Translations under genes and position numbers: made by a program | Part shown: positions 1 through 64,000 of the stretch, one piece after another | Position numbering within the stretch: the first letter of the stretch is position 1 | How the letters are laid out: every line of letters begins with the position of its first letter | Notes under the pieces: generated by a model | Databases searched by the model: none | Seen by the model: only the letters and a program-made list of their open reading frames with translations | Told to the model about the DNA's origin: nothing | Assembly: GCA_019911965.1 (NCBI GenBank) | Contig: JAIOJF010000045.1 | Span: 1-64,000 of the forward strand | Reading direction: 5' to 3' | Source of the DNA: Paracoccaceae bacterium | GTDB lineage: Bacteria; Pseudomonadota; Alphaproteobacteria; Rhodobacterales; Rhodobacteraceae | Length of the DNA stretch: 64,000 nt

Positions 1-39
1 CAGTAGCGAAAGCGCAGCGGTGTCGTTATTGTTCGTCAT
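1..39 (-). CDS. 5' end of an unidentified leftward gene (13 codons visible)
   Basis: On the minus strand an ATG at 39..37 is preceded by a strong Shine-Dalgarno AAGGAG (forward ctcctt at 48-53) at normal spacing. The frame stays open to the window edge and reads MTNNNDTAALSLL. The site is better formed than the GTG at 43 on the other strand, so a real gene probably begins here and leaves the window. Thirteen residues are too few to assign a family. It would lie on the island side of the integrase remnant. Confidence 0.5.
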   Translation of the reverse strand, partial: MTNNNDTAALSLL

Positions 40-42
40 AGC

Positions 43-840
43 GTGATCTCCTTGGCGGTTGCTGCCGCCTGTTGGGTGGGTTCAAGTCACCCGGAGATTA
101 CGCCACCTTCAAATTTCCACCACCTTCGCGACACGACCAACGTCGATAAGTGCAATGGCTACACGATCTGGAGAAACCGTGCGGCGTGGACTGTCAGACG
201 CGAGATGACAACGCTGAACGCAGCAATCAAATACGCATTGGCCACGCGCAGGATTACGTATGCCCCGATCGTGACCTTGCCTAAAAAGGGTGTGGCCAAG
301 GATCGCTGGCTGACCGAAGATGAGGTGCAGCGCCTTCTGGAAGTCTCAGTGCCACATGTCCAGAGGTTCATTAAGATCGCGCTTTATACCGGTCGTCGCA
401 AGACTGCGATTACGCGCCTGAAATGGTTGCCTTCTCAGGATAGCGGCTGGGTGGACCTCGATACTGGTGTGATCCATTTTCGCGGCAAGGCAGAGGCGGA
501 AACCAAAAAGCGCAAGGGCATAGTGAAGATGCCTTCCAAGTTGCACGCGGAGATGAAAACCTGGACACAGGAAGGGAGCTACGTTGTGTCGTTCAAGGGT
601 GCGCCGATCAAACGGATAGACAAGGCCTTCCGCGCGGCAGTTAATCGAGCAAACCTGTTGGATGTCACGCCTCATACACTCAAGCACACTGCCGTTACCT
701 GGGCATTTAAGCGCGGAATGACGTTGGAAGACGCAACGGCCTATTTCGCTACCTCACGTGAGACTTTGGAAGAGGTCTACCGCTCTTACAGCCCGGACGC
801 GCAGAAGAATGCCGCCGAGATCATGAACTGGAAACTATAA
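43..840 (+). pseudogene. Tyrosine recombinase/integrase, N-terminally truncated and probably inactive
   Basis: The frame encodes the end of a core-binding domain (about residues 30-70, VRREMTTLNAAIKYA) and a complete phage-integrase catalytic domain (about 85-255). The first catalytic arginine lies in TGRRKTAI and the tyrosine nucleophile in EEVYRSYSP. The usual HxLRH motif reads HTLKH, so the second catalytic arginine is lysine. The GTG at 43 gives about 30 residues without family character, and roughly 100 N-terminal residues of a normal integrase are missing. The gene reads toward the 3' end of tRNA-Pro, 130 bp away, as expected for an island or prophage integrated at that tRNA. Truncation plus the Arg-to-Lys change suggest decay; a divergent active enzyme with another start is less likely. 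Confidence 0.75.
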
Positions 841-938
841 TGGTTTCCGTGTCGCTCGATTTCCTGGTTTCTGGATCGCGACGGGTTTAACCCTCGCGCG
901 AAACGTTGCGAATATCATTGCGGCAAAAGCTTCAAAAC

Positions 939-963
939 GAAAAAGGCCCCCGTCGGAGGCCTT
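939..963 (-). terminator. Rho-independent terminator of tRNA-Pro
   Basis: Read on the minus strand, an AAGGCC...GGCCTT stem with a GC-rich core is followed directly by a run of Ts. It begins 8 bases after the encoded CCA of tRNA-Pro. Confidence 0.8.
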
Positions 964-970
964 GTTTCAT

Positions 971-1047
971 TGGTCGGAGTGAGAGGATTCGAACCTCCGG
1001 CCCCTGCCTCCCGAAGACAGTGCTCTACCAGGCTGAGCTACACTCCG
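971..1047 (-). tRNA. tRNA-Pro (anticodon CGG)
   Basis: The minus strand folds into a full cloverleaf. The acceptor stem is CGGAGTG pairing with CACTCCG, the D-arm is GCTCAGCCTGGTAGAGC, the anticodon stem is CTGTC/GGCAG with loop TTCGGGA (anticodon CGG, reading CCG), and the T-arm holds GGTTCGAATCC. Discriminator A and the CCA end are encoded at 974-971. The 3' end faces the integrase remnant, so it is the likely attachment site. Confidence 0.95.
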
Positions 1048-1114
1048 AACCGTGGACACGGGCGATACACGCAACCGCCCGGGTTGGCAAGTGGGCTCGT
1101 GGGAAATTCGCGGA

Positions 1115-1978
1115 TCAGCCGCGGCTTTCCCGCCAGAGGACAAATCCGCCGCTCAGGATGATGATCCCGGCCCCGAATGCCACCCGCAGCGACGGGATTT
1201 CGCCGAAGAACATCGCGCCGTACAGGCTGGCCCAGAGGATCTGCGAATATTGCATCGGCGCCACCACCGATACCGGGGCGCGGCGATAGGCGGCATACAG
1301 GCAAACCATCGCGAGGAAACCGAGGCCCGCCATCCCGGCATTGATCGCCAGATGCCCCGGTGTCATCGGCACCCAGACCATCGGCAGGATCAGCGCCATC
1401 GCCGAGAAGTTTATCAGCAGGGGATAGAACATCAGCACGGTATTGCGTTCGTCATGGCTGATCTTGCGCAGCGTGATCGACACGAAACCGCCGCTGAACA
1501 CCGCCGCCAGGGCCGCCAGATGCGCCAGCGTCAGGGGCGACACGCCGGGGCGCAGCACGATCAGCACCCCGATCAGCCCGGCCGCAATCGCGCTCCAGCG
1601 CCGCCAGCCGACGGCTTCGCCAAGGATCGGGATCGACATCGCGGTGATCACCAGCGGCGTGGCGAAGATGATCGCGTAAACCTCGGCCAGGGGCAGCCGG
1701 GTGAAGGCGTAAAACACCGTCACCCCGGTGATCAGCGAGGCGATGGTGCGGCTGGCCACCCACCAGGGATGCCGGGGCCGGAGGCTGAAACTGCCCTGCC
1801 GGTACATCAGCAGGAACAGCCAGGGAAAGCCGAACAGCGACCCGAAAAAGATGATCTGGAAGACCGGGTAGGCCCCGCCCAGGAACTTGACCAGCGCATC
1901 ATGGGTGGCATAGCTGCCGAACGCCGCCAGGCTGAACAAACCACCTGTAACACCTTGTGGAATGATCCGGCGGCTCAA
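1115..1978 (-). CDS. EamA-family (DMT superfamily) transporter
   Basis: This 287-residue inner-membrane protein has ten predicted hydrophobic segments arranged as two EamA repeats (about 10-140 and 150-283), the normal size and layout of drug/metabolite transporters. Recognisable pieces are the FYAFTRLPLAEVYAI segment ending the first repeat and the corresponding PVSVVAPMQYSQILWA segment of the second. It should move a small metabolite across the inner membrane; the substrate cannot be read from sequence. Its ATG overlaps the stop of the upstream acetyltransferase gene by 4 bp, so it is probably last in a leuB-GNAT-EamA transcript. Confidence 0.85.
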   Translation of the reverse strand: MSRRIIPQGVTGGLFSLAAFGSYATHDALVKFLGGAYPVFQIIFFGSLFGFPWLFLLMYRQGSFSLRPRHPWWVASRTIASLITGVTVFYAFTRLPLAEVYAIIFATPLVITAMSIPILGEAVGWRRWSAIAAGLIGVLIVLRPGVSPLTLAHLAALAAVFSGGFVSITLRKISHDERNTVLMFYPLLINFSAMALILPMVWVPMTPGHLAINAGMAGLGFLAMVCLYAAYRRAPVSVVAPMQYSQILWASLYGAMFFGEIPSLRVAFGAGIIILSGGFVLWRESRG

Positions 1979-2589
1979 CCTTCGGATTCCGCATCAGCAG
2001 GGGTGATCTGGCGGTGCATCTTTTCGGCCCGCGCGAAGCCGAAGACGAAGCGCAGCGGGCCGGTGGATTCCGTTGTCACGCGGCGAAAACCGGCGCGTTC
2101 GTAAAGCGCCTTTGCGCGGGGATTGCTGTCGATCACATCCAGCGAAACGATGGTGCAGCCTATGCGCGCCGCCTCGGCAAAGATCGCGGTCAGAAGGGCG
2201 GTGCCGACACCCTGTCCGCGCGCCTGCGCTGCAACGCAGATGCCATCCATCTGCAACACGCCGGGGCGCGACGGGCGATCCAGCACCTCCAGCAGAGATC
2301 CACGCCAGAGCGCCGAAAACAGGCCGTAATGGCGGCGAAGATCGGCGAAACTGCCGCTGAGAAACCCCGCCCCGTTCACCTGCATTCCGGCCAGGCCGAC
2401 AAGGCCGCCTTTGGCGTCCAGAGCCACGAAGGCGTTGTCGGGCACAAGGATGTCCACCAGCAGCGCCACCGCCCGCGCCTCGGGGCCAAGGACCAGCCCC
2501 AGCTTTTGCGAGAACGCCGCCCAGTAGAGCCGGGCGGCATCCTGTTCCAGACCGGCGGGAACACCCCTTTGCAGCGTGAAATCGCTCAG
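1975..2589 (-). CDS. GNAT-family N-acetyltransferase, probably started at CTG
   Basis: The protein carries the GNAT acetyl-CoA signature [18 protein letters not shown] in its C-terminal half and the usual helix [13 protein letters not shown]. The first canonical in-frame start is a GTG at 2469, but coding character continues upstream ([20 protein letters not shown], a typical N-terminus of this family). An in-frame TGA at 2601..2599 closes the frame. Between that stop and the conserved residues the only credible initiator is CTG at 2589, which overlaps the leuB stop as CTGA and has GAGG 7 nt upstream. I therefore annotate a 204-residue protein coupled to leuB. The acetylated substrate is unknown. 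Function class is firm; the start is inferred. Confidence 0.8.
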
Positions 2590-3692
2590 AGGCTGGCCTC
2601 AAGCGCTGCGATCACGGCATCGCCCATCTGGGTCGTCGTGGCCGGAGTGCCGCCGTCTTTCTGCATCAGATCGGCGGTGCGCACACCGCTGGCCAGCACC
2701 TGGTTCACCGCCGCTTCCAGCCGCGCCGCCTCGTCGCCCTGATCGAACGAATAGCGCAGCGCCATCGCGAACGACAGGATGCAGGCGCAGGGATTGGCCT
2801 TGCCGGTACCGGCGATATCGGGGGCCGAGCCGTGGACCGGCTCGTACAGCGCCTTCGGGCGGCCGTTCTCCATCGGCGCACCAAGGCTGGCCGAGGGCAA
2901 CATGCCCAGCGAACCGGTCAGCATCGCCGCCAGATCGGACAGAAGATCGCCGAACAGATTGTCGGTGACGATCACGTCGAACTGCTTGGGCCAGCGGGTA
3001 AGCTGCATGGCCCCGGCATCGGCGTACATGTGGGACAATTCGACATCCGCATATTCCGCATCGTGGACTTCCTGCACCACGTCGCGCCACAGGATGCCGC
3101 TTTCCATCACATTGGCCTTTTCCATCGAACAGACCTTGTTGCCGCGCTTGCGGGCCAGCTCGAACGCCGAGCGCGCGACCCGCGCGATCTCGCTTTCGGT
3201 GTAGCGCTGGGTGTTGATGCCGACGCGCTCGTTGCCTTCCTTGAAGATGCCGCGCGGCTCGCCGAAATAGACGCCCGAGGTCAGTTCGCGCACGATCATG
3301 ATATCGAGCCCCGCCACCACGTCCTTTTTCAGCGACGAGAAATCGGCCAGCGCGTCGAAACACTGGGCCGGGCGGAGATTGGCGTAAAGGTCCATTTCCT
3401 TTCTGAGCCGCAGCAACCCGCGCTCGGGCTTCACGCTGAAATCCAGCTTGTCATAGGCCGGTCCGCCAACCGCGCCCAGCAGAACCGCGTCCACCTCCTG
3501 CGCCTTGGCCATCGTGTCGTCGTGCAGGGGCGTGCCGTGCCTGTCATAGGCACAGCCTCCGACCAGATCTTCGGACAGATCGAAATTCAGGCCGCGCTTG
3601 GCCCCGAACCAGGCAATGATCTTGCGCACCTCGGCCATGACCTCGGGGCCGATACCGTCGCCGGGCAGGATCAGAAGGGATGGGTTGGTCAT
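2586..3692 (-). CDS. leuB: 3-isopropylmalate dehydrogenase
   Basis: LeuB oxidatively decarboxylates 3-isopropylmalate to 2-oxoisocaproate with NAD+ in cytosolic leucine synthesis. The 368-residue protein shows [13 protein letters not shown] at the N-terminus, the substrate arginines in [17 protein letters not shown], and the metal and cofactor-binding region [20 protein letters not shown] followed by [12 protein letters not shown]. The start chosen is ATG 3692 with AAGGA upstream; an in-frame ATG at 3713 would add seven residues without a better ribosome site. leuD lies 4 kb upstream on the same strand, separated by two unrelated genes. Confidence 0.97.
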
Positions 3693-3753
3693 GTCGCGGT
3701 CCTTTATTGGCAAAGATTTCCGGGGTTCCGCCTAGCCGCTGGCCGCGGTCCGG

Positions 3754-4644
3754 TCAATCCCCCGCCACATCGGCCAGCCCCTCGGCCAGCAGATCATAGA
3801 CCCGGCGGATGCGCGGCGCATGACGCAATGCCTCATGCGCGGTCAGCCAGATCGGCAGGTCGGGGATGGCGATGTCGGGCATTATGCGTACCAGATCGGG
3901 ATCGGACCCGGCGATGTTGATCGGTGCCACGCCAAGGCCGCAACCGGCCTTCAGCAGCTCGATATAGACCGACTGGTTGTCGCATCGGATGGCGAACATC
4001 GACCGGCTGGCGGCAAGGCCCATCTGACGCATTCCCCGGATCATCAGGTCGGACCGGTCATAGCCGATGAAATCGTGTTGTGGCAGATCGGTGATGGATT
4101 GCGGCGTGCCGCGCCGGGAAAGGTAAGCGCGGGTGGCGTAAATCCCGAACCGCTGGGTGCCGACGCGGCGGGTGATCACGTCAAGCTGTTCGGGGCGGTA
4201 CATCCGGATCGCGATATCGGCATCGCGGTACAGCAGGTTGTCGGTGGCATCGGTCGGGTTCAGTTCCAGTTCGATCTCGGGTTCGGCGGCGCGGATGCGC
4301 GCGAAGATCGGAGCCAGCAGGTAATGCGAGACGACCACGCTGGCGGTGATCCGCACCACGCCTTGCAGCACTTCGGCCTGGCCCTCGGCCTCCAGCGACA
4401 GCCTTGCCGCCGCCTCCTTCATGTCGCCGGCATGGGCCAGCAGGCGGGTTCCGGCCTCGGTCAGGCGATGGCCGCGATTCTGGCGACGGAACAGGGCGGT
4501 GCCAAGCTGGCGTTCCAGTTCCTGCACGTGCCGACCGACCGTCGGCTGGCTGGAGCCGGTCTGGCGGGCGGCGGCGGTGAACGAGCCTGTTTCGGCCACC
4601 GCCAGAAAGGTCTGGATCAGTGTCCAGTCGAAAGTTCCGGCCAT
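3754..4644 (-). CDS. LysR-family transcriptional regulator
   Basis: This is a standard-length LysR protein (296 residues from ATG 4644). The N-terminal winged helix-turn-helix spans about residues 5-65 (LIQTFLAVAETGSFTAAARQTGSSQPTVGRHV), followed by a linker helix and a LysR substrate-binding domain. It diverges from an NAD(P)-dependent oxidoreductase gene across a 120-bp AT-rich gap that contains a perfect 16-bp palindrome, the usual arrangement when a LysR protein controls the neighbouring gene and itself. The inducer is unknown. Confidence 0.92.
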   Translation of the reverse strand: MAGTFDWTLIQTFLAVAETGSFTAAARQTGSSQPTVGRHVQELERQLGTALFRRQNRGHRLTEAGTRLLAHAGDMKEAAARLSLEAEGQAEVLQGVVRITASVVVSHYLLAPIFARIRAAEPEIELELNPTDATDNLLYRDADIAIRMYRPEQLDVITRRVGTQRFGIYATRAYLSRRGTPQSITDLPQHDFIGYDRSDLMIRGMRQMGLAASRSMFAIRCDNQSVYIELLKAGCGLGVAPINIAGSDPDLVRIMPDIAIPDLPIWLTAHEALRHAPRIRRVYDLLAEGLADVAGD

Positions 4645-4658
4645 GTATCCACCGTAGC

Positions 4659-4709
4659 CATTCAATATTGAATGTAATATATAGAATTATTCGCAGTATT
4701 TATTCAATA
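4659..4709. promoter_or_regulatory. Candidate LysR operator: 16-bp palindrome plus a repeated half-site
   Basis: Bases 4659-4674 read CATTCAATATTGAATG, a perfect palindrome. The half-site ATTCAATA recurs at 4702-4709. The gap is strikingly AT-rich against its GC-rich surroundings and lies between the divergent LysR and oxidoreductase genes. LysR proteins commonly bind such dyads; the assignment to this regulator is inference from position. Confidence 0.5.
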
Positions 4710-4764
4710 GTGTTGGTTTTAAGTCTTGCTCATCGCAATTGAGCATCACCGAAAGGGAACCGAT

Positions 4765-5676
4765 ATGACCAAGACAATCCTGATCCTCGGCGGCAATGGC
4801 CGCTTCGGGCGCAATGCCTCGGAGGCATTTCGCCGCGCCGGCTGGGCGATCCGCCAGTTCGACCGCAGCCGCGATGACCTGATGCAGGCGGCGGCGGGGG
4901 CCGATATCATCCTGAACGGCTGGAACCCGCCCTATACCGACTGGGCCAGCGAGGTGCCTGCATTGACCGCCCAGGTGATCGCCGCCGCCAAGGCCTCGGG
5001 CGCGACGGTGATCCTGCCGGGCAATGTCTATGTCTTTGGCCGGGATGCGCCCGCGCGGTTCGATGAAGCCACGCCGCATCGCGCCACCAATGGGCTGGGG
5101 CGGATCCGCATCGGGATGGAGGATGCCTACCAGCGATCCGGTGTGCGCACGATCCTGGTGCGGGCGGGCGATTACATCGACACCTGCGCCAGCGGCAACT
5201 GGTTCGACATGATCCTGACCAAGAAGCTGGCCAAGGGGATATTCACCTATCCCGGAAACCCGGATGTGCCGCATGGCTGGGCCTATCTGCCGGACCTGCT
5301 GCGCGCCATTGTTGATCTGGCCGAGATGCGCGACCAGCTTGCGCCGTTCGAGGATATTGCCTTTCCCGGCTACACCATGTCCGGCAACCAGTTATGCGCC
5401 GCGCTGGCCGAGGCAACGGGCCGCCCGGTGCGCCTGAAGCGGATGAGCTGGTGGCCGATCCGCGCTGCCGGGCTGGTCTGGCCGATGGGGCGGCGGCTGG
5501 CCGAGATGTCCTATCTCTGGTCGAAACCGCATCATCTGGGCAGCGCGAAATTCGACCGGCTGCTGCCCGATTTCCGGCCAACACCGGCCAGTGTCGCGCT
5601 GGCCTCAGCCATCGGGGACAATGTCAACCCAGACAAGCCGGTGATGCGGGCCGATACTGCCGTCATGGCCCACTAG
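4765..5676 (+). CDS. NAD(P)-dependent epimerase/dehydratase-like oxidoreductase
   Basis: The 303-residue protein begins with a Rossmann nucleotide-binding motif, ILILGGNGRFGRNA, and resembles the extended/atypical SDR group, with a middle segment ILPGNVYVFGRDAPARFDEATP typical of that fold. A classical YxxxK pair is not obvious, so it may be an atypical SDR with a NAD(P)-sensing rather than catalytic role. The start at ATG 4765 follows GAAAGGGAACC. It is probably controlled by the divergent LysR regulator. Its 3' end overlaps the convergent nuclease-fold gene by 72 bp. Substrate unknown. Confidence 0.8.
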   Translation: MTKTILILGGNGRFGRNASEAFRRAGWAIRQFDRSRDDLMQAAAGADIILNGWNPPYTDWASEVPALTAQVIAAAKASGATVILPGNVYVFGRDAPARFDEATPHRATNGLGRIRIGMEDAYQRSGVRTILVRAGDYIDTCASGNWFDMILTKKLAKGIFTYPGNPDVPHGWAYLPDLLRAIVDLAEMRDQLAPFEDIAFPGYTMSGNQLCAALAEATGRPVRLKRMSWWPIRAAGLVWPMGRRLAEMSYLWSKPHHLGSAKFDRLLPDFRPTPASVALASAIGDNVNPDKPVMRADTAVMAH

Positions 5677-6837
5677 ATCGAAACCGTCCTCGCCCGGTGC
5701 CGGCCAGAACACGCCGGCACCGGTGATGCGAAGCGCGGTAGAGGGCAGCACGTAATCGACCCTCAGGTTGCCATCGGTGCGCCCTTCGTCCCAATCGGCG
5801 GTATCCAGTGCGGCAGCACCTTTGTGCCGCTTGTTCGGCCCACCTTGTGCCGTTGCCGCCGCTGCCGCGCCACTACTGGCGGGTGCAGCATCCTGCACCA
5901 GCGGATGCGCCAGCAGTGCCCGGATCGCGGCCTGATCGCCCTCGCCGTCCTCCGGGTCGGCGTTCAGATCGCCAAGGATGACAAAGGCCCTGTCGCGCGG
6001 CCAGGCCGCCACGCCGTCAATTCCGCCATCCAGCAGCAGCGTCCACAAGCGGATTTCATCTCGGTTGCGCAAGCCGTTGCGGTTTTCGCGCCCATCGAAC
6101 ACCGGTGGCGTCGGATGGGACGCCAGCAGATGCACGATGGTGCCATCCGGCAGATCGACCGGCACAACCCAGTGCCCGCGCGACGAGACCGGCAGCACCG
6201 CCAGCGCCTCGGGCGAATAAAACGGCGCACCGTCGCGCACCGGCAGCGCCGCACCGTCCAGATCGCGCCACAGCAATTTCCCGTGGTTCTGCGCCTCTGC
6301 CGCGCGGATCGGCAGGCGCGACAACAGCGCCATGCCAGCGGCCCCCGGAAACGCGCCGTGGCCAAGGGCATCGCCGGGGCCGCCGCGCCGCCTGTCGCCA
6401 TCCAGATCGAGGCCCGAGGCCAGCCCGCTATTGGGTGCCAGCGCCATGCGGTAGGGATAGGCGGCACCTGCCCCGGCGAGCGTTTCGGCGAACAGCGCCA
6501 GGGCCACACCGCCAAGATCGTAATCGAAATCGGTCAGCAGCAGGATATCGGGGGAAACCCGCGCGATGATGGCGGCAGCATTATTGGCAACCGGATCGTC
6601 GCCCCTGGCCAGCAGCCGCACCAGCCGTCCCGGTCCGTCCTGGCCCAGCCCGACATTGTAGGTGGCGATGCGGACAGGTTCGGCAGCAACAAGGCCCGCC
6701 AGCAGAAACGCGATCAGACCGGCGCAAAATCCGAGGTAGCGGGGGCATGCAGGCGGTCGCGTTTGCGCCGCACGAGGCGGGCGATCCGCCCCATCGCAAT
6801 TCCACGCATAAACAGGCTTGCCGGCAGAAATGCCCAT
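5605..6837 (-). CDS. Endonuclease/exonuclease/phosphatase-family protein, exported
   Basis: The fold is recognisable from RIATYNVGLG at its start, SPDILLLTDFDYD, the catalytic-type histidine in LLASHPTPP, VILGDLNADPEDG and the terminal HHRLVWVDI. These are the usual metal and phosphoester-binding motifs of the DNase I/inositol-phosphatase superfamily. A hydrophobic stretch LIAFLLAGLVAA just before the domain looks like a signal peptide. From ATG 6837 the protein has 410 residues with a 42-residue leader ahead of that peptide and overlaps the upstream gene by 124 bp. A CTG at 6717, overlapping the upstream TGA as CTGA, would put the signal sequence at the N-terminus (370 residues). The start is unresolved. 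Substrate unknown; it probably acts in the periplasm. Confidence 0.75.
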   Translation of the reverse strand: MGISAGKPVYAWNCDGADRPPRAAQTRPPACPRYLGFCAGLIAFLLAGLVAAEPVRIATYNVGLGQDGPGRLVRLLARGDDPVANNAAAIIARVSPDILLLTDFDYDLGGVALALFAETLAGAGAAYPYRMALAPNSGLASGLDLDGDRRRGGPGDALGHGAFPGAAGMALLSRLPIRAAEAQNHGKLLWRDLDGAALPVRDGAPFYSPEALAVLPVSSRGHWVVPVDLPDGTIVHLLASHPTPPVFDGRENRNGLRNRDEIRLWTLLLDGGIDGVAAWPRDRAFVILGDLNADPEDGEGDQAAIRALLAHPLVQDAAPASSGAAAAATAQGGPNKRHKGAAALDTADWDEGRTDGNLRVDYVLPSTALRITGAGVFWPAPGEDGFDLVGHDGSIGPHHRLVWVDIVPDG

Positions 6838-7637
6838 GCGGCGACCATCCAGATCAGTGTCTGGTTGCCGCTGAGCGCCGTAAACGCGTAATAAGCCGAC
6901 GACAATTGCGCAACCAGTGGCACAAGGAATGGCAGGGTAAATCCAAAGATAATGTTAACGCGGGCGTCGCGGATCAATCTTTCCTCGACATCGAAACCCG
7001 CCGCCGGATCGAATGTCGGCAGGTTGACCCAGACATTGAACGAGCCATTGCCCAGGGGCCAGGACAGAACGCGCACCAGGATTGCGAACACCGCCAGCGA
7101 GACAAGCGAAACAGTATAGCTGATCGCCGCCGCCGAGCGAATCACGGCGGTATCGGGCGAGGCCCCGTCATTGGTTAAAAGTGCGGTCAGGATGCGCACC
7201 GGGCTGAACGGGAAATCCATCGCCCTGCCGATCACCTCGCCGGCCTCGCGCACCGCCATCGTGACGGTGCCGCCGCCGATCTCGCTGCGAAACAGGATCG
7301 CCAGCAGCAAAACCGTCAGGAACAGCGAGATGAATCGGATGCGGTTGAACGGCGGCGCGAAGCGGAACTCCACCAGGCCGGGATGCGACGAGCCGTACTC
7401 AAACAACGTCAGCGCCGCCCCGACCAGCGCGAACACCATCGCGATGTCCTGCGCCGACTGGCCGGTACCCGGCAGAACGACGGCGGGCGTAGCAATCAGA
7501 AGCGAAACAAGTATCGCCCGGATCAATGCCCCGATTAGACGCGAAATCACTGCGCTCGTACCCTTCAATCCGGCCGGGTCCGGTGCTTTGCCGGTGCCCT
7601 GTTCCATCCTGAACCCCGTGCTCGCGGGGTGCCTCAT
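6714..7637 (-). CDS. Conserved membrane protein of unknown function
   Basis: I do not recognise a named family. The protein has up to 307 residues (ATG 7637; a second ATG at 7607 is equally plausible) and roughly six hydrophobic segments: two near residues 35-85, one near 102-115, others near 165-190, 230-255 and 260-285. It ends in a basic tail, GRIARLVRRKRDR. It lies between leuD and the nuclease-fold gene on the same strand and overlaps the latter. Composition and codon use match the neighbours, so it is likely a real, resident gene. Confidence 0.7.
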   Translation of the reverse strand: MRHPASTGFRMEQGTGKAPDPAGLKGTSAVISRLIGALIRAILVSLLIATPAVVLPGTGQSAQDIAMVFALVGAALTLFEYGSSHPGLVEFRFAPPFNRIRFISLFLTVLLLAILFRSEIGGGTVTMAVREAGEVIGRAMDFPFSPVRILTALLTNDGASPDTAVIRSAAAISYTVSLVSLAVFAILVRVLSWPLGNGSFNVWVNLPTFDPAAGFDVEERLIRDARVNIIFGFTLPFLVPLVAQLSSAYYAFTALSGNQTLIWMVAAWAFLPASLFMRGIAMGRIARLVRRKRDRLHAPATSDFAPV

Positions 7638-7762
7638 TTTGGCCGCAATCCTGCCTTGTTTGGTCAGAATCCGTCAAGTACCTGAAGACTCGGAAGGATT
7701 TTTTTAACCCTTCCGGTCCGAACTGTCACCGAATTGCATCAATCTTCGCGCGTGCGCCGGGA

Positions 7763-8368
7763 TCAGACCCAGGGCATGGTCGCGGCGTAGCGTTCCTCGA
7801 ACGCCTTGATCGCCGGGGCTTTTTCCAGCGTCAGGCCGATATCGTCGAGGCCGTTCAACAGGCAATGCTTCTTGAAGGCATCCACCTCGAAGCTGTATTC
7901 CTTGCCGTCCGTGCCAGTCACAATCTGGTTTTCCAGATCGACCGTGATGCGGGCGTTTTCGCCCCTTTCGGCATCTTCCATCAGCGCATCCACCGCATCT
8001 TTCGGCAGGACCACCGGCAGAATGCCGTTCTTGAAACAATTGTTATAGAAGATATCGGCGAAGGACGGCGCAATCACGCAGCGGATGCCGAAATCCAGCA
8101 AGGCCCAGGGCGCATGCTCGCGGCTGGAGCCGCAGCCGAAATTCTCGCCGGCCACGATGATTTCTGCCTTGCGGTAGGCCGGTTTGTTCAGCACGAAATC
8201 CGGCTTTTCCGCACCGTCATCGCCATAGCGCATCTCGTCGAACAGGTTCACGCCAAGGCCCGAACGCTTGATCGTCTTCAGGAACTGCTTGGGAATGATC
8301 ATGTCGGTGTCGATATTGACCAGCGGCATCGGGGCCGCGACGCCGGAAAGGGTGGTGAACTTGTCCAT
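7763..8368 (-). CDS. leuD: 3-isopropylmalate dehydratase, small subunit
   Basis: LeuD is the swivelling small subunit that pairs with LeuC to isomerise 2- to 3-isopropylmalate in leucine synthesis. The 201-residue protein matches the family throughout: [16 protein letters not shown], then [15 protein letters not shown], the substrate-recognition segment of this aconitase-family subunit, then [21 protein letters not shown]. The start is ATG 8368, preceded by AAGGAGAT; the longer frame to 8404 overlaps that site. leuC is not between leuD and leuB and must lie elsewhere. Confidence 0.97.
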
Positions 8369-8505
8369 CGCGTAATCTCCTTGTTGGCTCTGGCCATAAT
8401 CCACGCGCGCCGTGAAGACAAGATACCAGAACGGCGCGCGCCCGCGACGGGCTTGACGCGGCCCCTTCGATCATTGTCAATCTGTGAAGAACGAAAGGAC
8501 CGCAA

Positions 8506-9552
8506 ATGACCGAACTTGGAACGCTGGAAGACCTGCCGCTGGATTACCGCAAGGGGCTGACCGCGAAGAACCTCGTGCCGCTCTGGCCCAGCCTGCGCGC
8601 GGCATTGCCGCATGGCATCCCGACCAGGCGCACCCGCCCGGTGGTGTGGAAATACGACGATATCCGCCCGCGCTTGATGCAGGCCGGCGACCTGACGCCG
8701 ATCGAGAAGGCCGAACGCCGGGTTCTGGTTCTGGCCAATCCCGGCCTCGGGCTGGAAAACATGCAGGCCACGCCGTCGATCTATATCGGCATGCAGCTTA
8801 TCCTGCCGGGCGAGACCGCGCCGAACCATCTGCATTCGCCATCGGCTGTGCGTTTCGTGGTTGAAGGGCAGGGCGGCTATACCGTGGTCAACGGGGAAAA
8901 GCTGCCGATGGACAAGGGCGATCTAATCCTGACGCCCTCGGGCCTGTGGCATGAACACGGGCATGAAGGCGACGGCCCGGTGGTGTGGCTGGACGCGCTG
9001 GACCTGCCGACCGTCTATGCAATGGAAGCCTCGTTCTGTATCGAAGGCGAAAGCCAGACCGTTCGCAACCAGCCCGACGCCTCGCAGAATTATTTCACCC
9101 GCGCCGGGCTGGCACCGATGTCGGCACTTGGCCGCCCCAAGGACGCCTACGCGCTGAAGCGCTTTCCGTGGCGGGATGTGCGCACCTCGCTTGAGGCTCT
9201 GGCCAGCGTCACCAACAAGGGCGAGGCGGTGCAACTGGCTTATGTGAATCCCGAAACCGGCGAGCCATGCATGCCGGTACTGGGCTTTTCCGCAATCCTG
9301 CTGCGCCCGGGCGAAACGATTTCGCCGGTGCGCAGATCCTCGTCCGCCGTGATCAACGTGGTTGAAGGGCAGGGGCAGGCGATTGTTGATGGCGTGGAGC
9401 TTGATTGGGGCGACAGCGATACCTTCGCGGTGCCGACGCATGCAGTTCTGCAGATCACCAATACCGGCACCAGGCCGGCCTACCTGTTCCAGGTGGACGA
9501 AGCCCCGATGCAGCGCAAGCTGGGCTTTTACCAGGAATTCCCCACCGGTTGA
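8506..9552 (+). CDS. Gentisate 1,2-dioxygenase (bicupin ring-cleavage enzyme)
   Basis: The 348-residue protein is a two-cupin dioxygenase of normal family length. The N-terminal cupin carries the iron ligands in [17 protein letters not shown] and the histidine in [19 protein letters not shown]. The second cupin (about 245-335) has lost the histidines, as is usual. Such enzymes open the ring of gentisate with O2 to give maleylpyruvate; related enzymes act on salicylate or 1-hydroxy-2-naphthoate, which cannot be excluded. It diverges from leuD, and no maleylpyruvate isomerase or hydrolase is adjacent. The start has GAAAGGACC upstream. Confidence 0.87.
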
Positions 9553-9565
9553 CCGGCGGGCCGCG

Positions 9566-10066
9566 TCAGAGGTCGGCAGGCGCTACGTAGGCCTCGAACC
9601 TGGCGCTGCCGAATTGTGCCTCGGCCCAGTCGTCGATCTGGAAATCCAGCACGGTGGCGGCGCCGGTCGGGTATTTGGCGAACAGGCTGTGCTTAGGCGG
9701 TGGGTCCTGGCGCAGGCCGCGCGCCAGATCGCCGATGCCCGGCATATGGCCGATCATCAGCACGGTATCGCCGCTGGCGGTGCGCAGGGTATCCAGCATC
9801 TCGGCGTCAGTGGCGAGGTAGAGGTAATCCTCGAACCGCACATTGCTGACCGGGTTCAACTGGCCGAGAATGCCCGCCCATGTCTCGCGGCAGCGAAGCG
9901 CGGCTGAGGAGATCACCTCGTCCGGTTGATAGCCTTTGGAGGCAAGCCAGCGACCGATTTTCGGCGCCGCCTCGTGGCCGCGATCATTGAGCGGGCGATC
10001 CTTGTCGGGAAGGCTGCTTTCGGACCAGCTGGATTTCGCGTGGCGAACAAGGATCAGTCGTTTCAT
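9566..10066 (-). CDS. SixA-like histidine phosphatase
   Basis: This 166-residue protein of the RHG phosphatase superfamily has the phosphate-accepting histidine in LILVRHAKSSW and the second catalytic histidine in LMIGHMPGIGDLARGL. RHAKS rather than RHGE is typical of SixA phosphohistidine phosphatases, which remove phosphate from phosphotransfer proteins. Whether this one acts on a phosphorelay or a small molecule is unknown. It follows the 4Fe-4S protein gene by 3 bp and is probably co-transcribed with it. Confidence 0.85.
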   Translation of the reverse strand: MKRLILVRHAKSSWSESSLPDKDRPLNDRGHEAAPKIGRWLASKGYQPDEVISSAALRCRETWAGILGQLNPVSNVRFEDYLYLATDAEMLDTLRTASGDTVLMIGHMPGIGDLARGLRQDPPPKHSLFAKYPTGAATVLDFQIDDWAEAQFGSARFEAYVAPADL

Positions 10067-10069
10067 GAA

Positions 10070-10696
10070 TCAGCCTTTGTGGAAATGGCGCATGTGATGC
10101 GCGGATTGCTCGGGCAGCCTGCCATAGCTTTGACTGGTTGGGCAAGAACGCCGAACCGCGCAACCTTGCGTCATGCAGTCCTGCCCGGCGGGCTGGTCCA
10201 GAAAGGCGTGGCAGGCGGCCAGATCGTAGCCATCCGCAGTCAACGCTCCGGCAGGGCAGGCGGCAATGCAGGGCCTGGCGCAACCCTCGCAAGGGGGGGC
10301 ATCGGGTGTCGGTGGCAGCGCGATCTTCGCATCAAAGGCCAGCGCGCCGCGAAACGACAGGAACAGCCCGGACACGTCATGCACCATCAGGCTGACCGGC
10401 GATTGCCAGACCCGGCCCGAGGCCAGCGCCCAGGCAACGAACGGCTGATAGGGCGGGCCGCCGAACGGGAACAGAGCATTTGCACCAAGGTCTTCCGCCA
10501 GCCCGCCGATCACCCGCAGCGACCATCGGTCCACCGCATCCGCGTCGCCATATTCCGGGCTTTCGGTGATCAATTGCCAGAAGCCCGGTTCCGCCGGGCC
10601 AAGCAGCACCAGCGTGCCGCCGGTTTCGGGATGAAACGCGCCGAATATCGCAAGACCTGCGGCCTCAGCCGCGGCCTCGATCTGCGCATATGTCAC
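10070..10696 (-). CDS. 4Fe-4S binding protein related to epoxyqueuosine reductase C-terminal domain
   Basis: The 208-residue protein has two cysteine clusters: CEGCARPCIAACPAGAL near residue 136 and CMTQGCAVRRSCP near 174. The first is a clear 4Fe-4S motif; the second resembles the QueG/reductive dehalogenase C-terminal ferredoxin. The N-terminal half resembles the QueG-associated region, but no complete cobalamin domain is present, so it is probably not the queuosine enzyme itself. It overlaps the sterol-desaturase-like gene by 4 bp and precedes the SixA gene. Electron partner unknown. Confidence 0.75.
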   Translation of the reverse strand: MTYAQIEAAAEAAGLAIFGAFHPETGGTLVLLGPAEPGFWQLITESPEYGDADAVDRWSLRVIGGLAEDLGANALFPFGGPPYQPFVAWALASGRVWQSPVSLMVHDVSGLFLSFRGALAFDAKIALPPTPDAPPCEGCARPCIAACPAGALTADGYDLAACHAFLDQPAGQDCMTQGCAVRRSCPTSQSYGRLPEQSAHHMRHFHKG

Positions 10697-11487
10697 TTGC
10701 GCCGGAATGGCAGGGCCAGTATCCAGCCCAGCCTTGCCGGGCGGTCATCCTGCCACTTGAGGCCGATCGTCATGTCAAGATGCCCTTCCGCAGGTTCGGC
10801 CACATAGGTGCCAAGGATACGATCCCACAGCGAAAGCGCAAAGCCATAATTCGAATCATGTTCGGCGCGGTGGACGGAATGGTGGATGCGGTGCATGTCA
10901 GGCGTCACCAGCACCAGCCGCACCACCCGGTCCAGCGCCTGCGGCAGGCGGATATTGGCATGATTGAACATCGCCGTGCCGTTCAGGATGATCTCGAACA
11001 GGATCACCGCCAGTGCTGCCGGGCCGATCAGATAGACCACGCCGATCTTGACCAGCATCGAGGCCAGTATCTCGACCGGATGGAACCTGAGCGCGGTGGT
11101 CACGTCGAAATCCCGGTCGGCATGGTGCACCCGGTGAAACCGCCAGAACAGCGGCACCTTGTGGATGATCAGATGCTGTGCCCAGATCGCGAAATCGAGG
11201 ATCAGGATCGCCCCGACAATTTCCACCCAGGCCGGCCAGTCGGTCAGGTTGAACAGGCCCAAGCCATTATGCCGGGCATCCAGAGCCGCCCCTACCGCCA
11301 GCAGCGGCAATGCCAGCGCCATGAGGTGCAGGGCGGCCTGATCAATCGCGACAATGCCGATATTGGTGATCCAGCGTCTGGCGCGGCTCTGTACCCGGCG
11401 ACGACGCGGCACCAGCGCCTCGATCACGGCGAATAATGCGAACAGGCCGAGAAAGGCCGCCACTCGGATCAGGATTTCGTTTTCCAT
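10693..11487 (-). CDS. Sterol desaturase/fatty acid hydroxylase-superfamily membrane protein
   Basis: The 264-residue protein has about five membrane segments and the histidine clusters of the integral-membrane di-iron hydroxylases: WAQHLIIH, FWRFHRVHHAD, LNGTAMFNHANI and DMHRIHHSVHRAEHDSNYGF. Such enzymes hydroxylate or desaturate lipid chains using O2. The start is ATG 11487; the longer frame runs back into argB. Its product and lipid substrate cannot be determined here. It overlaps the 4Fe-4S gene by 4 bp, and that protein could be an electron donor, though this is only inference. Confidence 0.85.
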   Translation of the reverse strand: MENEILIRVAAFLGLFALFAVIEALVPRRRRVQSRARRWITNIGIVAIDQAALHLMALALPLLAVGAALDARHNGLGLFNLTDWPAWVEIVGAILILDFAIWAQHLIIHKVPLFWRFHRVHHADRDFDVTTALRFHPVEILASMLVKIGVVYLIGPAALAVILFEIILNGTAMFNHANIRLPQALDRVVRLVLVTPDMHRIHHSVHRAEHDSNYGFALSLWDRILGTYVAEPAEGHLDMTIGLKWQDDRPARLGWILALPFRRK

Positions 11488-11533
11488 GGCCGCAAAGGTG
11501 GGGGCGGCAGGGCTTCGCTGCAAGTGCGGCGGA

Positions 11534-12400
11534 TCAGCCGGCGCGAATGATGCTGCCCGCGCCATGTTCGGTGAACAATTCCAGCAGCACCGCATGCGGC
11601 GCGCGCCCGTCCAGGATCACCGCCGCACGAACCCCGCCCTCGATCGCCATCAATGCTGTCTCGGTCTTGGGGATCATGCCGCCGGCGATCACGCCAGCTT
11701 CGGTCATCTGGCGGATTTCGCCCGAGGTCAGTTGCGTCACCACCTCGCCTTCGGCATTCTTCACACCCGCCACATCGGTCAGCAGCAAAAGACGATCCGC
11801 CTTCAGCGCCGCCGCGATGGCACCGGCGGCAGTATCGCCGTTGACATTGTAGGTCTCGCCGCTCCGCCCGGTGCCGAGCGGCGCGATCACCGGGATATAT
11901 CCCGTCGCCGCCAGTTCCTTCAGCACCCGCGGGCGCACCTCGACCGGGTCGCCGACAAAGCCCAGATCGGGCATGGCGCGTTCGCAGATCATCAGGTTGG
12001 CATCCTTGCCTGACAGCCCGACCGCGCGGCCGCCCTGCATGTTGATCGCCTGCACGATCCGCTTGTTGATCTGGCCGGACAGCACCATTTCCACCACCTC
12101 GACGGTCGCGGCATCGCTGACCCGCTTGCCGTTGACGAAATCCGATTTGATATCCAGCCGCGCCAGCATGTCGTTGATCATCGGCCCGCCGCCATGCACG
12201 ATCACCGGGTTGATGTTCACCTGCTTCAGCAGGACGACATCGCGGGCGAACTTGATCATGCCCTCTTCGCTGCCCATCGCATGGCCGCCGAGCTTGATCA
12301 CCACCACCGCGCCATCATAGCGTTGCAGATAGGGCAGGGCTTCGGAAAGAGTGCGGGCGGTGGCGAACCAGTCGTGATCCATAGCGGTCTGTTTCTTCAT
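11534..12400 (-). CDS. argB: Acetylglutamate kinase
   Basis: ArgB phosphorylates N-acetylglutamate in the second step of arginine synthesis. The 288-residue protein shows [12 protein letters not shown] (phosphate-binding lysine and glycine loop), [27 protein letters not shown], the [15 protein letters not shown] nucleotide segment and [11 protein letters not shown] at the allosteric end. Start ATG 12400 is preferred; an internal ATG at 12382 is possible. It is the last gene of the yidC-MOSC-engB-argB cluster, although here an SDR gene on the opposite strand lies between engB and argB. Confidence 0.96.
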
Positions 12401-12491
12401 CTGTGGACATCCATGTTGCGCCAGAAGTGTTAGTGCCTTGCGCCAGCCATGCCAAGGGGATAGCGTCGGCGGTCGCAACCGGAGGCCGTAC

Positions 12492-13232
12492 ATGAGCGCT
12501 GAAACCAGGCAACGAACGCTGCTTCTGACCGGTGCCAGCCGGGGCATCGGCCATGCCACGGTCAAGCGGTTCTCGGCCGAGGGCTGGCGGGTGCTGACCT
12601 GTTCGCGCCAGCCGTTCGACCCGCGTTGTCCCTGGCCGGGCGGGGCGGACGATCATGTCCAGATCGACCTGTCGGACCCGAAACTGACCATCGCGGCGAT
12701 CGATTCGATCCGCGCCAAGCTGGACGGTCGGCTGGATGCGCTGGTCAACAATGCCGGGATTTCCCCGAAAGGGCCGGATGGCGCACGGCTGAACACCCTC
12801 GACACCGATCTCAGCACATGGGGCCATGTGTTCCATGTGAATTTCTTCGCCTCGGTCATTCTGGCCCGCGGCTTGCGGGCGGAACTGGCGGCGGCGAAAG
12901 GGGCGGTGGTGAATGTTACGTCCATCGCCGGAGACCGGGTGCATCCCTTTGCCGGGGCCGCCTATGCCACGTCCAAGGCCGCATTGGCGGCGCTGACCCG
13001 CGAGATGGCGCATGATTTCGGGCCGTTGGGGGTGCGGGTGAACGCGATTGCTCCGGGCGAGGTGGAAACCTCGATCCTGTCGCCGGGAACCGACAAGATC
13101 GTCGCGAAACTGCCGCTGCAACGGCTGGGCCAGCCATCCGAGGTGGCGGCGGCGATCTGGTTCCTGTGCTCGGGCGAAAGCTCGTATATTTCCGGGGTCG
13201 AGATCGAGGTGAATGGCGGCCAGCATGTCTGA
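12492..13232 (+). CDS. Short-chain dehydrogenase/reductase
   Basis: This is a classical 246-residue SDR. The cofactor motif TGASRGIG lies near residue 13, NNAG near 85, the catalytic serine in NVTSIAGDR, the YATSK tyrosine-lysine pair near 160, and [12 protein letters not shown] follows. The start has GGAGG 7 nt upstream. It is transcribed oppositely to its neighbours and sits between engB and argB, so it looks inserted into a conserved cluster. The substrate is unknown. Confidence 0.9.
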
Positions 13233-13249
13233 CCGTGCGGCAGGTCCGG

Positions 13250-13900
13250 CTATTCCATCGTCGCGATAATGGCCCGCAGGTCGGCAACCCCGTCGCCCTT
13301 TTCCGCCGAGGTCAGGATGATTTCGGGATAGGCCGCCGGATGCTTGGCCAGGCAGGCGAAGGTCTTTTCGACATTTTGGTCCAATTCGCCCATGCGCGGC
13401 TTGTCGCATTTGGTCAGCACCACCTGAAACGTCACCGCCGCGCGGTCCAGCAGCGCCATGATCTCTTCATCCACCGCCTTTGGCCCGTGGCGGCCATCCA
13501 CCAGCAGGAATACCCGCCGCAGCGTTGCCCGCCCGGCCAAATAAGCCTTCAGCAGGCGCTGCCATTTTTCGACCATCGCCACCGGCGCCTCTGCATAGCC
13601 ATAGCCGGGCAGATCGACCAGATAGAGCGCGTCGCCCGCCGCGAAGAAGTTGATTTCCTGGGTCCGTCCGGGCGTGTTCGAGGCCCGGGCCAGTGCCTTT
13701 CGGCCCGTCAGTGCGTTGATCAGGCTTGATTTTCCGACATTCGAGCGCCCGGCGAAGCACACCTCCAGCCGGTCCGCCGGAGGCAGGCCGTCCATCGCCA
13801 CCACGCCTTTCAGGAAATCGACCGGCCCGGCAAACAGCAATCGCCCGGCTTCGCGGGCGGCCTCGTCAGGCGGTTCGGCGATGGTGAAGCGTGGCGTCAT
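13250..13900 (-). CDS. engB: Ribosome biogenesis GTP-binding protein EngB/YsxC/YihA
   Basis: EngB is a small TRAFAC GTPase needed for late large-subunit ribosome assembly. All G motifs are visible in its 216 residues: GRSNVGKSS (G1), NTPGRTQEINFF (G2), DLPGYGYA (G3), TKCDKPRMGE (G4) and SAEKGDGV (G5). It begins 1 bp after the MOSC gene on the same strand, in the usual yidC-MOSC-engB order, which supports co-transcription. Confidence 0.96.
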   Translation of the reverse strand: MTPRFTIAEPPDEAAREAGRLLFAGPVDFLKGVVAMDGLPPADRLEVCFAGRSNVGKSSLINALTGRKALARASNTPGRTQEINFFAAGDALYLVDLPGYGYAEAPVAMVEKWQRLLKAYLAGRATLRRVFLLVDGRHGPKAVDEEIMALLDRAAVTFQVVLTKCDKPRMGELDQNVEKTFACLAKHPAAYPEIILTSAEKGDGVADLRAIIATME

Positions 13901-13901
13901 G

Positions 13902-14657
13902 TCAAAGCACCTCGATCTTGTCGCCCTGGCGGATCAAACCGCCCTTGCTGACCACGGCATATACACCCATTTCCTGATGGCCGAAACCGCTGCGCAGAGC
14001 GGCCAGGATATCGACGTCGCGCGCGCCGGTTTCGGGGTTCGCCTCGGTCATCCGGCAGCGGGTGATCTGCTCGCAGATGTCCAGTTCGGCCTCGCCTATG
14101 CGCAACTTATGCCCGATCAGGCCGGCCTCGGCCCAGCTTTCCCAGCCATCCACCAGCAGGTTGCCACGCCAGCGTAGGGGTGACAGCGGCTGGCCGACCA
14201 CATCCGCTACTGCCAGGTGCGACGCGAGGTTGATGACCGAGACCGAGGCGAAATCGGTATCCGTCATCGCCTGGCTGCCCCGCACCAGCCGCGCTGGCAA
14301 AGTGCGTGCTCCGTTCGAGACCGGCATCACCCACTGGATGAACCGGTTGGCATCGCCCTCGTCATCGGGATCAATGGTCAGGTCGCGCAGGTCCGGATGG
14401 CTGAATGTCAGCTTGCCGAGATAGGCATCATGGCGCGCCGTCATCGCCTGCAGGCGCGGCGATTTCGTGCCGCGTGAAAACTCCGAACAGGGCTGCCAGC
14501 GGGGCCGCGCCGCATCGAAACAGGACCGTTCATGCGCCACCGCCCACTGGCGGTCCATCGGCAGGCATTTGCCCTCGCTCAGGGCCACCTCGGCCAGTTC
14601 CTCGCGCCCATGCGCCTTGATCGGATGCCGCCATATCCCGGCGATGCGGCCGGTCAT
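13902..14657 (-). CDS. MOSC domain-containing protein
   Basis: The 251-residue protein combines an N-terminal MOSC barrel (GIWRHPIKAHGREEL) with a MOSC domain related to the C-terminal part of molybdenum cofactor sulfurase. The conserved cysteine is in CEQITRCRMTEANPETG, followed by the GHQEMGVYAVV segment. MOSC proteins bind molybdenum cofactor or transfer sulfur. It overlaps the yidC stop by 4 bp and is followed at once by engB, the normal neighbourhood in this group. Confidence 0.88.
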   Translation of the reverse strand: MTGRIAGIWRHPIKAHGREELAEVALSEGKCLPMDRQWAVAHERSCFDAARPRWQPCSEFSRGTKSPRLQAMTARHDAYLGKLTFSHPDLRDLTIDPDDEGDANRFIQWVMPVSNGARTLPARLVRGSQAMTDTDFASVSVINLASHLAVADVVGQPLSPLRWRGNLLVDGWESWAEAGLIGHKLRIGEAELDICEQITRCRMTEANPETGARDVDILAALRSGFGHQEMGVYAVVSKGGLIRQGDKIEVL

Positions 14658-16483
14658 TTCTTCTCGGCTTTGTCACGCTTGAAGGTGGACAGGATGTTGC
14701 CGAACACGTTCGGCTTGATGCCCTGGCTGCGCATGATCGTGTATTGCTGGATGAAGGTGATGGTGTTGTTCGCTACCCAGTACAGCACCAGGCCGCTGGC
14801 AAAGCGGCCCAGCATGAACATGAACACCCACGGCATCCAGGCGAAAATCTGCGCCTGCATCTTGTCGGTGGGGGCCGGGTTCAGCTTTTGCTGCATCCAC
14901 ATTGTGACGCCCATCAGGATCGGGAATACCCCGATCGAGAAGATCGCAAGAATGCTTTCCGGCCCCGGAGCGGAAAACGGAAGCAGGCCGAACAGGTTCA
15001 AAAACGAGGTCGGATCGGGTGCCGACAAATCCCTGATCCAGCCAAAGAACGGCGCGTGGCGCAACTCGATGGTGACGAAAATCACCTTGTAGAGCGAAAA
15101 GAAGATCGGAATCTGCACAAGGATCGGCAAACAGCCCGAGGCCGGGTTTACCTTCTTGTCCTTGTAGAGCTTCATCATCTCCTGCTGCATCTTCTGACGA
15201 TCATCGCCGGCGCGTTCCTTGATTTTCTCCATCTCGGGCTGCAATTCCTTCATCCGCGCCATCGACACGAAGGATTTGTAGGCCAGCGGGAACAGCAGCA
15301 ACTTGATCACGATGGTCAGGCTGATGATTGCCAGGCCCATATTGCCGATCAGGTTGTTCATGAAATGCAGGACCTGAAAAATCGGCTTGGTCAGGAAGAA
15401 GAACCAGCCCCAGTCGATCGAATCGACGAATTGTTCGATTCCCAGATCGTTCTGGTAGTGGCGGATTTTCTCCCATTGCTTGGCACCGGCGAACAGCGAG
15501 GTGGTCATGGTCTGGGTGCTGCCGGGCGCAACCGCCATGATCGGCAGGCGCATGTCGGTCTGGTATGTGTCGCTTGTCTGGGTATATTTGGCGACCGATT
15601 TGAAGGCCTGCCCGGCGGCCGGGATCAGCGTGGTCATCCAGTATTTGTCGGTGAAGCCGATCCAGCCGCTGCGCTGCACGTCGATCAGATCGACGGCGGC
15701 ACCCTCGGCGGCGCTGATTGTGGCGTCGGGCATGTCGGAATAGTCGATTTCCTCGATCTCGCCGTCCGAAGCACGCACCACGCCTTCATGCAGGATGTAG
15801 AACCCGATCACGTCCGGCTCGCCATGCCGCGCGATGATGCCGTAGGGGGCCATTTTCCGTTCGGTCGTGCCGGTATTGGTGACCGATTGTTCGATGGTGA
15901 ACAGGTAATCCTTGTCGACCGAGATCTTGCGGTGGAAGATCAGGCCATTGCCGTTGTCCCAGACCAGCGTGACCGGGGTGTCGACCGTCAGGACCCGCCC
16001 GCTTTCCACCTGCCAGGGGGTGTTGGCACCGGGCACATCGGCGAAATCCAGATCGCCGACCGGGGCCCAGCCGTAAAGTGCGTAATAGGGTTCGGGGCTG
16101 CCGACCGGTGACAGCAGCGTCACCTTGTCCGAGGCGGGGTCCAGCGTGACCCGGTAATCGTTCAGCGCCAGATCGTCGATCCGCCCGCCCTTCAGCGACA
16201 GCGAGCCGCTGAGTGCCGGGGTTTCGATGCGCACGCGCTCGGTCTTGGCCAGGGCGGCCTCGCGGGTTTCCGCGGGCGTGCTGGTCAGCACCGGCGCGAC
16301 GGCCCCGGCCCCGGCTTGCGGTGTCGGGGCAACCTGGTCGCCGCCGGTCTGGCCGGTTTGTCCGGCGACCGGTGCGGGTGACGTTGGCGGCGGTGCTTCG
16401 GGCGGAAAGAAGGTCAGCCAACCCAGGATCACCAGCGCGCTCAACACGGTGGCGAGAATGAGATTCTTGTTCTGATCGTCCAT
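14654..16483 (-). CDS. yidC: Membrane protein insertase YidC
   Basis: YidC inserts and folds inner-membrane proteins with or without SecYEG. At 609 residues this is the long Gram-negative form. An N-terminal anchor (NLILATVLSALVILGWLTFF) is followed by a proline/threonine-rich linker, a large periplasmic beta domain (about 85-360) and the conserved five-helix core (ISLTIVIKLLLFPLAYKSF ... GCLPILVQIPIFFSLYKVIFV ... MWMQQKLNP ... FASGLVLYWVANN). Downstream are MOSC and engB in the usual order; yidD, rnpA and rpmH are displaced upstream by about 4 kb. Confidence 0.97.
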   Translation of the reverse strand: MDDQNKNLILATVLSALVILGWLTFFPPEAPPPTSPAPVAGQTGQTGGDQVAPTPQAGAGAVAPVLTSTPAETREAALAKTERVRIETPALSGSLSLKGGRIDDLALNDYRVTLDPASDKVTLLSPVGSPEPYYALYGWAPVGDLDFADVPGANTPWQVESGRVLTVDTPVTLVWDNGNGLIFHRKISVDKDYLFTIEQSVTNTGTTERKMAPYGIIARHGEPDVIGFYILHEGVVRASDGEIEEIDYSDMPDATISAAEGAAVDLIDVQRSGWIGFTDKYWMTTLIPAAGQAFKSVAKYTQTSDTYQTDMRLPIMAVAPGSTQTMTTSLFAGAKQWEKIRHYQNDLGIEQFVDSIDWGWFFFLTKPIFQVLHFMNNLIGNMGLAIISLTIVIKLLLFPLAYKSFVSMARMKELQPEMEKIKERAGDDRQKMQQEMMKLYKDKKVNPASGCLPILVQIPIFFSLYKVIFVTIELRHAPFFGWIRDLSAPDPTSFLNLFGLLPFSAPGPESILAIFSIGVFPILMGVTMWMQQKLNPAPTDKMQAQIFAWMPWVFMFMLGRFASGLVLYWVANNTITFIQQYTIMRSQGIKPNVFGNILSTFKRDKAEKK

Positions 16484-16606
16484 ACCGCGCCCATTTCGAG
16501 TGTGATTTTTCGCTAGGGTGGTTCAACAGATGTGGCCCCCAAAGGTCAAGCGGTTTTCAAGGAACCGGACGCGGCGGTATTGCACAGGGCACGATGATTC
16601 GGGCTA

Positions 16607-18160
16607 TCAGCCGGCCTTGCTGACCGGTGGCGCACCCTTTGCCAGCTTTTCGCGGTGATGCGTCAGCCAGGCGATGCTGTCCTCGAACGGCATCGGGCGG
16701 GCAATGCCGAAGCCCTGAATATACCGGCAGCCGAGCTCGGCCAGCCTGCCATGTTCGGCGATGGTTTCGACGCCTTCGGCCAAAGTTTCGATCCCGAGGC
16801 TTTCGGCCATGCGGATGATAGCCGAGGCCATCGCCTGCTGTTCGGCATCGCTGTCGATATGGGTGATGAAGCTGCGGTCGATCTTGATCCGGTTGACGGC
16901 GAAGCGGCGGATATTGGCAATCGCCGCATGGCCGGTGCCGAAATCATCCAGATCAATGTTGAAGCCATGCGCCGCCAGGGCGCGGATATTGCTGGTGACG
17001 ACATCGTCGTCATGCTCGCTCACGACATTTTCCAGCACCTCGATGGTGATCCGCGACGGGGCGACGTCGAAACGGTCAACCTCCCATTTGATCTTTTCCA
17101 CCAGCTTGGGGTTGCGCAATTCTTCGGACGAGAAATTGACCCCGACACAGGGCACCCGGAACCCGGCCCGATCCCAGGCCTTCAGGGCTGACAGCGAATG
17201 ATAAAGGATCACCTCGCCCAGCCGGTCCGACCGCCCGGTGGCAGCAACCGCCTTCAAAAACAGCCCTGGCAGGATCAGCCCGTTTTCGGGATGTTCCCAG
17301 CGCGCCAGCGCCTCGAACCCCGCGATTTCGCCGGTATCGGTGCAGATCTGGGGCTGGAAGAACGGCCTGATCTGGCCGTTTTCCAGCGCTGCCTCCAGTT
17401 CGGACGACAGGTGATGCAGTTTCTGCGCCTCGCGCCGCATCTTGGGCGAAAAGCTGCGGGTTGCGTTCGGGCCTTCGCGCCGCGCCAGATCCAGCGCGAT
17501 GCCGGCGCTGGCCAGGATCGAATCGGCATCCTGTGCTGGTGCGCGGCCCGACAGGCAGATACCGATCGAGCAGGTCAGGTAACAGGTGACGTGATCAATG
17601 CTGAACGGATGATCGATCGCCGCGCGGACGCGTTCGGCGATGGTCATGGCGATGGCCAGATCGGCCTTGCGGATCGGGTTCAGCACCAGCGCGAAATCAT
17701 CGCCGTCGATCCGTGCCACCAGATCGTTGTCGCGCACGCAGGATCTGAGCCGGTCCCCGATTTCCGCCAGCACACGATCGCCGGTTTCCATGCCGTAGCG
17801 TTCGTTGATCAGGCGAAAACGGTCGATATCGATATGCAGGGTGGCGGTTTCGCGGCCGGTATTACGCTCGGTCTCGATGAAACGGGTCAGGCGCTGGCGG
17901 GCGGCCTGCCGGTTGGCCAGCCCGGTCAACGGGTCGCGCATGTCTTCGCTGAGAGGCGCGGTTTGGTGTGCATTGTTGCGGCCCAGCAATTCCTGGAATG
18001 CCAGCAGCAGCGGGAACATGAAGCTGACCACGAACAGCACCGCTTCGGCCCGGATCCAGTAGGCAGCAACGATGAACAGCGGCATGAAGCTGAGCAACTG
18101 GAAATCGCCCGGCCCGCGTTTCAGCCAGCTTTCGCGCTTATGCGTGTCATTCTGCGGCAA
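16607..18160 (-). CDS. Membrane GGDEF-EAL protein, probable c-di-GMP phosphodiesterase
   Basis: Two hydrophobic segments (about 22-60) anchor a GGDEF domain (75-235) and an EAL domain (250-505). The GGDEF signature reads RIDGDDFAL instead of GGDEF, so cyclase activity is doubtful. The EAL domain keeps its key motifs: GFEALARW, GVNFSSEEL, the IEVLE glutamate, DLDDFGTG, IKIDRSFI and ETLAEGVET. The net role is therefore probably hydrolysis of c-di-GMP, possibly stimulated by GTP binding at the degenerate domain. Standing between yidC and ttcA, it interrupts the classical rpmH-rnpA-yidD-yidC order. Confidence 0.9.
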   Translation of the reverse strand: MPQNDTHKRESWLKRGPGDFQLLSFMPLFIVAAYWIRAEAVLFVVSFMFPLLLAFQELLGRNNAHQTAPLSEDMRDPLTGLANRQAARQRLTRFIETERNTGRETATLHIDIDRFRLINERYGMETGDRVLAEIGDRLRSCVRDNDLVARIDGDDFALVLNPIRKADLAIAMTIAERVRAAIDHPFSIDHVTCYLTCSIGICLSGRAPAQDADSILASAGIALDLARREGPNATRSFSPKMRREAQKLHHLSSELEAALENGQIRPFFQPQICTDTGEIAGFEALARWEHPENGLILPGLFLKAVAATGRSDRLGEVILYHSLSALKAWDRAGFRVPCVGVNFSSEELRNPKLVEKIKWEVDRFDVAPSRITIEVLENVVSEHDDDVVTSNIRALAAHGFNIDLDDFGTGHAAIANIRRFAVNRIKIDRSFITHIDSDAEQQAMASAIIRMAESLGIETLAEGVETIAEHGRLAELGCRYIQGFGIARPMPFEDSIAWLTHHREKLAKGAPPVSKAG

Positions 18161-18284
18161 ACCCGGCCCCCCAACACTTCGGAACGCAAACTCGCGTCCC
18201 GCCCCAAGGCTAGGGCCGAAGGCTTCACCGGGATGTTAACTCCACCGGCTTCAGGGCCAATACTTGTGCCGGATTTTCCGAAAA

Positions 18285-19115
18285 TCAGCCGGATTTCGCG
18301 GCCAATCCGGCGAAATCGAACAGGCCGGTATCCAGAAGATGCGATGGTCGCGTGTTCATCAGCGCGCGGAACATGACCTGCCGCCGCCCGGGGCTGTTCT
18401 TTTCCCAGCCATCCAGCAACGCCTTCACCTGCTGGCGTTGCAGGCCATCCTGCGAGCCGCACAGATCGCAGGGAATGATCGGATAATTCATCGAGGTCGC
18501 GAATCTCTCGCAATCCGCTTCGGCCACGAAGGCCAGCGGGCGGTAGACGAACAGATCGCCTTCCTCGTTCAACAGCTTCGGTGGCATCGTCGCCAGCCTT
18601 CCGCCGTGAAACAGGTTCATGAAGAAGGTTTCAAGGATATCGTCGCGGTGATGGCCGAGCACAACCGCCGAACAGCCCTCTTCGCGGGCGATGCGATAAA
18701 GATTGCCGCGCCTGAGGCGCGAGCACAGCGCGCAATAGGTCTGGGTCGCGGCGATTTTCGCGGTGACGATGGAATAGGTGTCGCGGTACTCGATCCGGTT
18801 GGGCACCTGCATGCGGGCCAGAAACTCGGGCAGTACAGTGGCGGGAAAGCCGGGCTGGCCCTGATCGAGGTTGCAGGCCAGCAACTCCACCGGCAACAGG
18901 CCGCGCCACTGCAATTCGTGCAGGATCGCCAGCAGGGTATAGCTGTCCTTTCCGCCCGACAGGCAGACCAGCCATTTCGCGCCACGCTCGACCATGCCGT
19001 AAGCCTCGACCGCTTCGCGCACCTGTCGCACGATGCGTTTGCGCAGCTTCCGGAACGCCGTGGTGTCAGGCGCACCGGCGAACAATTGGTGGATGTCGGG
19101 GCTTTCGTCCAGCAT
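18285..19115 (-). CDS. ttcA: tRNA 2-thiocytidine biosynthesis protein TtcA
   Basis: TtcA thiolates cytidine 32 of certain tRNAs using an iron-sulfur cluster and ATP. The 276-residue protein has the PP-loop [15 protein letters not shown] and the two CxxC pairs that hold the cluster ([12 protein letters not shown] and IPCDLCGSQ), plus [17 protein letters not shown]. The start is ATG 19115; the open frame runs further but crosses the divergent glycosyltransferase gene. tRNA-Arg(ACG), a well-known TtcA substrate type, is encoded at 25256. Confidence 0.95.
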
Positions 19116-19235
19116 GGGCGGGGTATGCCAAACCTTGCCGCACTTGGAAAGGGGCTGTGTGGGCAAGTCATATTTCAGCCCCATTGCGCGGCTAACCTGC
19201 GGCCCGGTTCTGAGGATTGGAAGGGCGGGTCGGGG

Positions 19236-19991
19236 ATGGCCGAACGAAACGGCAATGGCGGTGCGTCGCTGCTGGACCTGTTCGATCGGGTCTATGTGAT
19301 CAATCTGCCCGCCCGCACCGACCGCCGCGCCGAGATGGAGCGGCAATTGGCCCGTGTCGGCCTGTCGTTTGACCGCCCCGAAGTGGTGTTGTTCGAGGCT
19401 GTCCGCCCCGCCGACAAGGGCGAGTTTCCGACCATCGGCACGCGGGGATGTTACCTGAGCCATCTGGGCGTGATCGAACAGGCGCTGGCGGATGGATGCG
19501 AGACCTTCCTGCTGATGGAGGATGACGCTGACTTCACCCAGGATTTCAACCTGCGAATGCCGCTGATCCGCGATGGCCTGCAGGGGCGGCATTGGGATTT
19601 CCTGTATGGCTGGAGCCCGGGGCGGCACGACGCGCGCGCACCCGCTGGCAATGCCGAGATCGTAAGCATCGCGCCGGACCACGCGGTGAAACTGGCGCAT
19701 TTTCTGGGGATGCGGCGCGGCGCGGCGGAACGTGCGCTGCCCTATCTGCAGGCCATCGCTTCGCGGCCCTATGGCGATCCGGCGGGCGGGGCGATGCATG
19801 TGGATGGTGCCTACGGCTGGTTTCGCGCCGCGCACCCGGACCTGGTGACGCTGGCCAGCCTTTACCCTGTGGCGGCGCAGCGATCATCGCGCACCGACAT
19901 CCACGATCTGGACTGGTATGACCGGATCGCGCCGCTGCGCCCAATTCTGGAGGCGCTCAGACGTCTGAAATACCGGCTGCGCCGGGTCTGA
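19236..19991 (+). CDS. Family 25 (LPS-type) glycosyltransferase
   Basis: The 251-residue protein shows the family-25 beginning [21 protein letters not shown], the [14 protein letters not shown] segment and the acidic [10 protein letters not shown] that binds metal and nucleotide sugar. The end [12 protein letters not shown] is also typical. Members add sugars to lipopolysaccharide or surface glycans on the cytosolic face. ATG 19236 is chosen because upstream frame lies in the ttcA promoter gap. It diverges from ttcA and converges on the DsrC-like gene. Confidence 0.85.
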
Positions 19992-20007
19992 GGCGCATGC
20001 GCCCGAT

Positions 20008-20346
20008 TCAGTAGCCGCCCTTGCGCCGGCTTTCCGGCAGGCCAGCCACCAGCCCGCCCTGCTTGGACGGATCGCCCGGGAACAGTGCGTAAAGATCGCC
20101 CTGCTTGATCTTCTCGCCCCATTCATCGCTCATCGCCTTGATGATGGCACGGGTGTTGGGCTGGTTCTCGCGGTTGTCGAAATATTCCGCCCGCAGGTAT
20201 CTGATCACGTCCCAGTGCCGTTCGCCAAGCGTGATGCCCTGATCGGCGGCCAGGGCGTTTGCCACGCCCTCGGACCAGTCTTCGAGATTGGTCAGATAGC
20301 CCTTGTCGTCGGTCTCGATCGTCTTGCCGTCAAACTCGATTGCCAT
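20008..20346 (-). CDS. DsrC/TusE-family protein lacking the C-terminal cysteines
   Basis: The 112-residue protein matches the DsrC/TusE fold from start to end (GYLTNLEDWSEGVANALA, then HWDVIRYLRAEYF and TRAIIKAMSDEWG). DsrC and TusE carry sulfur on a conserved penultimate cysteine. Here the tail reads KQGGLVAGLPESRRKGGY and the whole protein has no cysteine, so it cannot relay sulfur in the known way. Cysteine-less members have been described as possible regulators (RspA-type), which is the best fit. A strong AAGGGAG site precedes ATG 20346. It follows yidD on the same strand. Confidence 0.85.
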   Translation of the reverse strand: MAIEFDGKTIETDDKGYLTNLEDWSEGVANALAADQGITLGERHWDVIRYLRAEYFDNRENQPNTRAIIKAMSDEWGEKIKQGDLYALFPGDPSKQGGLVAGLPESRRKGGY

Positions 20347-20432
20347 GATGTGCTCCCTTGCAGTCCTGTCAGGCCGGGCCTGAGATTGCACATATTCTAA
20401 TATTTGATTTATTGGCGTGCAAGACTCAACGC

Positions 20433-20681
20433 TCAAGGGTGATCGTCGTCGGGATCAAACGTGCCCGGCACCGGATCGAAGCCCGAACCGCCCAGCGGAT
20501 GGCAGCGCCCGATGCGCCGGATCGCCAGCCACGAGCCCTTCAGCCCGCCATGAACCTGAAGCGCTTCCAGCGCATAGGCCGAACAGGTCGGCTGATAGCG
20601 GCAGCCATGCCCGACCCAGGGGCTGCCGATCAGCCGATAGGCGCGCACCGGCAGGGACAGGATATAGGCAAGCGGTGTCAT
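20433..20681 (-). CDS. yidD: Membrane protein insertion efficiency factor YidD
   Basis: YidD is a small amphipathic protein that aids YidC-dependent insertion. Its 82 residues contain the hallmark [13 protein letters not shown] and the [19 protein letters not shown] segment. It overlaps rnpA by 4 bp in the universal rpmH-rnpA-yidD order. yidC itself, usually next, is displaced beyond four other genes. Confidence 0.94.
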
Positions 20682-21112
20682 GATGCAGGTTTCCCGGCGT
20701 GGATACGCGCAAGCGCGTCGGCAAGATCGCGGGTCAGCCTGTCGAACTGCAGGGCAGCGGTGATCTGGGCGCGGCCGATCAGCACGTAATCCCAGCCGGG
20801 TTGCCCGGCAAGGGGCAGGACCAGACGCGCGGCCTCGCGCAGGCGGCGCTTGGCACGGTTGCGCGCAACTGCGTTACCGACCTTGCGCGAACAGGTAAAG
20901 CCGATGCGGATCAGGCCGGCATCGACCGCTTCGTCGGTGTGGCGGCGGCGGGCCTGCAACACGAAACCGGGCTTGGCCTGGCGGCGGCCCCGATTGGCCT
21001 TCAGGAAATCGCCGCGCTTTGTCAGGGTTTGCAGCGGGTACAATGAAACCGCCGGGGGCGGATCACCGGCTTTCCCGTTCGGGTCTGCCTGCGTCGCCTC
21101 CGGCGGTGTCAT
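20678..21112 (-). CDS. rnpA: Ribonuclease P protein component
   Basis: RnpA is the protein subunit of RNase P, which trims the 5' leader of tRNA precursors. The 144-residue protein has the RNA-binding motif [14 protein letters not shown], the [15 protein letters not shown] start and [15 protein letters not shown]. About 25 extra residues precede the normal beginning, so a downstream start is possible though none is clearly better. It lies 28 bp after rpmH and overlaps yidD. Confidence 0.94.
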
Positions 21113-21140
21113 GTCGTTTGCCTTGTAAGGGGCGCTGGCC

Positions 21141-21275
21141 TCAGGCGGACAGAACCTTGCGGCCCTGCGCGCGGCGGGCGTTCAGGATCTTCCGGCCGGC
21201 CTTGGTGGCCATGCGGGCGCGGAACCCGTGACGGCGCTTGCGCACCAGGTTCGAAGGTTGAAATGTACGCTTCAT
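21141..21275 (-). CDS. rpmH: 50S ribosomal protein L34
   Basis: The 44-residue sequence [18 protein letters not shown] and the rest of the basic protein are unmistakable L34. It heads the rpmH-rnpA-yidD operon, with a promoter at 21347-21375 giving a leader of about 65-70 nt. Confidence 0.98.
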
Positions 21276-21346
21276 CTGTTCGTCTCCAGATCGTATCCGG
21301 CCCAAACCAGCAAGCGGATTCGAAGGCCATGTCATTCGGAAGCCGC

Positions 21347-21375
21347 TGTTTACGGCGCACCAGACAGGAAGTCAA
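21347..21375 (-). promoter_or_regulatory. Probable sigma-70 promoter of rpmH-rnpA-yidD
   Basis: On the minus strand TTGACT (21375..21370) and TAAACA (21352..21347) are separated by exactly 17 bp, 72 bp upstream of the rpmH start. The -35 box matches the consensus at five of six positions. No other gene competes for it. Confidence 0.55.
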
Positions 21376-21568
21376 TTCGCTTGCACCACGATTATTGCAA
21401 CATTTCCGGCGGGATTTCACGCCATTTCGGGCCGGTTTCCCACAGCCCGGCGATATTGTGCGGCGTTTTCTGAAACATTGGCGCGCAGCGGATCAACCGC
21501 GCGTGAAGCCCCTATCGCAAGCGCGGCGGAACCGTCAGATAGGGAGAGGCTAAAAAAGCGGGGACCAG

Positions 21569-22300
21569 ATGGCAGCACGACCGGGCACAGAGCGGATCAC
21601 GTTGCGCAGGCTGGCACCGATTCTGGCCATCGCGGTGATCGCGGTTGCGGGCTATTTCACGCTGGGCGATGTGCTTGGTTTTGACAGCCTGCGCCAGCAC
21701 CGCGCCGCGCTGATCGAATACCGCGATGCGCATTACCTGCTGGCGGTGGCTGGCTTCATGCTGGCCTATATCCTGATCGTGGCGTTTTCGCTGCCGGGCG
21801 GGGCGGTGGCCTCGCTGACAGGCGGGTTCCTGTTCGGGCTGTTCCCGGGGGCGTTATACAACATCGTCGCCGCGACCATCGGCGCCACCCTGATCTTCCT
21901 GGCGGCCAGACACGGGCTGGGCGAGGTGCTGGCGCGGCGGATGGATGCCTCGGAGGGGCGCATGAAGGCGGTGCGCGACGGGCTGAAGCGCAATGAGCTG
22001 TCGTTCCTGTTGCTGATGCGGCTGGTGCCAGCGGTGCCGTTCTTTGCCGCCAACCTGATCCCGGCGCTGTTCGGCGTCAGCCTTGGCCGATTCGTCGTTA
22101 CCACCGTCGTCGGCATCATCCCCGGCGGTGTTGTCTATACCTGGATCGGTGCCGGACTGGGCGAGGTGTTTGCCCGCGGCGAAAGCCCCGATCTGGGCCT
22201 GATCTTCGAGCCTTACATCCTGGGGCCGATCCTTGGCCTGTGTGCATTGGCGCTGCTGCCGGTGCTCGTGAAATCCTTCCGCAAGGAGCCGACGGCATGA
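21569..22300 (+). CDS. TVP38/TMEM64-family membrane protein
   Basis: The 243-residue protein has about six membrane segments and the core motif of the DedA/VTT superfamily, AFSLPGGAVASLTGGFLFGLFPG, followed by FLLLMRLVPAVPFFAANLIPALFG. VTT proteins are linked to lipid scrambling or transport. Its stop overlaps the ATG of the next gene (ATGA), so it is probably co-translated with the flavoprotein; the same pairing is common in proteobacteria. Substrate unknown. Confidence 0.88.
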   Translation: MAARPGTERITLRRLAPILAIAVIAVAGYFTLGDVLGFDSLRQHRAALIEYRDAHYLLAVAGFMLAYILIVAFSLPGGAVASLTGGFLFGLFPGALYNIVAATIGATLIFLAARHGLGEVLARRMDASEGRMKAVRDGLKRNELSFLLLMRLVPAVPFFAANLIPALFGVSLGRFVVTTVVGIIPGGVVYTWIGAGLGEVFARGESPDLGLIFEPYILGPILGLCALALLPVLVKSFRKEPTA

Positions 22301-23712
22301 GCGAAACGATCAACACGGATATCTGCGTCATCGGCGGCGGCTCGGGCGGGCTGTCGGTTGCGGCAGGCGCGGTGCAGATGGGGGCCGACGTGGTGCTGGT
22401 GGAGGGCGGCGCGATGGGGGGCGATTGCCTCAATTACGGATGCGTGCCGTCAAAGGCGCTGCTGGCGGCGGCGAAACATGCCCATGCGATGACCACGGGC
22501 AAAGCGTTCGGGATTACGCCGGTGGCACCAAAGGTCGATTTCGCCGCCGTGCAGGCGCATGTCGCCGGGGTGATCGCGGGAATTGCACCGCATGACAGCG
22601 TCGAGCGATTCGAGGGGCTGGGCGTGCGGGTGATCGAGGCTTATGGCCGCTTCCTCTCGCCCCGCGAATTGCAGGCGGGCGGCACCGTGATCCGTGCGCG
22701 GCGCTTCGTGATCGCCACCGGATCGTCGCCACTGGTGCCGCCGATCCCGGGGCTGGACAAGGTGCCCTACCTGACCAACGAAACGATATTTGCCAATACC
22801 GACCTGCCCGACCACCTGATCATCATCGGCGGCGGCCCCATCGGCATGGAAATGGCTCAGGCGCATCGCCGTCTGGGGGCGAAGGTGACGGTGCTGGAAG
22901 GCATGAAAGCGCTGGGCAAGGACGACCCCGAATTGGCCACCATCGCGCTGGACCGTATCCGCGCCGAAGGGGTAACGATCATTGAGGGCGCGATGGTGAC
23001 CGGGGTGGGTGGCAAGGCCGGTGCAATCAGCGTGACAACCGGCGACGGCACAATCCACAAAGGCAGCCACCTGTTGGTCGCCGTTGGCCGCCGCGCCAAT
23101 ACCGCAGCGCTCGATCTGGCAAAAGCCGGGGTTGAGGCCGGGCGCACCGGGATAACGGTGGATGCCCGGCTGAAAACCACCAACCGGCGCATCTATGCCA
23201 TCGGCGATGTCGCGGGCGGGCTGCAATTCACCCATATGGCGGGGTATCAGGCCGGGGTGGTGATCCGTTCGGCCCTGTTCGCCCTGCCGTCGCGCGCCGC
23301 AACCGCCCATATCCCCTGGGCCACCTATACTGACCCGGAACTGGCCCATGTAGGTCTGTCCGAAGCCGATGCGCGGGCACAATACGGCTCGCGGCTGGAA
23401 GTGGTCCGCTTCGCCTTTGCCGACAACGACCGCGCAAGGGCGGAGCGCGCAACCGATGGCCTGATAAAGGTGATGGTGGTCAAGGGCCGCCCGGTCGGGG
23501 CGTCGATTGTCGGTACGCAGGCGGGCGAGTTGATCGGCCTGTGGTCACTGGCCATTGCCAATCGCCTGAAGATGGGGGCAATCGCGGCGATGGTCACGCC
23601 CTATCCGACACTGGCCGAGATCAACAAACGCGCCGCCGGGGCCTATTTCACCCCGCGCCTGTTCGACAATCCGATGGTGAAACGCATCGTTGGGCTGGTG
23701 CAACGCTTCTGA
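22297..23712 (+). CDS. FAD-dependent pyridine nucleotide-disulfide oxidoreductase
   Basis: The 471-residue protein has an N-terminal FAD motif CVIGGGSGGLSVAAGA, the redox-active disulfide GGDCLNYGCVPSKALL, an NAD(P) motif IIIGGGPIGMEMAQ and the second FAD motif IYAIGDVAGGLQFTHMAGYQ. The dimer interface reads MVTPYPTLAEI where lipoamide dehydrogenase and mercuric reductase-type enzymes with disulfide substrates have HPHPT, so the general-base histidine is a tyrosine. It is therefore unlikely to be a lipoamide dehydrogenase. The ATG at 22297 has AAGGAG upstream and overlaps the TVP38 stop. Its true electron acceptor is unknown. Confidence 0.85.
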   Translation: MSETINTDICVIGGGSGGLSVAAGAVQMGADVVLVEGGAMGGDCLNYGCVPSKALLAAAKHAHAMTTGKAFGITPVAPKVDFAAVQAHVAGVIAGIAPHDSVERFEGLGVRVIEAYGRFLSPRELQAGGTVIRARRFVIATGSSPLVPPIPGLDKVPYLTNETIFANTDLPDHLIIIGGGPIGMEMAQAHRRLGAKVTVLEGMKALGKDDPELATIALDRIRAEGVTIIEGAMVTGVGGKAGAISVTTGDGTIHKGSHLLVAVGRRANTAALDLAKAGVEAGRTGITVDARLKTTNRRIYAIGDVAGGLQFTHMAGYQAGVVIRSALFALPSRAATAHIPWATYTDPELAHVGLSEADARAQYGSRLEVVRFAFADNDRARAERATDGLIKVMVVKGRPVGASIVGTQAGELIGLWSLAIANRLKMGAIAAMVTPYPTLAEINKRAAGAYFTPRLFDNPMVKRIVGLVQRF

Positions 23713-23786
23713 TTGCGTAAAAGCTGCGAAAAAACATTGCCTTGAAGCGTAAGGATCGCGTTCATAGTTGTTAAACAGAGAGGATT

Positions 23787-25202
23787 TTGACGGCAGCGAT
23801 GTTTCTGAACTCATTATCCGGGCGCTTCCTGTTGCTGACCATCATCTTTGTCATGCTGGCGGAGGTGCTTATTTTCGTGCCCTCGGTCGCCCGCTTCCGC
23901 GAGGATTACCTGCAAGCAAGGCTGGAGCGCGGACAGATCGCCTCGCTTGCGGTGCTGGCGGATGAAAACGACATGGTCGATCCTGACCTGGAACGCGAAT
24001 TGCTGGAAAATGCGGGTGTGCTGAACGTCGTGCTGCGCCGCAATACGGTGCGCGAACTCGTGCTGTCATCACCGATGCCGGGACAGATCAGCGCCACCTA
24101 TGATCTACGCGCCGCAACGCCCTGGGCACTGATCGGCGATGCAATTGCGATCCTGCTCGATCCTGACGACCGGGTTGTGCGGGTGATCGGCACGCCGGTG
24201 AAGCAGGCAGGATTGCAGATCGAGGTGACGATGCACACCGCCGATCTGCGCAAACAGATGCTGGATTACGGATGGCGGGTATTCCTGTTGTCGCTGGTGA
24301 TCTCGGTCATCACTTCGGCATTGCTGTTCATTGCGGTGCGCATGTTTCTGGTCGCGCCGATCCGGCATGTCGTGCAGGCCATCACCGATTACCGCCACGC
24401 GCCCGAGGATGCCTCGCGGATCATCCGCCCCGCCGCCGGTATCACCGAGTTGCACGAGGCCGAGGAGGCCTTGCGCGAATTGCAGGTTGAGCTGAGTGCC
24501 GCGCTGAAACAGAAGGCGCGGCTGGCGGCCTTGGGCGGTGCCGTGGCCAAGATCAGCCATGATCTGCGCAACATGCTGACCACGGCGCAGTTGCTGGCCG
24601 ACCGGATGGAACTGAGCGAGGATCCGGCGGTCAAGCGCACCACGCCGAAGCTGGTCAATTCCCTGACCCGCGCGGTGCACTTGTGCGAAAGCACGCTGGC
24701 CTTTGGCAAGGCCGAGGAACCGGCCCCGGAAAAGTCGGAATTCCCGATCCGCCAGTTGATCGAGGATGTGGTGGACAGCGAGATGCTGGCGGTCAGCGAC
24801 GGCGCGGTCACGTTCGATCTGGCCCTGCCGCATGATCTGAAGGTCCATGCAGACCCCGAGCAGATTTTCCGTGTATTGTCGAACCTCGTGCGCAATGCCC
24901 GCCAGGCGATCGAGGCCACCGGCAAGCCCGGGCGCATCGTCGTGCGGGTGGAAGAACAGGATGGCGGCTGGGCGATCCATGTCCACGATTCCGGCCCGGG
25001 CCTGCCGCCAAAGGCGCTGGAGAAACTGTTCCGCCCGTTCGAGGGCGGCGCGCGCAAGGGTGGCAGCGGCCTGGGGCTGGCGATTGCCTCGGAACTGGTG
25101 AAGGGGCATGGCGGTACGCTGGAACTGACCGAAAGCGGCGAGGCGGGAACCAGCTTTCGCATCACCCTGCCGGATGGCCGACGCATGATCGGGCCGGACT
25201 AG
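23787..25202 (+). CDS. Membrane sensor histidine kinase
   Basis: Two membrane segments (about 10-32 and 165-188) flank a periplasmic sensor region. A cytoplasmic linker leads to the H-box AVAKISHDLRNMLTTAQLL, the N-box LVRNARQAIEATG, G1 HDSGPGLPP and G2 GGSGLGLAIASE. The kinase is complete at 471 residues from a TTG at 23787; an ATG four codons on (23799) is the other possible start. No response regulator is adjacent, so it is an orphan kinase with unknown signal and partner. Confidence 0.9.
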   Translation: MTAAMFLNSLSGRFLLLTIIFVMLAEVLIFVPSVARFREDYLQARLERGQIASLAVLADENDMVDPDLERELLENAGVLNVVLRRNTVRELVLSSPMPGQISATYDLRAATPWALIGDAIAILLDPDDRVVRVIGTPVKQAGLQIEVTMHTADLRKQMLDYGWRVFLLSLVISVITSALLFIAVRMFLVAPIRHVVQAITDYRHAPEDASRIIRPAAGITELHEAEEALRELQVELSAALKQKARLAALGGAVAKISHDLRNMLTTAQLLADRMELSEDPAVKRTTPKLVNSLTRAVHLCESTLAFGKAEEPAPEKSEFPIRQLIEDVVDSEMLAVSDGAVTFDLALPHDLKVHADPEQIFRVLSNLVRNARQAIEATGKPGRIVVRVEEQDGGWAIHVHDSGPGLPPKALEKLFRPFEGGARKGGSGLGLAIASELVKGHGGTLELTESGEAGTSFRITLPDGRRMIGPD

Positions 25203-25255
25203 CAGCGTTTTCCCCCTTGCAATGCCCCGGTGCGGCAGCTAAATCCCGTCGGCAC

Positions 25256-25332
25256 GCACCGGTAGCTCAGCTGGATAGAGCACCAGACTACGAATCTGGG
25301 GGCCGGGGGTTCGAATCCTCCCCGGTGCGCCA
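25256..25332 (+). tRNA. tRNA-Arg (anticodon ACG)
   Basis: The cloverleaf is complete: acceptor GCACCGG pairs with CCGGTGC, the D-arm is GCTCAGCTGGATAGAGC, the anticodon stem is CCAGA/TCTGG with loop CTACGAA (anticodon ACG), the T-arm contains GGTTCGAATCC, and G73 plus CCA are encoded. A transposase scar lies just downstream, consistent with a history of insertion near the tRNA. Confidence 0.95.
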
Positions 25333-25391
25333 CCCAAAACTGTTATCGAGTCCAGTCTGCCCGCAAATCGTGTTGCCGGGTCGCGTTTGGC

Positions 25392-25586
25392 CTAGCGGTT
25401 CAAACGCAAGTTCCCGCTTTGAACTGTGATACTCGGATCAATCGTCCCGGTCGTCTGATCCTCAACCGTTTGTCGCTTGCGCCAATAGGCAACGGTACTG
25501 GGATTGATCCCAGGTTCGAGGCCAAGTCCGGGGTCGAAGCCTGTGATCGCTTTTGTGAAATCGGATAGAACGCGTAGTCTAAGCGC
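25392..25586 (-). pseudogene. Short remnant of a transposase helix-turn-helix domain
   Basis: A 65-codon minus-strand frame without a proper start contains GINPSTVAYWRKRQTVEDQ. This closely resembles the N-terminal DNA-binding segment of IS481/IS3-type transposases, and compares with [17 protein letters not shown] in the intact transposase at 55477. Nothing else of the transposase remains. It sits in the gap after tRNA-Arg, so it is probably a decayed insertion element. A chance similarity is possible. Confidence 0.45.
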
Positions 25587-25607
25587 TGCAGATGTTAGAT
25601 CAAACAG

Positions 25608-26495
25608 CTAAGCAAGATGCTTCCTGAAATGCGCGAGCGTCCGTTCCCAGGATAGCTCTGCCATCGCCTCGTCATAACGGGGCGTGCTGTCGTTATGGAA
25701 ACCGTGGTTTGCCCCCTCATAGAAATGGGCCGAATATGATTTTCCATTTGCTTTGAGTGCATCCTGAAACGCCGGCCAGCCCGCGTTTACACGTTCATCC
25801 AGTTCGCCGTAGTGCAGCATGAGTGCAGCCTGAATTCGGGGAACATCTTCCGCAGCCGCCTGGCGGCCGTAATAGGCGACCGACGCCTTGAGTTCAGGAT
25901 AGGCCACAGCCGCCGCGTTCGCGACGCCGCCGCCGTAGCAAAAACCGATAATGCCGACATTTCCCGTTGAATCCGCATGTCCCATCAGGAACTCAACCGC
26001 TGCGAAAAAATCGTTCATCAGTTTTTCAGGGTCAACCGTTTTCTGCAGGTCACGCCCCTCGGCATCATTGCCGGGATATCCGCCGACCGATGACAGGCCG
26101 TCAGGTGCCAGCGCCATGAACCCTGCCTTGGCAAGGCGACGTGCCACATCCTCGATGTAAGGGTTAAGGCCGCGGTTTTCATGGACGACCACCACGGCAG
26201 GCAACCTGCCTTCGACGCCGGCAGGTCGAACCATGTATCCACGCACATCACCGTGGCCATTTGGCGACGGGTAGGTGGTATATTCCGCCCTGATCTGAGG
26301 GTCGTTGAACGACACCTGTTCAGCCAGAGCATAATTCGGTGACATAAGGCCGAGTATGGTGTTGGCGGTCATGCCCGCCACGGCAAACTTCGCGGCCGCG
26401 TCGAGGAATTGACGTTTGGTGATCATACCATGAGCGTAGTGATCGTAGAGTTCGAGCAACTTCGGATCGAAATCTTTCGCGGTCAATCTGGCCAT
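25608..26495 (-). CDS. Dienelactone hydrolase-family protein
   Basis: The 295-residue alpha/beta hydrolase has the cysteine nucleophile in IGFCYGGGVAN, the activating glutamate in VVHENRGLNPYIED, the acid in HYGELDERVNAG and the histidine in EGANHGFHND. About 60 residues precede the hydrolase domain and include KRQFLDAAAKFAVAG followed by a hydrophobic run, which resembles a degraded Tat/lipoprotein-like leader as in YghX-type proteins. The substrate is unknown. It sits beside the surface-sugar operon but separated by 283 bp. Confidence 0.87.
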   Translation of the reverse strand: MARLTAKDFDPKLLELYDHYAHGMITKRQFLDAAAKFAVAGMTANTILGLMSPNYALAEQVSFNDPQIRAEYTTYPSPNGHGDVRGYMVRPAGVEGRLPAVVVVHENRGLNPYIEDVARRLAKAGFMALAPDGLSSVGGYPGNDAEGRDLQKTVDPEKLMNDFFAAVEFLMGHADSTGNVGIIGFCYGGGVANAAAVAYPELKASVAYYGRQAAAEDVPRIQAALMLHYGELDERVNAGWPAFQDALKANGKSYSAHFYEGANHGFHNDSTPRYDEAMAELSWERTLAHFRKHLA

Positions 26496-26778
26496 TGTTA
26501 GTTCTCCGTCTATCGAACCTCATGATGATTGTATTGCCAGACGAAAACCTTGCAAGTCACGAAAGCGTATCATGATTGGCGAGAGACCAGACTGCCAGAG
26601 TCGCCCGCATTTCGTTCACCCGTTCTCGGACAGAAAACGCACGCGATAACCGTCACTTGATTAGGTGGGGCACCGCGCTCGTTGCCTGGAATGGCGCTAC
26701 GGAAAGGTGTACTGAAGCTGCCAACTGGTCCGGGTCGACCGGCGTTCCACCCGTGGGATCCGGGCGAGGACGTATCCA

Positions 26779-27450
26779 TCACTTGTCGAACGTATAGCCG
26801 AACAATTCGATATCCCGCCTGTGGCGGTCGGCGATGATCTCGATTTCCCTGTCGGAATAGTATTTCCGGTAATCGTCATGTTTCGATGTGTTGATATTCT
26901 GATCCGGGATGTTCATGCGAAGCGAATACTTGTCCCTGAGCGCCTCAAGGTCGGTGCGCAGGGTTTCCATCCGCAACACGTCGTCTACCGCGATGTTCCC
27001 GGACTCGTCGGTCACCCATTCATGGACCTGCCTGGCCGAGGCGATGTCGATCCGCTTTTCCGGGTCCGGATTGTCAAATGACGCAACATAATCGGGAAAT
27101 GAAATCGAGTTCATCTTTTCGACAAGCGATTCGTGCTTGGACTTGTTGCGACCGGTCAGCCCGCGAACATAGTGAAAGAACGAGACATGCCAGGACCAGG
27201 GATTGCGCACCAGGCCAAAGGTGACGAAATCGTCTATGTTGATGTTCAACGCTGCCAGAGCGTCGCGAAACTCGACATAGGTCTTGTGGCCCTGCATGGT
27301 CGGATGCCGCCGGGTGATGCAATGCCGTTCGCGGCGGTTGCCGATTGCCTGGGCCACGTACATTCCACCGCATTTCGGCGTATGTACGAAGATCATCGGC
27401 AGGCCCCGGCGCAGGCCGGTGGCTTCGAGCAGGTTTCGCGGAACTAGCAC
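26779..27450 (-). CDS. Sulfotransferase-family protein
   Basis: The 223-residue protein has the PAPS-binding loop PMIFVHTPKCGGMYVAQAI at its start and the 3'-phosphate motif FGLVRNPWSWHVSFFHYV near residue 80. These are hallmarks of carbohydrate sulfotransferases of the sulfotransferase-2 type. Placed at the end of the deoxysugar/glycosyltransferase run, it probably sulfates a surface polysaccharide. The acceptor is unknown. The sequence is somewhat AT-richer than its neighbours, as is common for surface-glycan genes. Confidence 0.82.
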   Translation of the reverse strand: MLVPRNLLEATGLRRGLPMIFVHTPKCGGMYVAQAIGNRRERHCITRRHPTMQGHKTYVEFRDALAALNINIDDFVTFGLVRNPWSWHVSFFHYVRGLTGRNKSKHESLVEKMNSISFPDYVASFDNPDPEKRIDIASARQVHEWVTDESGNIAVDDVLRMETLRTDLEALRDKYSLRMNIPDQNINTSKHDDYRKYYSDREIEIIADRHRRDIELFGYTFDK

Positions 27451-27547
27451 GGCTGAGAGCCTCCGATCTTGGCATTGCGGCGTGATTTAGCGCGAACGCA
27501 GCGCCGTTACAATGGCAGCGGTCTTGCGAGGGGCAACCTATGGCCGG

Positions 27548-28447
27548 CTAGCCGGTCTGATCCATCGCTTTTTGGTCCTTGTCCGGTTTGGCCGTGGCAA
27601 CAACCCAGAAATACTGCAATTTCGCGGCAATCGTCCCCAGCGCGGCCAGCGGGTAAAGCGCAACCAGCAAGGCCCGCTCCAGGCGGGTGCTTCGCGCCAT
27701 GAAATCGGTCAGTTGCGTTCGCTTGAATCGCCGTCTGCGCTTGCGCACCGTGCTTTCGGCGGGTTGCGGATTAACGCCCGAACCGTCGGCCCGCCGCTTG
27801 TAAAGGTAAACTGCGCCACCGCAGACGATCTCGTGATCCTTCAGTATCTCGTACAGGGCCAGAACATCGCTGGCATGGGGCACAGATTCAAAGGTTTTCC
27901 AGACCGAGGGCTTGAACATCTCGCGGCGGAATATCCCGTAGATCGGGTTGGCCCGGCCAAGGAGGCTGGGCATCAGGAAAAACCGCAATCGCCGCGCCAG
28001 GCGTCCGCCTGTGAAACTGAATGGCCGCCGGTCGGCGGGATGCGGCCAGGCCGCGCCGTTGCTGCCAATGGTGACCAATTGGCCATAGGCAAGGCAGGGC
28101 CGTTCCAGCACAAGCGGCAGCAGGGTTTCCACCCATCGCGGGTGCCACACGTCATCGGCGGCGGCCCACATGAAGGCGGAATGACGCGCTTCGTTCATGA
28201 CGAATGCAAAATTCGCCGCCGGACCGATGTTTTCGGACTGCCGGACGGCCCGGATCCGCGCGTCGCGTTTCGCGTAGTCCGAGACGATATCCCAGGTCCG
28301 GTCGGTCGAGTGGTTATCCGAGATGATCAGCTCGAAATCGCCGCGCGTCTGGGCCAGAAGCGAGGCAATGGCCTCGGCCACGAAATCCTCGCCGTTATAG
28401 ACAGGCAGGCCGATGCTGAGATTGGTTGTTCTATCACTTTTCGTCAC
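27548..28447 (-). CDS. Family 2 glycosyltransferase
   Basis: The protein starts with LSIGLPVYNGEDFVAEAIASLL and contains FELIISDNHSTDRTWDIV and the AAADDVWHPRWVETLL metal-binding aspartates, all typical of GT-A family 2. A C-terminal amphipathic or membrane-associated helix follows (LERALLVALYPLAALGTI). The start is taken as GTG 28447, which has AGGA at a suitable distance; the longer frame to 28600 would overlap the aminotransferase gene with non-conserved residues. It probably transfers the sugar made by the upstream operon. Confidence 0.85.
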   Translation of the reverse strand: MTKSDRTTNLSIGLPVYNGEDFVAEAIASLLAQTRGDFELIISDNHSTDRTWDIVSDYAKRDARIRAVRQSENIGPAANFAFVMNEARHSAFMWAAADDVWHPRWVETLLPLVLERPCLAYGQLVTIGSNGAAWPHPADRRPFSFTGGRLARRLRFFLMPSLLGRANPIYGIFRREMFKPSVWKTFESVPHASDVLALYEILKDHEIVCGGAVYLYKRRADGSGVNPQPAESTVRKRRRRFKRTQLTDFMARSTRLERALLVALYPLAALGTIAAKLQYFWVVATAKPDKDQKAMDQTG

Positions 28448-28541
28448 AGGCCAAATCCTGTCCGGCAGCAATCCTGCCTGCGCAAGGCCCGGTACTCCCG
28501 CGATTGATGTGCCATTGCGAACTTCATTTTTGTTGTCCGGA

Positions 28542-29654
28542 TCATGCCCCGCCCCGCACAAGGCCCGCCACGACATCGCAGACGCGGGCAATGTCTGCAT
28601 CCGTCATGTCATGGTAGCTTGGCAGGTTGATCGCGCGGGTCGGGATGTCCCAGGCCCGGCGATTGGCGGGTTGCGGCGTGAAGAAATCGAGGCTGGAAAG
28701 CGGATGGAAAAACACCCGCGCGTCGATATCGGCGGCACCAAAGGCGGCCAGGCAGGCCTCGCGCGTGATGCCAAGGGCGGCGTCGAACACCAGTGTCGGC
28801 ATCCAGGCACCGTTGACGCCATCTTCCGGCTCGGGGTTGAGCGACAGGCCCTGAAAGGGTGCCAGGTGGCGACGGTAGGCGGCCAGAATTTCGCGTTTGC
28901 GCGCGCTCAACTCCGCGATCCGTTCGATCTGGCCAAGGCCGATGGCCGCCTGCACATTGGACATCTTGTACTTGTAGCCGACCATGTCGGGCCAGAACTG
29001 CTTTGTCTGGCCGCGGGCGCGGCCGTGGTTCGACAGGGTCAGGACCTGCTCGAACAGGGCCGCGTCAGAGGTGACGAACATCCCGCCTTCGCCGGTGGTG
29101 ATGGTCTTGGTTCCGTGGAACGAAAACGTGCCGAACCGGCCCATGCCGCCCGCAGGCCGCCCCTTGCAGACCGATCCGATCGCCTCGGCGGCGTCCTCGA
29201 CGATGGCGAGCCCGTGCGCGTCACCCAGGGCCAGCAGCGCGGTCATATCGCAAAGATTGCCGTAGATATGCGTGGCGATGATCGCCTTGGTGCGCGGCGT
29301 GATCGCGGCGGCAGCGGCATCGGGCGAGATGCACCATGTGGCAGGATCAATATCCACGAAAACCGGCGTTGCGCCCAGATGGACAATCGGGCTGACAGTT
29401 GCGATCCAGTTGGTATCGGCAAGTATCACCTCATCGCCGACACCGATGCCAAGCGCGGCCAGCCCCATATGCATCGCCCCGGTGCAGGACGACGTCGCAA
29501 TCGCGTGCGGCACGCCCAGATGCGCCGCGAAGGCGGCCTCGAACCGGTTGATGTAGTCGTAGCATTTCACGCCCCAGCCGTTGCGGGCGGCGTCGGTGGC
29601 GTAGGCGACCTCGTGTTCGGTGATCGAGGGCTTGGTATAGGCGATGCGTGTCAT
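28542..29654 (-). CDS. DegT/DnrJ/EryC1/StrS-family sugar aminotransferase
   Basis: The 370-residue PLP enzyme has the cofactor aspartate in LAIVEDAAEAIGS and the Schiff-base lysine in FSFHGTKTITTGEGGM. The lysine distinguishes it from RfbH-type dehydratases, which have histidine there, so it should transfer an amino group to a keto sugar. It overlaps the C-methyltransferase gene by 4 bp. With CDP-4-keto-6-deoxyglucose made upstream, C4 or C3 amination of a branched CDP-sugar is the likely role (inference). Confidence 0.87.
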   Translation of the reverse strand: MTRIAYTKPSITEHEVAYATDAARNGWGVKCYDYINRFEAAFAAHLGVPHAIATSSCTGAMHMGLAALGIGVGDEVILADTNWIATVSPIVHLGATPVFVDIDPATWCISPDAAAAAITPRTKAIIATHIYGNLCDMTALLALGDAHGLAIVEDAAEAIGSVCKGRPAGGMGRFGTFSFHGTKTITTGEGGMFVTSDAALFEQVLTLSNHGRARGQTKQFWPDMVGYKYKMSNVQAAIGLGQIERIAELSARKREILAAYRRHLAPFQGLSLNPEPEDGVNGAWMPTLVFDAALGITREACLAAFGAADIDARVFFHPLSSLDFFTPQPANRRAWDIPTRAINLPSYHDMTDADIARVCDVVAGLVRGGA

Positions 29655-30877
29655 CGGATGTCCAGTTTCGGCACGGCGGTCACGAACTGCCCGCCCCAGT
29701 CGCGGATATACGGCAGTTGCGCCATGATCTCATCGGCAATGTTCCACGGCAGGATCACCACGTAGTCGGGCCGCGCGGCGCGGATTGCATCCTCGGCCAC
29801 GATGGGGATGCGACTGCCGGGCATGAAACGGCCCAGCTTCATCGGGCTGCGATCAACCACGAAGGGCAGAAGATCGGGGCGGATGCCGGCGAAATTCAGC
29901 ATCGTGTTGCCCTTGGCCGCAGCGCCATAGGCGGCTACGGATCTGCCTTCGGCGCGGGCCTTCAGAAGGAAGGACAGGAAGTCGTTCTTGACCGCCTCGG
30001 CGACCTGTTGAAAGCCGTCATAAAGGCCATGATCGCGGATGCCGCCCGCCGCTTCATCGGCCAGCATCGCCTCGGGCGCACCGGTCGAAGGGTGCTGCCC
30101 GGTATCGCTGCGCTGCGCGAATACCCTGAGGCTGCCGCCATGTGTCGGCAGGGCCTCGACATCGAAGATCGAAAGACCATTGGCGCGGAAAATCGAATCA
30201 ACAGCCGTCAGGCTGAGATACGAAAAATGCTCGTGATAAACCGTATCGAACTGGTTCTCCCGGATCAGGCGCAGCAGATGCGGAAACTCGAAGGTCGCTA
30301 CCCCGTCCTGCTTGAGCAATATCGCAAAGCCGCCCACGAAATCGTTGATGTCGGGCACATGCGCCAGCACGTTGTTGGCTGCGGTCAGATCGGCGGACCG
30401 GCCCCATTCCACCAATTGCCTTGCCAGATCACGGCCAAAGAACGCCTCGGTAGTTTCAATGCCGATCTTGCGCGCCGCCTCGGCGGTCGCGTGGGTGGGT
30501 TCGACCCCGAGATGGCCGATCCCGGCATCGCGGAAATATTGCAGAAGGTAGCCGTCATTCGAGGCAATCTCGACAACCTGCGAGCCTGTCGTCAGGCCAA
30601 ACCGGTCGATCATCGCTTTTGCATACCGCCTGGCATGGGACAGCCAGGATGCCGACATCGAGCTGAAATAGGCGTAATCCGCGCTGAACAATTCGTCATG
30701 CGCGGCGTAATCCTCGGCCTGTACCAGCCAGCAGCTATCGCAATAAAGCACACGCAGCGGATACCAGGTTTCCGGCGCGGAAAGCGCCGCCTCGGACAGA
30801 TAGGCATTGGATGGCGGGGCCGCGCCGAGATCGAGGAACCGGCGCGTCAGCGGCGCGTGGCAATGGCGGCAATTCAC
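29651..30877 (-). CDS. NDP-hexose C-methyltransferase (TylC3/TcaB9-like)
   Basis: The 408-residue protein has the three-part layout of sugar C-methyltransferases. A zinc site is formed by CRHCH at the N-terminus and CDSC near residue 46. The SAM domain has VVEIASNDGYLLQYF. The catalytic loop VYHEHFSYLS is followed by a C-terminal Rossmann-like domain (VAAYGAAAKGNTMLN). Enzymes of this type put a methyl group on C3 of a 4-keto sugar, giving branched sugars. It overlaps both neighbours by 4 bp. Confidence 0.88.
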   Translation of the reverse strand: MNCRHCHAPLTRRFLDLGAAPPSNAYLSEAALSAPETWYPLRVLYCDSCWLVQAEDYAAHDELFSADYAYFSSMSASWLSHARRYAKAMIDRFGLTTGSQVVEIASNDGYLLQYFRDAGIGHLGVEPTHATAEAARKIGIETTEAFFGRDLARQLVEWGRSADLTAANNVLAHVPDINDFVGGFAILLKQDGVATFEFPHLLRLIRENQFDTVYHEHFSYLSLTAVDSIFRANGLSIFDVEALPTHGGSLRVFAQRSDTGQHPSTGAPEAMLADEAAGGIRDHGLYDGFQQVAEAVKNDFLSFLLKARAEGRSVAAYGAAAKGNTMLNFAGIRPDLLPFVVDRSPMKLGRFMPGSRIPIVAEDAIRAARPDYVVILPWNIADEIMAQLPYIRDWGGQFVTAVPKLDIR

Positions 30878-31431
30878 GGTTCAACCCCTTCAAATCCGGC
30901 AATACCCGGCAGCACGCGGTCACGCTCGGACATCAGGCCCACAGGTTCGGGCCAGGCGATGGCGATGGCGGGATCAAGCGCGTTCAGCCCGCCCTCATGA
31001 TCGGGCGAGTGCGCGGCGGAGTGGAAATATAGCATCTCGGCATCATCCGTCAGCGCCTGAAACCCATGCGCAAAGCCTTCAGGCAAGATGAAGGTGCGGG
31101 CGTTATCGTGCGACAGGACATGGCCCTCCCAGTGCAGGTAGGTCGGCGAGCCCCGGCGGATATCGACCGCCACGTCAAAGACCGCGCCCCTGATACAAGC
31201 GATGGCCTTGATTTCGGCACGCGGCGGATACTGAAAATGCAAGCCGCGCAAGGTGCCTTTCTGGCGGGTCAGCGTCAGGTTGGATTGCACCACCTCGCCC
31301 CGCCATCCCGCCACGGCCAGATCGTCGCGGCAGAACATCCGCTGCAATCCGCCGCGCTCATCCGCCATTACCCTGCGTTCCAGCAGGGCCAGCCCGTCCA
31401 GCCGGCAGGGCAGGGGGGTGAATCGGGACAT
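30874..31431 (-). CDS. rfbC: RmlC-like sugar epimerase with an altered active-site residue
   Basis: The 185-residue cupin belongs to the dTDP-4-dehydrorhamnose 3,5-epimerase family. The catalytic-base histidine lies in GTLRGLHFQ, and FVDVAVDIRRGSP-like and FILPEGFAHGFQAL segments are present. The tyrosine that acts as general acid (normally in YxPE) is replaced: the sequence reads LYFHSAAHSPDHEGG. Given rfbF/rfbG upstream, its substrate is more likely CDP-4-keto-6-deoxyglucose than the dTDP sugar, and it may epimerise only one carbon. The symbol denotes family, not proven activity. Confidence 0.85.
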   Translation of the reverse strand: MSRFTPLPCRLDGLALLERRVMADERGGLQRMFCRDDLAVAGWRGEVVQSNLTLTRQKGTLRGLHFQYPPRAEIKAIACIRGAVFDVAVDIRRGSPTYLHWEGHVLSHDNARTFILPEGFAHGFQALTDDAEMLYFHSAAHSPDHEGGLNALDPAIAIAWPEPVGLMSERDRVLPGIAGFEGVEP

Positions 31432-32492
31432 CAGGCAACCTCGGCGAGATAGGCGTCGATCTGCTGAAGGCAGACGTCTTTCGCGGGTGTGCCGGATTTG
31501 ACCGCCAGATGCCAGGCGGCAGTTTGCGCCACCGCTTTTTCCAGCCCCCAGCGCGGCTGCCAGCGCAGTTGCGCCCAGGCCTTGGAACTGTCAAGCGTCA
31601 GGACATTGGCCTCGTGCCAGTCCACCGGCGCGGTCCGGGTAATCGCGGCAACGCCCAGGGCGGCATGCAGCAGGCCGACAACCTCGCCCACCGGGCGCAC
31701 GCCGGATTGCGCCGGGCCGAAATTCCACGCGCCCGCAACATCCTGCCCGCCGATCATCGCCTGCGCCAGCATCAGATAGCCGACAATCGGTTCCAGCACA
31801 TGCTGCCAGGGCCGCACCGATCCGGGAGACCTCAGCTTCAGCGGCTGATCGGCATCAAAGGCCCTCAGCGCATCCGGTATCAGCCGCGCCTCGGACCAGT
31901 CGCCGCCGCCGATCACGTTGCCGGCGCGTGCCGTGGCGAGGCTAATCCCGGCCTGTTCCAGATACGAGGTGCGATAGGCCGCCGAGACAATCTCGGCGCA
32001 TCCCTTGGAAGCGGAATAGGGGTCGCGCCCGCCCAGCGGATCGTTCTCGCGGTAGGGCCAGACCCATTCGCGGTTGTCATAGCATTTGTCGGAGGTCACG
32101 TTCACCACGCCAACCGGTCGATCCAGCGCGCGCACCGCCTCGAACAGGTTGACCGTGCCCATCACATTGGTCGCGAAGGTACCGACCGGATCGTCGTAAC
32201 CCACGCCCACCAGCGCCTGCGCGGCCATATGGATCACGATATCGGGGTCTGCCGCCGCCATCGCCCGGCGCAAATTGTCGCCATCACGGATATCGGCAAT
32301 GGTGGATGACGCCATCACCCCGGAAATCCCGGCCATGTCGTAAAGCGAAGGATCGGTCGCCGGTGCCAGCGCATAGCCCGACATCTCGGCCCCCAGCCGG
32401 TGCAGCAACAGCGCCATCCAGCTTCCCTTGAAGCCGGTATGGCCGGTCAGGAAAACCCGCCGTCCGGCCCAGATATCGGCGTTCAGTCCCAT
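31431..32492 (-). CDS. rfbG: CDP-glucose 4,6-dehydratase
   Basis: RfbG converts CDP-glucose to CDP-4-keto-6-deoxyglucose with bound NAD+. The 353-residue SDR shows GRRVFLTGHTGFKGSW, then VVNVTSDKCYDN and the active-site YSASKGCAEI, followed by AGNVIGGGDWSEARLIPD, all diagnostic for this dehydratase. Start ATG 32492 has GGAAG upstream and overlaps the rfbF end by 10 bp. Its stop shares a base with the epimerase start. Confidence 0.95.
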   Translation of the reverse strand: MGLNADIWAGRRVFLTGHTGFKGSWMALLLHRLGAEMSGYALAPATDPSLYDMAGISGVMASSTIADIRDGDNLRRAMAAADPDIVIHMAAQALVGVGYDDPVGTFATNVMGTVNLFEAVRALDRPVGVVNVTSDKCYDNREWVWPYRENDPLGGRDPYSASKGCAEIVSAAYRTSYLEQAGISLATARAGNVIGGGDWSEARLIPDALRAFDADQPLKLRSPGSVRPWQHVLEPIVGYLMLAQAMIGGQDVAGAWNFGPAQSGVRPVGEVVGLLHAALGVAAITRTAPVDWHEANVLTLDSSKAWAQLRWQPRWGLEKAVAQTAAWHLAVKSGTPAKDVCLQQIDAYLAEVA

Positions 32493-33256
32493 GTCTTCCA
32501 CGGTGCGCGTTTCTCGGCCCACAAGGTTTCCAGCAGGTTCTTTTCGCGAAGGGTATCCATCGGCTGCCAGAAGCCGTGGTGGAAGAAGACATCCAACTGG
32601 CCCTCCTTAGACAGACGGTTCAGCGGTGCGCCCTCCCAGGGGGTGGAATCCGCGTCGATATAGTCCAGAACTTCTGGTGACAGCACAAAATACCCGCCGT
32701 TGATCCAGCCGCTTTCGCCTTCGGGCTTTTCACGGAACCCGCGCACGATATCGCCGTCCAGGTCCAGCGCGCCGTAGCGCCCGGGCGGCTGCACCGCCGT
32801 GACCGTTGCCTTGCGGCCCCCTGCGCGGTGCGCGGCGATCAGCGCCGTAACATCCACATCCGCCACGCCATCGCCATAGGTGAAGCAGAAAGAGTCCTCA
32901 CCTTCCAGATATTCCGCCACCCGCTTCAGTCGACCACCGGTCTGGGTCAGCTCGCCGGTATCAACCAGTGTCACGCGCCAGGGTTCGGCGGCCTTGCGAT
33001 GGATTGTAACCTCGTTATGCGCGAGGTCGATCGTCAGGTCGGACTGGTGGTAGAAGTAGTTCGTGAAATACTCCTTGATCATGTAAGCCTTGTAGCCGCA
33101 GCAGATCACGAAATCATGCACATCGTGAGCCGAATATATCTTCATGATGTGCCACAGGATCGGCATCCCGCCGATTTCCACCATCGGCTTGGGGCGGGAG
33201 ACGGTCTCTTCCGATATCCGGGTTCCCAGACCGCCGGCTAGAATGACTGCTTTCAA
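32483..33256 (-). CDS. rfbF: Glucose-1-phosphate cytidylyltransferase
   Basis: RfbF joins glucose-1-phosphate and CTP to CDP-glucose, the first committed step toward CDP-deoxysugars. The 257-residue protein is typical: AVILAGGLGTRISEETVSRPKPMVEIGG, then FCFTYGDGVADVD, GWINGGYFVLSPEVLDYI and FFHHGFWQPMDTLREK. It opens the operon; the 263-bp gap upstream (to 33519) holds no recognisable gene and probably its promoter. Confidence 0.96.
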   Translation of the reverse strand: MKAVILAGGLGTRISEETVSRPKPMVEIGGMPILWHIMKIYSAHDVHDFVICCGYKAYMIKEYFTNYFYHQSDLTIDLAHNEVTIHRKAAEPWRVTLVDTGELTQTGGRLKRVAEYLEGEDSFCFTYGDGVADVDVTALIAAHRAGGRKATVTAVQPPGRYGALDLDGDIVRGFREKPEGESGWINGGYFVLSPEVLDYIDADSTPWEGAPLNRLSKEGQLDVFFHHGFWQPMDTLREKNLLETLWAEKRAPWKTWD

Positions 33257-33519
33257 GTTCTTTCCTTTTGATCACTTCATCACTGGCCAGACAATTTGGG
33301 TATTGATGCCTTTCCAGCAGGAAATTGGCAAGGTGTTGCAACCGGATGGATGCCACGACCGGCACCCGGAACGCCTGAAACCGGAACCGATCGGCGAGCC
33401 TGTTCATTGTTCCGGGGATTTGTCGCCGCACAGAGATTGGCATTGTTGCGCAATCGGCGGTTGATTGACGCCGCCAAACACGGCCAGCGGCCGGGTAATG
33501 CGAAGACTACCGCAATACC

Positions 33520-34815
33520 CTATTCAAACTCGCGCGTGGCCAGGGCGCGCTGGATTTCGCGGCGCACCAGTTTGCGGACATTGCGCGTGATCCGGTCGCC
33601 CAGTTCGCCCTGCAATTCCTGCCGCACCATTTCCGACACCATGTCGCGCAGGGTTTCCTCGTCCAGGAACGGGTCCTCGTCTTCGGTGAAATTTATCGTC
33701 GACGGTTCTTCATCGGGTGGAAGATCGGTGAAGGCGGCGGGCCTCTCGGGGGTAAATGCCTGCGCCGCTTCGGGGTGTGCATTGTCTTGTTCCGTGGCAT
33801 CCGCTGCGGCATCGTCAGTGTCGGGGATGCGCCCGAATACGCCGCCCGTGGCACTGAACGGAGACGTCACCGAGGACCGGTCGGGCGCGGCATGCGGAGC
33901 CTCAAGATCGTCATCTTCGGCGAAGTCTTCGGTTTCGGTATCTTCGGCGGCCTCGGCAAGCCAGGCCTGCGCGCGCTGTGACAGGCTGTGATCGTCCGGG
34001 CGGGCCTCGGACAGATCCGGTTCTTCGGTTCCGGCAGCGCGGTCGGTCGTTGGCCCGAACGCCGCCGTAAAGGCGGCCGTGATTCCTGGATTGCCATCCG
34101 CGGCGATGGCGGCATCGCCCGGATCGGGCCGGAAGGCCTTGCCCGACGCGGTTTCGGTGCCGTGATCGCGTGGTGTGGCGGGTTCGGCATTTGCCGGAAC
34201 GCGTGCCGGACGACCGGGGCGCACCGTTTCCATCGCCCGGCGGGCGCGGTCGAACAACGTGTCTTCGGGGGCATAATCGAACGGGTTCGGGCGGGTGGCG
34301 GCGCGTTCCTTCATTGGCACGGCGGGCTGCTCGGCCTCAGGGCCGGTTGCGACGCTGCGCAGATGCGGGCGGGCCGGGGGCTGATCCGCTGCCTGCGCCT
34401 TGCGCAGGCCGGTCGGCCGATAGGCAGGCATCGCGTCCGCGTCGCCTTCGTCATCCAGCTCATCATCATCCGACGCTTCCGGCACCCTGAATGCCGCCGT
34501 CAGGACCAGTTTCTGATCTTCGCGCACACGCCCTTGCGGTGGTGTGTGCCGGAACGTTACCGGTGCCGCAGTGGTTTCGTTGGATGGCGGGGTGCCGTTT
34601 TCGTAATCGTCAGGGTCGATCCCCAATTGCCGGGCGGCATCGGCAACGGCATCTGTCGCGGCGGCTTCGGCGGCTTCGTAGATGTCCTCGGATTCGGCGA
34701 CAGCAGGCTGACGCGGGTCTGGCCTGCCCGTGCTGCCCTTGGCCTCTTCAGACACCAGGCGCCTGATCGACGACAGGACGTCTTCGACATCCATCGTGGA
34801 AACCGGATCTGACAT
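33520..34815 (-). CDS. PopZ-like acidic protein (probable polar scaffold)
   Basis: The 431-residue protein has a short helix near the N-terminus (MDVEDVLSSIRRLVSEE), a long acidic, proline- and alanine-rich region without fold, and a C-terminal helical block (EETLRDMVSEMVRQEL ... RNVRKLVRREIQRAL). This helix-disorder-helix plan and the xxILSSIRRLxSEE start match the PopZ/DUF2497 group of alphaproteobacterial pole-organising proteins, although the sequence is divergent and much longer than Caulobacter PopZ. The start is ATG 34815, with GAGGGGGCGAGCG upstream. The link to polar organisation is inference. Confidence 0.65.
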   Translation of the reverse strand: MSDPVSTMDVEDVLSSIRRLVSEEAKGSTGRPDPRQPAVAESEDIYEAAEAAATDAVADAARQLGIDPDDYENGTPPSNETTAAPVTFRHTPPQGRVREDQKLVLTAAFRVPEASDDDELDDEGDADAMPAYRPTGLRKAQAADQPPARPHLRSVATGPEAEQPAVPMKERAATRPNPFDYAPEDTLFDRARRAMETVRPGRPARVPANAEPATPRDHGTETASGKAFRPDPGDAAIAADGNPGITAAFTAAFGPTTDRAAGTEEPDLSEARPDDHSLSQRAQAWLAEAAEDTETEDFAEDDDLEAPHAAPDRSSVTSPFSATGGVFGRIPDTDDAAADATEQDNAHPEAAQAFTPERPAAFTDLPPDEEPSTINFTEDEDPFLDEETLRDMVSEMVRQELQGELGDRITRNVRKLVRREIQRALATREFE

Positions 34816-34911
34816 CGCTCGCCCCCTCGTGTTTTTCAACGATAGTAGCCCCAGACGCTGGCCCACACAACACCTTGATTAGACCCTTGAATCGGGTCCC
34901 TGTCAGGCAGT

Positions 34912-36294
34912 CTAGTTTCGCCCGGCGCGCTTGAAAATCTTTTCAAGCTGTTTGCTGCGCTCCGTCGGCGTCGGCGGGTTCCAGATCCGGTTATAATCCG
35001 CATTGGTATCGTAGGTCTTAATGCCCAAGCCCAGATGACGAACCGTCAGCAGGCCCATTGCCGACAACAGCGAATAGACCGCGACATATTGATCGCGTCG
35101 CGCCGAAATCAGGTTGGTTTCCGCCTGCAGCAATTCACGCTCGGCATCCAGCACGTCCAGCGTGGTGCGGGCACCCAGATTGGCCTCTTCGCGGATGCCG
35201 CGCAGCGCCACGCGCGAGGCGCGGACCTCTTTCTGGCGGGCGGTGATCGAGGCGCTGGAAATCTCGTATTGCGCCCAGAAGCGTGTGACGTTCTGTGATA
35301 CCAATTGCCCGGCATGCTGCAGATCGAACAGCGCCTTTTCCTTCAGCGCCATCGTCTGGCGGCGTACCGAAAGCAATTGCCCGCCGCGATACAGCGGCAT
35401 CGTCGCGCCCAGCGAAATCGAGTAATTATCGCCGGAAACATTGGGATTGGCCCCGATCTGGGCACTGAGCGTAACGTTCGGCTTCATTGCCGCGTCGGCA
35501 CGCGCCACGTTAAGCTCGGCGATCTTCACGACCTGCCGGGCACGCAGAACCACCGGGTGCTTTTCAACCGCGATGGCCTTGGCGGCCTCCAGCGTGCGCG
35601 GGATCGAAGGCAGGGGCGGCGGCGAGGCCAGATTGCCCGGATAGGCCCCGATGGCGTAGTAATAGACATCTCGCGAGATTTCCAGGCCACCCTGGCGCAA
35701 GGCGATGATGCTTTGCGCATCCGCCAGCCGCGCTTCGGCCCGGCTGACTTCGGTACGCTGCGCCTCGCCCACTTCGAAACGGTCCTGGGCGGCCTGCAAT
35801 TGCCGTGCGATCACCCGGAAATTGTTTTCCGCCAGGTCCAGAAACTGCGCGTCGCGCCGCATGTCCATGAAGGCGGTGACAGCAGCCAGCAAGACCTGCT
35901 GTTCGGTATCCACCAGCGTTTCACGCCCGGCAGCAACGCTGACCTGCGCCGATTCGATCGCCAATTCAGTGGCCCCGCCGTCCCAGAGTGTCAGTTCCGA
36001 CACCAGCGCCACGCTGGCCGTATAGGTGTGATTTGCCGCGCCGAACGAGGTGATCGACCGGAAACTGGCGGTGGCATTTGCCGACAGCGCCAGCGAAGGC
36101 ATCGTCGCCGACCAGGCCTGCCGAACACCCTCATTGGTGCTTTGCAGTTGCGCCCGCTCGGCCTTCAGTTCCTCGCTGTTGTTGTAGGCGCTGATCAGGG
36201 CATCGGTCAGCGATTGCGCGGCTGCACCGAATGGCAGGGACGCCAGCCCGACCGCTGCGACCAGCGACACCATCCCCGACTTGAAACCATTCAT
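34912..36294 (-). CDS. tolC: TolC-family outer-membrane channel protein
   Basis: TolC forms the trimeric outer-membrane duct of type I secretion and multidrug efflux. The 460-residue precursor has a signal peptide (ending near AAAQS at 27) and two outer-membrane-efflux repeats with long coiled-coil helices. The second repeat contains the duplicated-motif NVARADAAMKPNVTLSAQIGANPN, then SLGATMPLYRGGQL. No adaptor or ATPase gene is adjacent. It is preceded by the Pcm-like gene on the same strand, an arrangement common in the group. Confidence 0.92.
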   Translation of the reverse strand: MNGFKSGMVSLVAAVGLASLPFGAAAQSLTDALISAYNNSEELKAERAQLQSTNEGVRQAWSATMPSLALSANATASFRSITSFGAANHTYTASVALVSELTLWDGGATELAIESAQVSVAAGRETLVDTEQQVLLAAVTAFMDMRRDAQFLDLAENNFRVIARQLQAAQDRFEVGEAQRTEVSRAEARLADAQSIIALRQGGLEISRDVYYYAIGAYPGNLASPPPLPSIPRTLEAAKAIAVEKHPVVLRARQVVKIAELNVARADAAMKPNVTLSAQIGANPNVSGDNYSISLGATMPLYRGGQLLSVRRQTMALKEKALFDLQHAGQLVSQNVTRFWAQYEISSASITARQKEVRASRVALRGIREEANLGARTTLDVLDAERELLQAETNLISARRDQYVAVYSLLSAMGLLTVRHLGLGIKTYDTNADYNRIWNPPTPTERSKQLEKIFKRAGRN

Positions 36295-36352
36295 GCCAAC
36301 CCCCCCAGGCAGCGCCCTTGAATTCCCGCCGAAAATCGGCCCGGGTCAGATG

Positions 36353-37006
36353 TTACAGCGCGAACGCGGCCGCTTTGGCGAAACCAGGCAGAACCGGCGC
36401 GGTTGCGTTGAACACGTTGCGCCAGGCAACCTTGCCCGCCGTCTTGGTGCCGATCCGGCACTGGCCAGCCGCCCCCAGGGCGAATATCGCAACGATCCGC
36501 CCGCCATTCTTCAACTGCTCCAGCAATGCTGCCGGTACATCCTCGACCGCGCCGATGCAGATGATGGCATCATAGGGGCCATGCCGCGCCGAGCCTTCCG
36601 CCAGATCGCCGGTCACGGTAACCGCGTTATCCACCGATTCGTCGGTCAGGTTGGTTTCGGCATCCGCCGCCAGAGTTTCGTCGCTTTCCAGCGCGATCAC
36701 CGCTTCGGCCATCCGCGCGATCACCGCCGCCTCGTAGCCAAGGCCGGCCCCGACCACCAGCACCAGCTCGTCCGGGCGCACGTTCAGCGTATCCAGCATC
36801 TTGGCAAAGACCCTCGGGTCCAGCACGACGCGCCCGGCCCCGAGATTGATATCGCCACCGGCATAGGCCACCTCGCGCCGCGCACGCGGCACGAAGGCCT
36901 CGCGGCGGACCGCCAGCATGGCCTCGATCACGGGGTATTTGGTTACGTCCGACGGGCGTACCTGGCAATCTACCATAGCGGTGCGAAGGGCTGCGAAATC
37001 TGTCAT
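36353..37006 (-). CDS. Protein-L-isoaspartate O-methyltransferase-like protein
   Basis: The 217-residue protein has the family's N-terminal MVDCQVRPSDVTKYPVIEAM, a SAM-binding LVVGAGLGYEAAVIARM and the YDAIICIGAVEDVPAALLEQLKNGGRIVAIF block. The catalytic segment that normally reads TISxP is VVLDP here, so repair activity on isoaspartate is uncertain. This variant is typically found just upstream of tolC, as here, and may have a different substrate. Confidence 0.83.
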   Translation of the reverse strand: MTDFAALRTAMVDCQVRPSDVTKYPVIEAMLAVRREAFVPRARREVAYAGGDINLGAGRVVLDPRVFAKMLDTLNVRPDELVLVVGAGLGYEAAVIARMAEAVIALESDETLAADAETNLTDESVDNAVTVTGDLAEGSARHGPYDAIICIGAVEDVPAALLEQLKNGGRIVAIFALGAAGQCRIGTKTAGKVAWRNVFNATAPVLPGFAKAAAFAL

Positions 37007-37189
37007 GTCACTGCTCTAGAATCGTTCAGATCTGGTTGAACGACTTTTGCCACAGAACCCGGGCAACGGCAACCGAGGCATTCGGGGTTTTCAGACGTTG
37101 CATTGCCGCAGCCCGCCCGGAGAACCCGCTTGCACCGCAATCGCCCCCTTGCTATAGCCAGCCTCGCCCAACCGGGCCACCATTTGCGA

Positions 37190-37263
37190 GGCGAGTTGGC
37201 GGAGTGGTGACGCAGCGGATTGCAAATCCGTGTACAGGAGTTCGATTCTCCTACTCGCCTCCA
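37190..37263 (+). tRNA. tRNA-Cys (anticodon GCA)
   Basis: The acceptor GGCGAGT pairs with ACTCGCC. The anticodon stem GCGGA/TCCGT encloses loop TTGCAAA (anticodon GCA), and the T-arm contains GAGTTCGATTCTC. U73 is the cysteine identity discriminator, and CCA is encoded at 37261-37263. The 207 bp after it contain no gene I can recognise. Confidence 0.95.
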
Positions 37264-37470
37264 GCAATCCCGATATCCGGACTACCAGCCTGCCGCGGGC
37301 AACTTTTCGCCCGTGATTCCCGAACAGCGGACCCCCACCTTCACAGCAACCCAAACGATCCCTTCCCATTTTCAAACCAAACCAAAGAGTGCTGTTGCCG
37401 CAATGCAGGTGGTCGCAACCCTTCGTCCGGCACATAATCTGCTGAAATCCCAGCCTTCCTAGGAGCCGCC

Positions 37471-38298
37471 ATGACCGCCAGATATTACGCCCCGCATGGC
37501 GGCCATCCCGGACAGGAGCAGCTTCTGACCGACCGCGCGGTGTTCACCGAGGCCTATGCCGTGCTGCCGAAAGGCACCATGCGCGATATCGTGACCAGCT
37601 TTCTGCCGTTCTGGGATGCCACGCGGCTCTGGGTCATCGCCCGCCCGCTCAGCGGGTTTGCCGAGACATTCTCGCAATACATCATGGAGGTCGCGCCGGG
37701 CGGCGGCTCGGACCATCCCGAAACCGATCCGGGGGCCGAGGCGGTCCTGTTCGTCGTCGAAGGCACAGCCACGCTGGTTGCGGCTGGCAAAACCCATGAA
37801 CTCACACCCGGCGGTTATGCCTATCTGCCGCCCGCGACCGACTGGACGCTGCACAATCACGGCCCCGAGTCGCTCCGGTTTCACTGGATCCGCAAGGCCT
37901 ATCAGGCGGTGGCGGGGCTGGACCACCCCGACATCCTGATCCTGAACGAGGCCGATATCGCCCCGACCGTGATGCCCGGCACCGACGGCAAATGGGCCAC
38001 CACGCGGTTTGTCGATCCCGCCGACCTGCGCCACGACATGCATGTCACCATCGTCACTTTCCAGCCCGGCGCGGTGATCCCGTTTCTGGAAACCCATGTG
38101 ATGGAGCATGGGTTGTATGTGCTGGAAGGCAAGGCGGTTTACCGGCTGAACAACGATTGGGTCGAGGTCGAGGCGGGCGATTACATGTGGCTGCGCGCGT
38201 TCTGCCCGCAGGCCTGCTATGTCGGCGGGCCGGGGCGGTTCCGATACTTGCTGTACAAGGACGTGAACCGGCACATGCCGCTGACCGCGCCGCGTTAG
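37471..38298 (+). CDS. allE: (S)-ureidoglycine aminohydrolase
   Basis: The enzyme releases ammonia from ureidoglycine to give ureidoglycolate in purine (allantoin) degradation. The 275-residue bicupin matches the family along its length (TFSQYIMEVAPGGGSDHPETDPGAEAVLFVVEG in the first cupin). The second cupin has the Mn-binding residues in PFLETHVMEHGLYVLEGKAVYRL and ends WLRAFCPQACYVGGPGRFRYLLYKDVNRH. AGGAGCC precedes the ATG. No other allantoin gene is adjacent in the window. Confidence 0.93.
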   Translation: MTARYYAPHGGHPGQEQLLTDRAVFTEAYAVLPKGTMRDIVTSFLPFWDATRLWVIARPLSGFAETFSQYIMEVAPGGGSDHPETDPGAEAVLFVVEGTATLVAAGKTHELTPGGYAYLPPATDWTLHNHGPESLRFHWIRKAYQAVAGLDHPDILILNEADIAPTVMPGTDGKWATTRFVDPADLRHDMHVTIVTFQPGAVIPFLETHVMEHGLYVLEGKAVYRLNNDWVEVEAGDYMWLRAFCPQACYVGGPGRFRYLLYKDVNRHMPLTAPR

Positions 38299-38304
38299 GG
38301 CCGC

Positions 38305-38868
38305 CTATCCTGTCCAGCCATTGGCAACCGGCGGCGCGATGCGCAACAGGTCGACGGCGCGGGCGGCGATCTGGTCCACCACCTGATCGAGGCTCTCGGG
38401 CTTCAGGTAGAACGCGGGCACCGGCGGCAGCACGATTGCACCCATTTCGGTAACCGCGACCATGTTGCGCAGATGCGCCAGCGTCAACGGGGCCTCGCGG
38501 GTCAGCAGGATCAGCTTGCGGCGCTCCTTCAGTTGCACCGATGCGGCGCGGATCATCAGATTGTCGTCCAGCCCGGTGGCAATCGCCGCCAGGCTGCGCA
38601 TCGAACAGGGTGCCATGATCATCCCCGCCACCGGGTAGGAACCCGAGGCGATGCTGGCCCCGATATCGTTGATGTCGTGAACCACATCGGCCAGCGCCGT
38701 CAGATCGCCAAGCGCCGCCGCGCCACATTCCGTGGCAAGCGTGCGTTCCGCTGCGCCCGAGATCACCAGATCAATCCCGATCCCCGCCCCGGCAAGATGC
38801 CGCGCCGCCGACAGTGCCAGCGCGGCACCGGAAGCACCCGATACCCCCAGGACCACCCGACCAGTCAT
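38305..38868 (-). CDS. ubiX: Flavin prenyltransferase UbiX
   Basis: UbiX prenylates FMN to make the cofactor of UbiD. The 187-residue flavoprotein shows VLGVSGASGAALAL, then the SYPVAGMIMAPCSMRSLAAIA motif and RKLILLTREAPLTLAHLRNM. It overlaps ubiD by 4 bp, so enzyme and cofactor maker are co-translated. The pair decarboxylates the octaprenyl-hydroxybenzoate intermediate in ubiquinone synthesis. Confidence 0.95.
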   Translation of the reverse strand: MTGRVVLGVSGASGAALALSAARHLAGAGIGIDLVISGAAERTLATECGAAALGDLTALADVVHDINDIGASIASGSYPVAGMIMAPCSMRSLAAIATGLDDNLMIRAASVQLKERRKLILLTREAPLTLAHLRNMVAVTEMGAIVLPPVPAFYLKPESLDQVVDQIAARAVDLLRIAPPVANGWTG

Positions 38869-40358
38869 GCCAGCCCCCGCCGCGCCAGCAGATCGGCTGC
38901 AAAGGCGGCGTCTTCAGGGGCAGTCTGCATCACTTCGCCCCAGTCGCGGGTTGTTTCGGCACCGATCTTGTTGGTGGCATCAATGCCGATCTTGCCGGCC
39001 AGCCCCGCCTTGGGCGAGGCGAAATCCAGGTAATCCATCGGCGTTCCTTCCAGAACCGTCACATCGCGGCCCGGGTCCATCCGTGTCGCCAGCGCCCAGG
39101 CGATGTCATCCCAGTTGCGCGGGTCGATATCGGCGTCAACCACCACGATCATCTTGGTATAGCTGAATTGCGCCAGCATCCCCCACAGCGCCATCATCAC
39201 GCGGCGCGCCTGCCCGGGATAGCGCTTGTCGATGGCAATCACCGCGATGCGGTAGGAACAGGCCGCCGGGGGCAGCCACAGATCGCGGATTTCCGGGATC
39301 TGGCCGCGAATGATCGGCAGGGTGAGGCGGTTGAACACCTCGCCGATGATGGCCGGTTCATCCGGCGGCCGGCCGGTATAGGTTGACAGATAAATCGGCT
39401 CGGTCCGGCTGGTGATGGCGCTGACCTGCATCACCGGGAACGGCTCGGCCTGATTGTAGTACCCGGTGTGATCGCCGAACGGGCCTTCGGGGGCGGTCTC
39501 GGTCGGGTGCACCCAGCCCTCGATTACCGTTTCGGCATCGGCAGGCACCAGCAAGGGTACGGCCCTGGCCTTGACCAGCCTTGGCCGCGCGCCGGAAAAG
39601 ACCCCGGCAAAGCCCAGTTCCGACACGGTTTCCGGCAAGGGCAGGGCGGCGGACAACAGCGTTGCCGGATCCGCCCCCAGCACGATTGCCACCGGCATCT
39701 TTTGCCCGGCAGCCTGCCAGCTTCGGTGATGCGCCGCGCCACCGCGATGCGCCAGCCAGCGCATGATGATGCGGTCATGGCCGATCACCTGGGCGCGGTA
39801 GACCCCTGCATTCATCCGGTTCACATCCGCCGCCTCGCTGCCAAAGGGGCGCGTCAGGACCACCGGCCAGGTTATCAGCGGCCCGGCATCGCCCGGCCAA
39901 TGCGTCTGCACCGGCAGGGCGTTCAGGTCCGCCTTTTCGCTGACCACCTGCTGTACCGGGGCGCGGCTGACCACCTTTGGCCGTGTCGCCAGCGCCGCCT
40001 TCAGCATCGGCCAGCGCGACAGCGCATCGCGCAGCCCGTCCGGAGCACTGGGCGAACGCAAGGCGGCCAGAAACGCGCCCAGCTCGTCCAGCCCGTCAGG
40101 CGCAACGCCAAGGCCCGCCGCCACCCGCTCCACCGTGCCGAAGACATTCACCACCACCGGCATCCTTGCCCGTGCGCCATTGTCCAGCACCGGATGATTG
40201 AATTTCAGCACCGGCCCGCCGGTTTCCAGCACCGCGCGGTGAACCGCCGTCATCTGGTGGCGCACCGATACCGGATCGCCAAGGGCTTTCAACTGCCCCT
40301 GATCGGCGCTCCAGTCCAGAAACGCGCGCAGGGTCGGAAATGGCGGCAGGGTGCGAAT
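38865..40358 (-). CDS. ubiD: 4-hydroxy-3-polyprenylbenzoate decarboxylase UbiD, apparent ATT start
   Basis: UbiD decarboxylates the prenylated hydroxybenzoate during ubiquinone synthesis using prenyl-FMN. Family features are the YRAQVIGHDRIIMRWLAHRGGAAHHR region, PEGPFGDHTGYYNQ (metal and catalytic glutamates) and the C-terminal IDATNKIGAET. The first canonical in-frame start (TTG 40292) would delete the conserved N-terminal LPPFPTLRAFLDWSADQGQ. In-frame coding reaches an ATT at 40358 preceded by AAGGAG with a 7-nt spacer, and no ATG, GTG or TTG lies in the frame between it and the promoter region. I annotate ATT as the initiator (497 residues). The function is firm; the start is inferred and unusual. 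Confidence 0.88.
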   Translation of the reverse strand: MRTLPPFPTLRAFLDWSADQGQLKALGDPVSVRHQMTAVHRAVLETGGPVLKFNHPVLDNGARARMPVVVNVFGTVERVAAGLGVAPDGLDELGAFLAALRSPSAPDGLRDALSRWPMLKAALATRPKVVSRAPVQQVVSEKADLNALPVQTHWPGDAGPLITWPVVLTRPFGSEAADVNRMNAGVYRAQVIGHDRIIMRWLAHRGGAAHHRSWQAAGQKMPVAIVLGADPATLLSAALPLPETVSELGFAGVFSGARPRLVKARAVPLLVPADAETVIEGWVHPTETAPEGPFGDHTGYYNQAEPFPVMQVSAITSRTEPIYLSTYTGRPPDEPAIIGEVFNRLTLPIIRGQIPEIRDLWLPPAACSYRIAVIAIDKRYPGQARRVMMALWGMLAQFSYTKMIVVVDADIDPRNWDDIAWALATRMDPGRDVTVLEGTPMDYLDFASPKAGLAGKIGIDATNKIGAETTRDWGEVMQTAPEDAAFAADLLARRGLA

Positions 40359-40405
40359 GGGCGGACTCCTTTCCGGGGCCTTAGCACTTGGTGGCGGCAG
40401 AAAAT

Positions 40406-40419
40406 TTGACTTACATCAA
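40406..40419. promoter_or_regulatory. FNR-type binding site between ubiD and ubiT
   Basis: The sequence TTGAC-TTAC-ATCAA matches the FNR/FnrL consensus TTGAT-N4-ATCAA at nine of ten positions. It is 47 bp upstream of the ubiD ATT start and 87 bp upstream of the ubiT ATG, so it could act on either or both promoters. Control of ubiTUV by FNR-family proteins fits their anaerobic role. Confidence 0.75.
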
Positions 40420-40506
40420 GTCCCGCCTCCGGCAAAGCCGTTAGGACGGGTGCCAGCGCAGGCTTGCGCGTCGATCTGTACCCCTGCCGGAGCGTCGAGG
40501 AACCAC

Positions 40507-41049
40507 ATGTCCGATCACTCGGTTAACCTGCCGCTGTTCCCGCGCCTGCCGGCGCTGGCGCTGAAGGGAATGCCGCTGATGCCGGTGTCGATGGCGCTGA
40601 GCGGTTTTGCGCGGCGCATTGCGGCGCGGCATCCGGCGATGTTCCGCCGCCTTGGCGAATACAATGCCGCGCGGTTCGTGCTGGACCCGACCGATCTGCC
40701 CTTGTCGATGCTGCTGGAGCCGCTGAACGGGCGGCCCCGCATACACCTGTCGCGCCGCACGCTCAGGGGGGATGCGCGCATTGCCGGGCCGTTGTCGGGG
40801 CTGCTGGGGCTGGTACACGGGGCCTATGACGGCGACGCGCTGTTTTTTTCGCGTGATCTGGTGATCGAGGGCGATACCGCCGCGGTGCTGGCGCTCAGAA
40901 ACGCCATCGACGACGCGGAACTGGACCTCTCTGCCGAGGCGCAGGCGATGTCCGGGCCGTTCGCTGCTGCCATGCGCCGCTTGATCGCAATGGCCGAGGC
41001 CAGAACCGGCGTCGCCCTGTCGCGCCACGAGGAGGACGGGACGTGGTAA
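40507..41049 (+). CDS. ubiT: UbiT, SCP2-domain accessory factor of anaerobic ubiquinone synthesis
   Basis: UbiT is a lipid-binding SCP2-type protein that supports O2-independent ubiquinone synthesis with UbiU and UbiV. The 180-residue protein has an SCP2 domain ending in LFFSRDLVIEGDTAAVLALRNAIDDAELDL, a typical UbiT segment. The ATG at 40507 lies 87 bp after an FNR-type site. Its stop overlaps the ubiU ATG (TAATG), so the two are coupled. Confidence 0.9.
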   Translation: MSDHSVNLPLFPRLPALALKGMPLMPVSMALSGFARRIAARHPAMFRRLGEYNAARFVLDPTDLPLSMLLEPLNGRPRIHLSRRTLRGDARIAGPLSGLLGLVHGAYDGDALFFSRDLVIEGDTAAVLALRNAIDDAELDLSAEAQAMSGPFAAAMRRLIAMAEARTGVALSRHEEDGTW

Positions 41050-42026
41050 TGGAAATCGTCTGCCCCGCCGGCACGCCCGCATCCCTGCGCGCCGCTGTCA
41101 AGGCCGGGGCGCATACCGTCTATTGCGGCTTTGCCGATGAAACCAATGCCCGCAATTTCCCGGGCCTGAATTTCGAACGTGACGAGATGCGCGAAGGCGT
41201 GGCGTTTGCCCATGATCACGGCTCCAAGGTGCTGGTGGCGATCAACACCTTTCCCCGCGCCGGGGGCGAAGAGATGTGGCACCGCGCCATTGCCGATGCC
41301 GAAAGCGCCGGGGCGGATGCGGTGATCCTGGCCGATCTTGGCCTCTTGGCACATGCCGCGCAGCACCATCCGAATCTGCGCCGCCATCTGTCGGTGCAGG
41401 CGGCAGCGGCCAATGCCGATGTCATCAACTTCTACGCCGATGCCTTTGGCGTGCGCCGCGTGGTGCTGCCGCGCGTGCTGTCGGTGCCGGAGATTGCCGC
41501 GATCAATGCCGAAACCGAGGTCGAGACCGAGGTTTTCGTGTTCGGCGGCCTGTGCGTGATGGCCGAGGGGCGGTGTTCGCTGTCCTCCTATGCCACCGGC
41601 AAATCGCCCAACATGAACGGCGTCTGTTCGCCCGCCAGCCATGTCGATTATCACGAGGATCACGGCGATCTGTCCGCGAAACTGGGCGGCTATACCATCC
41701 ACAAGGTAGGGGCCGGGCAGCCCGCACCCTATCCGACGCTCTGCAAGGGGTGCTTTCAGGCCGGCGAGGCCACCGGCCATCTGTTTGAGGACCCGGTCAG
41801 CCTGAATGCCGAGGCGTTGATCCCGCAACTGGCCAAGGCCGGGGTGACGGCGCTGAAGATCGAAGGGCGGCAACGCTCGCGGTCCTACGTGGCGCAGGTG
41901 GTGCGGAATTTCCGTGCTGCGGTCGATGCCCAGGCCGCCGGTCTGCCGATGCCCGAAGGCATGCTGGCCAGTCTGACCGAGGGTCAGGCGACCACTGCCG
42001 GGGCCTACAAGAAGACCTGGAGATAG
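41049..42026 (+). CDS. ubiU: UbiU, U32-family 4Fe-4S protein of O2-independent ubiquinone hydroxylation
   Basis: UbiU pairs with UbiV to hydroxylate the quinone ring without O2. This 325-residue peptidase-U32-like protein begins EIVCPAGTPASLRAAVKAGA and carries the four cluster cysteines in GGLCVMAEGRC, NGVCSPAS and LCKGCF, followed by ALKIEGRQRSRSYV. ATG 41049 is preferred over the GTG at 41043 because it overlaps the ubiT stop and has GGAGGACGGG upstream. Confidence 0.94.
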   Translation: MEIVCPAGTPASLRAAVKAGAHTVYCGFADETNARNFPGLNFERDEMREGVAFAHDHGSKVLVAINTFPRAGGEEMWHRAIADAESAGADAVILADLGLLAHAAQHHPNLRRHLSVQAAAANADVINFYADAFGVRRVVLPRVLSVPEIAAINAETEVETEVFVFGGLCVMAEGRCSLSSYATGKSPNMNGVCSPASHVDYHEDHGDLSAKLGGYTIHKVGAGQPAPYPTLCKGCFQAGEATGHLFEDPVSLNAEALIPQLAKAGVTALKIEGRQRSRSYVAQVVRNFRAAVDAQAAGLPMPEGMLASLTEGQATTAGAYKKTWR

Positions 42027-42029
42027 ACC

Positions 42030-42932
42030 ATGAAACTGAGTGTGGGGCCCAATCAGTTCTTCTGGAAAGCCGACCGCTGGGCCGGATTTTACGACGACAT
42101 GGCAGCCGCGCCGGTTGACCGGGTGGTGCTGGGCGAACTGGTCTGCTCCAAGCGCCTGCCGTTCTATCAGGACCGTATTCCGGGCGCGATCGAGACCCTG
42201 GCAGCGGCGGGCAAAAAGGTTGGCGTTACCTCGCTGGCGCTGATCACGCTGAAACGCGAGCGCAAGCTCAGTGCCGAGTTGATCGAGGCCGGGGTCGAAG
42301 TCGAGGTGAACGACCTGTCGATGCTGGCCTATCTGCCCAAGGGCGCACCGTTTTCGGTTGGCCCGCTGGTCAATATCTATAACGAAGGCACCTTGGCCTT
42401 TCTGGCCGGGCGCGGGGCGACAAGCATCTGCCTGCCGCCGGAATTGCCGCTGGAACCTGTCCGGGTGCTGGCCAAGGCCGGGCGCGATCTTGGCGTTGAA
42501 ATCGAGGTCTGGGGGCATGGCCGGGTGCCGCTGGCGATCTCGGGGCGGTGTTATCACGCGCGCCTGCATCGCCGCACCAAGGACAATTGCCAGTTCGCCT
42601 GCGAGGATGATCCCGATGGCCTGGAAGTGTCCACGATGGAGCAGCAGCATTTCCTGGCGATGAATGGTGTGCAGACTCTGTCGGACAGTTTCGCCTGTGT
42701 CGATCACCAGATCGAGATGCTGCGCGATGCCGGGGTGGCCAGCCTGCGCCTGTCGCCCGGCACCGGCGATTTCGCGGCGCTGTGCGGCATGTACCGCGAC
42801 CGGCTGGACGGGCGCACCGCCAAGGGCGCGATTGCCGGGGCGCTGGAGGATGCCACGCCGGGTATCCGCCTGAGCGACGGTTTCCTGACCGGGGCCGCCG
42901 GGGTTGACTGGTCGGGCGCGCGGGCGGATTGA
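42030..42932 (+). CDS. ubiV: UbiV, 4Fe-4S partner of UbiU
   Basis: The 300-residue protein is the second half of the UbiUV heterodimer. The cluster cysteines are visible in LGELVCSKR near residue 39 and in SGRCYHARLHRRTKDNCQFACE near 171-188. It starts KLSVGPNQFFWKADRWAGFY, typical of UbiV. It follows ubiU by 3 bp. A DUF2478 gene follows 36 bp later. Confidence 0.94.
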   Translation: MKLSVGPNQFFWKADRWAGFYDDMAAAPVDRVVLGELVCSKRLPFYQDRIPGAIETLAAAGKKVGVTSLALITLKRERKLSAELIEAGVEVEVNDLSMLAYLPKGAPFSVGPLVNIYNEGTLAFLAGRGATSICLPPELPLEPVRVLAKAGRDLGVEIEVWGHGRVPLAISGRCYHARLHRRTKDNCQFACEDDPDGLEVSTMEQQHFLAMNGVQTLSDSFACVDHQIEMLRDAGVASLRLSPGTGDFAALCGMYRDRLDGRTAKGAIAGALEDATPGIRLSDGFLTGAAGVDWSGARAD

Positions 42933-42968
42933 TTGAATGTCGGGTACATCCCGGAAAGGACTAAGAAG

Positions 42969-43478
42969 ATGAAGATTGCCTATATCAGCGCCGCCGCGCG
43001 GGGCGAGACTGACCGCCTGATGTCCGAGACGGCGGCGTTTCTGGCCGCGCGGCAGGTGCGCTGCGCCGGGATCGTCAAGGAGGAGGGTTATTCCTCGGCC
43101 TTTGCCAATGGCTGCGACATGAAGGTGCAGGTGCTGCCGGACGGGCCGGTGATCAAGATCACGCAGGACCTTGGCGAAGGCTCGGATGCCTGCCGGCTGA
43201 ACCCGGCGGCGATTGCCGAGGCGGTGGCGAATGTGGAGAACGGTGCACTGGCAGATGCGCGGATGTTCCTTTTGAACAAGTTCGGCCCGGAAGAGGTTGA
43301 AGGCCGGGGCTTTCGCGGCGTCATCGGCAAGGCGCTGGAGCTTGAGATTCCGGTGCTGGTCGGGGTCAGCAATGCCAGCCGCAAGGAATTCGAGGCTTTC
43401 GCCGATGGACTGGCCGAAGCGCTGCCCGCCGATAGCGACGCGATCCGCGATTGGTGCCTGACGGCGATTGACGGCTGA
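42969..43478 (+). CDS. DUF2478-family protein downstream of ubiTUV
   Basis: The 169-residue protein fits the DUF2478 group, which resembles a nucleoside-triphosphatase fold but here lacks a clear P-loop. Recognisable parts are GIVKEEGYSSAFANGCDMKV, DACRLNPAAIAEAVANVE, LLNKFGPEEVEGRGF and PVLVGVSNASRKEF. Such genes occur near respiratory and molybdenum-enzyme loci. Position and spacing put it in the ubiTUV operon, so an accessory role in anaerobic quinone or respiratory metabolism is likely. GGAAAGGA precedes the ATG. Confidence 0.75.
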   Translation: MKIAYISAAARGETDRLMSETAAFLAARQVRCAGIVKEEGYSSAFANGCDMKVQVLPDGPVIKITQDLGEGSDACRLNPAAIAEAVANVENGALADARMFLLNKFGPEEVEGRGFRGVIGKALELEIPVLVGVSNASRKEFEAFADGLAEALPADSDAIRDWCLTAIDG

Positions 43479-43520
43479 TCGGCAGGCGTTGTCCAGCCGT
43501 CAGCCGGTGTTTTGCCGAGG

Positions 43521-44657
43521 CTACTCGGGCGGCGGGAAATCCAGCGTCTTGTAAGGGGTCCAGTCGGTGATCTCGGGGTAATAGCGCCGCCGCCAGTCGC
43601 GCACACGCGGGTTGAAATAGCGCCGCCACAGGGGCGGGATCATCGCCATCGAGGTCATCGGCGGATAGCCTGTCGGCAGATGCGGCGCTTCGGCCTCGTC
43701 ATAGATCTGCAACAGGGGAAAGCGCCGCATCGGGTGCAGGTGGTGATCCGCATGGCGTTGCAGGTTGATCAGCAACAGCCCTGAAACGCGATGCGCGGAA
43801 TCCCAGGAATGATGCGCCCTGACCGGCTCGTATTTGCCATCGCCCAGATATTTCCGGGTCAGCCCGTAATGTTCGACATAATTGGTCAGCTCCAATTGCC
43901 AGACCGCGATGAAGGCCTGAAGCGCGAACAGCCCGAGCCCGGCCCAGCCACCGATCCAGTAGGCCAGCGCCAGAACGCCTGCCTGCAGCGCCAGATATTT
44001 GAAGATCGGGTTGGACGGGTGCCACGGCCCCATGCCGCGCCGCGCCAGCATAGCCTTTTCCGCCCGCCAGGCCGAGCCGAAACCCTGCCGCAACACACGC
44101 GGGAAATAGCGCAGGAAACCCTCGTTATAGCGTGCGGTCACGGTATCGCGTGAGGTGCCGACATGGGGGTGATGCACCAGCAGATGCTCGGTGCGGAAAT
44201 GCCCGTAGAGCACCATCGCGAGCAGCAGATCGCCAAGGTTCCGCTCGAACTTCGCAGATTTGTGCATCAACTCGTGCGAATAGACGATGCCGACCGTGCC
44301 GGTGGTGACGCCGATGCCGAACATGATGCCGAAGGTCTCCCACCCGCTATAGCCGGTGGAATGGGTCAGCGCCCAGATCGCGCCGAACACCAGGCAGAAC
44401 TCGATCGGGAACCAGATCCAGGTAAGCAGGCGGAACCAGAACAACTCGCTGTCAGGGGTGTTGATGTCCGGGTTGCCGAGGTTCTTGCCGGCGACGGTAT
44501 CCAGAAGCGGCATCAGCACCCAGCCATAGGCCGGGATCAAGAGGATGGTCCAGCCGCCTTCGGCAATGGCCAGAATGACCAGCGGCACGAAAGTCAGCGT
44601 CAGCCAATAGGGCCACGCCCTGAGCGGGGCGGGCGCAGCAGCGGTCAGATCGGTCAT
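43521..44657 (-). CDS. alkB: Alkane 1-monooxygenase AlkB
   Basis: AlkB is a membrane di-iron enzyme that hydroxylates the terminal carbon of medium-chain alkanes. The 378-residue protein has about six membrane segments and the histidine boxes YSHELMHKS, HLLVHHPHVGT, NYVEHYGL and LQRHADHHLHPMRRF. The latter is the diagnostic LQRHxDHH motif. It overlaps the upstream P450 gene by 4 bp, so two oxygenases for hydrocarbon or fatty acyl chains are co-expressed. No rubredoxin gene is adjacent. Confidence 0.93.
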   Translation of the reverse strand: MTDLTAAAPAPLRAWPYWLTLTFVPLVILAIAEGGWTILLIPAYGWVLMPLLDTVAGKNLGNPDINTPDSELFWFRLLTWIWFPIEFCLVFGAIWALTHSTGYSGWETFGIMFGIGVTTGTVGIVYSHELMHKSAKFERNLGDLLLAMVLYGHFRTEHLLVHHPHVGTSRDTVTARYNEGFLRYFPRVLRQGFGSAWRAEKAMLARRGMGPWHPSNPIFKYLALQAGVLALAYWIGGWAGLGLFALQAFIAVWQLELTNYVEHYGLTRKYLGDGKYEPVRAHHSWDSAHRVSGLLLINLQRHADHHLHPMRRFPLLQIYDEAEAPHLPTGYPPMTSMAMIPPLWRRYFNPRVRDWRRRYYPEITDWTPYKTLDFPPPE

Positions 44658-46078
44658 GCTTGGGCTTTCTTGCGGGAGATGTCGGGATCGCGCGGCGTCA
44701 GCCGCAGATGGATGCCGTCGCGGGCGCGCACGGTCAGATGCGCCACCGGCACCGGTTCGCGCCCTTCGACGGGATCGAACCGGAAGGCACGGACCAGCAG
44801 CGACAGCAGCAGCGTCCCTTCGGCCATCGCAAACGCCGAGCCCGGGCAGACCCGCGCCCCTGCGGAAAACGGGATATAGGCGCGGCTGAGATTGGCGCGG
44901 CCGTTTTCGGTTTCAAACCGGCCGGGATCGAAATCGTCGGGCCGCTCCCACAGGCGTTCATGGCGGTGCAGGTGCCAGGGGCTGAGGATCACCTGCGAGC
45001 CGGGCTTGATGTCGCGGTCGCGGAAATGTTCCGGGCAGGCGGCTTCGCGCACGAACATCGGCACCGGCGGGTAAAGCCGCATCGCCTCGCGGAACACCGA
45101 ACGCGAGATCGGCAGCTTGCTGAGGGTGGAGAAATAGATCTTCTCCGGCTCGAACGAAGTCAGCGCCTCTTCGGCCACCGCGTCCTGCCATTCGGGATGC
45201 GTGGCCAGCAGGTACAATGCCCAGGCCAGCGCCGCCGCCGAGGTTTCGTGCCCGGCCAGAAAGAAGATGGCGACCTGATCGATCATTTCCTCGGTATCGA
45301 AACAGGTGCCGGTTTCTGGGTCGGGGGTGGTCATGATCTTGGTCGCCAGATCGTCCGGCGCGGTGCCGGCGCGGATTTCGGCGGCGCGTGCTTCGGTCAA
45401 TTGCCCGATCAGGCCACGGATGGTTGCCGCCGTCTGCCGGGTGCGGCGGGAATGGACGCGCGGAAACCATTTCGGCAGCGGCAGCAGCGCCAGAAGGTTG
45501 GCAACGGGCTGTTCCTCCTGATGCGCGCGGAAGGTGGTGAAGGCGGCCTGCGCGATCTCGTTTTCGATTGGCACCGAGAACAGCGTGCGAAAGATCACAT
45601 CCATCGCCACATGGCTGGCTTCGCTTTCAATCTCGACCGGCTGGCCATCGGCCATCGGCAACAGGCGCTCGACCGCCGCAACGCCGCTGTCCCACATCGC
45701 CGGGAACACCTTTTTCAGCCGCCCGCCCTCAAACGCCGGATCGATGATGCGGCGCTGATGCTCCCACAGTTTGCCGTTGGAGATGAACACGGATTCGCCC
45801 AGGAGTGGCTTCAGCCCGACGCGCATCCGTTCGGATTTCGGAAAGTCCATCGGCCGCTTGCGCAGCACCAGTTCCACCAGGTCCGGATCGTTGCACATGT
45901 AGGACCGGAAGAACGGCGTGCGCAGTTCAGCCATCCAGGCGTGGTACAGATGCGCCGGCTGGGCCGACAGGATATCCTTCTTGAACAGCTTGAAATAGGC
46001 CCAGAGCGAGACCTTGCCGGGCCGCGATGCGGGTTTTGGCGGTTGTTTCGGGTGCGCCCCGCTGTTGGTATCGAACAA
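44654..46078 (-). CDS. Cytochrome P450 (probable fatty acid/alkane hydroxylase)
   Basis: All P450 landmarks are present: the I-helix oxygen motif FLAGHETSAAALAWAL, the K-helix ExxR in VFREAMRLYPP and the heme-binding FSAGARVCPGSAFAMAEG. The longest frame runs to 46303, but conserved similarity begins near the PGKVSLWAYFKLFKKDILSAQP segment. TTG 46078, with GGAAGGGAAGG just upstream, gives a normal 474-residue protein. An ATG at 46165 lies inside an FNR-type site and is unlikely. The gene precedes alkB with a 4-bp overlap. Redox partner not adjacent. Confidence 0.88.
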   Translation of the reverse strand: MFDTNSGAHPKQPPKPASRPGKVSLWAYFKLFKKDILSAQPAHLYHAWMAELRTPFFRSYMCNDPDLVELVLRKRPMDFPKSERMRVGLKPLLGESVFISNGKLWEHQRRIIDPAFEGGRLKKVFPAMWDSGVAAVERLLPMADGQPVEIESEASHVAMDVIFRTLFSVPIENEIAQAAFTTFRAHQEEQPVANLLALLPLPKWFPRVHSRRTRQTAATIRGLIGQLTEARAAEIRAGTAPDDLATKIMTTPDPETGTCFDTEEMIDQVAIFFLAGHETSAAALAWALYLLATHPEWQDAVAEEALTSFEPEKIYFSTLSKLPISRSVFREAMRLYPPVPMFVREAACPEHFRDRDIKPGSQVILSPWHLHRHERLWERPDDFDPGRFETENGRANLSRAYIPFSAGARVCPGSAFAMAEGTLLLSLLVRAFRFDPVEGREPVPVAHLTVRARDGIHLRLTPRDPDISRKKAQA

Positions 46079-46154
46079 GAAACCTTCCCTTCCGCAATCG
46101 GCCAAACTAGGTTGAATCGAGAGGTCAACCTGACCGTAGCCCGATGATGCGTCA

Positions 46155-46168
46155 TTGACGATCATCAA
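46155..46168. promoter_or_regulatory. FNR-type site between the P450-alkB operon and a Crp/Fnr gene
   Basis: TTGAC-GATC-ATCAA has the same half-sites as the 40406 site and matches the FNR consensus at nine of ten positions. It is 77 bp upstream of the annotated P450 start and 134 bp upstream of the regulator's ATG. It could be the regulator's own target. Confidence 0.65.
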
Positions 46169-46301
46169 TTTTTGCGGTCTTGCATCAGGAAAAGGATTGT
46201 TCGATGCAATTGCGCGGCTTTGAAGTGATGCCGGAACGGCAAACAGGTGCGGGTTCGCGCCCCTGCCTTGCCGCGCCGTGCCGCCGGATTGGCGGGCTTG
46301 C

Positions 46302-47021
46302 ATGACCGGCGCGCGCCATCCCTGCGCGGAATGCCGGTTCCACGCGCAAAGCCTGTGGCAGCCGGTGTCGAACGGCGCGGTATCGACATTGTCGCGCAGC
46401 TTCAGCCGGCGAGAACTGGAGGCTGGCGCGACGCTCTATCATCAGGGCGCGGCGAGCGAGGGGGTCTATTGCGTATCGCGCGGGCTGATCGCCATCCGCA
46501 GTTTTGCCCCCGATGGCGGCTCCAGCCTGCTGAGGCTGGCCTATCCGGGCGAACTGATCGGCTACCGTGCCTTCCTGACCGGGCGCGAGCACCGGACCGA
46601 AGCGCGGGCGCTGGTGGATTCGCGTATCTGCGTCGTGGCGCACCGCGATGCCAAGAAGGTGATCCAGGCCTGTCCGGCGGTCCTGGCGCGGCTGGCGGAG
46701 CGCTGCGCGGACGAACTGGACCAGGCCCATGAGCGCATTCAGGAAGCCGCGCGCCTGACCAACAAGGCCCGGCTGGCGCGGCTGCTGGATCAGTTGATGC
46801 TGGCGCATGGCGCAGCGGACGGCAACACATGGCGGATGCGGCTGCCGATCTCGCGTCAGGATCTGGCGGATATCCTGGGGGTGCAGCCGGAAACCCTTTC
46901 GCGGCTGCTGAAGCGGCTCGAGGATGATGGCCAGGTGAAATCGTCGGGCCGCTGGATCGAAATGCAGTCACCGGCCGGAGTCCCGGATCAGGCCGGGGGC
47001 GAGGCGCAGGTGCGGGGTTAA
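46302..47021 (+). CDS. Crp/Fnr-family transcriptional regulator
   Basis: The 239-residue protein has a cyclic-nucleotide-binding-like barrel (about 30-120), a dimerisation helix and a winged helix-turn-helix (LPISRQDLADILGVQPETLSRLLKRLEDDG). The recognition helix carries the ETLSR pattern that reads TTGAT-type sites in FNR proteins. The N-terminus has CAEC at 8-11, and further cysteines at 57, 110 and 124. Canonical FNR or FnrL has three N-terminal cysteines, so an iron-sulfur cluster here is uncertain. It diverges from the P450-alkB operon. Confidence 0.87.
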   Translation: MTGARHPCAECRFHAQSLWQPVSNGAVSTLSRSFSRRELEAGATLYHQGAASEGVYCVSRGLIAIRSFAPDGGSSLLRLAYPGELIGYRAFLTGREHRTEARALVDSRICVVAHRDAKKVIQACPAVLARLAERCADELDQAHERIQEAARLTNKARLARLLDQLMLAHGAADGNTWRMRLPISRQDLADILGVQPETLSRLLKRLEDDGQVKSSGRWIEMQSPAGVPDQAGGEAQVRG

Positions 47022-47193
47022 AGCAAGAAGTCGAAGGCTTGGCAGGCCGTCGCGCCAAGGCGTTGCAAAGGCATCTGTGCGGCTATTTTGCCACCTTTCG
47101 CGGGGATGCTCAGCAACCGCCTTGAACAGTCGGCGGCAAACCTGCGAGACTGGTTCAAATTCGCGCATAAACGCGATCCGAAAAGGTGGGGAA

Positions 47194-49317
47194 TTGAAGT
47201 TTTTTCGGTTGATAATTGCGGCCCTGCTGGCGGGTGCCGGCGGTGCGGCGACGGCGGAAACGGCGTCGCTCAACAGCTTTGGCATGCCGGGGTTGTTGGA
47301 CATGCCAAGCGGGGAAGCCGCACCGGATGCGCAATTCTCGATCACATCGGGTGGATTTGCCGGTACCTACCGTAACTCCATGACTTTTCAGATTTCGCCG
47401 CGCCTGACCGGCAGCTTTCGTTACACCATGATCGGTGGCTGGACGGTGGGGCCATTGACAACATATCTGGACCGGTCGTTCGATATTCACTACCGGCTGA
47501 CCGAAGAAGGACGCTACATGCCCGCAATTGCGGTCGGATTGCGTGATTTCATCGGAACCGGGATTTATTCCGGCGAGTATCTCGTTGCAACCAAGCATCT
47601 GACACAGAACCTGAAGGTGACGGTCGGCCTGGGCTGGGGGCGGCTTGGGTCGTATAACGGCTTTCGCAATCCGCTGGCCTCGATTCATCCCGGCTTTGCC
47701 ACCCGTACCGGTGGTGCAGGGCTGGGTGGTACACCGCGGTTGGGCAACTGGTTTCGCGGCGACGCGGCCTTTTTCGGCGGCATCGAATGGCAGTCGCCCA
47801 ATCCACGCCTGAGCTTCAAGGTGGAATATTCCTCGGATGCCTATACCCGGGAAATCGGAACGCATTCGATTTTCGTGCATCGCAGCCCGGTCAATTTCGG
47901 TGTCGATTACCGCCTGTCCGAACGGACGCGGCTGAGCGGCTATTACATGTACGGTTCCGAGCTGGGCTTTCGGGTGACGATGGCGCTCAATCCCAAGAAC
48001 TCGCCGATTGGCGGTTCGCTTGAAGGGGCGCCGGCACCGGTTTTCGTGCGGCCGGGACCGGGTGAGGAAGGGTATGAACTGCGCGACCGAACCGACTGGG
48101 CCGGGCAATCGGAATGGTCGCATTCGCTGCGAGACAACCTGCAGGCGGCCCTGGCCGCTGACCGGATCATTATACTGTCCGCCGGGTTCACCGCTACCCG
48201 CGTCGAAGTGCGCATCCGCAACGAGATTTACGGCAGTGCCGCGCAGGCGATCGGACGGGTCGCGCGGATGATGTCGCGGGTATTGCCGCTGTCGGTCGAA
48301 ACCTTCGTGGTCACGATCGTCGAAGCCGGCATGCCGGTCGTGTCCGCCACAATTCAGCGCAGCGACCTTGAGGCGCTGGAAAATGACCCCGACGCGGCCA
48401 ACGCCATGCTTGCCAGGGTAAAGCTTACCGATCCGGTGCGGATGCAAGGCGATATTGTGCGCGCCGACGGCATCTATCCGCAATTGAAATGGCGGATCGG
48501 GCCCTATCTGCGGTATTCTGCTTTCGATCCCGACAACCCGCTTCGCGCCGATGTGGGCATTCGCGTTCAGGGCAAGTACGACATTGCTCCGGGGTTGTCG
48601 GTTTCGGGTTCGTTGACCCAGAAGGTCGTCGGCAACATGAACACGGTGACCCGGCTTAGCAGTTCGGCGCTGCCGCATGTACGTTCGGATTACGGGTTCT
48701 ACGACAAGGCGGATCTGGCGCTTGAATATCTGACGGCCGACTACCTGTTCCGCCCCGGCCGCAACCTTTATGGCCGCATTTCCCTTGGCTATCTGGAACG
48801 CATGTATGCCGGTGTCTCGGCAGAGTTGCTCTGGAAGCCGGTCAACAGCCGCTTCGCGCTGGGGGCCGAGGTGAACTACGTCGCGCAGCGGGCCTTCGAT
48901 CTTGGCTTCGGCGTGCAGTCCTACCAGATCGCAACCGGGCATATTTCGGCCTATCTGGACATGCGCAACGGCTATACTGCACAGGTCGATGTCGGCCGCT
49001 ACCTGGCCGGCGATCTGGGTGCGACCTTTACGGTAGATCGGGAATTCGCCAATGGCTGGATTGTCGGAGCCTTCTTTACGCTGACAGATGTTCCTTTCGC
49101 GACCTACGGCGAAGGATCGTTCGACAAGGGCATCCGGCTGAGGATTCCGCTGTCCTGGACAAGTGGCAAACCCAGCAAGGCCGGCACGCTTTCGGTCATT
49201 CGCCCGCTCAGCCGGGATGGCGGCGCGCGGCTGGAAATCCGCAACCGTCTGTACGAGACCGTCCGGCGCAACCACCGTTCGCGGCTGGAGCCGGCATGGG
49301 GGAGGTTCTGGCGTTGA
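47194..49317 (+). CDS. yjbH: YjbH-family exopolysaccharide outer-membrane protein
   Basis: The 707-residue protein starts with a signal peptide (KFFRLIIAALLAGAGGAATAE), then SFGMPGLLDMPSGEAAPDAQFSIT, the recognisable opening of the YjbH/WbfB porin family. The C-terminal half is rich in beta strands, as expected for an outer-membrane barrel. YjbH proteins work with YjbE, F and G in exopolysaccharide export or modification. The start is a TTG at 47194 after AAAGGTGGGGA; the longer frame begins in non-conserved sequence. Its stop overlaps the yjbF start. Confidence 0.88.
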   Translation: MKFFRLIIAALLAGAGGAATAETASLNSFGMPGLLDMPSGEAAPDAQFSITSGGFAGTYRNSMTFQISPRLTGSFRYTMIGGWTVGPLTTYLDRSFDIHYRLTEEGRYMPAIAVGLRDFIGTGIYSGEYLVATKHLTQNLKVTVGLGWGRLGSYNGFRNPLASIHPGFATRTGGAGLGGTPRLGNWFRGDAAFFGGIEWQSPNPRLSFKVEYSSDAYTREIGTHSIFVHRSPVNFGVDYRLSERTRLSGYYMYGSELGFRVTMALNPKNSPIGGSLEGAPAPVFVRPGPGEEGYELRDRTDWAGQSEWSHSLRDNLQAALAADRIIILSAGFTATRVEVRIRNEIYGSAAQAIGRVARMMSRVLPLSVETFVVTIVEAGMPVVSATIQRSDLEALENDPDAANAMLARVKLTDPVRMQGDIVRADGIYPQLKWRIGPYLRYSAFDPDNPLRADVGIRVQGKYDIAPGLSVSGSLTQKVVGNMNTVTRLSSSALPHVRSDYGFYDKADLALEYLTADYLFRPGRNLYGRISLGYLERMYAGVSAELLWKPVNSRFALGAEVNYVAQRAFDLGFGVQSYQIATGHISAYLDMRNGYTAQVDVGRYLAGDLGATFTVDREFANGWIVGAFFTLTDVPFATYGEGSFDKGIRLRIPLSWTSGKPSKAGTLSVIRPLSRDGGARLEIRNRLYETVRRNHRSRLEPAWGRFWR

Positions 49318-50012
49318 GGGGATTTTCCGCTTTCATCGGTGCGTTCGCGGCCCTGACAATCGTCGGCTGCTCGTCTGACAATAACCCGACGCCAATTCAG
49401 GATTCGCTGATCGCTGCAATTCGCGAATTCGGCAAGGAACCCGACACGCAGGCCAATCGCCGCGCGGTCGAGGCATTGACGCGCGAGCAACTGACGGGCG
49501 TCGGCTCGAACCCGACGATCCTGGTGGATGTCGAAGTGGCTGACGCCTATGCCTCGCTGTTCCAGATTTCGCTGAACGGCCAGCATGACGTGTTCATGAC
49601 CGCCGACCAGGTGACGGTGACCTTTTCAAAGGGCCTTTTGACGGCAACACGCGGCATCGGTGCTGACCTTTACTCGGCCGATGTTTCGCAGACACGTGCG
49701 GCGATCCAGGGCGGTGCTTCCGGAGTGGTCGCTACCGCAAGGGTCCATAGATCGCTGAGCGGGGACAACCAGGTGATCGCCATCCGCTACGAATGCAGCC
49801 TTGTCGACCACGGCGTTGAACCGGTCGTCAGTATTCACAAGACGTTCCGGCTGCGCCGCTATGTCGAGACCTGCCGATTCGATGGTGATGAGGTCTTCGC
49901 CAATACATACTGGGTCGATCCGGTAACACGTGTCATGTGGAAGTCACGCCAATGGGTCAGTCCGCTGGCAGGTTACTTCGGTATCGACGTGCTGATCCCG
50001 GGAAAATCGTGA
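49314..50012 (+). CDS. yjbF: YjbF-family lipoprotein
   Basis: The 232-residue protein has a lipoprotein signal (AFIGAFAALTIVGC, lipobox IVGC) followed by a YjbF/GfcB-like domain (GRGSNPTILVDVEVADAYA-type start and FANTYWVDPVTRVMWKSRQWVSPLAG end). TTG 49314, overlapping the yjbH stop as TTGA and preceded by GGGGGAGG, gives a compact signal peptide; an ATG at 49296 is possible. It should be a periplasmic-face outer-membrane lipoprotein of the exopolysaccharide operon. Confidence 0.82.
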   Translation: MRGFSAFIGAFAALTIVGCSSDNNPTPIQDSLIAAIREFGKEPDTQANRRAVEALTREQLTGVGSNPTILVDVEVADAYASLFQISLNGQHDVFMTADQVTVTFSKGLLTATRGIGADLYSADVSQTRAAIQGGASGVVATARVHRSLSGDNQVIAIRYECSLVDHGVEPVVSIHKTFRLRRYVETCRFDGDEVFANTYWVDPVTRVMWKSRQWVSPLAGYFGIDVLIPGKS

Positions 50013-50113
50013 TATGTGCGAATATGCAACAGAATTGATTCTCCGCATTCGTTGACTTTCCCCTAGTACAGGCGAAATTGTGCTCAGGAGTTTCTCTATT
50101 AAGGAGTCGTGAA

Positions 50114-50401
50114 ATGTCTATTGCAAAACTGACAGGCGCAGCCATCCTGGCTACGCTGGCCGCGACTGCCGGAACAACGGCCCTGGCCGACGGCAGCATG
50201 GCCTTACCCGGGTTCAAATCGACCCAAGCCGCACCTGTCCCGCCGATCCCGGTCCCGCCATGGGTTACCGCCGTGTTCGGCCCGAACGTGGCGCTGGTCG
50301 CCGGCGGCCTCGCACCGGGCGTGATCGCCCTCGGCACGGTCGTTATTGCCGGCGTCGTCTACTCGGTGGTTCAAGGATCGTCGTCGACGTCCAGCACCTG
50401 A
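50114..50401 (+). CDS. Small secreted YjbE-like protein
   Basis: The 95-residue product has a clear signal peptide (to about ALADG at 27), a proline-rich patch (PVPPIPVPPWV), a glycine/alanine/valine hydrophobic segment and a serine/threonine tail. Size, layout and position next to yjbH-yjbF match YjbE, the small secreted member of that exopolysaccharide set, though direct sequence similarity is weak. AAGGAG precedes the ATG and a strong terminator follows at 50432. Confidence 0.65.
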   Translation: MSIAKLTGAAILATLAATAGTTALADGSMALPGFKSTQAAPVPPIPVPPWVTAVFGPNVALVAGGLAPGVIALGTVVIAGVVYSVVQGSSSTSST

Positions 50402-50431
50402 TACCGGCGCGAAAGCAAGGTTGATGAATTC

Positions 50432-50462
50432 AAAAGGCGGTCCCGACGGGGCCGCCTTTTTC
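50432..50462 (+). terminator. Rho-independent terminator of the yjbHFE-like operon
   Basis: AAAAGGCGG pairs with CCGCCTTTT around an 11-nt loop region and is followed by Ts. It ends the operon 31 bp after the last stop. Confidence 0.85.
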
Positions 50463-50521
50463 GTTTCAAAAGCCGGTTGTTCCAGCCCGGCAGTAAAATC
50501 CTGATCGAACGCCGCCCTAAC

Positions 50522-50833
50522 TCACCGGTTGCTGTCGATCCAGCGCGACATCAACCCGGCATCCCGGTAGCATTCATCGGGCACATCGCGGCGGCGGCGG
50601 CGGGCGATCTTCTCGGCATAGGCCACCTGACGCGAGGTGGCCCCTGCGCCACGATGAGTCTGCGTCCGCGCCTTGTTGAATGCCGCCTGATGCAGACCGA
50701 TCCAGTTCGACAGCGCGGCTCGATCCTGCGTGCTGTCGGGCGGGATATCCGTTTTCAGCTGGCGGCTGATGGCACGCGCGAAATCGACCTGGGCCGGGGT
50801 CGGCGCGGGGATCTGGGTGTTATCGGCCTGCAT
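50522..50833 (-). CDS. Small protein with a duplicated helical motif, preceded by a LexA box
   Basis: The 103-residue protein holds two copies of one motif: residues 12-45 (TPAQVDFARAIS ... DRAALSNWI) and 66-99 (TSRQVAYAEKIA ... DAGLMSRWI), 54 residues apart and alignable without gaps. I do not recognise a named family; similar short repeats occur at the ends of some nucleic-acid enzymes. The start ATG 50833 follows CAGGAGG. A GTTC-N7-GTTC LexA box at 50867-50881 overlaps its promoter, so expression is probably SOS-controlled. It stands alone, on the strand opposite the yjb operon and with bioY upstream of its promoter. Confidence 0.7.
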   Translation of the reverse strand: MQADNTQIPAPTPAQVDFARAISRQLKTDIPPDSTQDRAALSNWIGLHQAAFNKARTQTHRGAGATSRQVAYAEKIARRRRRDVPDECYRDAGLMSRWIDSNR

Positions 50834-50866
50834 GGCAACCTCCTGCGAAACGGGGACCGGATACGA

Positions 50867-50900
50867 GAACAAATATAGAACATTTGTTCCAATTGTCCAG
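50867..50900 (-). promoter_or_regulatory. LexA box (50867-50881) over a promoter (50872-50900)
   Basis: On the minus strand GTTC-TATATTT-GTTC is an exact match to the alphaproteobacterial LexA operator GTTC-N7-GTTC. A -35-like CTGGAC (50900..50895) and -10 TATATT (50877..50872) are 17 bp apart, and the -10 lies inside the operator spacer. LexA binding would block RNA polymerase. Confidence 0.75.
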
Positions 50901-50954
50901 TCCCCCGCAATCACAGGCGCGCGAGGTTGCGTTGTCGCGCCGGGGCTCGGGCCT

Positions 50955-51503
50955 TTACCGAGAGCGTGACAGCACCGAGTCCGGCCTCGCGCGATAAAGC
51001 GCTGCCGTTACCAGACCGGCGATCACCGCCTTGATCACATCGCCCGGCAGGAACGGCGTTGCAAAACCCGTTGCCACGGCAAGCGGTTTGTCCAGCACCA
51101 GTGCCATGCCGATGATGCCGGGAACATAAAGCACGATGATCCCGCCAACGACCGACGCCGCAAAGGCCGACCAGAACAAGGGCACCGAACGCCATGTCTC
51201 GACGATCCAGCCGGTGACGAAAGCCGCGATCACCCAGCCGTAAAGGAACCCCGCTGTTACCCCGACGAACATGCCAAGTCCGCCGCGCCCGCCCGCCAGA
51301 AGCGGCAGTCCGACCGCGACCAGCAACAGGAACAACAGCACAGCCAGCGCCCCGCGTTTTGCCCCCAGCACGGTGCCGCACAGCATCACGCCCAGCGATT
51401 GCGCCGAGATCGGCACACCGGAGATCAGCGTCAGTTTCGGCACCAGCCCCAGCGCGGCAATCAGTGCCGCGAACAGGGCGATCAATACGATATTGCGTTC
51501 CAT
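50955..51503 (-). CDS. bioY: Biotin transporter substrate-binding subunit BioY
   Basis: BioY is the biotin-binding membrane subunit of an energy-coupling-factor transporter. The 182-residue protein has six hydrophobic segments and the family motifs VPISAQSLGVMLCGTVLG, GRGGLGMFVGVTAGFLYGW and PFLPGDVIKAVIAG. It follows bioN and bioM on the same strand, 32 bp after bioN. Confidence 0.94.
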   Translation of the reverse strand: MERNIVLIALFAALIAALGLVPKLTLISGVPISAQSLGVMLCGTVLGAKRGALAVLLFLLLVAVGLPLLAGGRGGLGMFVGVTAGFLYGWVIAAFVTGWIVETWRSVPLFWSAFAASVVGGIIVLYVPGIIGMALVLDKPLAVATGFATPFLPGDVIKAVIAGLVTAALYRARPDSVLSRSR

Positions 51504-51535
51504 GATTTGTCTACCTTCCCTCTGTCATTGATTGT

Positions 51536-52135
51536 TCATTGTACCCCGCCACGCGCCCTCAGCGCCTCGGCGACGTGATCGGCATCGTCCAGCGCCATCA
51601 GCGCCAGCGGCGCCACGATCCGCCAGCCGGCCCGCCGGGGCGAGCGTGCCCGCCAGGCCTCGGCCAGGTTCCCGCCTTTTTGCGCCAGTACCGGCACGAA
51701 ACGGATCACCAGCGCGACCGCGATTTCCAGTGCCCCGGTGGACAATCCGATGCGGCGAAGTGGTGCCAGCAACAGCCTGATCACCGCGATCATGTCGCTG
51801 AGTCTTGTTGTCATCGTGACCAGATTGGCCATGCCCACCGCTGCCAGCAGGCGCAGCACCACCGCCGATCCGCCCACCAGATCGGCGGTGTAGAGATGCC
51901 ACGCCGCCACCACCACCACGAACACCCAGACCGGGCGCAGCAATCGAAGCCCGGCGGCCAGAAAGCGCCAGCCGCCGATCGCATAGGCCGCCACCACACC
52001 GCCAAGCGCTGCCAGCAGCAGCCAGGGATCATCCGTCAGGAACATCAGAAAGGTCGCCGCACTCAGCCCGGCCAGCTTCAATCCTGCCGGCCAGCGGTGG
52101 AACGGCGTTTCAACCGGCGAGGTCAGCGAGATCAT
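51536..52135 (-). CDS. bioN: Energy-coupling factor transmembrane protein BioN
   Basis: BioN (CbiQ-like T component) couples ATP hydrolysis by BioM to movement of BioY. The 199-residue protein has about five membrane helices and the coupling-helix motifs EAWRARSPRR and VAEALRARG, which contain the characteristic A-R-A/S/G signatures. GGAGGGCAGG precedes ATG 52135; it overlaps bioM by 26 bp. Confidence 0.9.
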   Translation of the reverse strand: MISLTSPVETPFHRWPAGLKLAGLSAATFLMFLTDDPWLLLAALGGVVAAYAIGGWRFLAAGLRLLRPVWVFVVVVAAWHLYTADLVGGSAVVLRLLAAVGMANLVTMTTRLSDMIAVIRLLLAPLRRIGLSTGALEIAVALVIRFVPVLAQKGGNLAEAWRARSPRRAGWRIVAPLALMALDDADHVAEALRARGGVQ

Positions 52136-52853
52136 CCTGCCCTCCTTGCATCGCCGCGACATAGGCCGGCAGCACCTGATCCGGCGCACCGTCCAGCGCG
52201 ATCTTCCCCTGATCCAGCCACAATACCCGACCGTAGCCTGCCAGCGTTGCGGGATCGTGGGTGATGTGGATGATCTGCTGGTCCAGCCGATCCAGATAGG
52301 CGGTCAGCGCGCGGGTCGTCGGGATGTCGAGGCCGCTCAGCGGCTCGTCCAGCACGATCAGCCCTGGTTGCATTGCCAGCACCGCCATCAGGCAGACCAG
52401 ATGCCGCTGCCCCTGCGACAGCACATGCACCGGGCGATCCGCCCAATCGGTGCAGCCAAACCGCGACAGCATTTCCAACGCGCCCGCCCGTGACCCGGCC
52501 TTGCCTTCACCCAACTGGCCAAGGCCGAAGGCGATTTCCTCGGCTACGGTGGGAAAGATGATCTGGTGATCGGGGTTCTGGAACAATATGCCGACGATGC
52601 GGATTGCCGCTTTGCGGTCGCGCGCCACGTCCACCCCACCGACCCGCACGTCGCCGCTATCCGCCGGGATCAGCCCCGCGATCAGGCGTGCCAGCGTCGA
52701 TTTGCCCGACCCGTTGCGTCCGACCAGCCCGATGCGCCGCTCGTCCAGCCGCAACGTCAGATCGTCGATGATCCGCCGGTCGTTGCGGATGAAGGTAACA
52801 CCCGCCAGGGCGACCCCGCCGGCTTGTTCGGGCATGTCCGTTGCGTGGCGCAT
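52110..52853 (-). CDS. bioM: Biotin ECF transporter ATPase BioM
   Basis: The 247-residue ABC ATPase has Walker A VGRNGSGKSTLARL, the Q-loop ILFQNPDHQIIFPTVAEEIAFGL, the signature VLSQGQRHLV, Walker B GLIVLDEPLSGLD and switch histidine IIHITHDP. The signature is LSQGQ rather than LSGGQ, acceptable in this subgroup. ATG 52853 follows GAAGGCGGCAGG; an ATG at 52835 is also possible. It is first in bioM-bioN-bioY. Confidence 0.93.
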   Translation of the reverse strand: MRHATDMPEQAGGVALAGVTFIRNDRRIIDDLTLRLDERRIGLVGRNGSGKSTLARLIAGLIPADSGDVRVGGVDVARDRKAAIRIVGILFQNPDHQIIFPTVAEEIAFGLGQLGEGKAGSRAGALEMLSRFGCTDWADRPVHVLSQGQRHLVCLMAVLAMQPGLIVLDEPLSGLDIPTTRALTAYLDRLDQQIIHITHDPATLAGYGRVLWLDQGKIALDGAPDQVLPAYVAAMQGGQDDLADLAG

Positions 52854-53047
52854 GGGCCTGCCGCCTTCGGTCTGTTCACGCAGGTTCCGCGCCACCCGTC
52901 AGGCTGGCGGCTCCGGTTCCCTTCGCGCAGGCTTTCAACCGATAAGGTGCTTGAGGTCAAGGCCCGACTTCGCAACTGCCCGCCCATTTGCCCTTGCCCC
53001 TGCCTGTAGGCGCGGGCTAACTGCCCGGCAAATGCTGGGAGACGCCT

Positions 53048-54238
53048 ATGAAAGCCGGATTGCTGTTTCTTGTCCTTGGCTATTTCCTCAGCCAGTTCTA
53101 TCGCTCGTTCCTGGCCGTGCTGACACCGGTGTTGGGGGCCGAGATCGGCACCACCTCGGCCGATCTGTCCTTTGCCTCGGGCATGTGGTTTCTGACCTTC
53201 GCGGCAATGCAGATCCCGGTCGGCTGGGCGCTGGACCGGTTCGGGCCGAAACTGACCGCCTCGGTCCTGCTGGCCTTCGGGGGCGGTGGCGGCGCGGTGG
53301 TGTTCGCGATGGCCGAGGGGCCGGGGGCGGTGACGCTGGCGATGGCGCTGTTCGGCATTGGCGGATCGCCGGTGCTGATGGCGTCCTATTTCATCTTCGC
53401 GCGGATGTTTCCGCAGGCGATGTTCTCCACGCTGGCGGGTGCGATGATCGGTTTCGGCTCGGCTGGCAATCTGGCGGGCTCGGCCCCCTTGGCGATGGCG
53501 GTGTCGGCCTGGGGCTGGCGCAACACGATGTGGGGGCTGGGTTTTGCCGCGCTGCTGGTGGCGCTGGCGCTGATGCTGGTGCTGCGCGACCCGCCCGCCG
53601 AACCCCATGACGAGGCACCGGGCGGCAACCTGCTGACGCTGCTGACCAACCGCAACCTGCTGCTTTTGTTCCCGCTGCTGCTGGTCAATTACGCCCCGGC
53701 GATGGCCATTCGCGGCCTCTGGGCCGGGCCGTATCTGACGGATGTATTCGCGATGGACGAGGCCGGGATCGGCCGTGTCACCCTGTTCATGGCGCTGGCG
53801 ATGGCGCTGGGGAACCTTCTCTATGGTCCAGCCGAGCGGCTGCTGGGATCGAAGAAAACCGTGGTGCTGGCCGGAAACCTGGCCGGTGCGGCGGCCTGCC
53901 TGACGCTCTGGGCGATGCCGGCATCCTCGCCCGTGATGGCGGCGTCGATGTTCGTGCTGATCGGGCTGTTCGGGGCGTCTTATCCGGTGCTGATGGCGCA
54001 TGGCCAGTTGTTCATCCCGCGCCGCCTGACCGGGCGCGGCATCACATTGCTGAACCTGTTCGGCATCGGTGGCGTCGGCCTGATGCAGTTCCTGACCAGC
54101 GCGATGGCACGTACCCATGCGCCCGATCCGGTGCCGGTGCCGGGCTTTTACAGCGACCTGTTCCTGCTGTTCGCGCTGTCGCTGCTGGCCGGAACGCTGA
54201 TCTACACGCTATGCGCCGAACGCCCCGCCAAGGGCTGA
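53048..54238 (+). CDS. Major facilitator superfamily transporter
   Basis: The 396-residue protein has twelve predicted membrane segments in two six-helix halves. The signature between helices 2 and 3 reads IPVGWALDRFGPKLTA, a good MFS motif A. The second half includes GPAERLLGSKKTVVLAGN at the equivalent position. The substrate is unknown. It lies upstream of secE on the same strand, separated by 104 bp. Confidence 0.87.
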   Translation: MKAGLLFLVLGYFLSQFYRSFLAVLTPVLGAEIGTTSADLSFASGMWFLTFAAMQIPVGWALDRFGPKLTASVLLAFGGGGGAVVFAMAEGPGAVTLAMALFGIGGSPVLMASYFIFARMFPQAMFSTLAGAMIGFGSAGNLAGSAPLAMAVSAWGWRNTMWGLGFAALLVALALMLVLRDPPAEPHDEAPGGNLLTLLTNRNLLLLFPLLLVNYAPAMAIRGLWAGPYLTDVFAMDEAGIGRVTLFMALAMALGNLLYGPAERLLGSKKTVVLAGNLAGAAACLTLWAMPASSPVMAASMFVLIGLFGASYPVLMAHGQLFIPRRLTGRGITLLNLFGIGGVGLMQFLTSAMARTHAPDPVPVPGFYSDLFLLFALSLLAGTLIYTLCAERPAKG

Positions 54239-54342
54239 GGCACCCCGGCCCATGCCCCTTGAACTCTGCCCGCAAAGCCCGTAAATGAGGCCCGTCGGGC
54301 ACCCGCCCCGGCCCCTGACGGCCCTTTGAAGGAACGCGCGCG

Positions 54343-54540
54343 ATGGCAACCCGGACCAACCCTCTTCAGTTCATCCAGCAGGTGCGCGGCGAAGTGTCCA
54401 AGGTGGTCTGGCCGACGCGCCGGGAAACCACCATCACCACCGGCATGGTGTTCGTTCTGGCCGCAATCGCATCCCTGTTCTTCTTCCTGGTGGACCAGAT
54501 CATCCGCCTCGGGCTGACCACGGTGCTGGGGCTGTTCTGA
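54343..54540 (+). CDS. secE: Preprotein translocase subunit SecE
   Basis: SecE is the small essential clamp of the SecYEG channel. The 65-residue protein has the conserved amphipathic helix EVSKVVWPTRRETTITT and one membrane helix (VFVLAAIASLFFFLVDQII). In most bacteria nusG follows directly; here 3.25 kb intervenes because of a methyltransferase gene and an insertion element. Confidence 0.96.
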   Translation: MATRTNPLQFIQQVRGEVSKVVWPTRRETTITTGMVFVLAAIASLFFFLVDQIIRLGLTTVLGLF

Positions 54541-55378
54541 CGGCCCCCACGGTGCCAGAGCAGGTTGCATCATATGCAACACGCTTTAGTTAAGTCTTTT
54601 GTAACGCTGATGCCTCACCTATACTGCCTGTCAAAAGCGGGCAGAGCATGGCCAATCATCTTTATTACGGCGACAACCTCAAGGTGCTGCGCGAAAGCAT
54701 TGCCGATGAAACCGTCGATCTGATCTATCTCGACCCGCCGTTCAATTCCAACGCCAGCTACAACGTGCTGTTCAAGGGTCCGCAGGGCAATGACAGCGCC
54801 GCCCAGATCGAGGCGTTCGACGATACCTGGCACTGGAACGAATCCGCCGAGGAGGCCTTTCAGGACGTTCGCCGCTCGGGCAACGGTGCCGCCGCGTCGA
54901 TGCTGAACGCGATGCGGGGGTTTCTGGGCGACAATGACATGATGGCCTATCTGGCGATGATGGCGGTGCGGTTGCTGGAGCTGCACCGGGTGCTAAAACC
55001 CACCGGCAGCCTGTACCTGCATTGCGACCCAACCGCGAGCCACTACCTGAAGATATTGCTGGATGCGGTGTTTGGGACGTCTCGATTCAAGAATGATATC
55101 ATTTGGAAGCGTACTTTTGCACATAATGACCCGGAACAATACGGTCGAATCTCTGATCATTTACTGTTCTTCACAAAATCGGCTAAGTACACATTTAACC
55201 GGCAATTCACCAGTTACGATGAATCCTACATTGAGAATAATTTTCGAAAGAAAGACGAAAGGGGTAAATACCAATCGGTTACTTTGACTGGTCCAAAGGT
55301 AAACCCAAAGGACCCCGACTGGAAAGGTTATAATCCAGGAAATAGCGGAAGAAGCTGGTCCATTCCTCGCCGCTTGGT

Positions 55379-55384
55379 GCTAGA
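55379..55384. repeat. Left target-site duplication, GCTAGA
   Basis: This copy directly precedes the TGT end of the IS. It is identical to 56444-56449 and fits the NCTAGN target described for IS481. Confidence 0.9.
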
Positions 55385-56443
55385 TGTTCCATCCCGGATG
55401 ATCACATAGACCCTCGGCGATCTGCGTTTTTCATGGCAAGATCGGTTCTGCGGGACATTCGAGACGAGGTGCGACCATGCTGATCCATCTTCACAGCCAA
55501 GCGACGACGACGCCGAAAGTCAGGGCCGCCATTCAGGCGAGCGATGAGCCTGCATCGGCCCTGGCGGAACGCTTCGGCACGACCGAGCAGACTGTCTACA
55601 AATGGCGGCATCGGGACAGCGTTGATGATCGCAGCCATACGCCGCACCGGCTTCAAACCACCTTGACGCCCGCCCAGGAAGCCGTGGCTGTAGCCCTTCG
55701 CAAGACATTGCTGGTGTCGCTCGATGACCTGCTGGCTGTAGTGCGCGAGTTCCTGAATCCGAATGCCTCACGCTCCGGGCTGGACCGCTGCCTGCGTCGG
55801 CACGGTGTTGGAAACCTGCGCGATATGAAGTCCAAGGCTCCAGCGCCGAAGCACAGCGCCTTCAGGGCCTACGAGCCCGGCTACATCCACATCGACGTGA
55901 AATACCTGCCGCAGATGGTGGATGAGAGCCGCCGCCGCTACCTCTTCGTGGCTATTGATCGAGCGACCCGGTGGGTCTTCATCCGCATCTTCAATGCAAA
56001 AATTGCGGCTAACGCCCGGCGCTTCCTTCGTGATCTGAGCCGGGCATGTCCGCTGCGCATCCGCACAATTCTCACCGACAACGGAAAAGAGTTCACAGAT
56101 CGCATCTTCGGCCTGCGCAAGCGTGCTGCAACTGGCGGGCATGAGTTCGACACGCTTTGCGCCGACCTCGAGATCGACCATCGTCTGACCTCGCCGAAGT
56201 CACCTCAGACCAACGGAATGGTCGAAAGGTTCAACGGACGCGTTGAGGACGTCCTCCAAAGCCACCATTTCCGATCCGGCGAAGAACTGGAGACAACGCT
56301 GCACCGCTATGTCTGGCTTTACAACCAGCAGCTTCCGCAATCAGCCTTGGGCAGCAAAACGCCATTGCAAGCGATAAAGGAATGGCACAAAATGAAGCCA
56401 AGCCTGTTCAAGAAGCAGCCATACTATCTTCCGGGATGTGACA
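55385..56443 (+). mobile_element. IS481-family insertion sequence (1,059 bp)
   Basis: The terminal inverted repeats are TGTTCCATCCCGGATGAT (55385-55402) and, read inward from the right, TGTCACATCCCGGAAGAT (56426-56443). They match at 15 of 18 positions, and both begin with TGT. The element is flanked by a perfect 6-bp duplication GCTAGA. One DDE transposase gene occupies most of it. It splits the methyltransferase gene without further rearrangement, so insertion looks recent. Confidence 0.93.
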
Positions 56444-56448
56444 GCTAG
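55477..56448 (+). CDS. IS481-family transposase
   Basis: The 323-residue protein has an N-terminal helix-turn-helix ([24 protein letters not shown]) and an rve-type DDE catalytic core. The acidic residues are in [20 protein letters not shown] and [16 protein letters not shown]. The frame is intact and probably functional. Its last serine codon and TAG stop (56446-56448) lie outside the element, in the duplicated target GCTAGA, so the stop codon is supplied by the insertion site. This is compatible with the NCTAGN target preference of IS481. Confidence 0.94.
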
Positions 56449-56449
56449 A
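56444..56449. repeat. Right target-site duplication, GCTAGA
   Basis: This copy follows the ACA end of the IS, matches 55379-55384 exactly and supplies the transposase stop TAG. Confidence 0.9.
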
Positions 56450-57374
56450 GTTTGGTGGCGAGAAAGCGCTGAGCTGGTCGGTAACGGACAGACTAGACTT
56501 ACTGGATGAAAACAAGCTTATTGAATTTTCATCGAATGGTATTCCTCGTTTCAAGCACTATGCAGACGCACTTCCAGGCACACCTTGCCAATCAATTTGG
56601 GTAGATATTCCACCTTTGTCATCCCAAGCCCAGGAACGCCTCGGCTACCCCACCCAGAAACCCGTCGCTTTGCTGGAACGCATCCTGTCCGCCTCGTCCA
56701 ATCCCGGCGATGTGGTGCTCGATCCGTTCTGCGGTTGTGGCACCACGGTGCATGCCGCCCAGAAGCTGGATCGCCAGTGGATCGGCATTGATGTCACCCA
56801 CCTTGCCATCGGCCTGATCGAAAAGCGCCTGCGCGATGCCTTCCCGAATGTCGCCTTCACCACCCACGGCGTGCCGCAGGATATCGCCGGTGCGCGCGAT
56901 CTGGCCAATCGCGGGCGCGAGGACAAGAATTACTATTTCGAGTTCGAGAAATGGGCGCTGTCGCTGATCAACGCCCAGCCCGGCAACCTGTCGAAAAAGG
57001 GTGCCGACCGGGGCATCGACGGCAATATCTATTTCGGGCGCACCAGCCGGGCCATCGTCTCGGTCAAGGCGGGCGAGAATGTCGGCGTGGCGATGATCCG
57101 CGATCTGCGCGGCGTGATCGAACGCGAAGGGGCCGGGATCGGCGTGTTCCTGACGCTGGCCGAACCGACCAAGCCGATGATCGCCGAAGCGGCCTCGGCC
57201 GGGCAATACGAGGAAGACGGCTTCGCCCCGGTGCCCCGCGTGCAGATCGTCAGCATCGAACAGGCGCTGGAGCTGCGCGACCGCGCCGTGCGCCTGCCGG
57301 CGCGGCGCAACGACACCTTCAAGGCCGCCGCCCGCGACGAAGACCGCAAGGCGCAGGGCAAGCTGGACCTTTAA

Positions 57375-57794
57375 GGATTGGCCAGCCGGGGCGCTGGCCG
57401 CCGAGGGCCGCGCCCGAGCCTGGGAGGGCGTTCGCGGCGTTCCGGCTTGGCAACACCATCGCCTCGACCCTGACCGTTCAGCAGCCTGCAACGCTGCAAT
57501 GCGCCCACCCGGGGGGTGCCCCCCGTGCCAAAGTGGGGGCTGGATCGGGCAGGGTGGCTGGCGGGCGATGATTTCGCGCCAGAGGACACCCCGCCGCAGC
57601 CTTCCGCGCGACCTTTTCACCCCCAAGCCCTTGTCTTTGCCCGCATCAGGGGCTAGAGGCATCCGAACCTCGTGGCGGGGCGTGCATCGATTCGTGATTG
57701 CGCGCCGTTTTGATGTGAGACCACGGTGCCGCGTTCGGCGGCAAGACATGACAATTCCGGCGGGCACTCCGCCAGGCAGAAGGTGACGGGCAAG
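57375..57794. other. 420-bp gap upstream of nusG without a recognisable gene
   Basis: The gap has GC-rich inverted stretches (for example ccggggggtgccccccgtgc near 57509-57530) but no convincing reading frame or RNA gene on either strand. It presumably contains a promoter that keeps nusG expressed now that secE is 3 kb away; I see only weak candidate boxes. AAGGTG precedes the nusG ATG. Confidence 0.5.
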
Positions 57795-58328
57795 ATGGCG
57801 AAACGATGGTACTCGGTGAGCGTGCTCTCGAATTTCGAGAAAAAGATCGCCGAGCAGATCAAGGAAGCTGTCGCCCAGGCCGGACTGGAAGACGAGATCG
57901 TCGAAGTGCTGGTGCCGACGGAAGACGTGATCGAGGTCCGCAAGGGCAAGAAGGTCCAGACCGAGCGCCGCTTCATGCCGGGCTACGTGCTGGTGCGGAT
58001 GGAAATGTCCGACAAGGGCTATCACCTGATCACCTCGATCAACCGCGTCACCGGGTTTCTGGGCCAGCAGGGCCGCCCGACGCCGATGCGCGATGCCGAA
58101 GTGGCCGTGATCATGAACCAGGTGGAAGAGGGGGCCGAAAGCCCGCGCAGCCTGGTCAGCTATCAGATCGGCGAAACCGTCACCGTCACCGATGGCCCGT
58201 TCGAGGGCTTCTCGGGCCAGGTCGAGGACGTGGACGAGGGCAATGCCCGCGTCAAGGTTTCGGTATCAATTTTCGGCCGGGCCACCCCGGTCGAGCTGGA
58301 ATACACCCAGGTCTCCAAACAGACCTGA
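57795..58328 (+). CDS. nusG: Transcription termination/antitermination factor NusG
   Basis: NusG binds RNA polymerase and links it to Rho or the ribosome. The 177-residue protein has the N-terminal NGN domain ([19 protein letters not shown], then [13 protein letters not shown]) and the C-terminal KOW domain ([19 protein letters not shown]). It is followed 105 bp on by rplK, the standard order. Confidence 0.97.
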
Positions 58329-58433
58329 CGTGTAGCGTCTGCGGGAGGCGAGGGTCACGCGTGATCCGGACCGCACCGCACCAACAAAGCCTTCGGGGAC
58401 GCGCCTCGAAGGACGGAGCAAAAGGAGGCCATC

Positions 58434-58886
58434 ATGGCCAAGAAAGTCGCTGGCACGCTGAAGCTGCAAATCAAGGCAGGTCAGGCCAACCCATCCCCGC
58501 CCGTCGGACCGGCCCTCGGCCAGCGTGGCATCAATATCATGGAATTCTGCAAGGCGTTCAACGCGCGCACGCAGGAGATGGAACCGGGTGCGCCGTGCCC
58601 GACCATCATCACCTATTACACCGACAAGTCGTTCTCGATGGTCATCAAGACCCCGCCGGCCTCGTTCCTGCTGAAGAAGGCCGCCGGCCTGAAGCCGGTC
58701 GGCAAGCGCAACCGCGCACGTGGTTCGGTCCTGCCGGGCCGCGAGACCGCCGGAACAGTGACGGTGGCGCAGGTGCGCCAGATCGCCGAAACCAAGTTGA
58801 AGGACCTGTCGGCGAACGATGTCGAAGGCGCAATGCAGATCATCCTCGGCTCCGCAAGGTCGATGGGCATCGAGGTGAAGGGGTAA
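58434..58886 (+). CDS. rplK: 50S ribosomal protein L11
   Basis: The 150-residue protein is typical L11: [34 protein letters not shown] and [22 protein letters not shown], ending in [20 protein letters not shown] precedes the ATG. It is followed 5 bp later by rplA, with which it is co-transcribed. Confidence 0.98.
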
Positions 58887-58891
58887 TCGTC

Positions 58892-59590
58892 ATGGCAAAA
58901 TTCGGTAAAAGAACCCGCGCTGCGCGGGAAGCGTTCCACGGCAAGGCCAACCTGTCGGTCGCGGAAGCGGTCAAGCTGATCAAGGCGAACGCCAAGACCA
59001 AATTCGACGAGACGCTGGAAGTGGCGATGAATCTCGGGGTTGACCCGCGCCATGCCGATCAGATGGTGCGCGGCGTCGTATCGCTGCCGAACGGCACCGG
59101 CAAGACGATGCGTGTCGCCGTGTTCGCCCGTGGCGACAAGGCGGACGAGGCCAAGGCGGCTGGTGCCGATATCGTCGGCGCGGAAGACCTGATGGAAACC
59201 ATCCAGGGCGGCACGATCGAATTTGATCGCTGCATCGCCACGCCCGACATGATGCCGATCGTCGGTCGTCTGGGCAAGATCCTTGGCCCGCGCAACCTGA
59301 TGCCGAACCCGCGGGTCGGCACGGTGACGATGGATGTCAAGGCAGCGGTCGAGGCGGCCAAGGGCGGCGAAGTGCAGTTCCGCGTCGAAAAGGCCGGCGT
59401 GGTGCATGGGGGCATCGGCAAATGCTCGTTCGACGAGGCCAAGCTGGTCGAGAACGTCAAGGCATTCGTGTCGGCGGTGCAGAAGGCCAAGCCGACCGGC
59501 GCCAAGGGCACCTATCTGAAGAAGATCTCGCTGTCGTCGACGATGGGCCCGGGCGTTTCGGTGGATATCGCCAACGCGATTGCCGAATAG
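58892..59590 (+). CDS. rplA: 50S ribosomal protein L1
   Basis: The 232-residue protein shows [11 protein letters not shown] at its start, the RNA-binding [22 protein letters not shown] and [18 protein letters not shown]. The frame is open for 1.1 kb upstream, but only the part from ATG 58892 is L1. A hairpin follows at 59634. Confidence 0.98.
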
Positions 59591-59633
59591 GCCGCTGGCC
59601 GGGTCTGCCCGGCATCGGTACGGAAAACGGCAG

Positions 59634-59660
59634 GGGGCGGATCATCTGGTCCGCCCCTTT
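59634..59660 (+). terminator. Terminator-like hairpin after rplA
   Basis: GGGGCGGA pairs with TCCGCCCC around an 8-nt loop and is followed only by TTTGCG. The stem is strong but the T-run short, so termination may be partial. Confidence 0.55.
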
Positions 59661-60111
59661 GCGTAAGGTGGGTGCCGGGCTTTCCCCCGTTGCCGGTGAT
59701 TGAATGCATGGCGTTCCCGTCGGCCCCGACTGCGACCGAACCGCATCAGGGGTACGAAATCCGGGACTATGCTGTTGCCAAGCCGCGATTCACGTCCTAG
59801 GATTCCCGAAACATCTACGGTTCCGCAACGTTGCGCGTCCGATTGTTTGCTTTTGCTCTTCACATTCCCGGCCAAATGGCCTAATCAGCGCCCGTTCGGG
59901 TGATCGTAGCTATTGCGATGGCCCGTTCGATTCGTCCAAGACGGCCGGTTGCGCAAGCTATAATTCCGACCTGAGACGGGAATGGAACAACGAACTCCGG
60001 GCTACACCCCAGAGCGAGATTGCGAAGGACCCGTAAGGACCCGATTGTCGGGCTTCTGGCCCGGCAAAACATGAGCCGGAGGGTCACACCTCCATACTTA
60101 GGAGCAATACT
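59661..60111 (+). promoter_or_regulatory. Promoter and leader of rplJ-rplL-rpoB (no gene seen)
   Basis: No coding frame stands out. A perfect TATAAT at 59959-59964 is a good -10 box, though a matching -35 at 16-18 bp is weak. It would give a leader of about 140 nt before rplJ. That leader holds the repeated segment AGGACCCG (near 60027 and 60038) and GC-rich pairing stretches, the position where L10-L12 binds its own mRNA in other bacteria. The fold itself is not resolved here. Confidence 0.45.
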
Positions 60112-60630
60112 GTGGATAGAGCCCAAAAAGAAGCAGTGGTCGAGGAACTCGGCCAGATCTTCGCGGACTCTGGCGTTGTCGTGGTTGCACATTACGCAGG
60201 TCTTACAGTTGCAGAGATGCAGGATTTCCGGGGTCGCATGCGCGAAGCCGGCGGGTCCGTACGTGTCGCCAAAAACAGGCTCGCAAAAATCGCTCTTGAA
60301 GGTACCCAATGCGCCAGCATCGCTGGCTTGCTTTCAGGAATGACCGTTCTCGCCTATTCCGAGGACCCGGTCGCCGCGGCGAAAGTCGTGGAGGACTATG
60401 CCAAGGCCAACGCCAAGTTGGTGATCCTTGGGGGTGCTATGGGCGAGACCGCTCTGGATGCCGCCGGTGTCAAAGCCGTGGCCGCAATGCCGTCGCGTGA
60501 GGAGCTTATCGCTTCGATCGTTGGCTGTATCGCTGCCCCTGCCGCGAACATCGCCGGTGCGATTGGCGCACCTGCCGCGAATATTGCGTCCATTCTCTCG
60601 ACCATCGAGGAACGGGCCGAAGCGGCGTAA
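60112..60630 (+). CDS. rplJ: 50S ribosomal protein L10
   Basis: The 172-residue protein begins at GTG 60112 (TTAGGAGCAATACT upstream). It shows [34 protein letters not shown] and the alanine-rich C-terminal helix that binds L7/L12 ([20 protein letters not shown]). It is followed by rplL. Confidence 0.97.
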
Positions 60631-60707
60631 GCGAACTGCAATTGTGGGCTGTGTGATTGAACCCAACACATGCCGGAACACATCAAACTGAAACGGAAAG
60701 CAAGCAA

Positions 60708-61088
60708 ATGGCTGATCTGAAAAAACTGGCTGAAGAAATCGTCGGTCTGACCCTTCTTCAAGCACAAGAACTGAAAACCATCCTGAAGGATGAATACGGC
60801 ATCGAGCCGGCCGCCGGTGGTGCCGTCATGATGGCCGGCCCGGCTGGCGGCGACGCCGGTGCAGCGGAAGAGGAAAAGACCGAGTTCGACGTCATCCTCA
60901 AGGCTGCAGGCGAAAAGAAGATCAACGTCATCAAGGAAGTCCGCGCCATCACCGGCCTGGGCCTGAAAGAGGCGAAAGATCTGGTCGAAGCCGGTGGCAA
61001 GGCCGTCAAGGAAGGCGTGTCGAAAGCCGAAGCCGACGACATCAAGAAGAAACTCGAAGAGGCTGGTGCCGAAGTCGAGATCAAGTAA
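60708..61088 (+). CDS. rplL: 50S ribosomal protein L7/L12
   Basis: The 126-residue protein has the N-terminal dimerisation helices ([20 protein letters not shown]), an alanine/glycine hinge and the C-terminal factor-binding domain [21 protein letters not shown] ... [14 protein letters not shown]. It lies between rplJ and rpoB in the usual order. Confidence 0.98.
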
Positions 61089-61130
61089 TCCGGATGGATT
61101 ACGCGCCTTTCGGGGCGGAAATCACTGGCT

Positions 61131-61201
61131 GGACCCGCCATTCGCGGGTCCGGCCTAACCTGTCTTTCAAGGGGCCTCAAATCCCGGGACCCCTTGACAG
61201 G
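61131..61201 (+). promoter_or_regulatory. Two hairpins between rplL and rpoB (attenuator or processing site)
   Basis: The first, 61131-61151, is a perfect 8-bp stem GGACCCGC/GCGGGTCC with loop CATTC. The second, 61159-61201, pairs CCTGTC and AAGGGG with CCCCTT and GACAGG, leaving a 4-nt bulge. Neither has a T-run, so full termination is unlikely. Attenuation or RNase III cleavage between rplL and rpoB is known in E. coli. Confidence 0.5.
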
Positions 61202-61333
61202 CGCGGTTGAAGGTTCGGGTGCGTGACTTTGGGATGTCGCGCAAGAATGGAACCACGATCCCCTGGAGTGAGCGAACGCAGCCGGTTCCCCGACGGTTGC
61301 TGAACGCGAACAGATGAAAGGCGACATCAAGTC

Positions 61334-64000
<2,667 letters not shown>

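Follow-up and report, generated by a model that had tools for sequence, protein, structure and literature searches.

The window, a stretch of 64,000 nucleotides from a Paracoccaceae bacterium, carries on its minus strand a small gene coding for a protein of 103 residues. As an earlier note on this DNA had claimed, the gene stands alone, with a BioY-like gene on one side and a convergent small ORF on the other (both named by reading their translations). Its features are as follows:

50522..50833, minus strand: gene of the two-repeat protein, 103 aa, from the ATG at 50833 to the stop TGA at 50524-50522; the frame is open and conserved in relatives.
50537..50638, minus strand: repeat 2, residues 66-99, better conserved than repeat 1 and placed with the final tail repeat of two Rhodobacterales topoisomerases.
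50699..50800, minus strand: repeat 1, residues 12-45, delimited by self-match and profile comparison.
50839..50844, minus strand: ribosome-binding site AGGAGG, 5' of the ATG at 50833.
50867..50881, minus strand: LexA box GTTCTATATTTGTTC, that is GTTC-TATATTT-GTTC, a perfect GTTC-N7-GTTC, assigned from sequence and conservation.
50872..50877, minus strand: -10 hexamer TATATT within the LexA box, assigned from sequence and from a -35/-10 layout common to 68 stacked upstream regions.
50894..50899, minus strand: -35-like hexamer TGGACA, assigned from sequence.

The -35-like and -10 hexamers are separated by a spacer of 16 nt. The perfect operator covering the -10 box, which the earlier note had pointed out, is thus present at 50881..50867 on the minus strand, with TATATT inside it. 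The span of 50522-50914 that had been given with it agrees with the longest GTG-started frame of 130 aa, but not with the 103-residue protein, which is coded by 50833..50522. Directly upstream of the LexA box, at window positions 50878-50889 of the minus strand, lies an inverted repeat, GAACAAATGTTC, which overlaps the first GTTC of the box and seems to resemble the Gram-positive LexA box.

The duplication within the 103-residue protein is genuine. Its highest-scoring ungapped self-alignment of 34 residues pairs residues 12-45 with residues 66-99, exactly the two alignable motifs previously proposed, with 12 identities in 34 positions and a BLOSUM62 score of 66; composition shuffles of the protein gave a best score of 26, and none of 500 reached the observed value. 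Further, profiles of the two halves, built from 33 sequences with the window's included, align over 39 ungapped columns with a probability of 97.9 and an E-value of 3.8e-13. The protein is basic (pI 10.4, charge about +6), and the pI ranges from 9.6 to 11.6 across 76 family sequences. It had been described as not recognised, and this description stands: searches of Pfam, NCBIfam and PHROGs with the window protein gave no match, and a sequence search of the PDB returned nothing usable. A Pfam scan of 33 members recovered seven scattered weak families, none of them covering most members, the commonest being found in 7 members with a best E-value of 0.022.

A single GTTCN7GTTC match taken alone is weak evidence because the bare pattern is close to its expected count in the window (2 versus 1.46 expected, with at least 2 in 46 of 100 shuffles) and occurs 127 times genome-wide versus 68 for the reversed control pattern. 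The window count is what favours regarding the box as a chance match and the gene as lying outside SOS control. We consider this very improbable given the conservation of the operator in orthologous loci: a perfect same-strand box lies upstream of the gene, in its promoter, at 75 of the 78 free-protein loci (window included), against an expected chance of roughly 0.4% per 250 nt by arithmetic from the genome count. The first 33 loci were scanned over 200 nt of upstream sequence and the remainder over as much as 250 nt. The loss of the operator from orthologous loci, which the earlier note had named as a ground for rejecting its claim, was therefore not observed. When the loci are collapsed at about 70% protein identity into 36 clusters, 33 of these have the box in every member. 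Among the three loci lacking a perfect box, L011 and L021 each carry a site with a single mismatch, and L119, whose start is rearranged, has none. Some of the chosen ATGs are internal, with the box still in range, two frames (L116 and L122) are shortened, and L123 was left out of this count as a topoisomerase.

When 68 upstream regions are stacked on the box, a TTGA-type -35 element, the box and a TATA-type -10 element appear in fixed placement, with the box usually in the 17-nt spacer between the two promoter elements and sometimes, as in the window, on the -10 element itself. Three loci (L028, L111 and L121) carry both layouts in tandem, one box in the spacer and one over the -10 element. 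In a Caulobacter paper, GTTCN7GTTC is given as the LexA box and GTTCttgttatGTTC is reported at two early mitomycin-C-induced genes (PMC12700426). The variant GTTCTTGTTATGTTC, found at several relatives of the window gene, is letter for letter the box of these two Caulobacter genes.

The host genome displays the same motif at further genes: as a tandem GTTCN7GTTCN7GTTC upstream of lexA, and as GTTCN7GTTC upstream of recA and of a gene with an MmcB-like domain. The lexA and recA boxes are oriented opposite to their genes, unlike the same-strand boxes of the two-repeat family. Taken together, the conserved operator and the recurrence of the motif at lexA, recA and the mmcB-like gene point to a LexA-type family, and we consider it close to certain, as predicted from the operator, that the two-repeat gene is LexA-controlled, in line with its earlier description as an SOS-type gene. 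It thus resembles the alphaproteobacterial LexA regulon in having GTTCN7GTTC over the core promoter, but differs from it as a candidate member without a family model or a recognised repair function. The part of a LexA prediction for Dinoroseobacter that was available (PMC6473078) does not name the gene, and the open-access literature searched yielded no account of a topoisomerase-tail protein under SOS control. Elsewhere in the host genome, two overlapping GTTCN7GTTC boxes lie in a GC-poor gap beside a frame that reads by eye as RecG-like (G000:C21:113417-113442, L052).

The earlier note had suggested looking for fusions of the motif to repair enzymes, and the search uncovered the motif as the tail end of type IA topoisomerases, seen for the most part on plasmids. 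The repeat ends proteins annotated as DNA topoisomerase on plasmids of Phaeobacter, Bradyrhizobium, Agrobacterium, Variovorax, Xanthomonas and Thermovibrio, and has no annotated function in them. Pfam confirmed the Topoisom_bac core in seven cases (L034, L035, L038, L123, L075, L159 and L160). HMMs of the repeat matched the region after this core in 6 of 6 topoisomerases, which had themselves been found via the repeat, so that the count is no frequency; none of 300 shuffled controls scored above 5 bits. In a tree of 81 repeats, which with its 38 columns is a guide only, every one of the 35 second repeats falls into a group with the final repeats of two Rhodobacterales topoisomerases (support 0.975); of the 35 first repeats, 29 cluster with five other topoisomerase repeats, at a weaker support of 0.74. 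Compared with the free second repeats, the last repeat of one of the two Rhodobacterales topoisomerases reaches at most 58% identity and that of the other 76%.

Thus, the two-repeat protein is, with very little doubt from sequence comparison, a homologue of the C-terminal tail of plasmid-type type IA topoisomerases, and it fits a colinear arrangement with the last two repeats of that tail. The tail of the Phaeobacter piscinae plasmid pS26_106 enzyme (WP_052463934.1) has in common with it a repeat of about 38 residues, in tandem and in the same order. The topoisomerase tail follows a catalytic core, whereas the window gene is free-standing, lacks a catalytic part and is preceded by a promoter and LexA box of its own; the absence of a joined type IA core from the 103-aa product makes it a relative of the tail rather than a topoisomerase.

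Kinship with a different small protein was also considered. YebG of the gammaproteobacteria is a small SOS protein under LexA control with no function assigned to it, and in size and control it resembles the two-repeat protein; in addition, Pfam weakly matched one of the topoisomerase tails to YebG (E 0.082). However, profile comparison with 24 YebG sequences detected no sequence relationship (probability 0.4 and E 0.15 for the whole alignment; probability 1.1 and E 0.048 for repeat 1), there was no PF07130 match, and a search of the host genome for YebG gave no match. A distant homology to YebG (PF07130) is therefore rejected as exceedingly improbable, the likeness being confined to small size and LexA control.

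A further idea is that the free protein regulates a topoisomerase or serves as its decoy, competing with the tail of a plasmid topoisomerase III for a docking site or substrate during the SOS response. This idea draws on one free second repeat, from a protein of another genome, that shares 76% identity with the last repeat of the G022 topoisomerase, and on G022 itself, which holds free copies plus a tailed topoisomerase. Against it, the sole type IA topoisomerase core found in the host genome is TopA-like, and repeat searches of the same genome found no tail on this protein and retrieved just the two-repeat gene itself; consequently, the latter need not serve a tailed topoisomerase. L123 was likewise the one topoisomerase among the fetched same-family rows, though a single-sequence search may miss others. 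We therefore rate a decoy role as unlikely.

The distribution of the gene is patchy. Matches were found in 67 of 295 same-family genomes, a figure that includes the window's own genome and genomes with fragments alone or with stop-containing copies. Since 228 of the 295, among them the sole same-genus genome in the draw, have no match, the gene does not belong to the core repair set. The same-family matches make up 83 rows, of which 30 were taken as loci first and 46 were fetched later; the 7 left out are three short fragments in G222, second gene halves in G220 and G134, and copies with stops in G212 and G009. Three loci (L001-L003) come from a separate collection, with possible species overlap with the same-family loci.

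Across the class, 8 of 385 genomes match, three of them belonging to the same family and the others comprising a topoisomerase by Pfam (L075), another by eye and repeat match (L076), a broken one by eye (L077), a different small protein (L074) and a frame with a stop (L078). Across the phylum, 10 of 398 genomes match: five of the same family, two with topoisomerases (L159 and L160) and three with small one-repeat frames (L161-L163), the match in L163 containing a stop. The frames of L161 and L162, from other Proteobacteria, are 136 and 112 aa long and are without Pfam or NCBIfam matches; they have one recognisable repeat, as in the window protein, but it is single and follows an unrelated N-terminal part. 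Every complete two-repeat free form examined belongs to the window's family or to named Rhodobacterales records. A partial match was found on a Pseudorhizobium plasmid, and matches labelled 'hypothetical protein' on Xanthomonas and Campylobacter plasmids could be either free forms or topoisomerases.

Among mobile elements, a search at E 0.01 matched 158 of 72,556 plasmid records, mostly from Rhodobacterales (73 from Pseudosulfitobacter) and including a few topoisomerases, but no phage record out of 50,697; viral contigs, scanned three times by pattern, likewise yielded no relative. Strains with a relative of the gene include Paracoccus denitrificans PD1222 and Phaeobacter porticola P97. The asymmetry between plasmids and phages favours the main rival to the reading we develop below, namely that the protein is a plasmid-derived establishment factor, selected there because it protects or processes incoming single-stranded DNA or blunts anti-plasmid responses when conjugation triggers the SOS response of the recipient. 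Chromosomal copies, the window's included, would then be domesticated descendants.

The plasmid contexts lend this rival further weight. In five of the seven plasmid settings viewed for the free gene, genes of plasmid-maintenance or anti-defence type are nearby, namely RadC and DUF932 (L036 and L149), a Strawberry-notch helicase with toprim (L149), toprim (L151), and zincin/ArdC-type and ParB-like genes (L150 and L152), with the neighbours Pfam-checked for L149 and L150 only; a sixth (L153) features an antitoxin and repABC. ArdC binds single-stranded DNA (PMC7213743), and leading regions are described as rich in anti-defence genes and SSBs (PMC11541004). On two plasmids such a gene block lies on that side of the relaxase gene on which a leading region would be expected, and four of the five tailed topoisomerases viewed on plasmids are in or near transfer genes, the Phaeobacter one being the exception. 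In the relaxase-proximal region of one of these plasmids (L165, pDY25-B, 80-107 kb of the record), genes for multiubiquitin, ThiF-type, ImmA/IrrE and HipA proteins are also seen beside ArdC.

However, the two-repeat gene is divergent from the block, and the relaxase gene is some 19 kb away from it on pP97_c and some 28 kb away on pDY25-B. Its orientation is opposite to that of the surveyed leading-region anti-defence genes, which are on the transferred strand (PMC11541004), the leading side here being judged from the relaxase gene rather than from oriT. Moreover, the seventh plasmid neighbourhood, from Paracoccus, has neither group of genes and presents an ordinary metabolic setting, and the neighbours, seen by eye, are varied at nine further loci taken from other collections (window included), with local pairwise synteny between L005 and L007 and between L002 and L003, and transposase-like neighbours at L009. 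LexA control would also be expected to delay, not favour, the earliest expression. On balance, we consider an establishment role possible but the less probable of the two readings.

We instead favour a nucleic-acid-binding SOS accessory. In full, we propose, from the sequence evidence and with a rough probability of 0.6, that the gene codes for a free-standing relative of the topoisomerase tail under LexA control, which would act in trans as an SOS-induced, nucleic-acid-binding accessory. LexA would sit on the -10 box and repress the promoter until relieved by DNA damage or by the conjugative entry of single-stranded DNA. The small basic protein would then be made, and its two helix-loop-helix repeats would bind DNA, most likely single-stranded or branched, or else a partner that is itself bound to DNA, for example SSB or TopA. 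The outcome would be help to repair, to topoisomerase action or to replicon upkeep during the SOS response. This action is suggested by the relationship to a DNA enzyme's tail, the basic character of the protein and the DNA-handling neighbours on plasmids. The odds we attach to the successive steps are rough: putative nucleic-acid binding, which the earlier note had raised together with binding to a repair enzyme, seems to us somewhat better than an even bet, and action in trans on a topoisomerase or SSB is a more tentative suggestion. As an alternative to DNA binding, the repeat could be a protein-docking part.

The helix-loop-helix units derive from AlphaFold2 models built from 4 sequences, the best of which (pLDDT 70.9, pTM 0.38) has two such units, the second with a pLDDT near 85; the other four models have pLDDT values of 44.5-56.8. 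Fold searches with this low-confidence model gave no Foldseek match at E 0.001 and no significant solved fold, with a best Z of 6.1. The second repeat aligned to the Red-beta C-terminal domain with an SSB peptide (8tfu) at 1.8 A over 41 residues with a Z of 4.4, a lead only, as Z values under 8 are common among small helical folds.

A DNA-handling tail thus appears to be used in the window as a damage-response protein of its own, a candidate SOS regulon member that is unannotated and shared within a large marine and soil group. It links the two-repeat protein to the unstudied tail of plasmid topoisomerases, and a protein of 103 residues, being far easier to purify or delete than a topoisomerase, offers a concrete test of what that tail does. 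Likewise, the gene's presence on many plasmids, preceded by LexA boxes of the host type, is relevant to the way in which incoming plasmids exploit the SOS response of the recipient.

A parallel was observed in DnaE2. The host DnaE2 frame (G000:C2:183327-186206, L170) is 978 aa long, covers model positions 3-938 of 1047 and ends just before the OB domain, with no perfect box in the stretch examined and a one-mismatch site at its start. The OB domain is coded by a separate small gene on another contig (G000:C25:13572-13942; L057, L172 and L173) with its own LexA box, GTTCTATCTTTGTTC. No description of a split DnaE2 was found in the open-access literature searched.

Because two detached tails come under one regulator, it is conceivable, if rather speculative, that the SOS response of the Rhodobacterales deploys detached C-terminal DNA-handling tails, those of the topoisomerase and the DnaE2 OB domain, as LexA-controlled trans-acting proteins. 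The OB domain was found in 105 of 120 family genomes; many of the matches lie in small open frames, and many others in frames that reach about 1,100 aa or longer; truncation of the polymerase is known for the host genome only. At all 12 fetched OB-gene loci (host's included), which as the best-scoring ones are biased to the detached kind, a perfect LexA box lies 35-76 nt upstream of the match.
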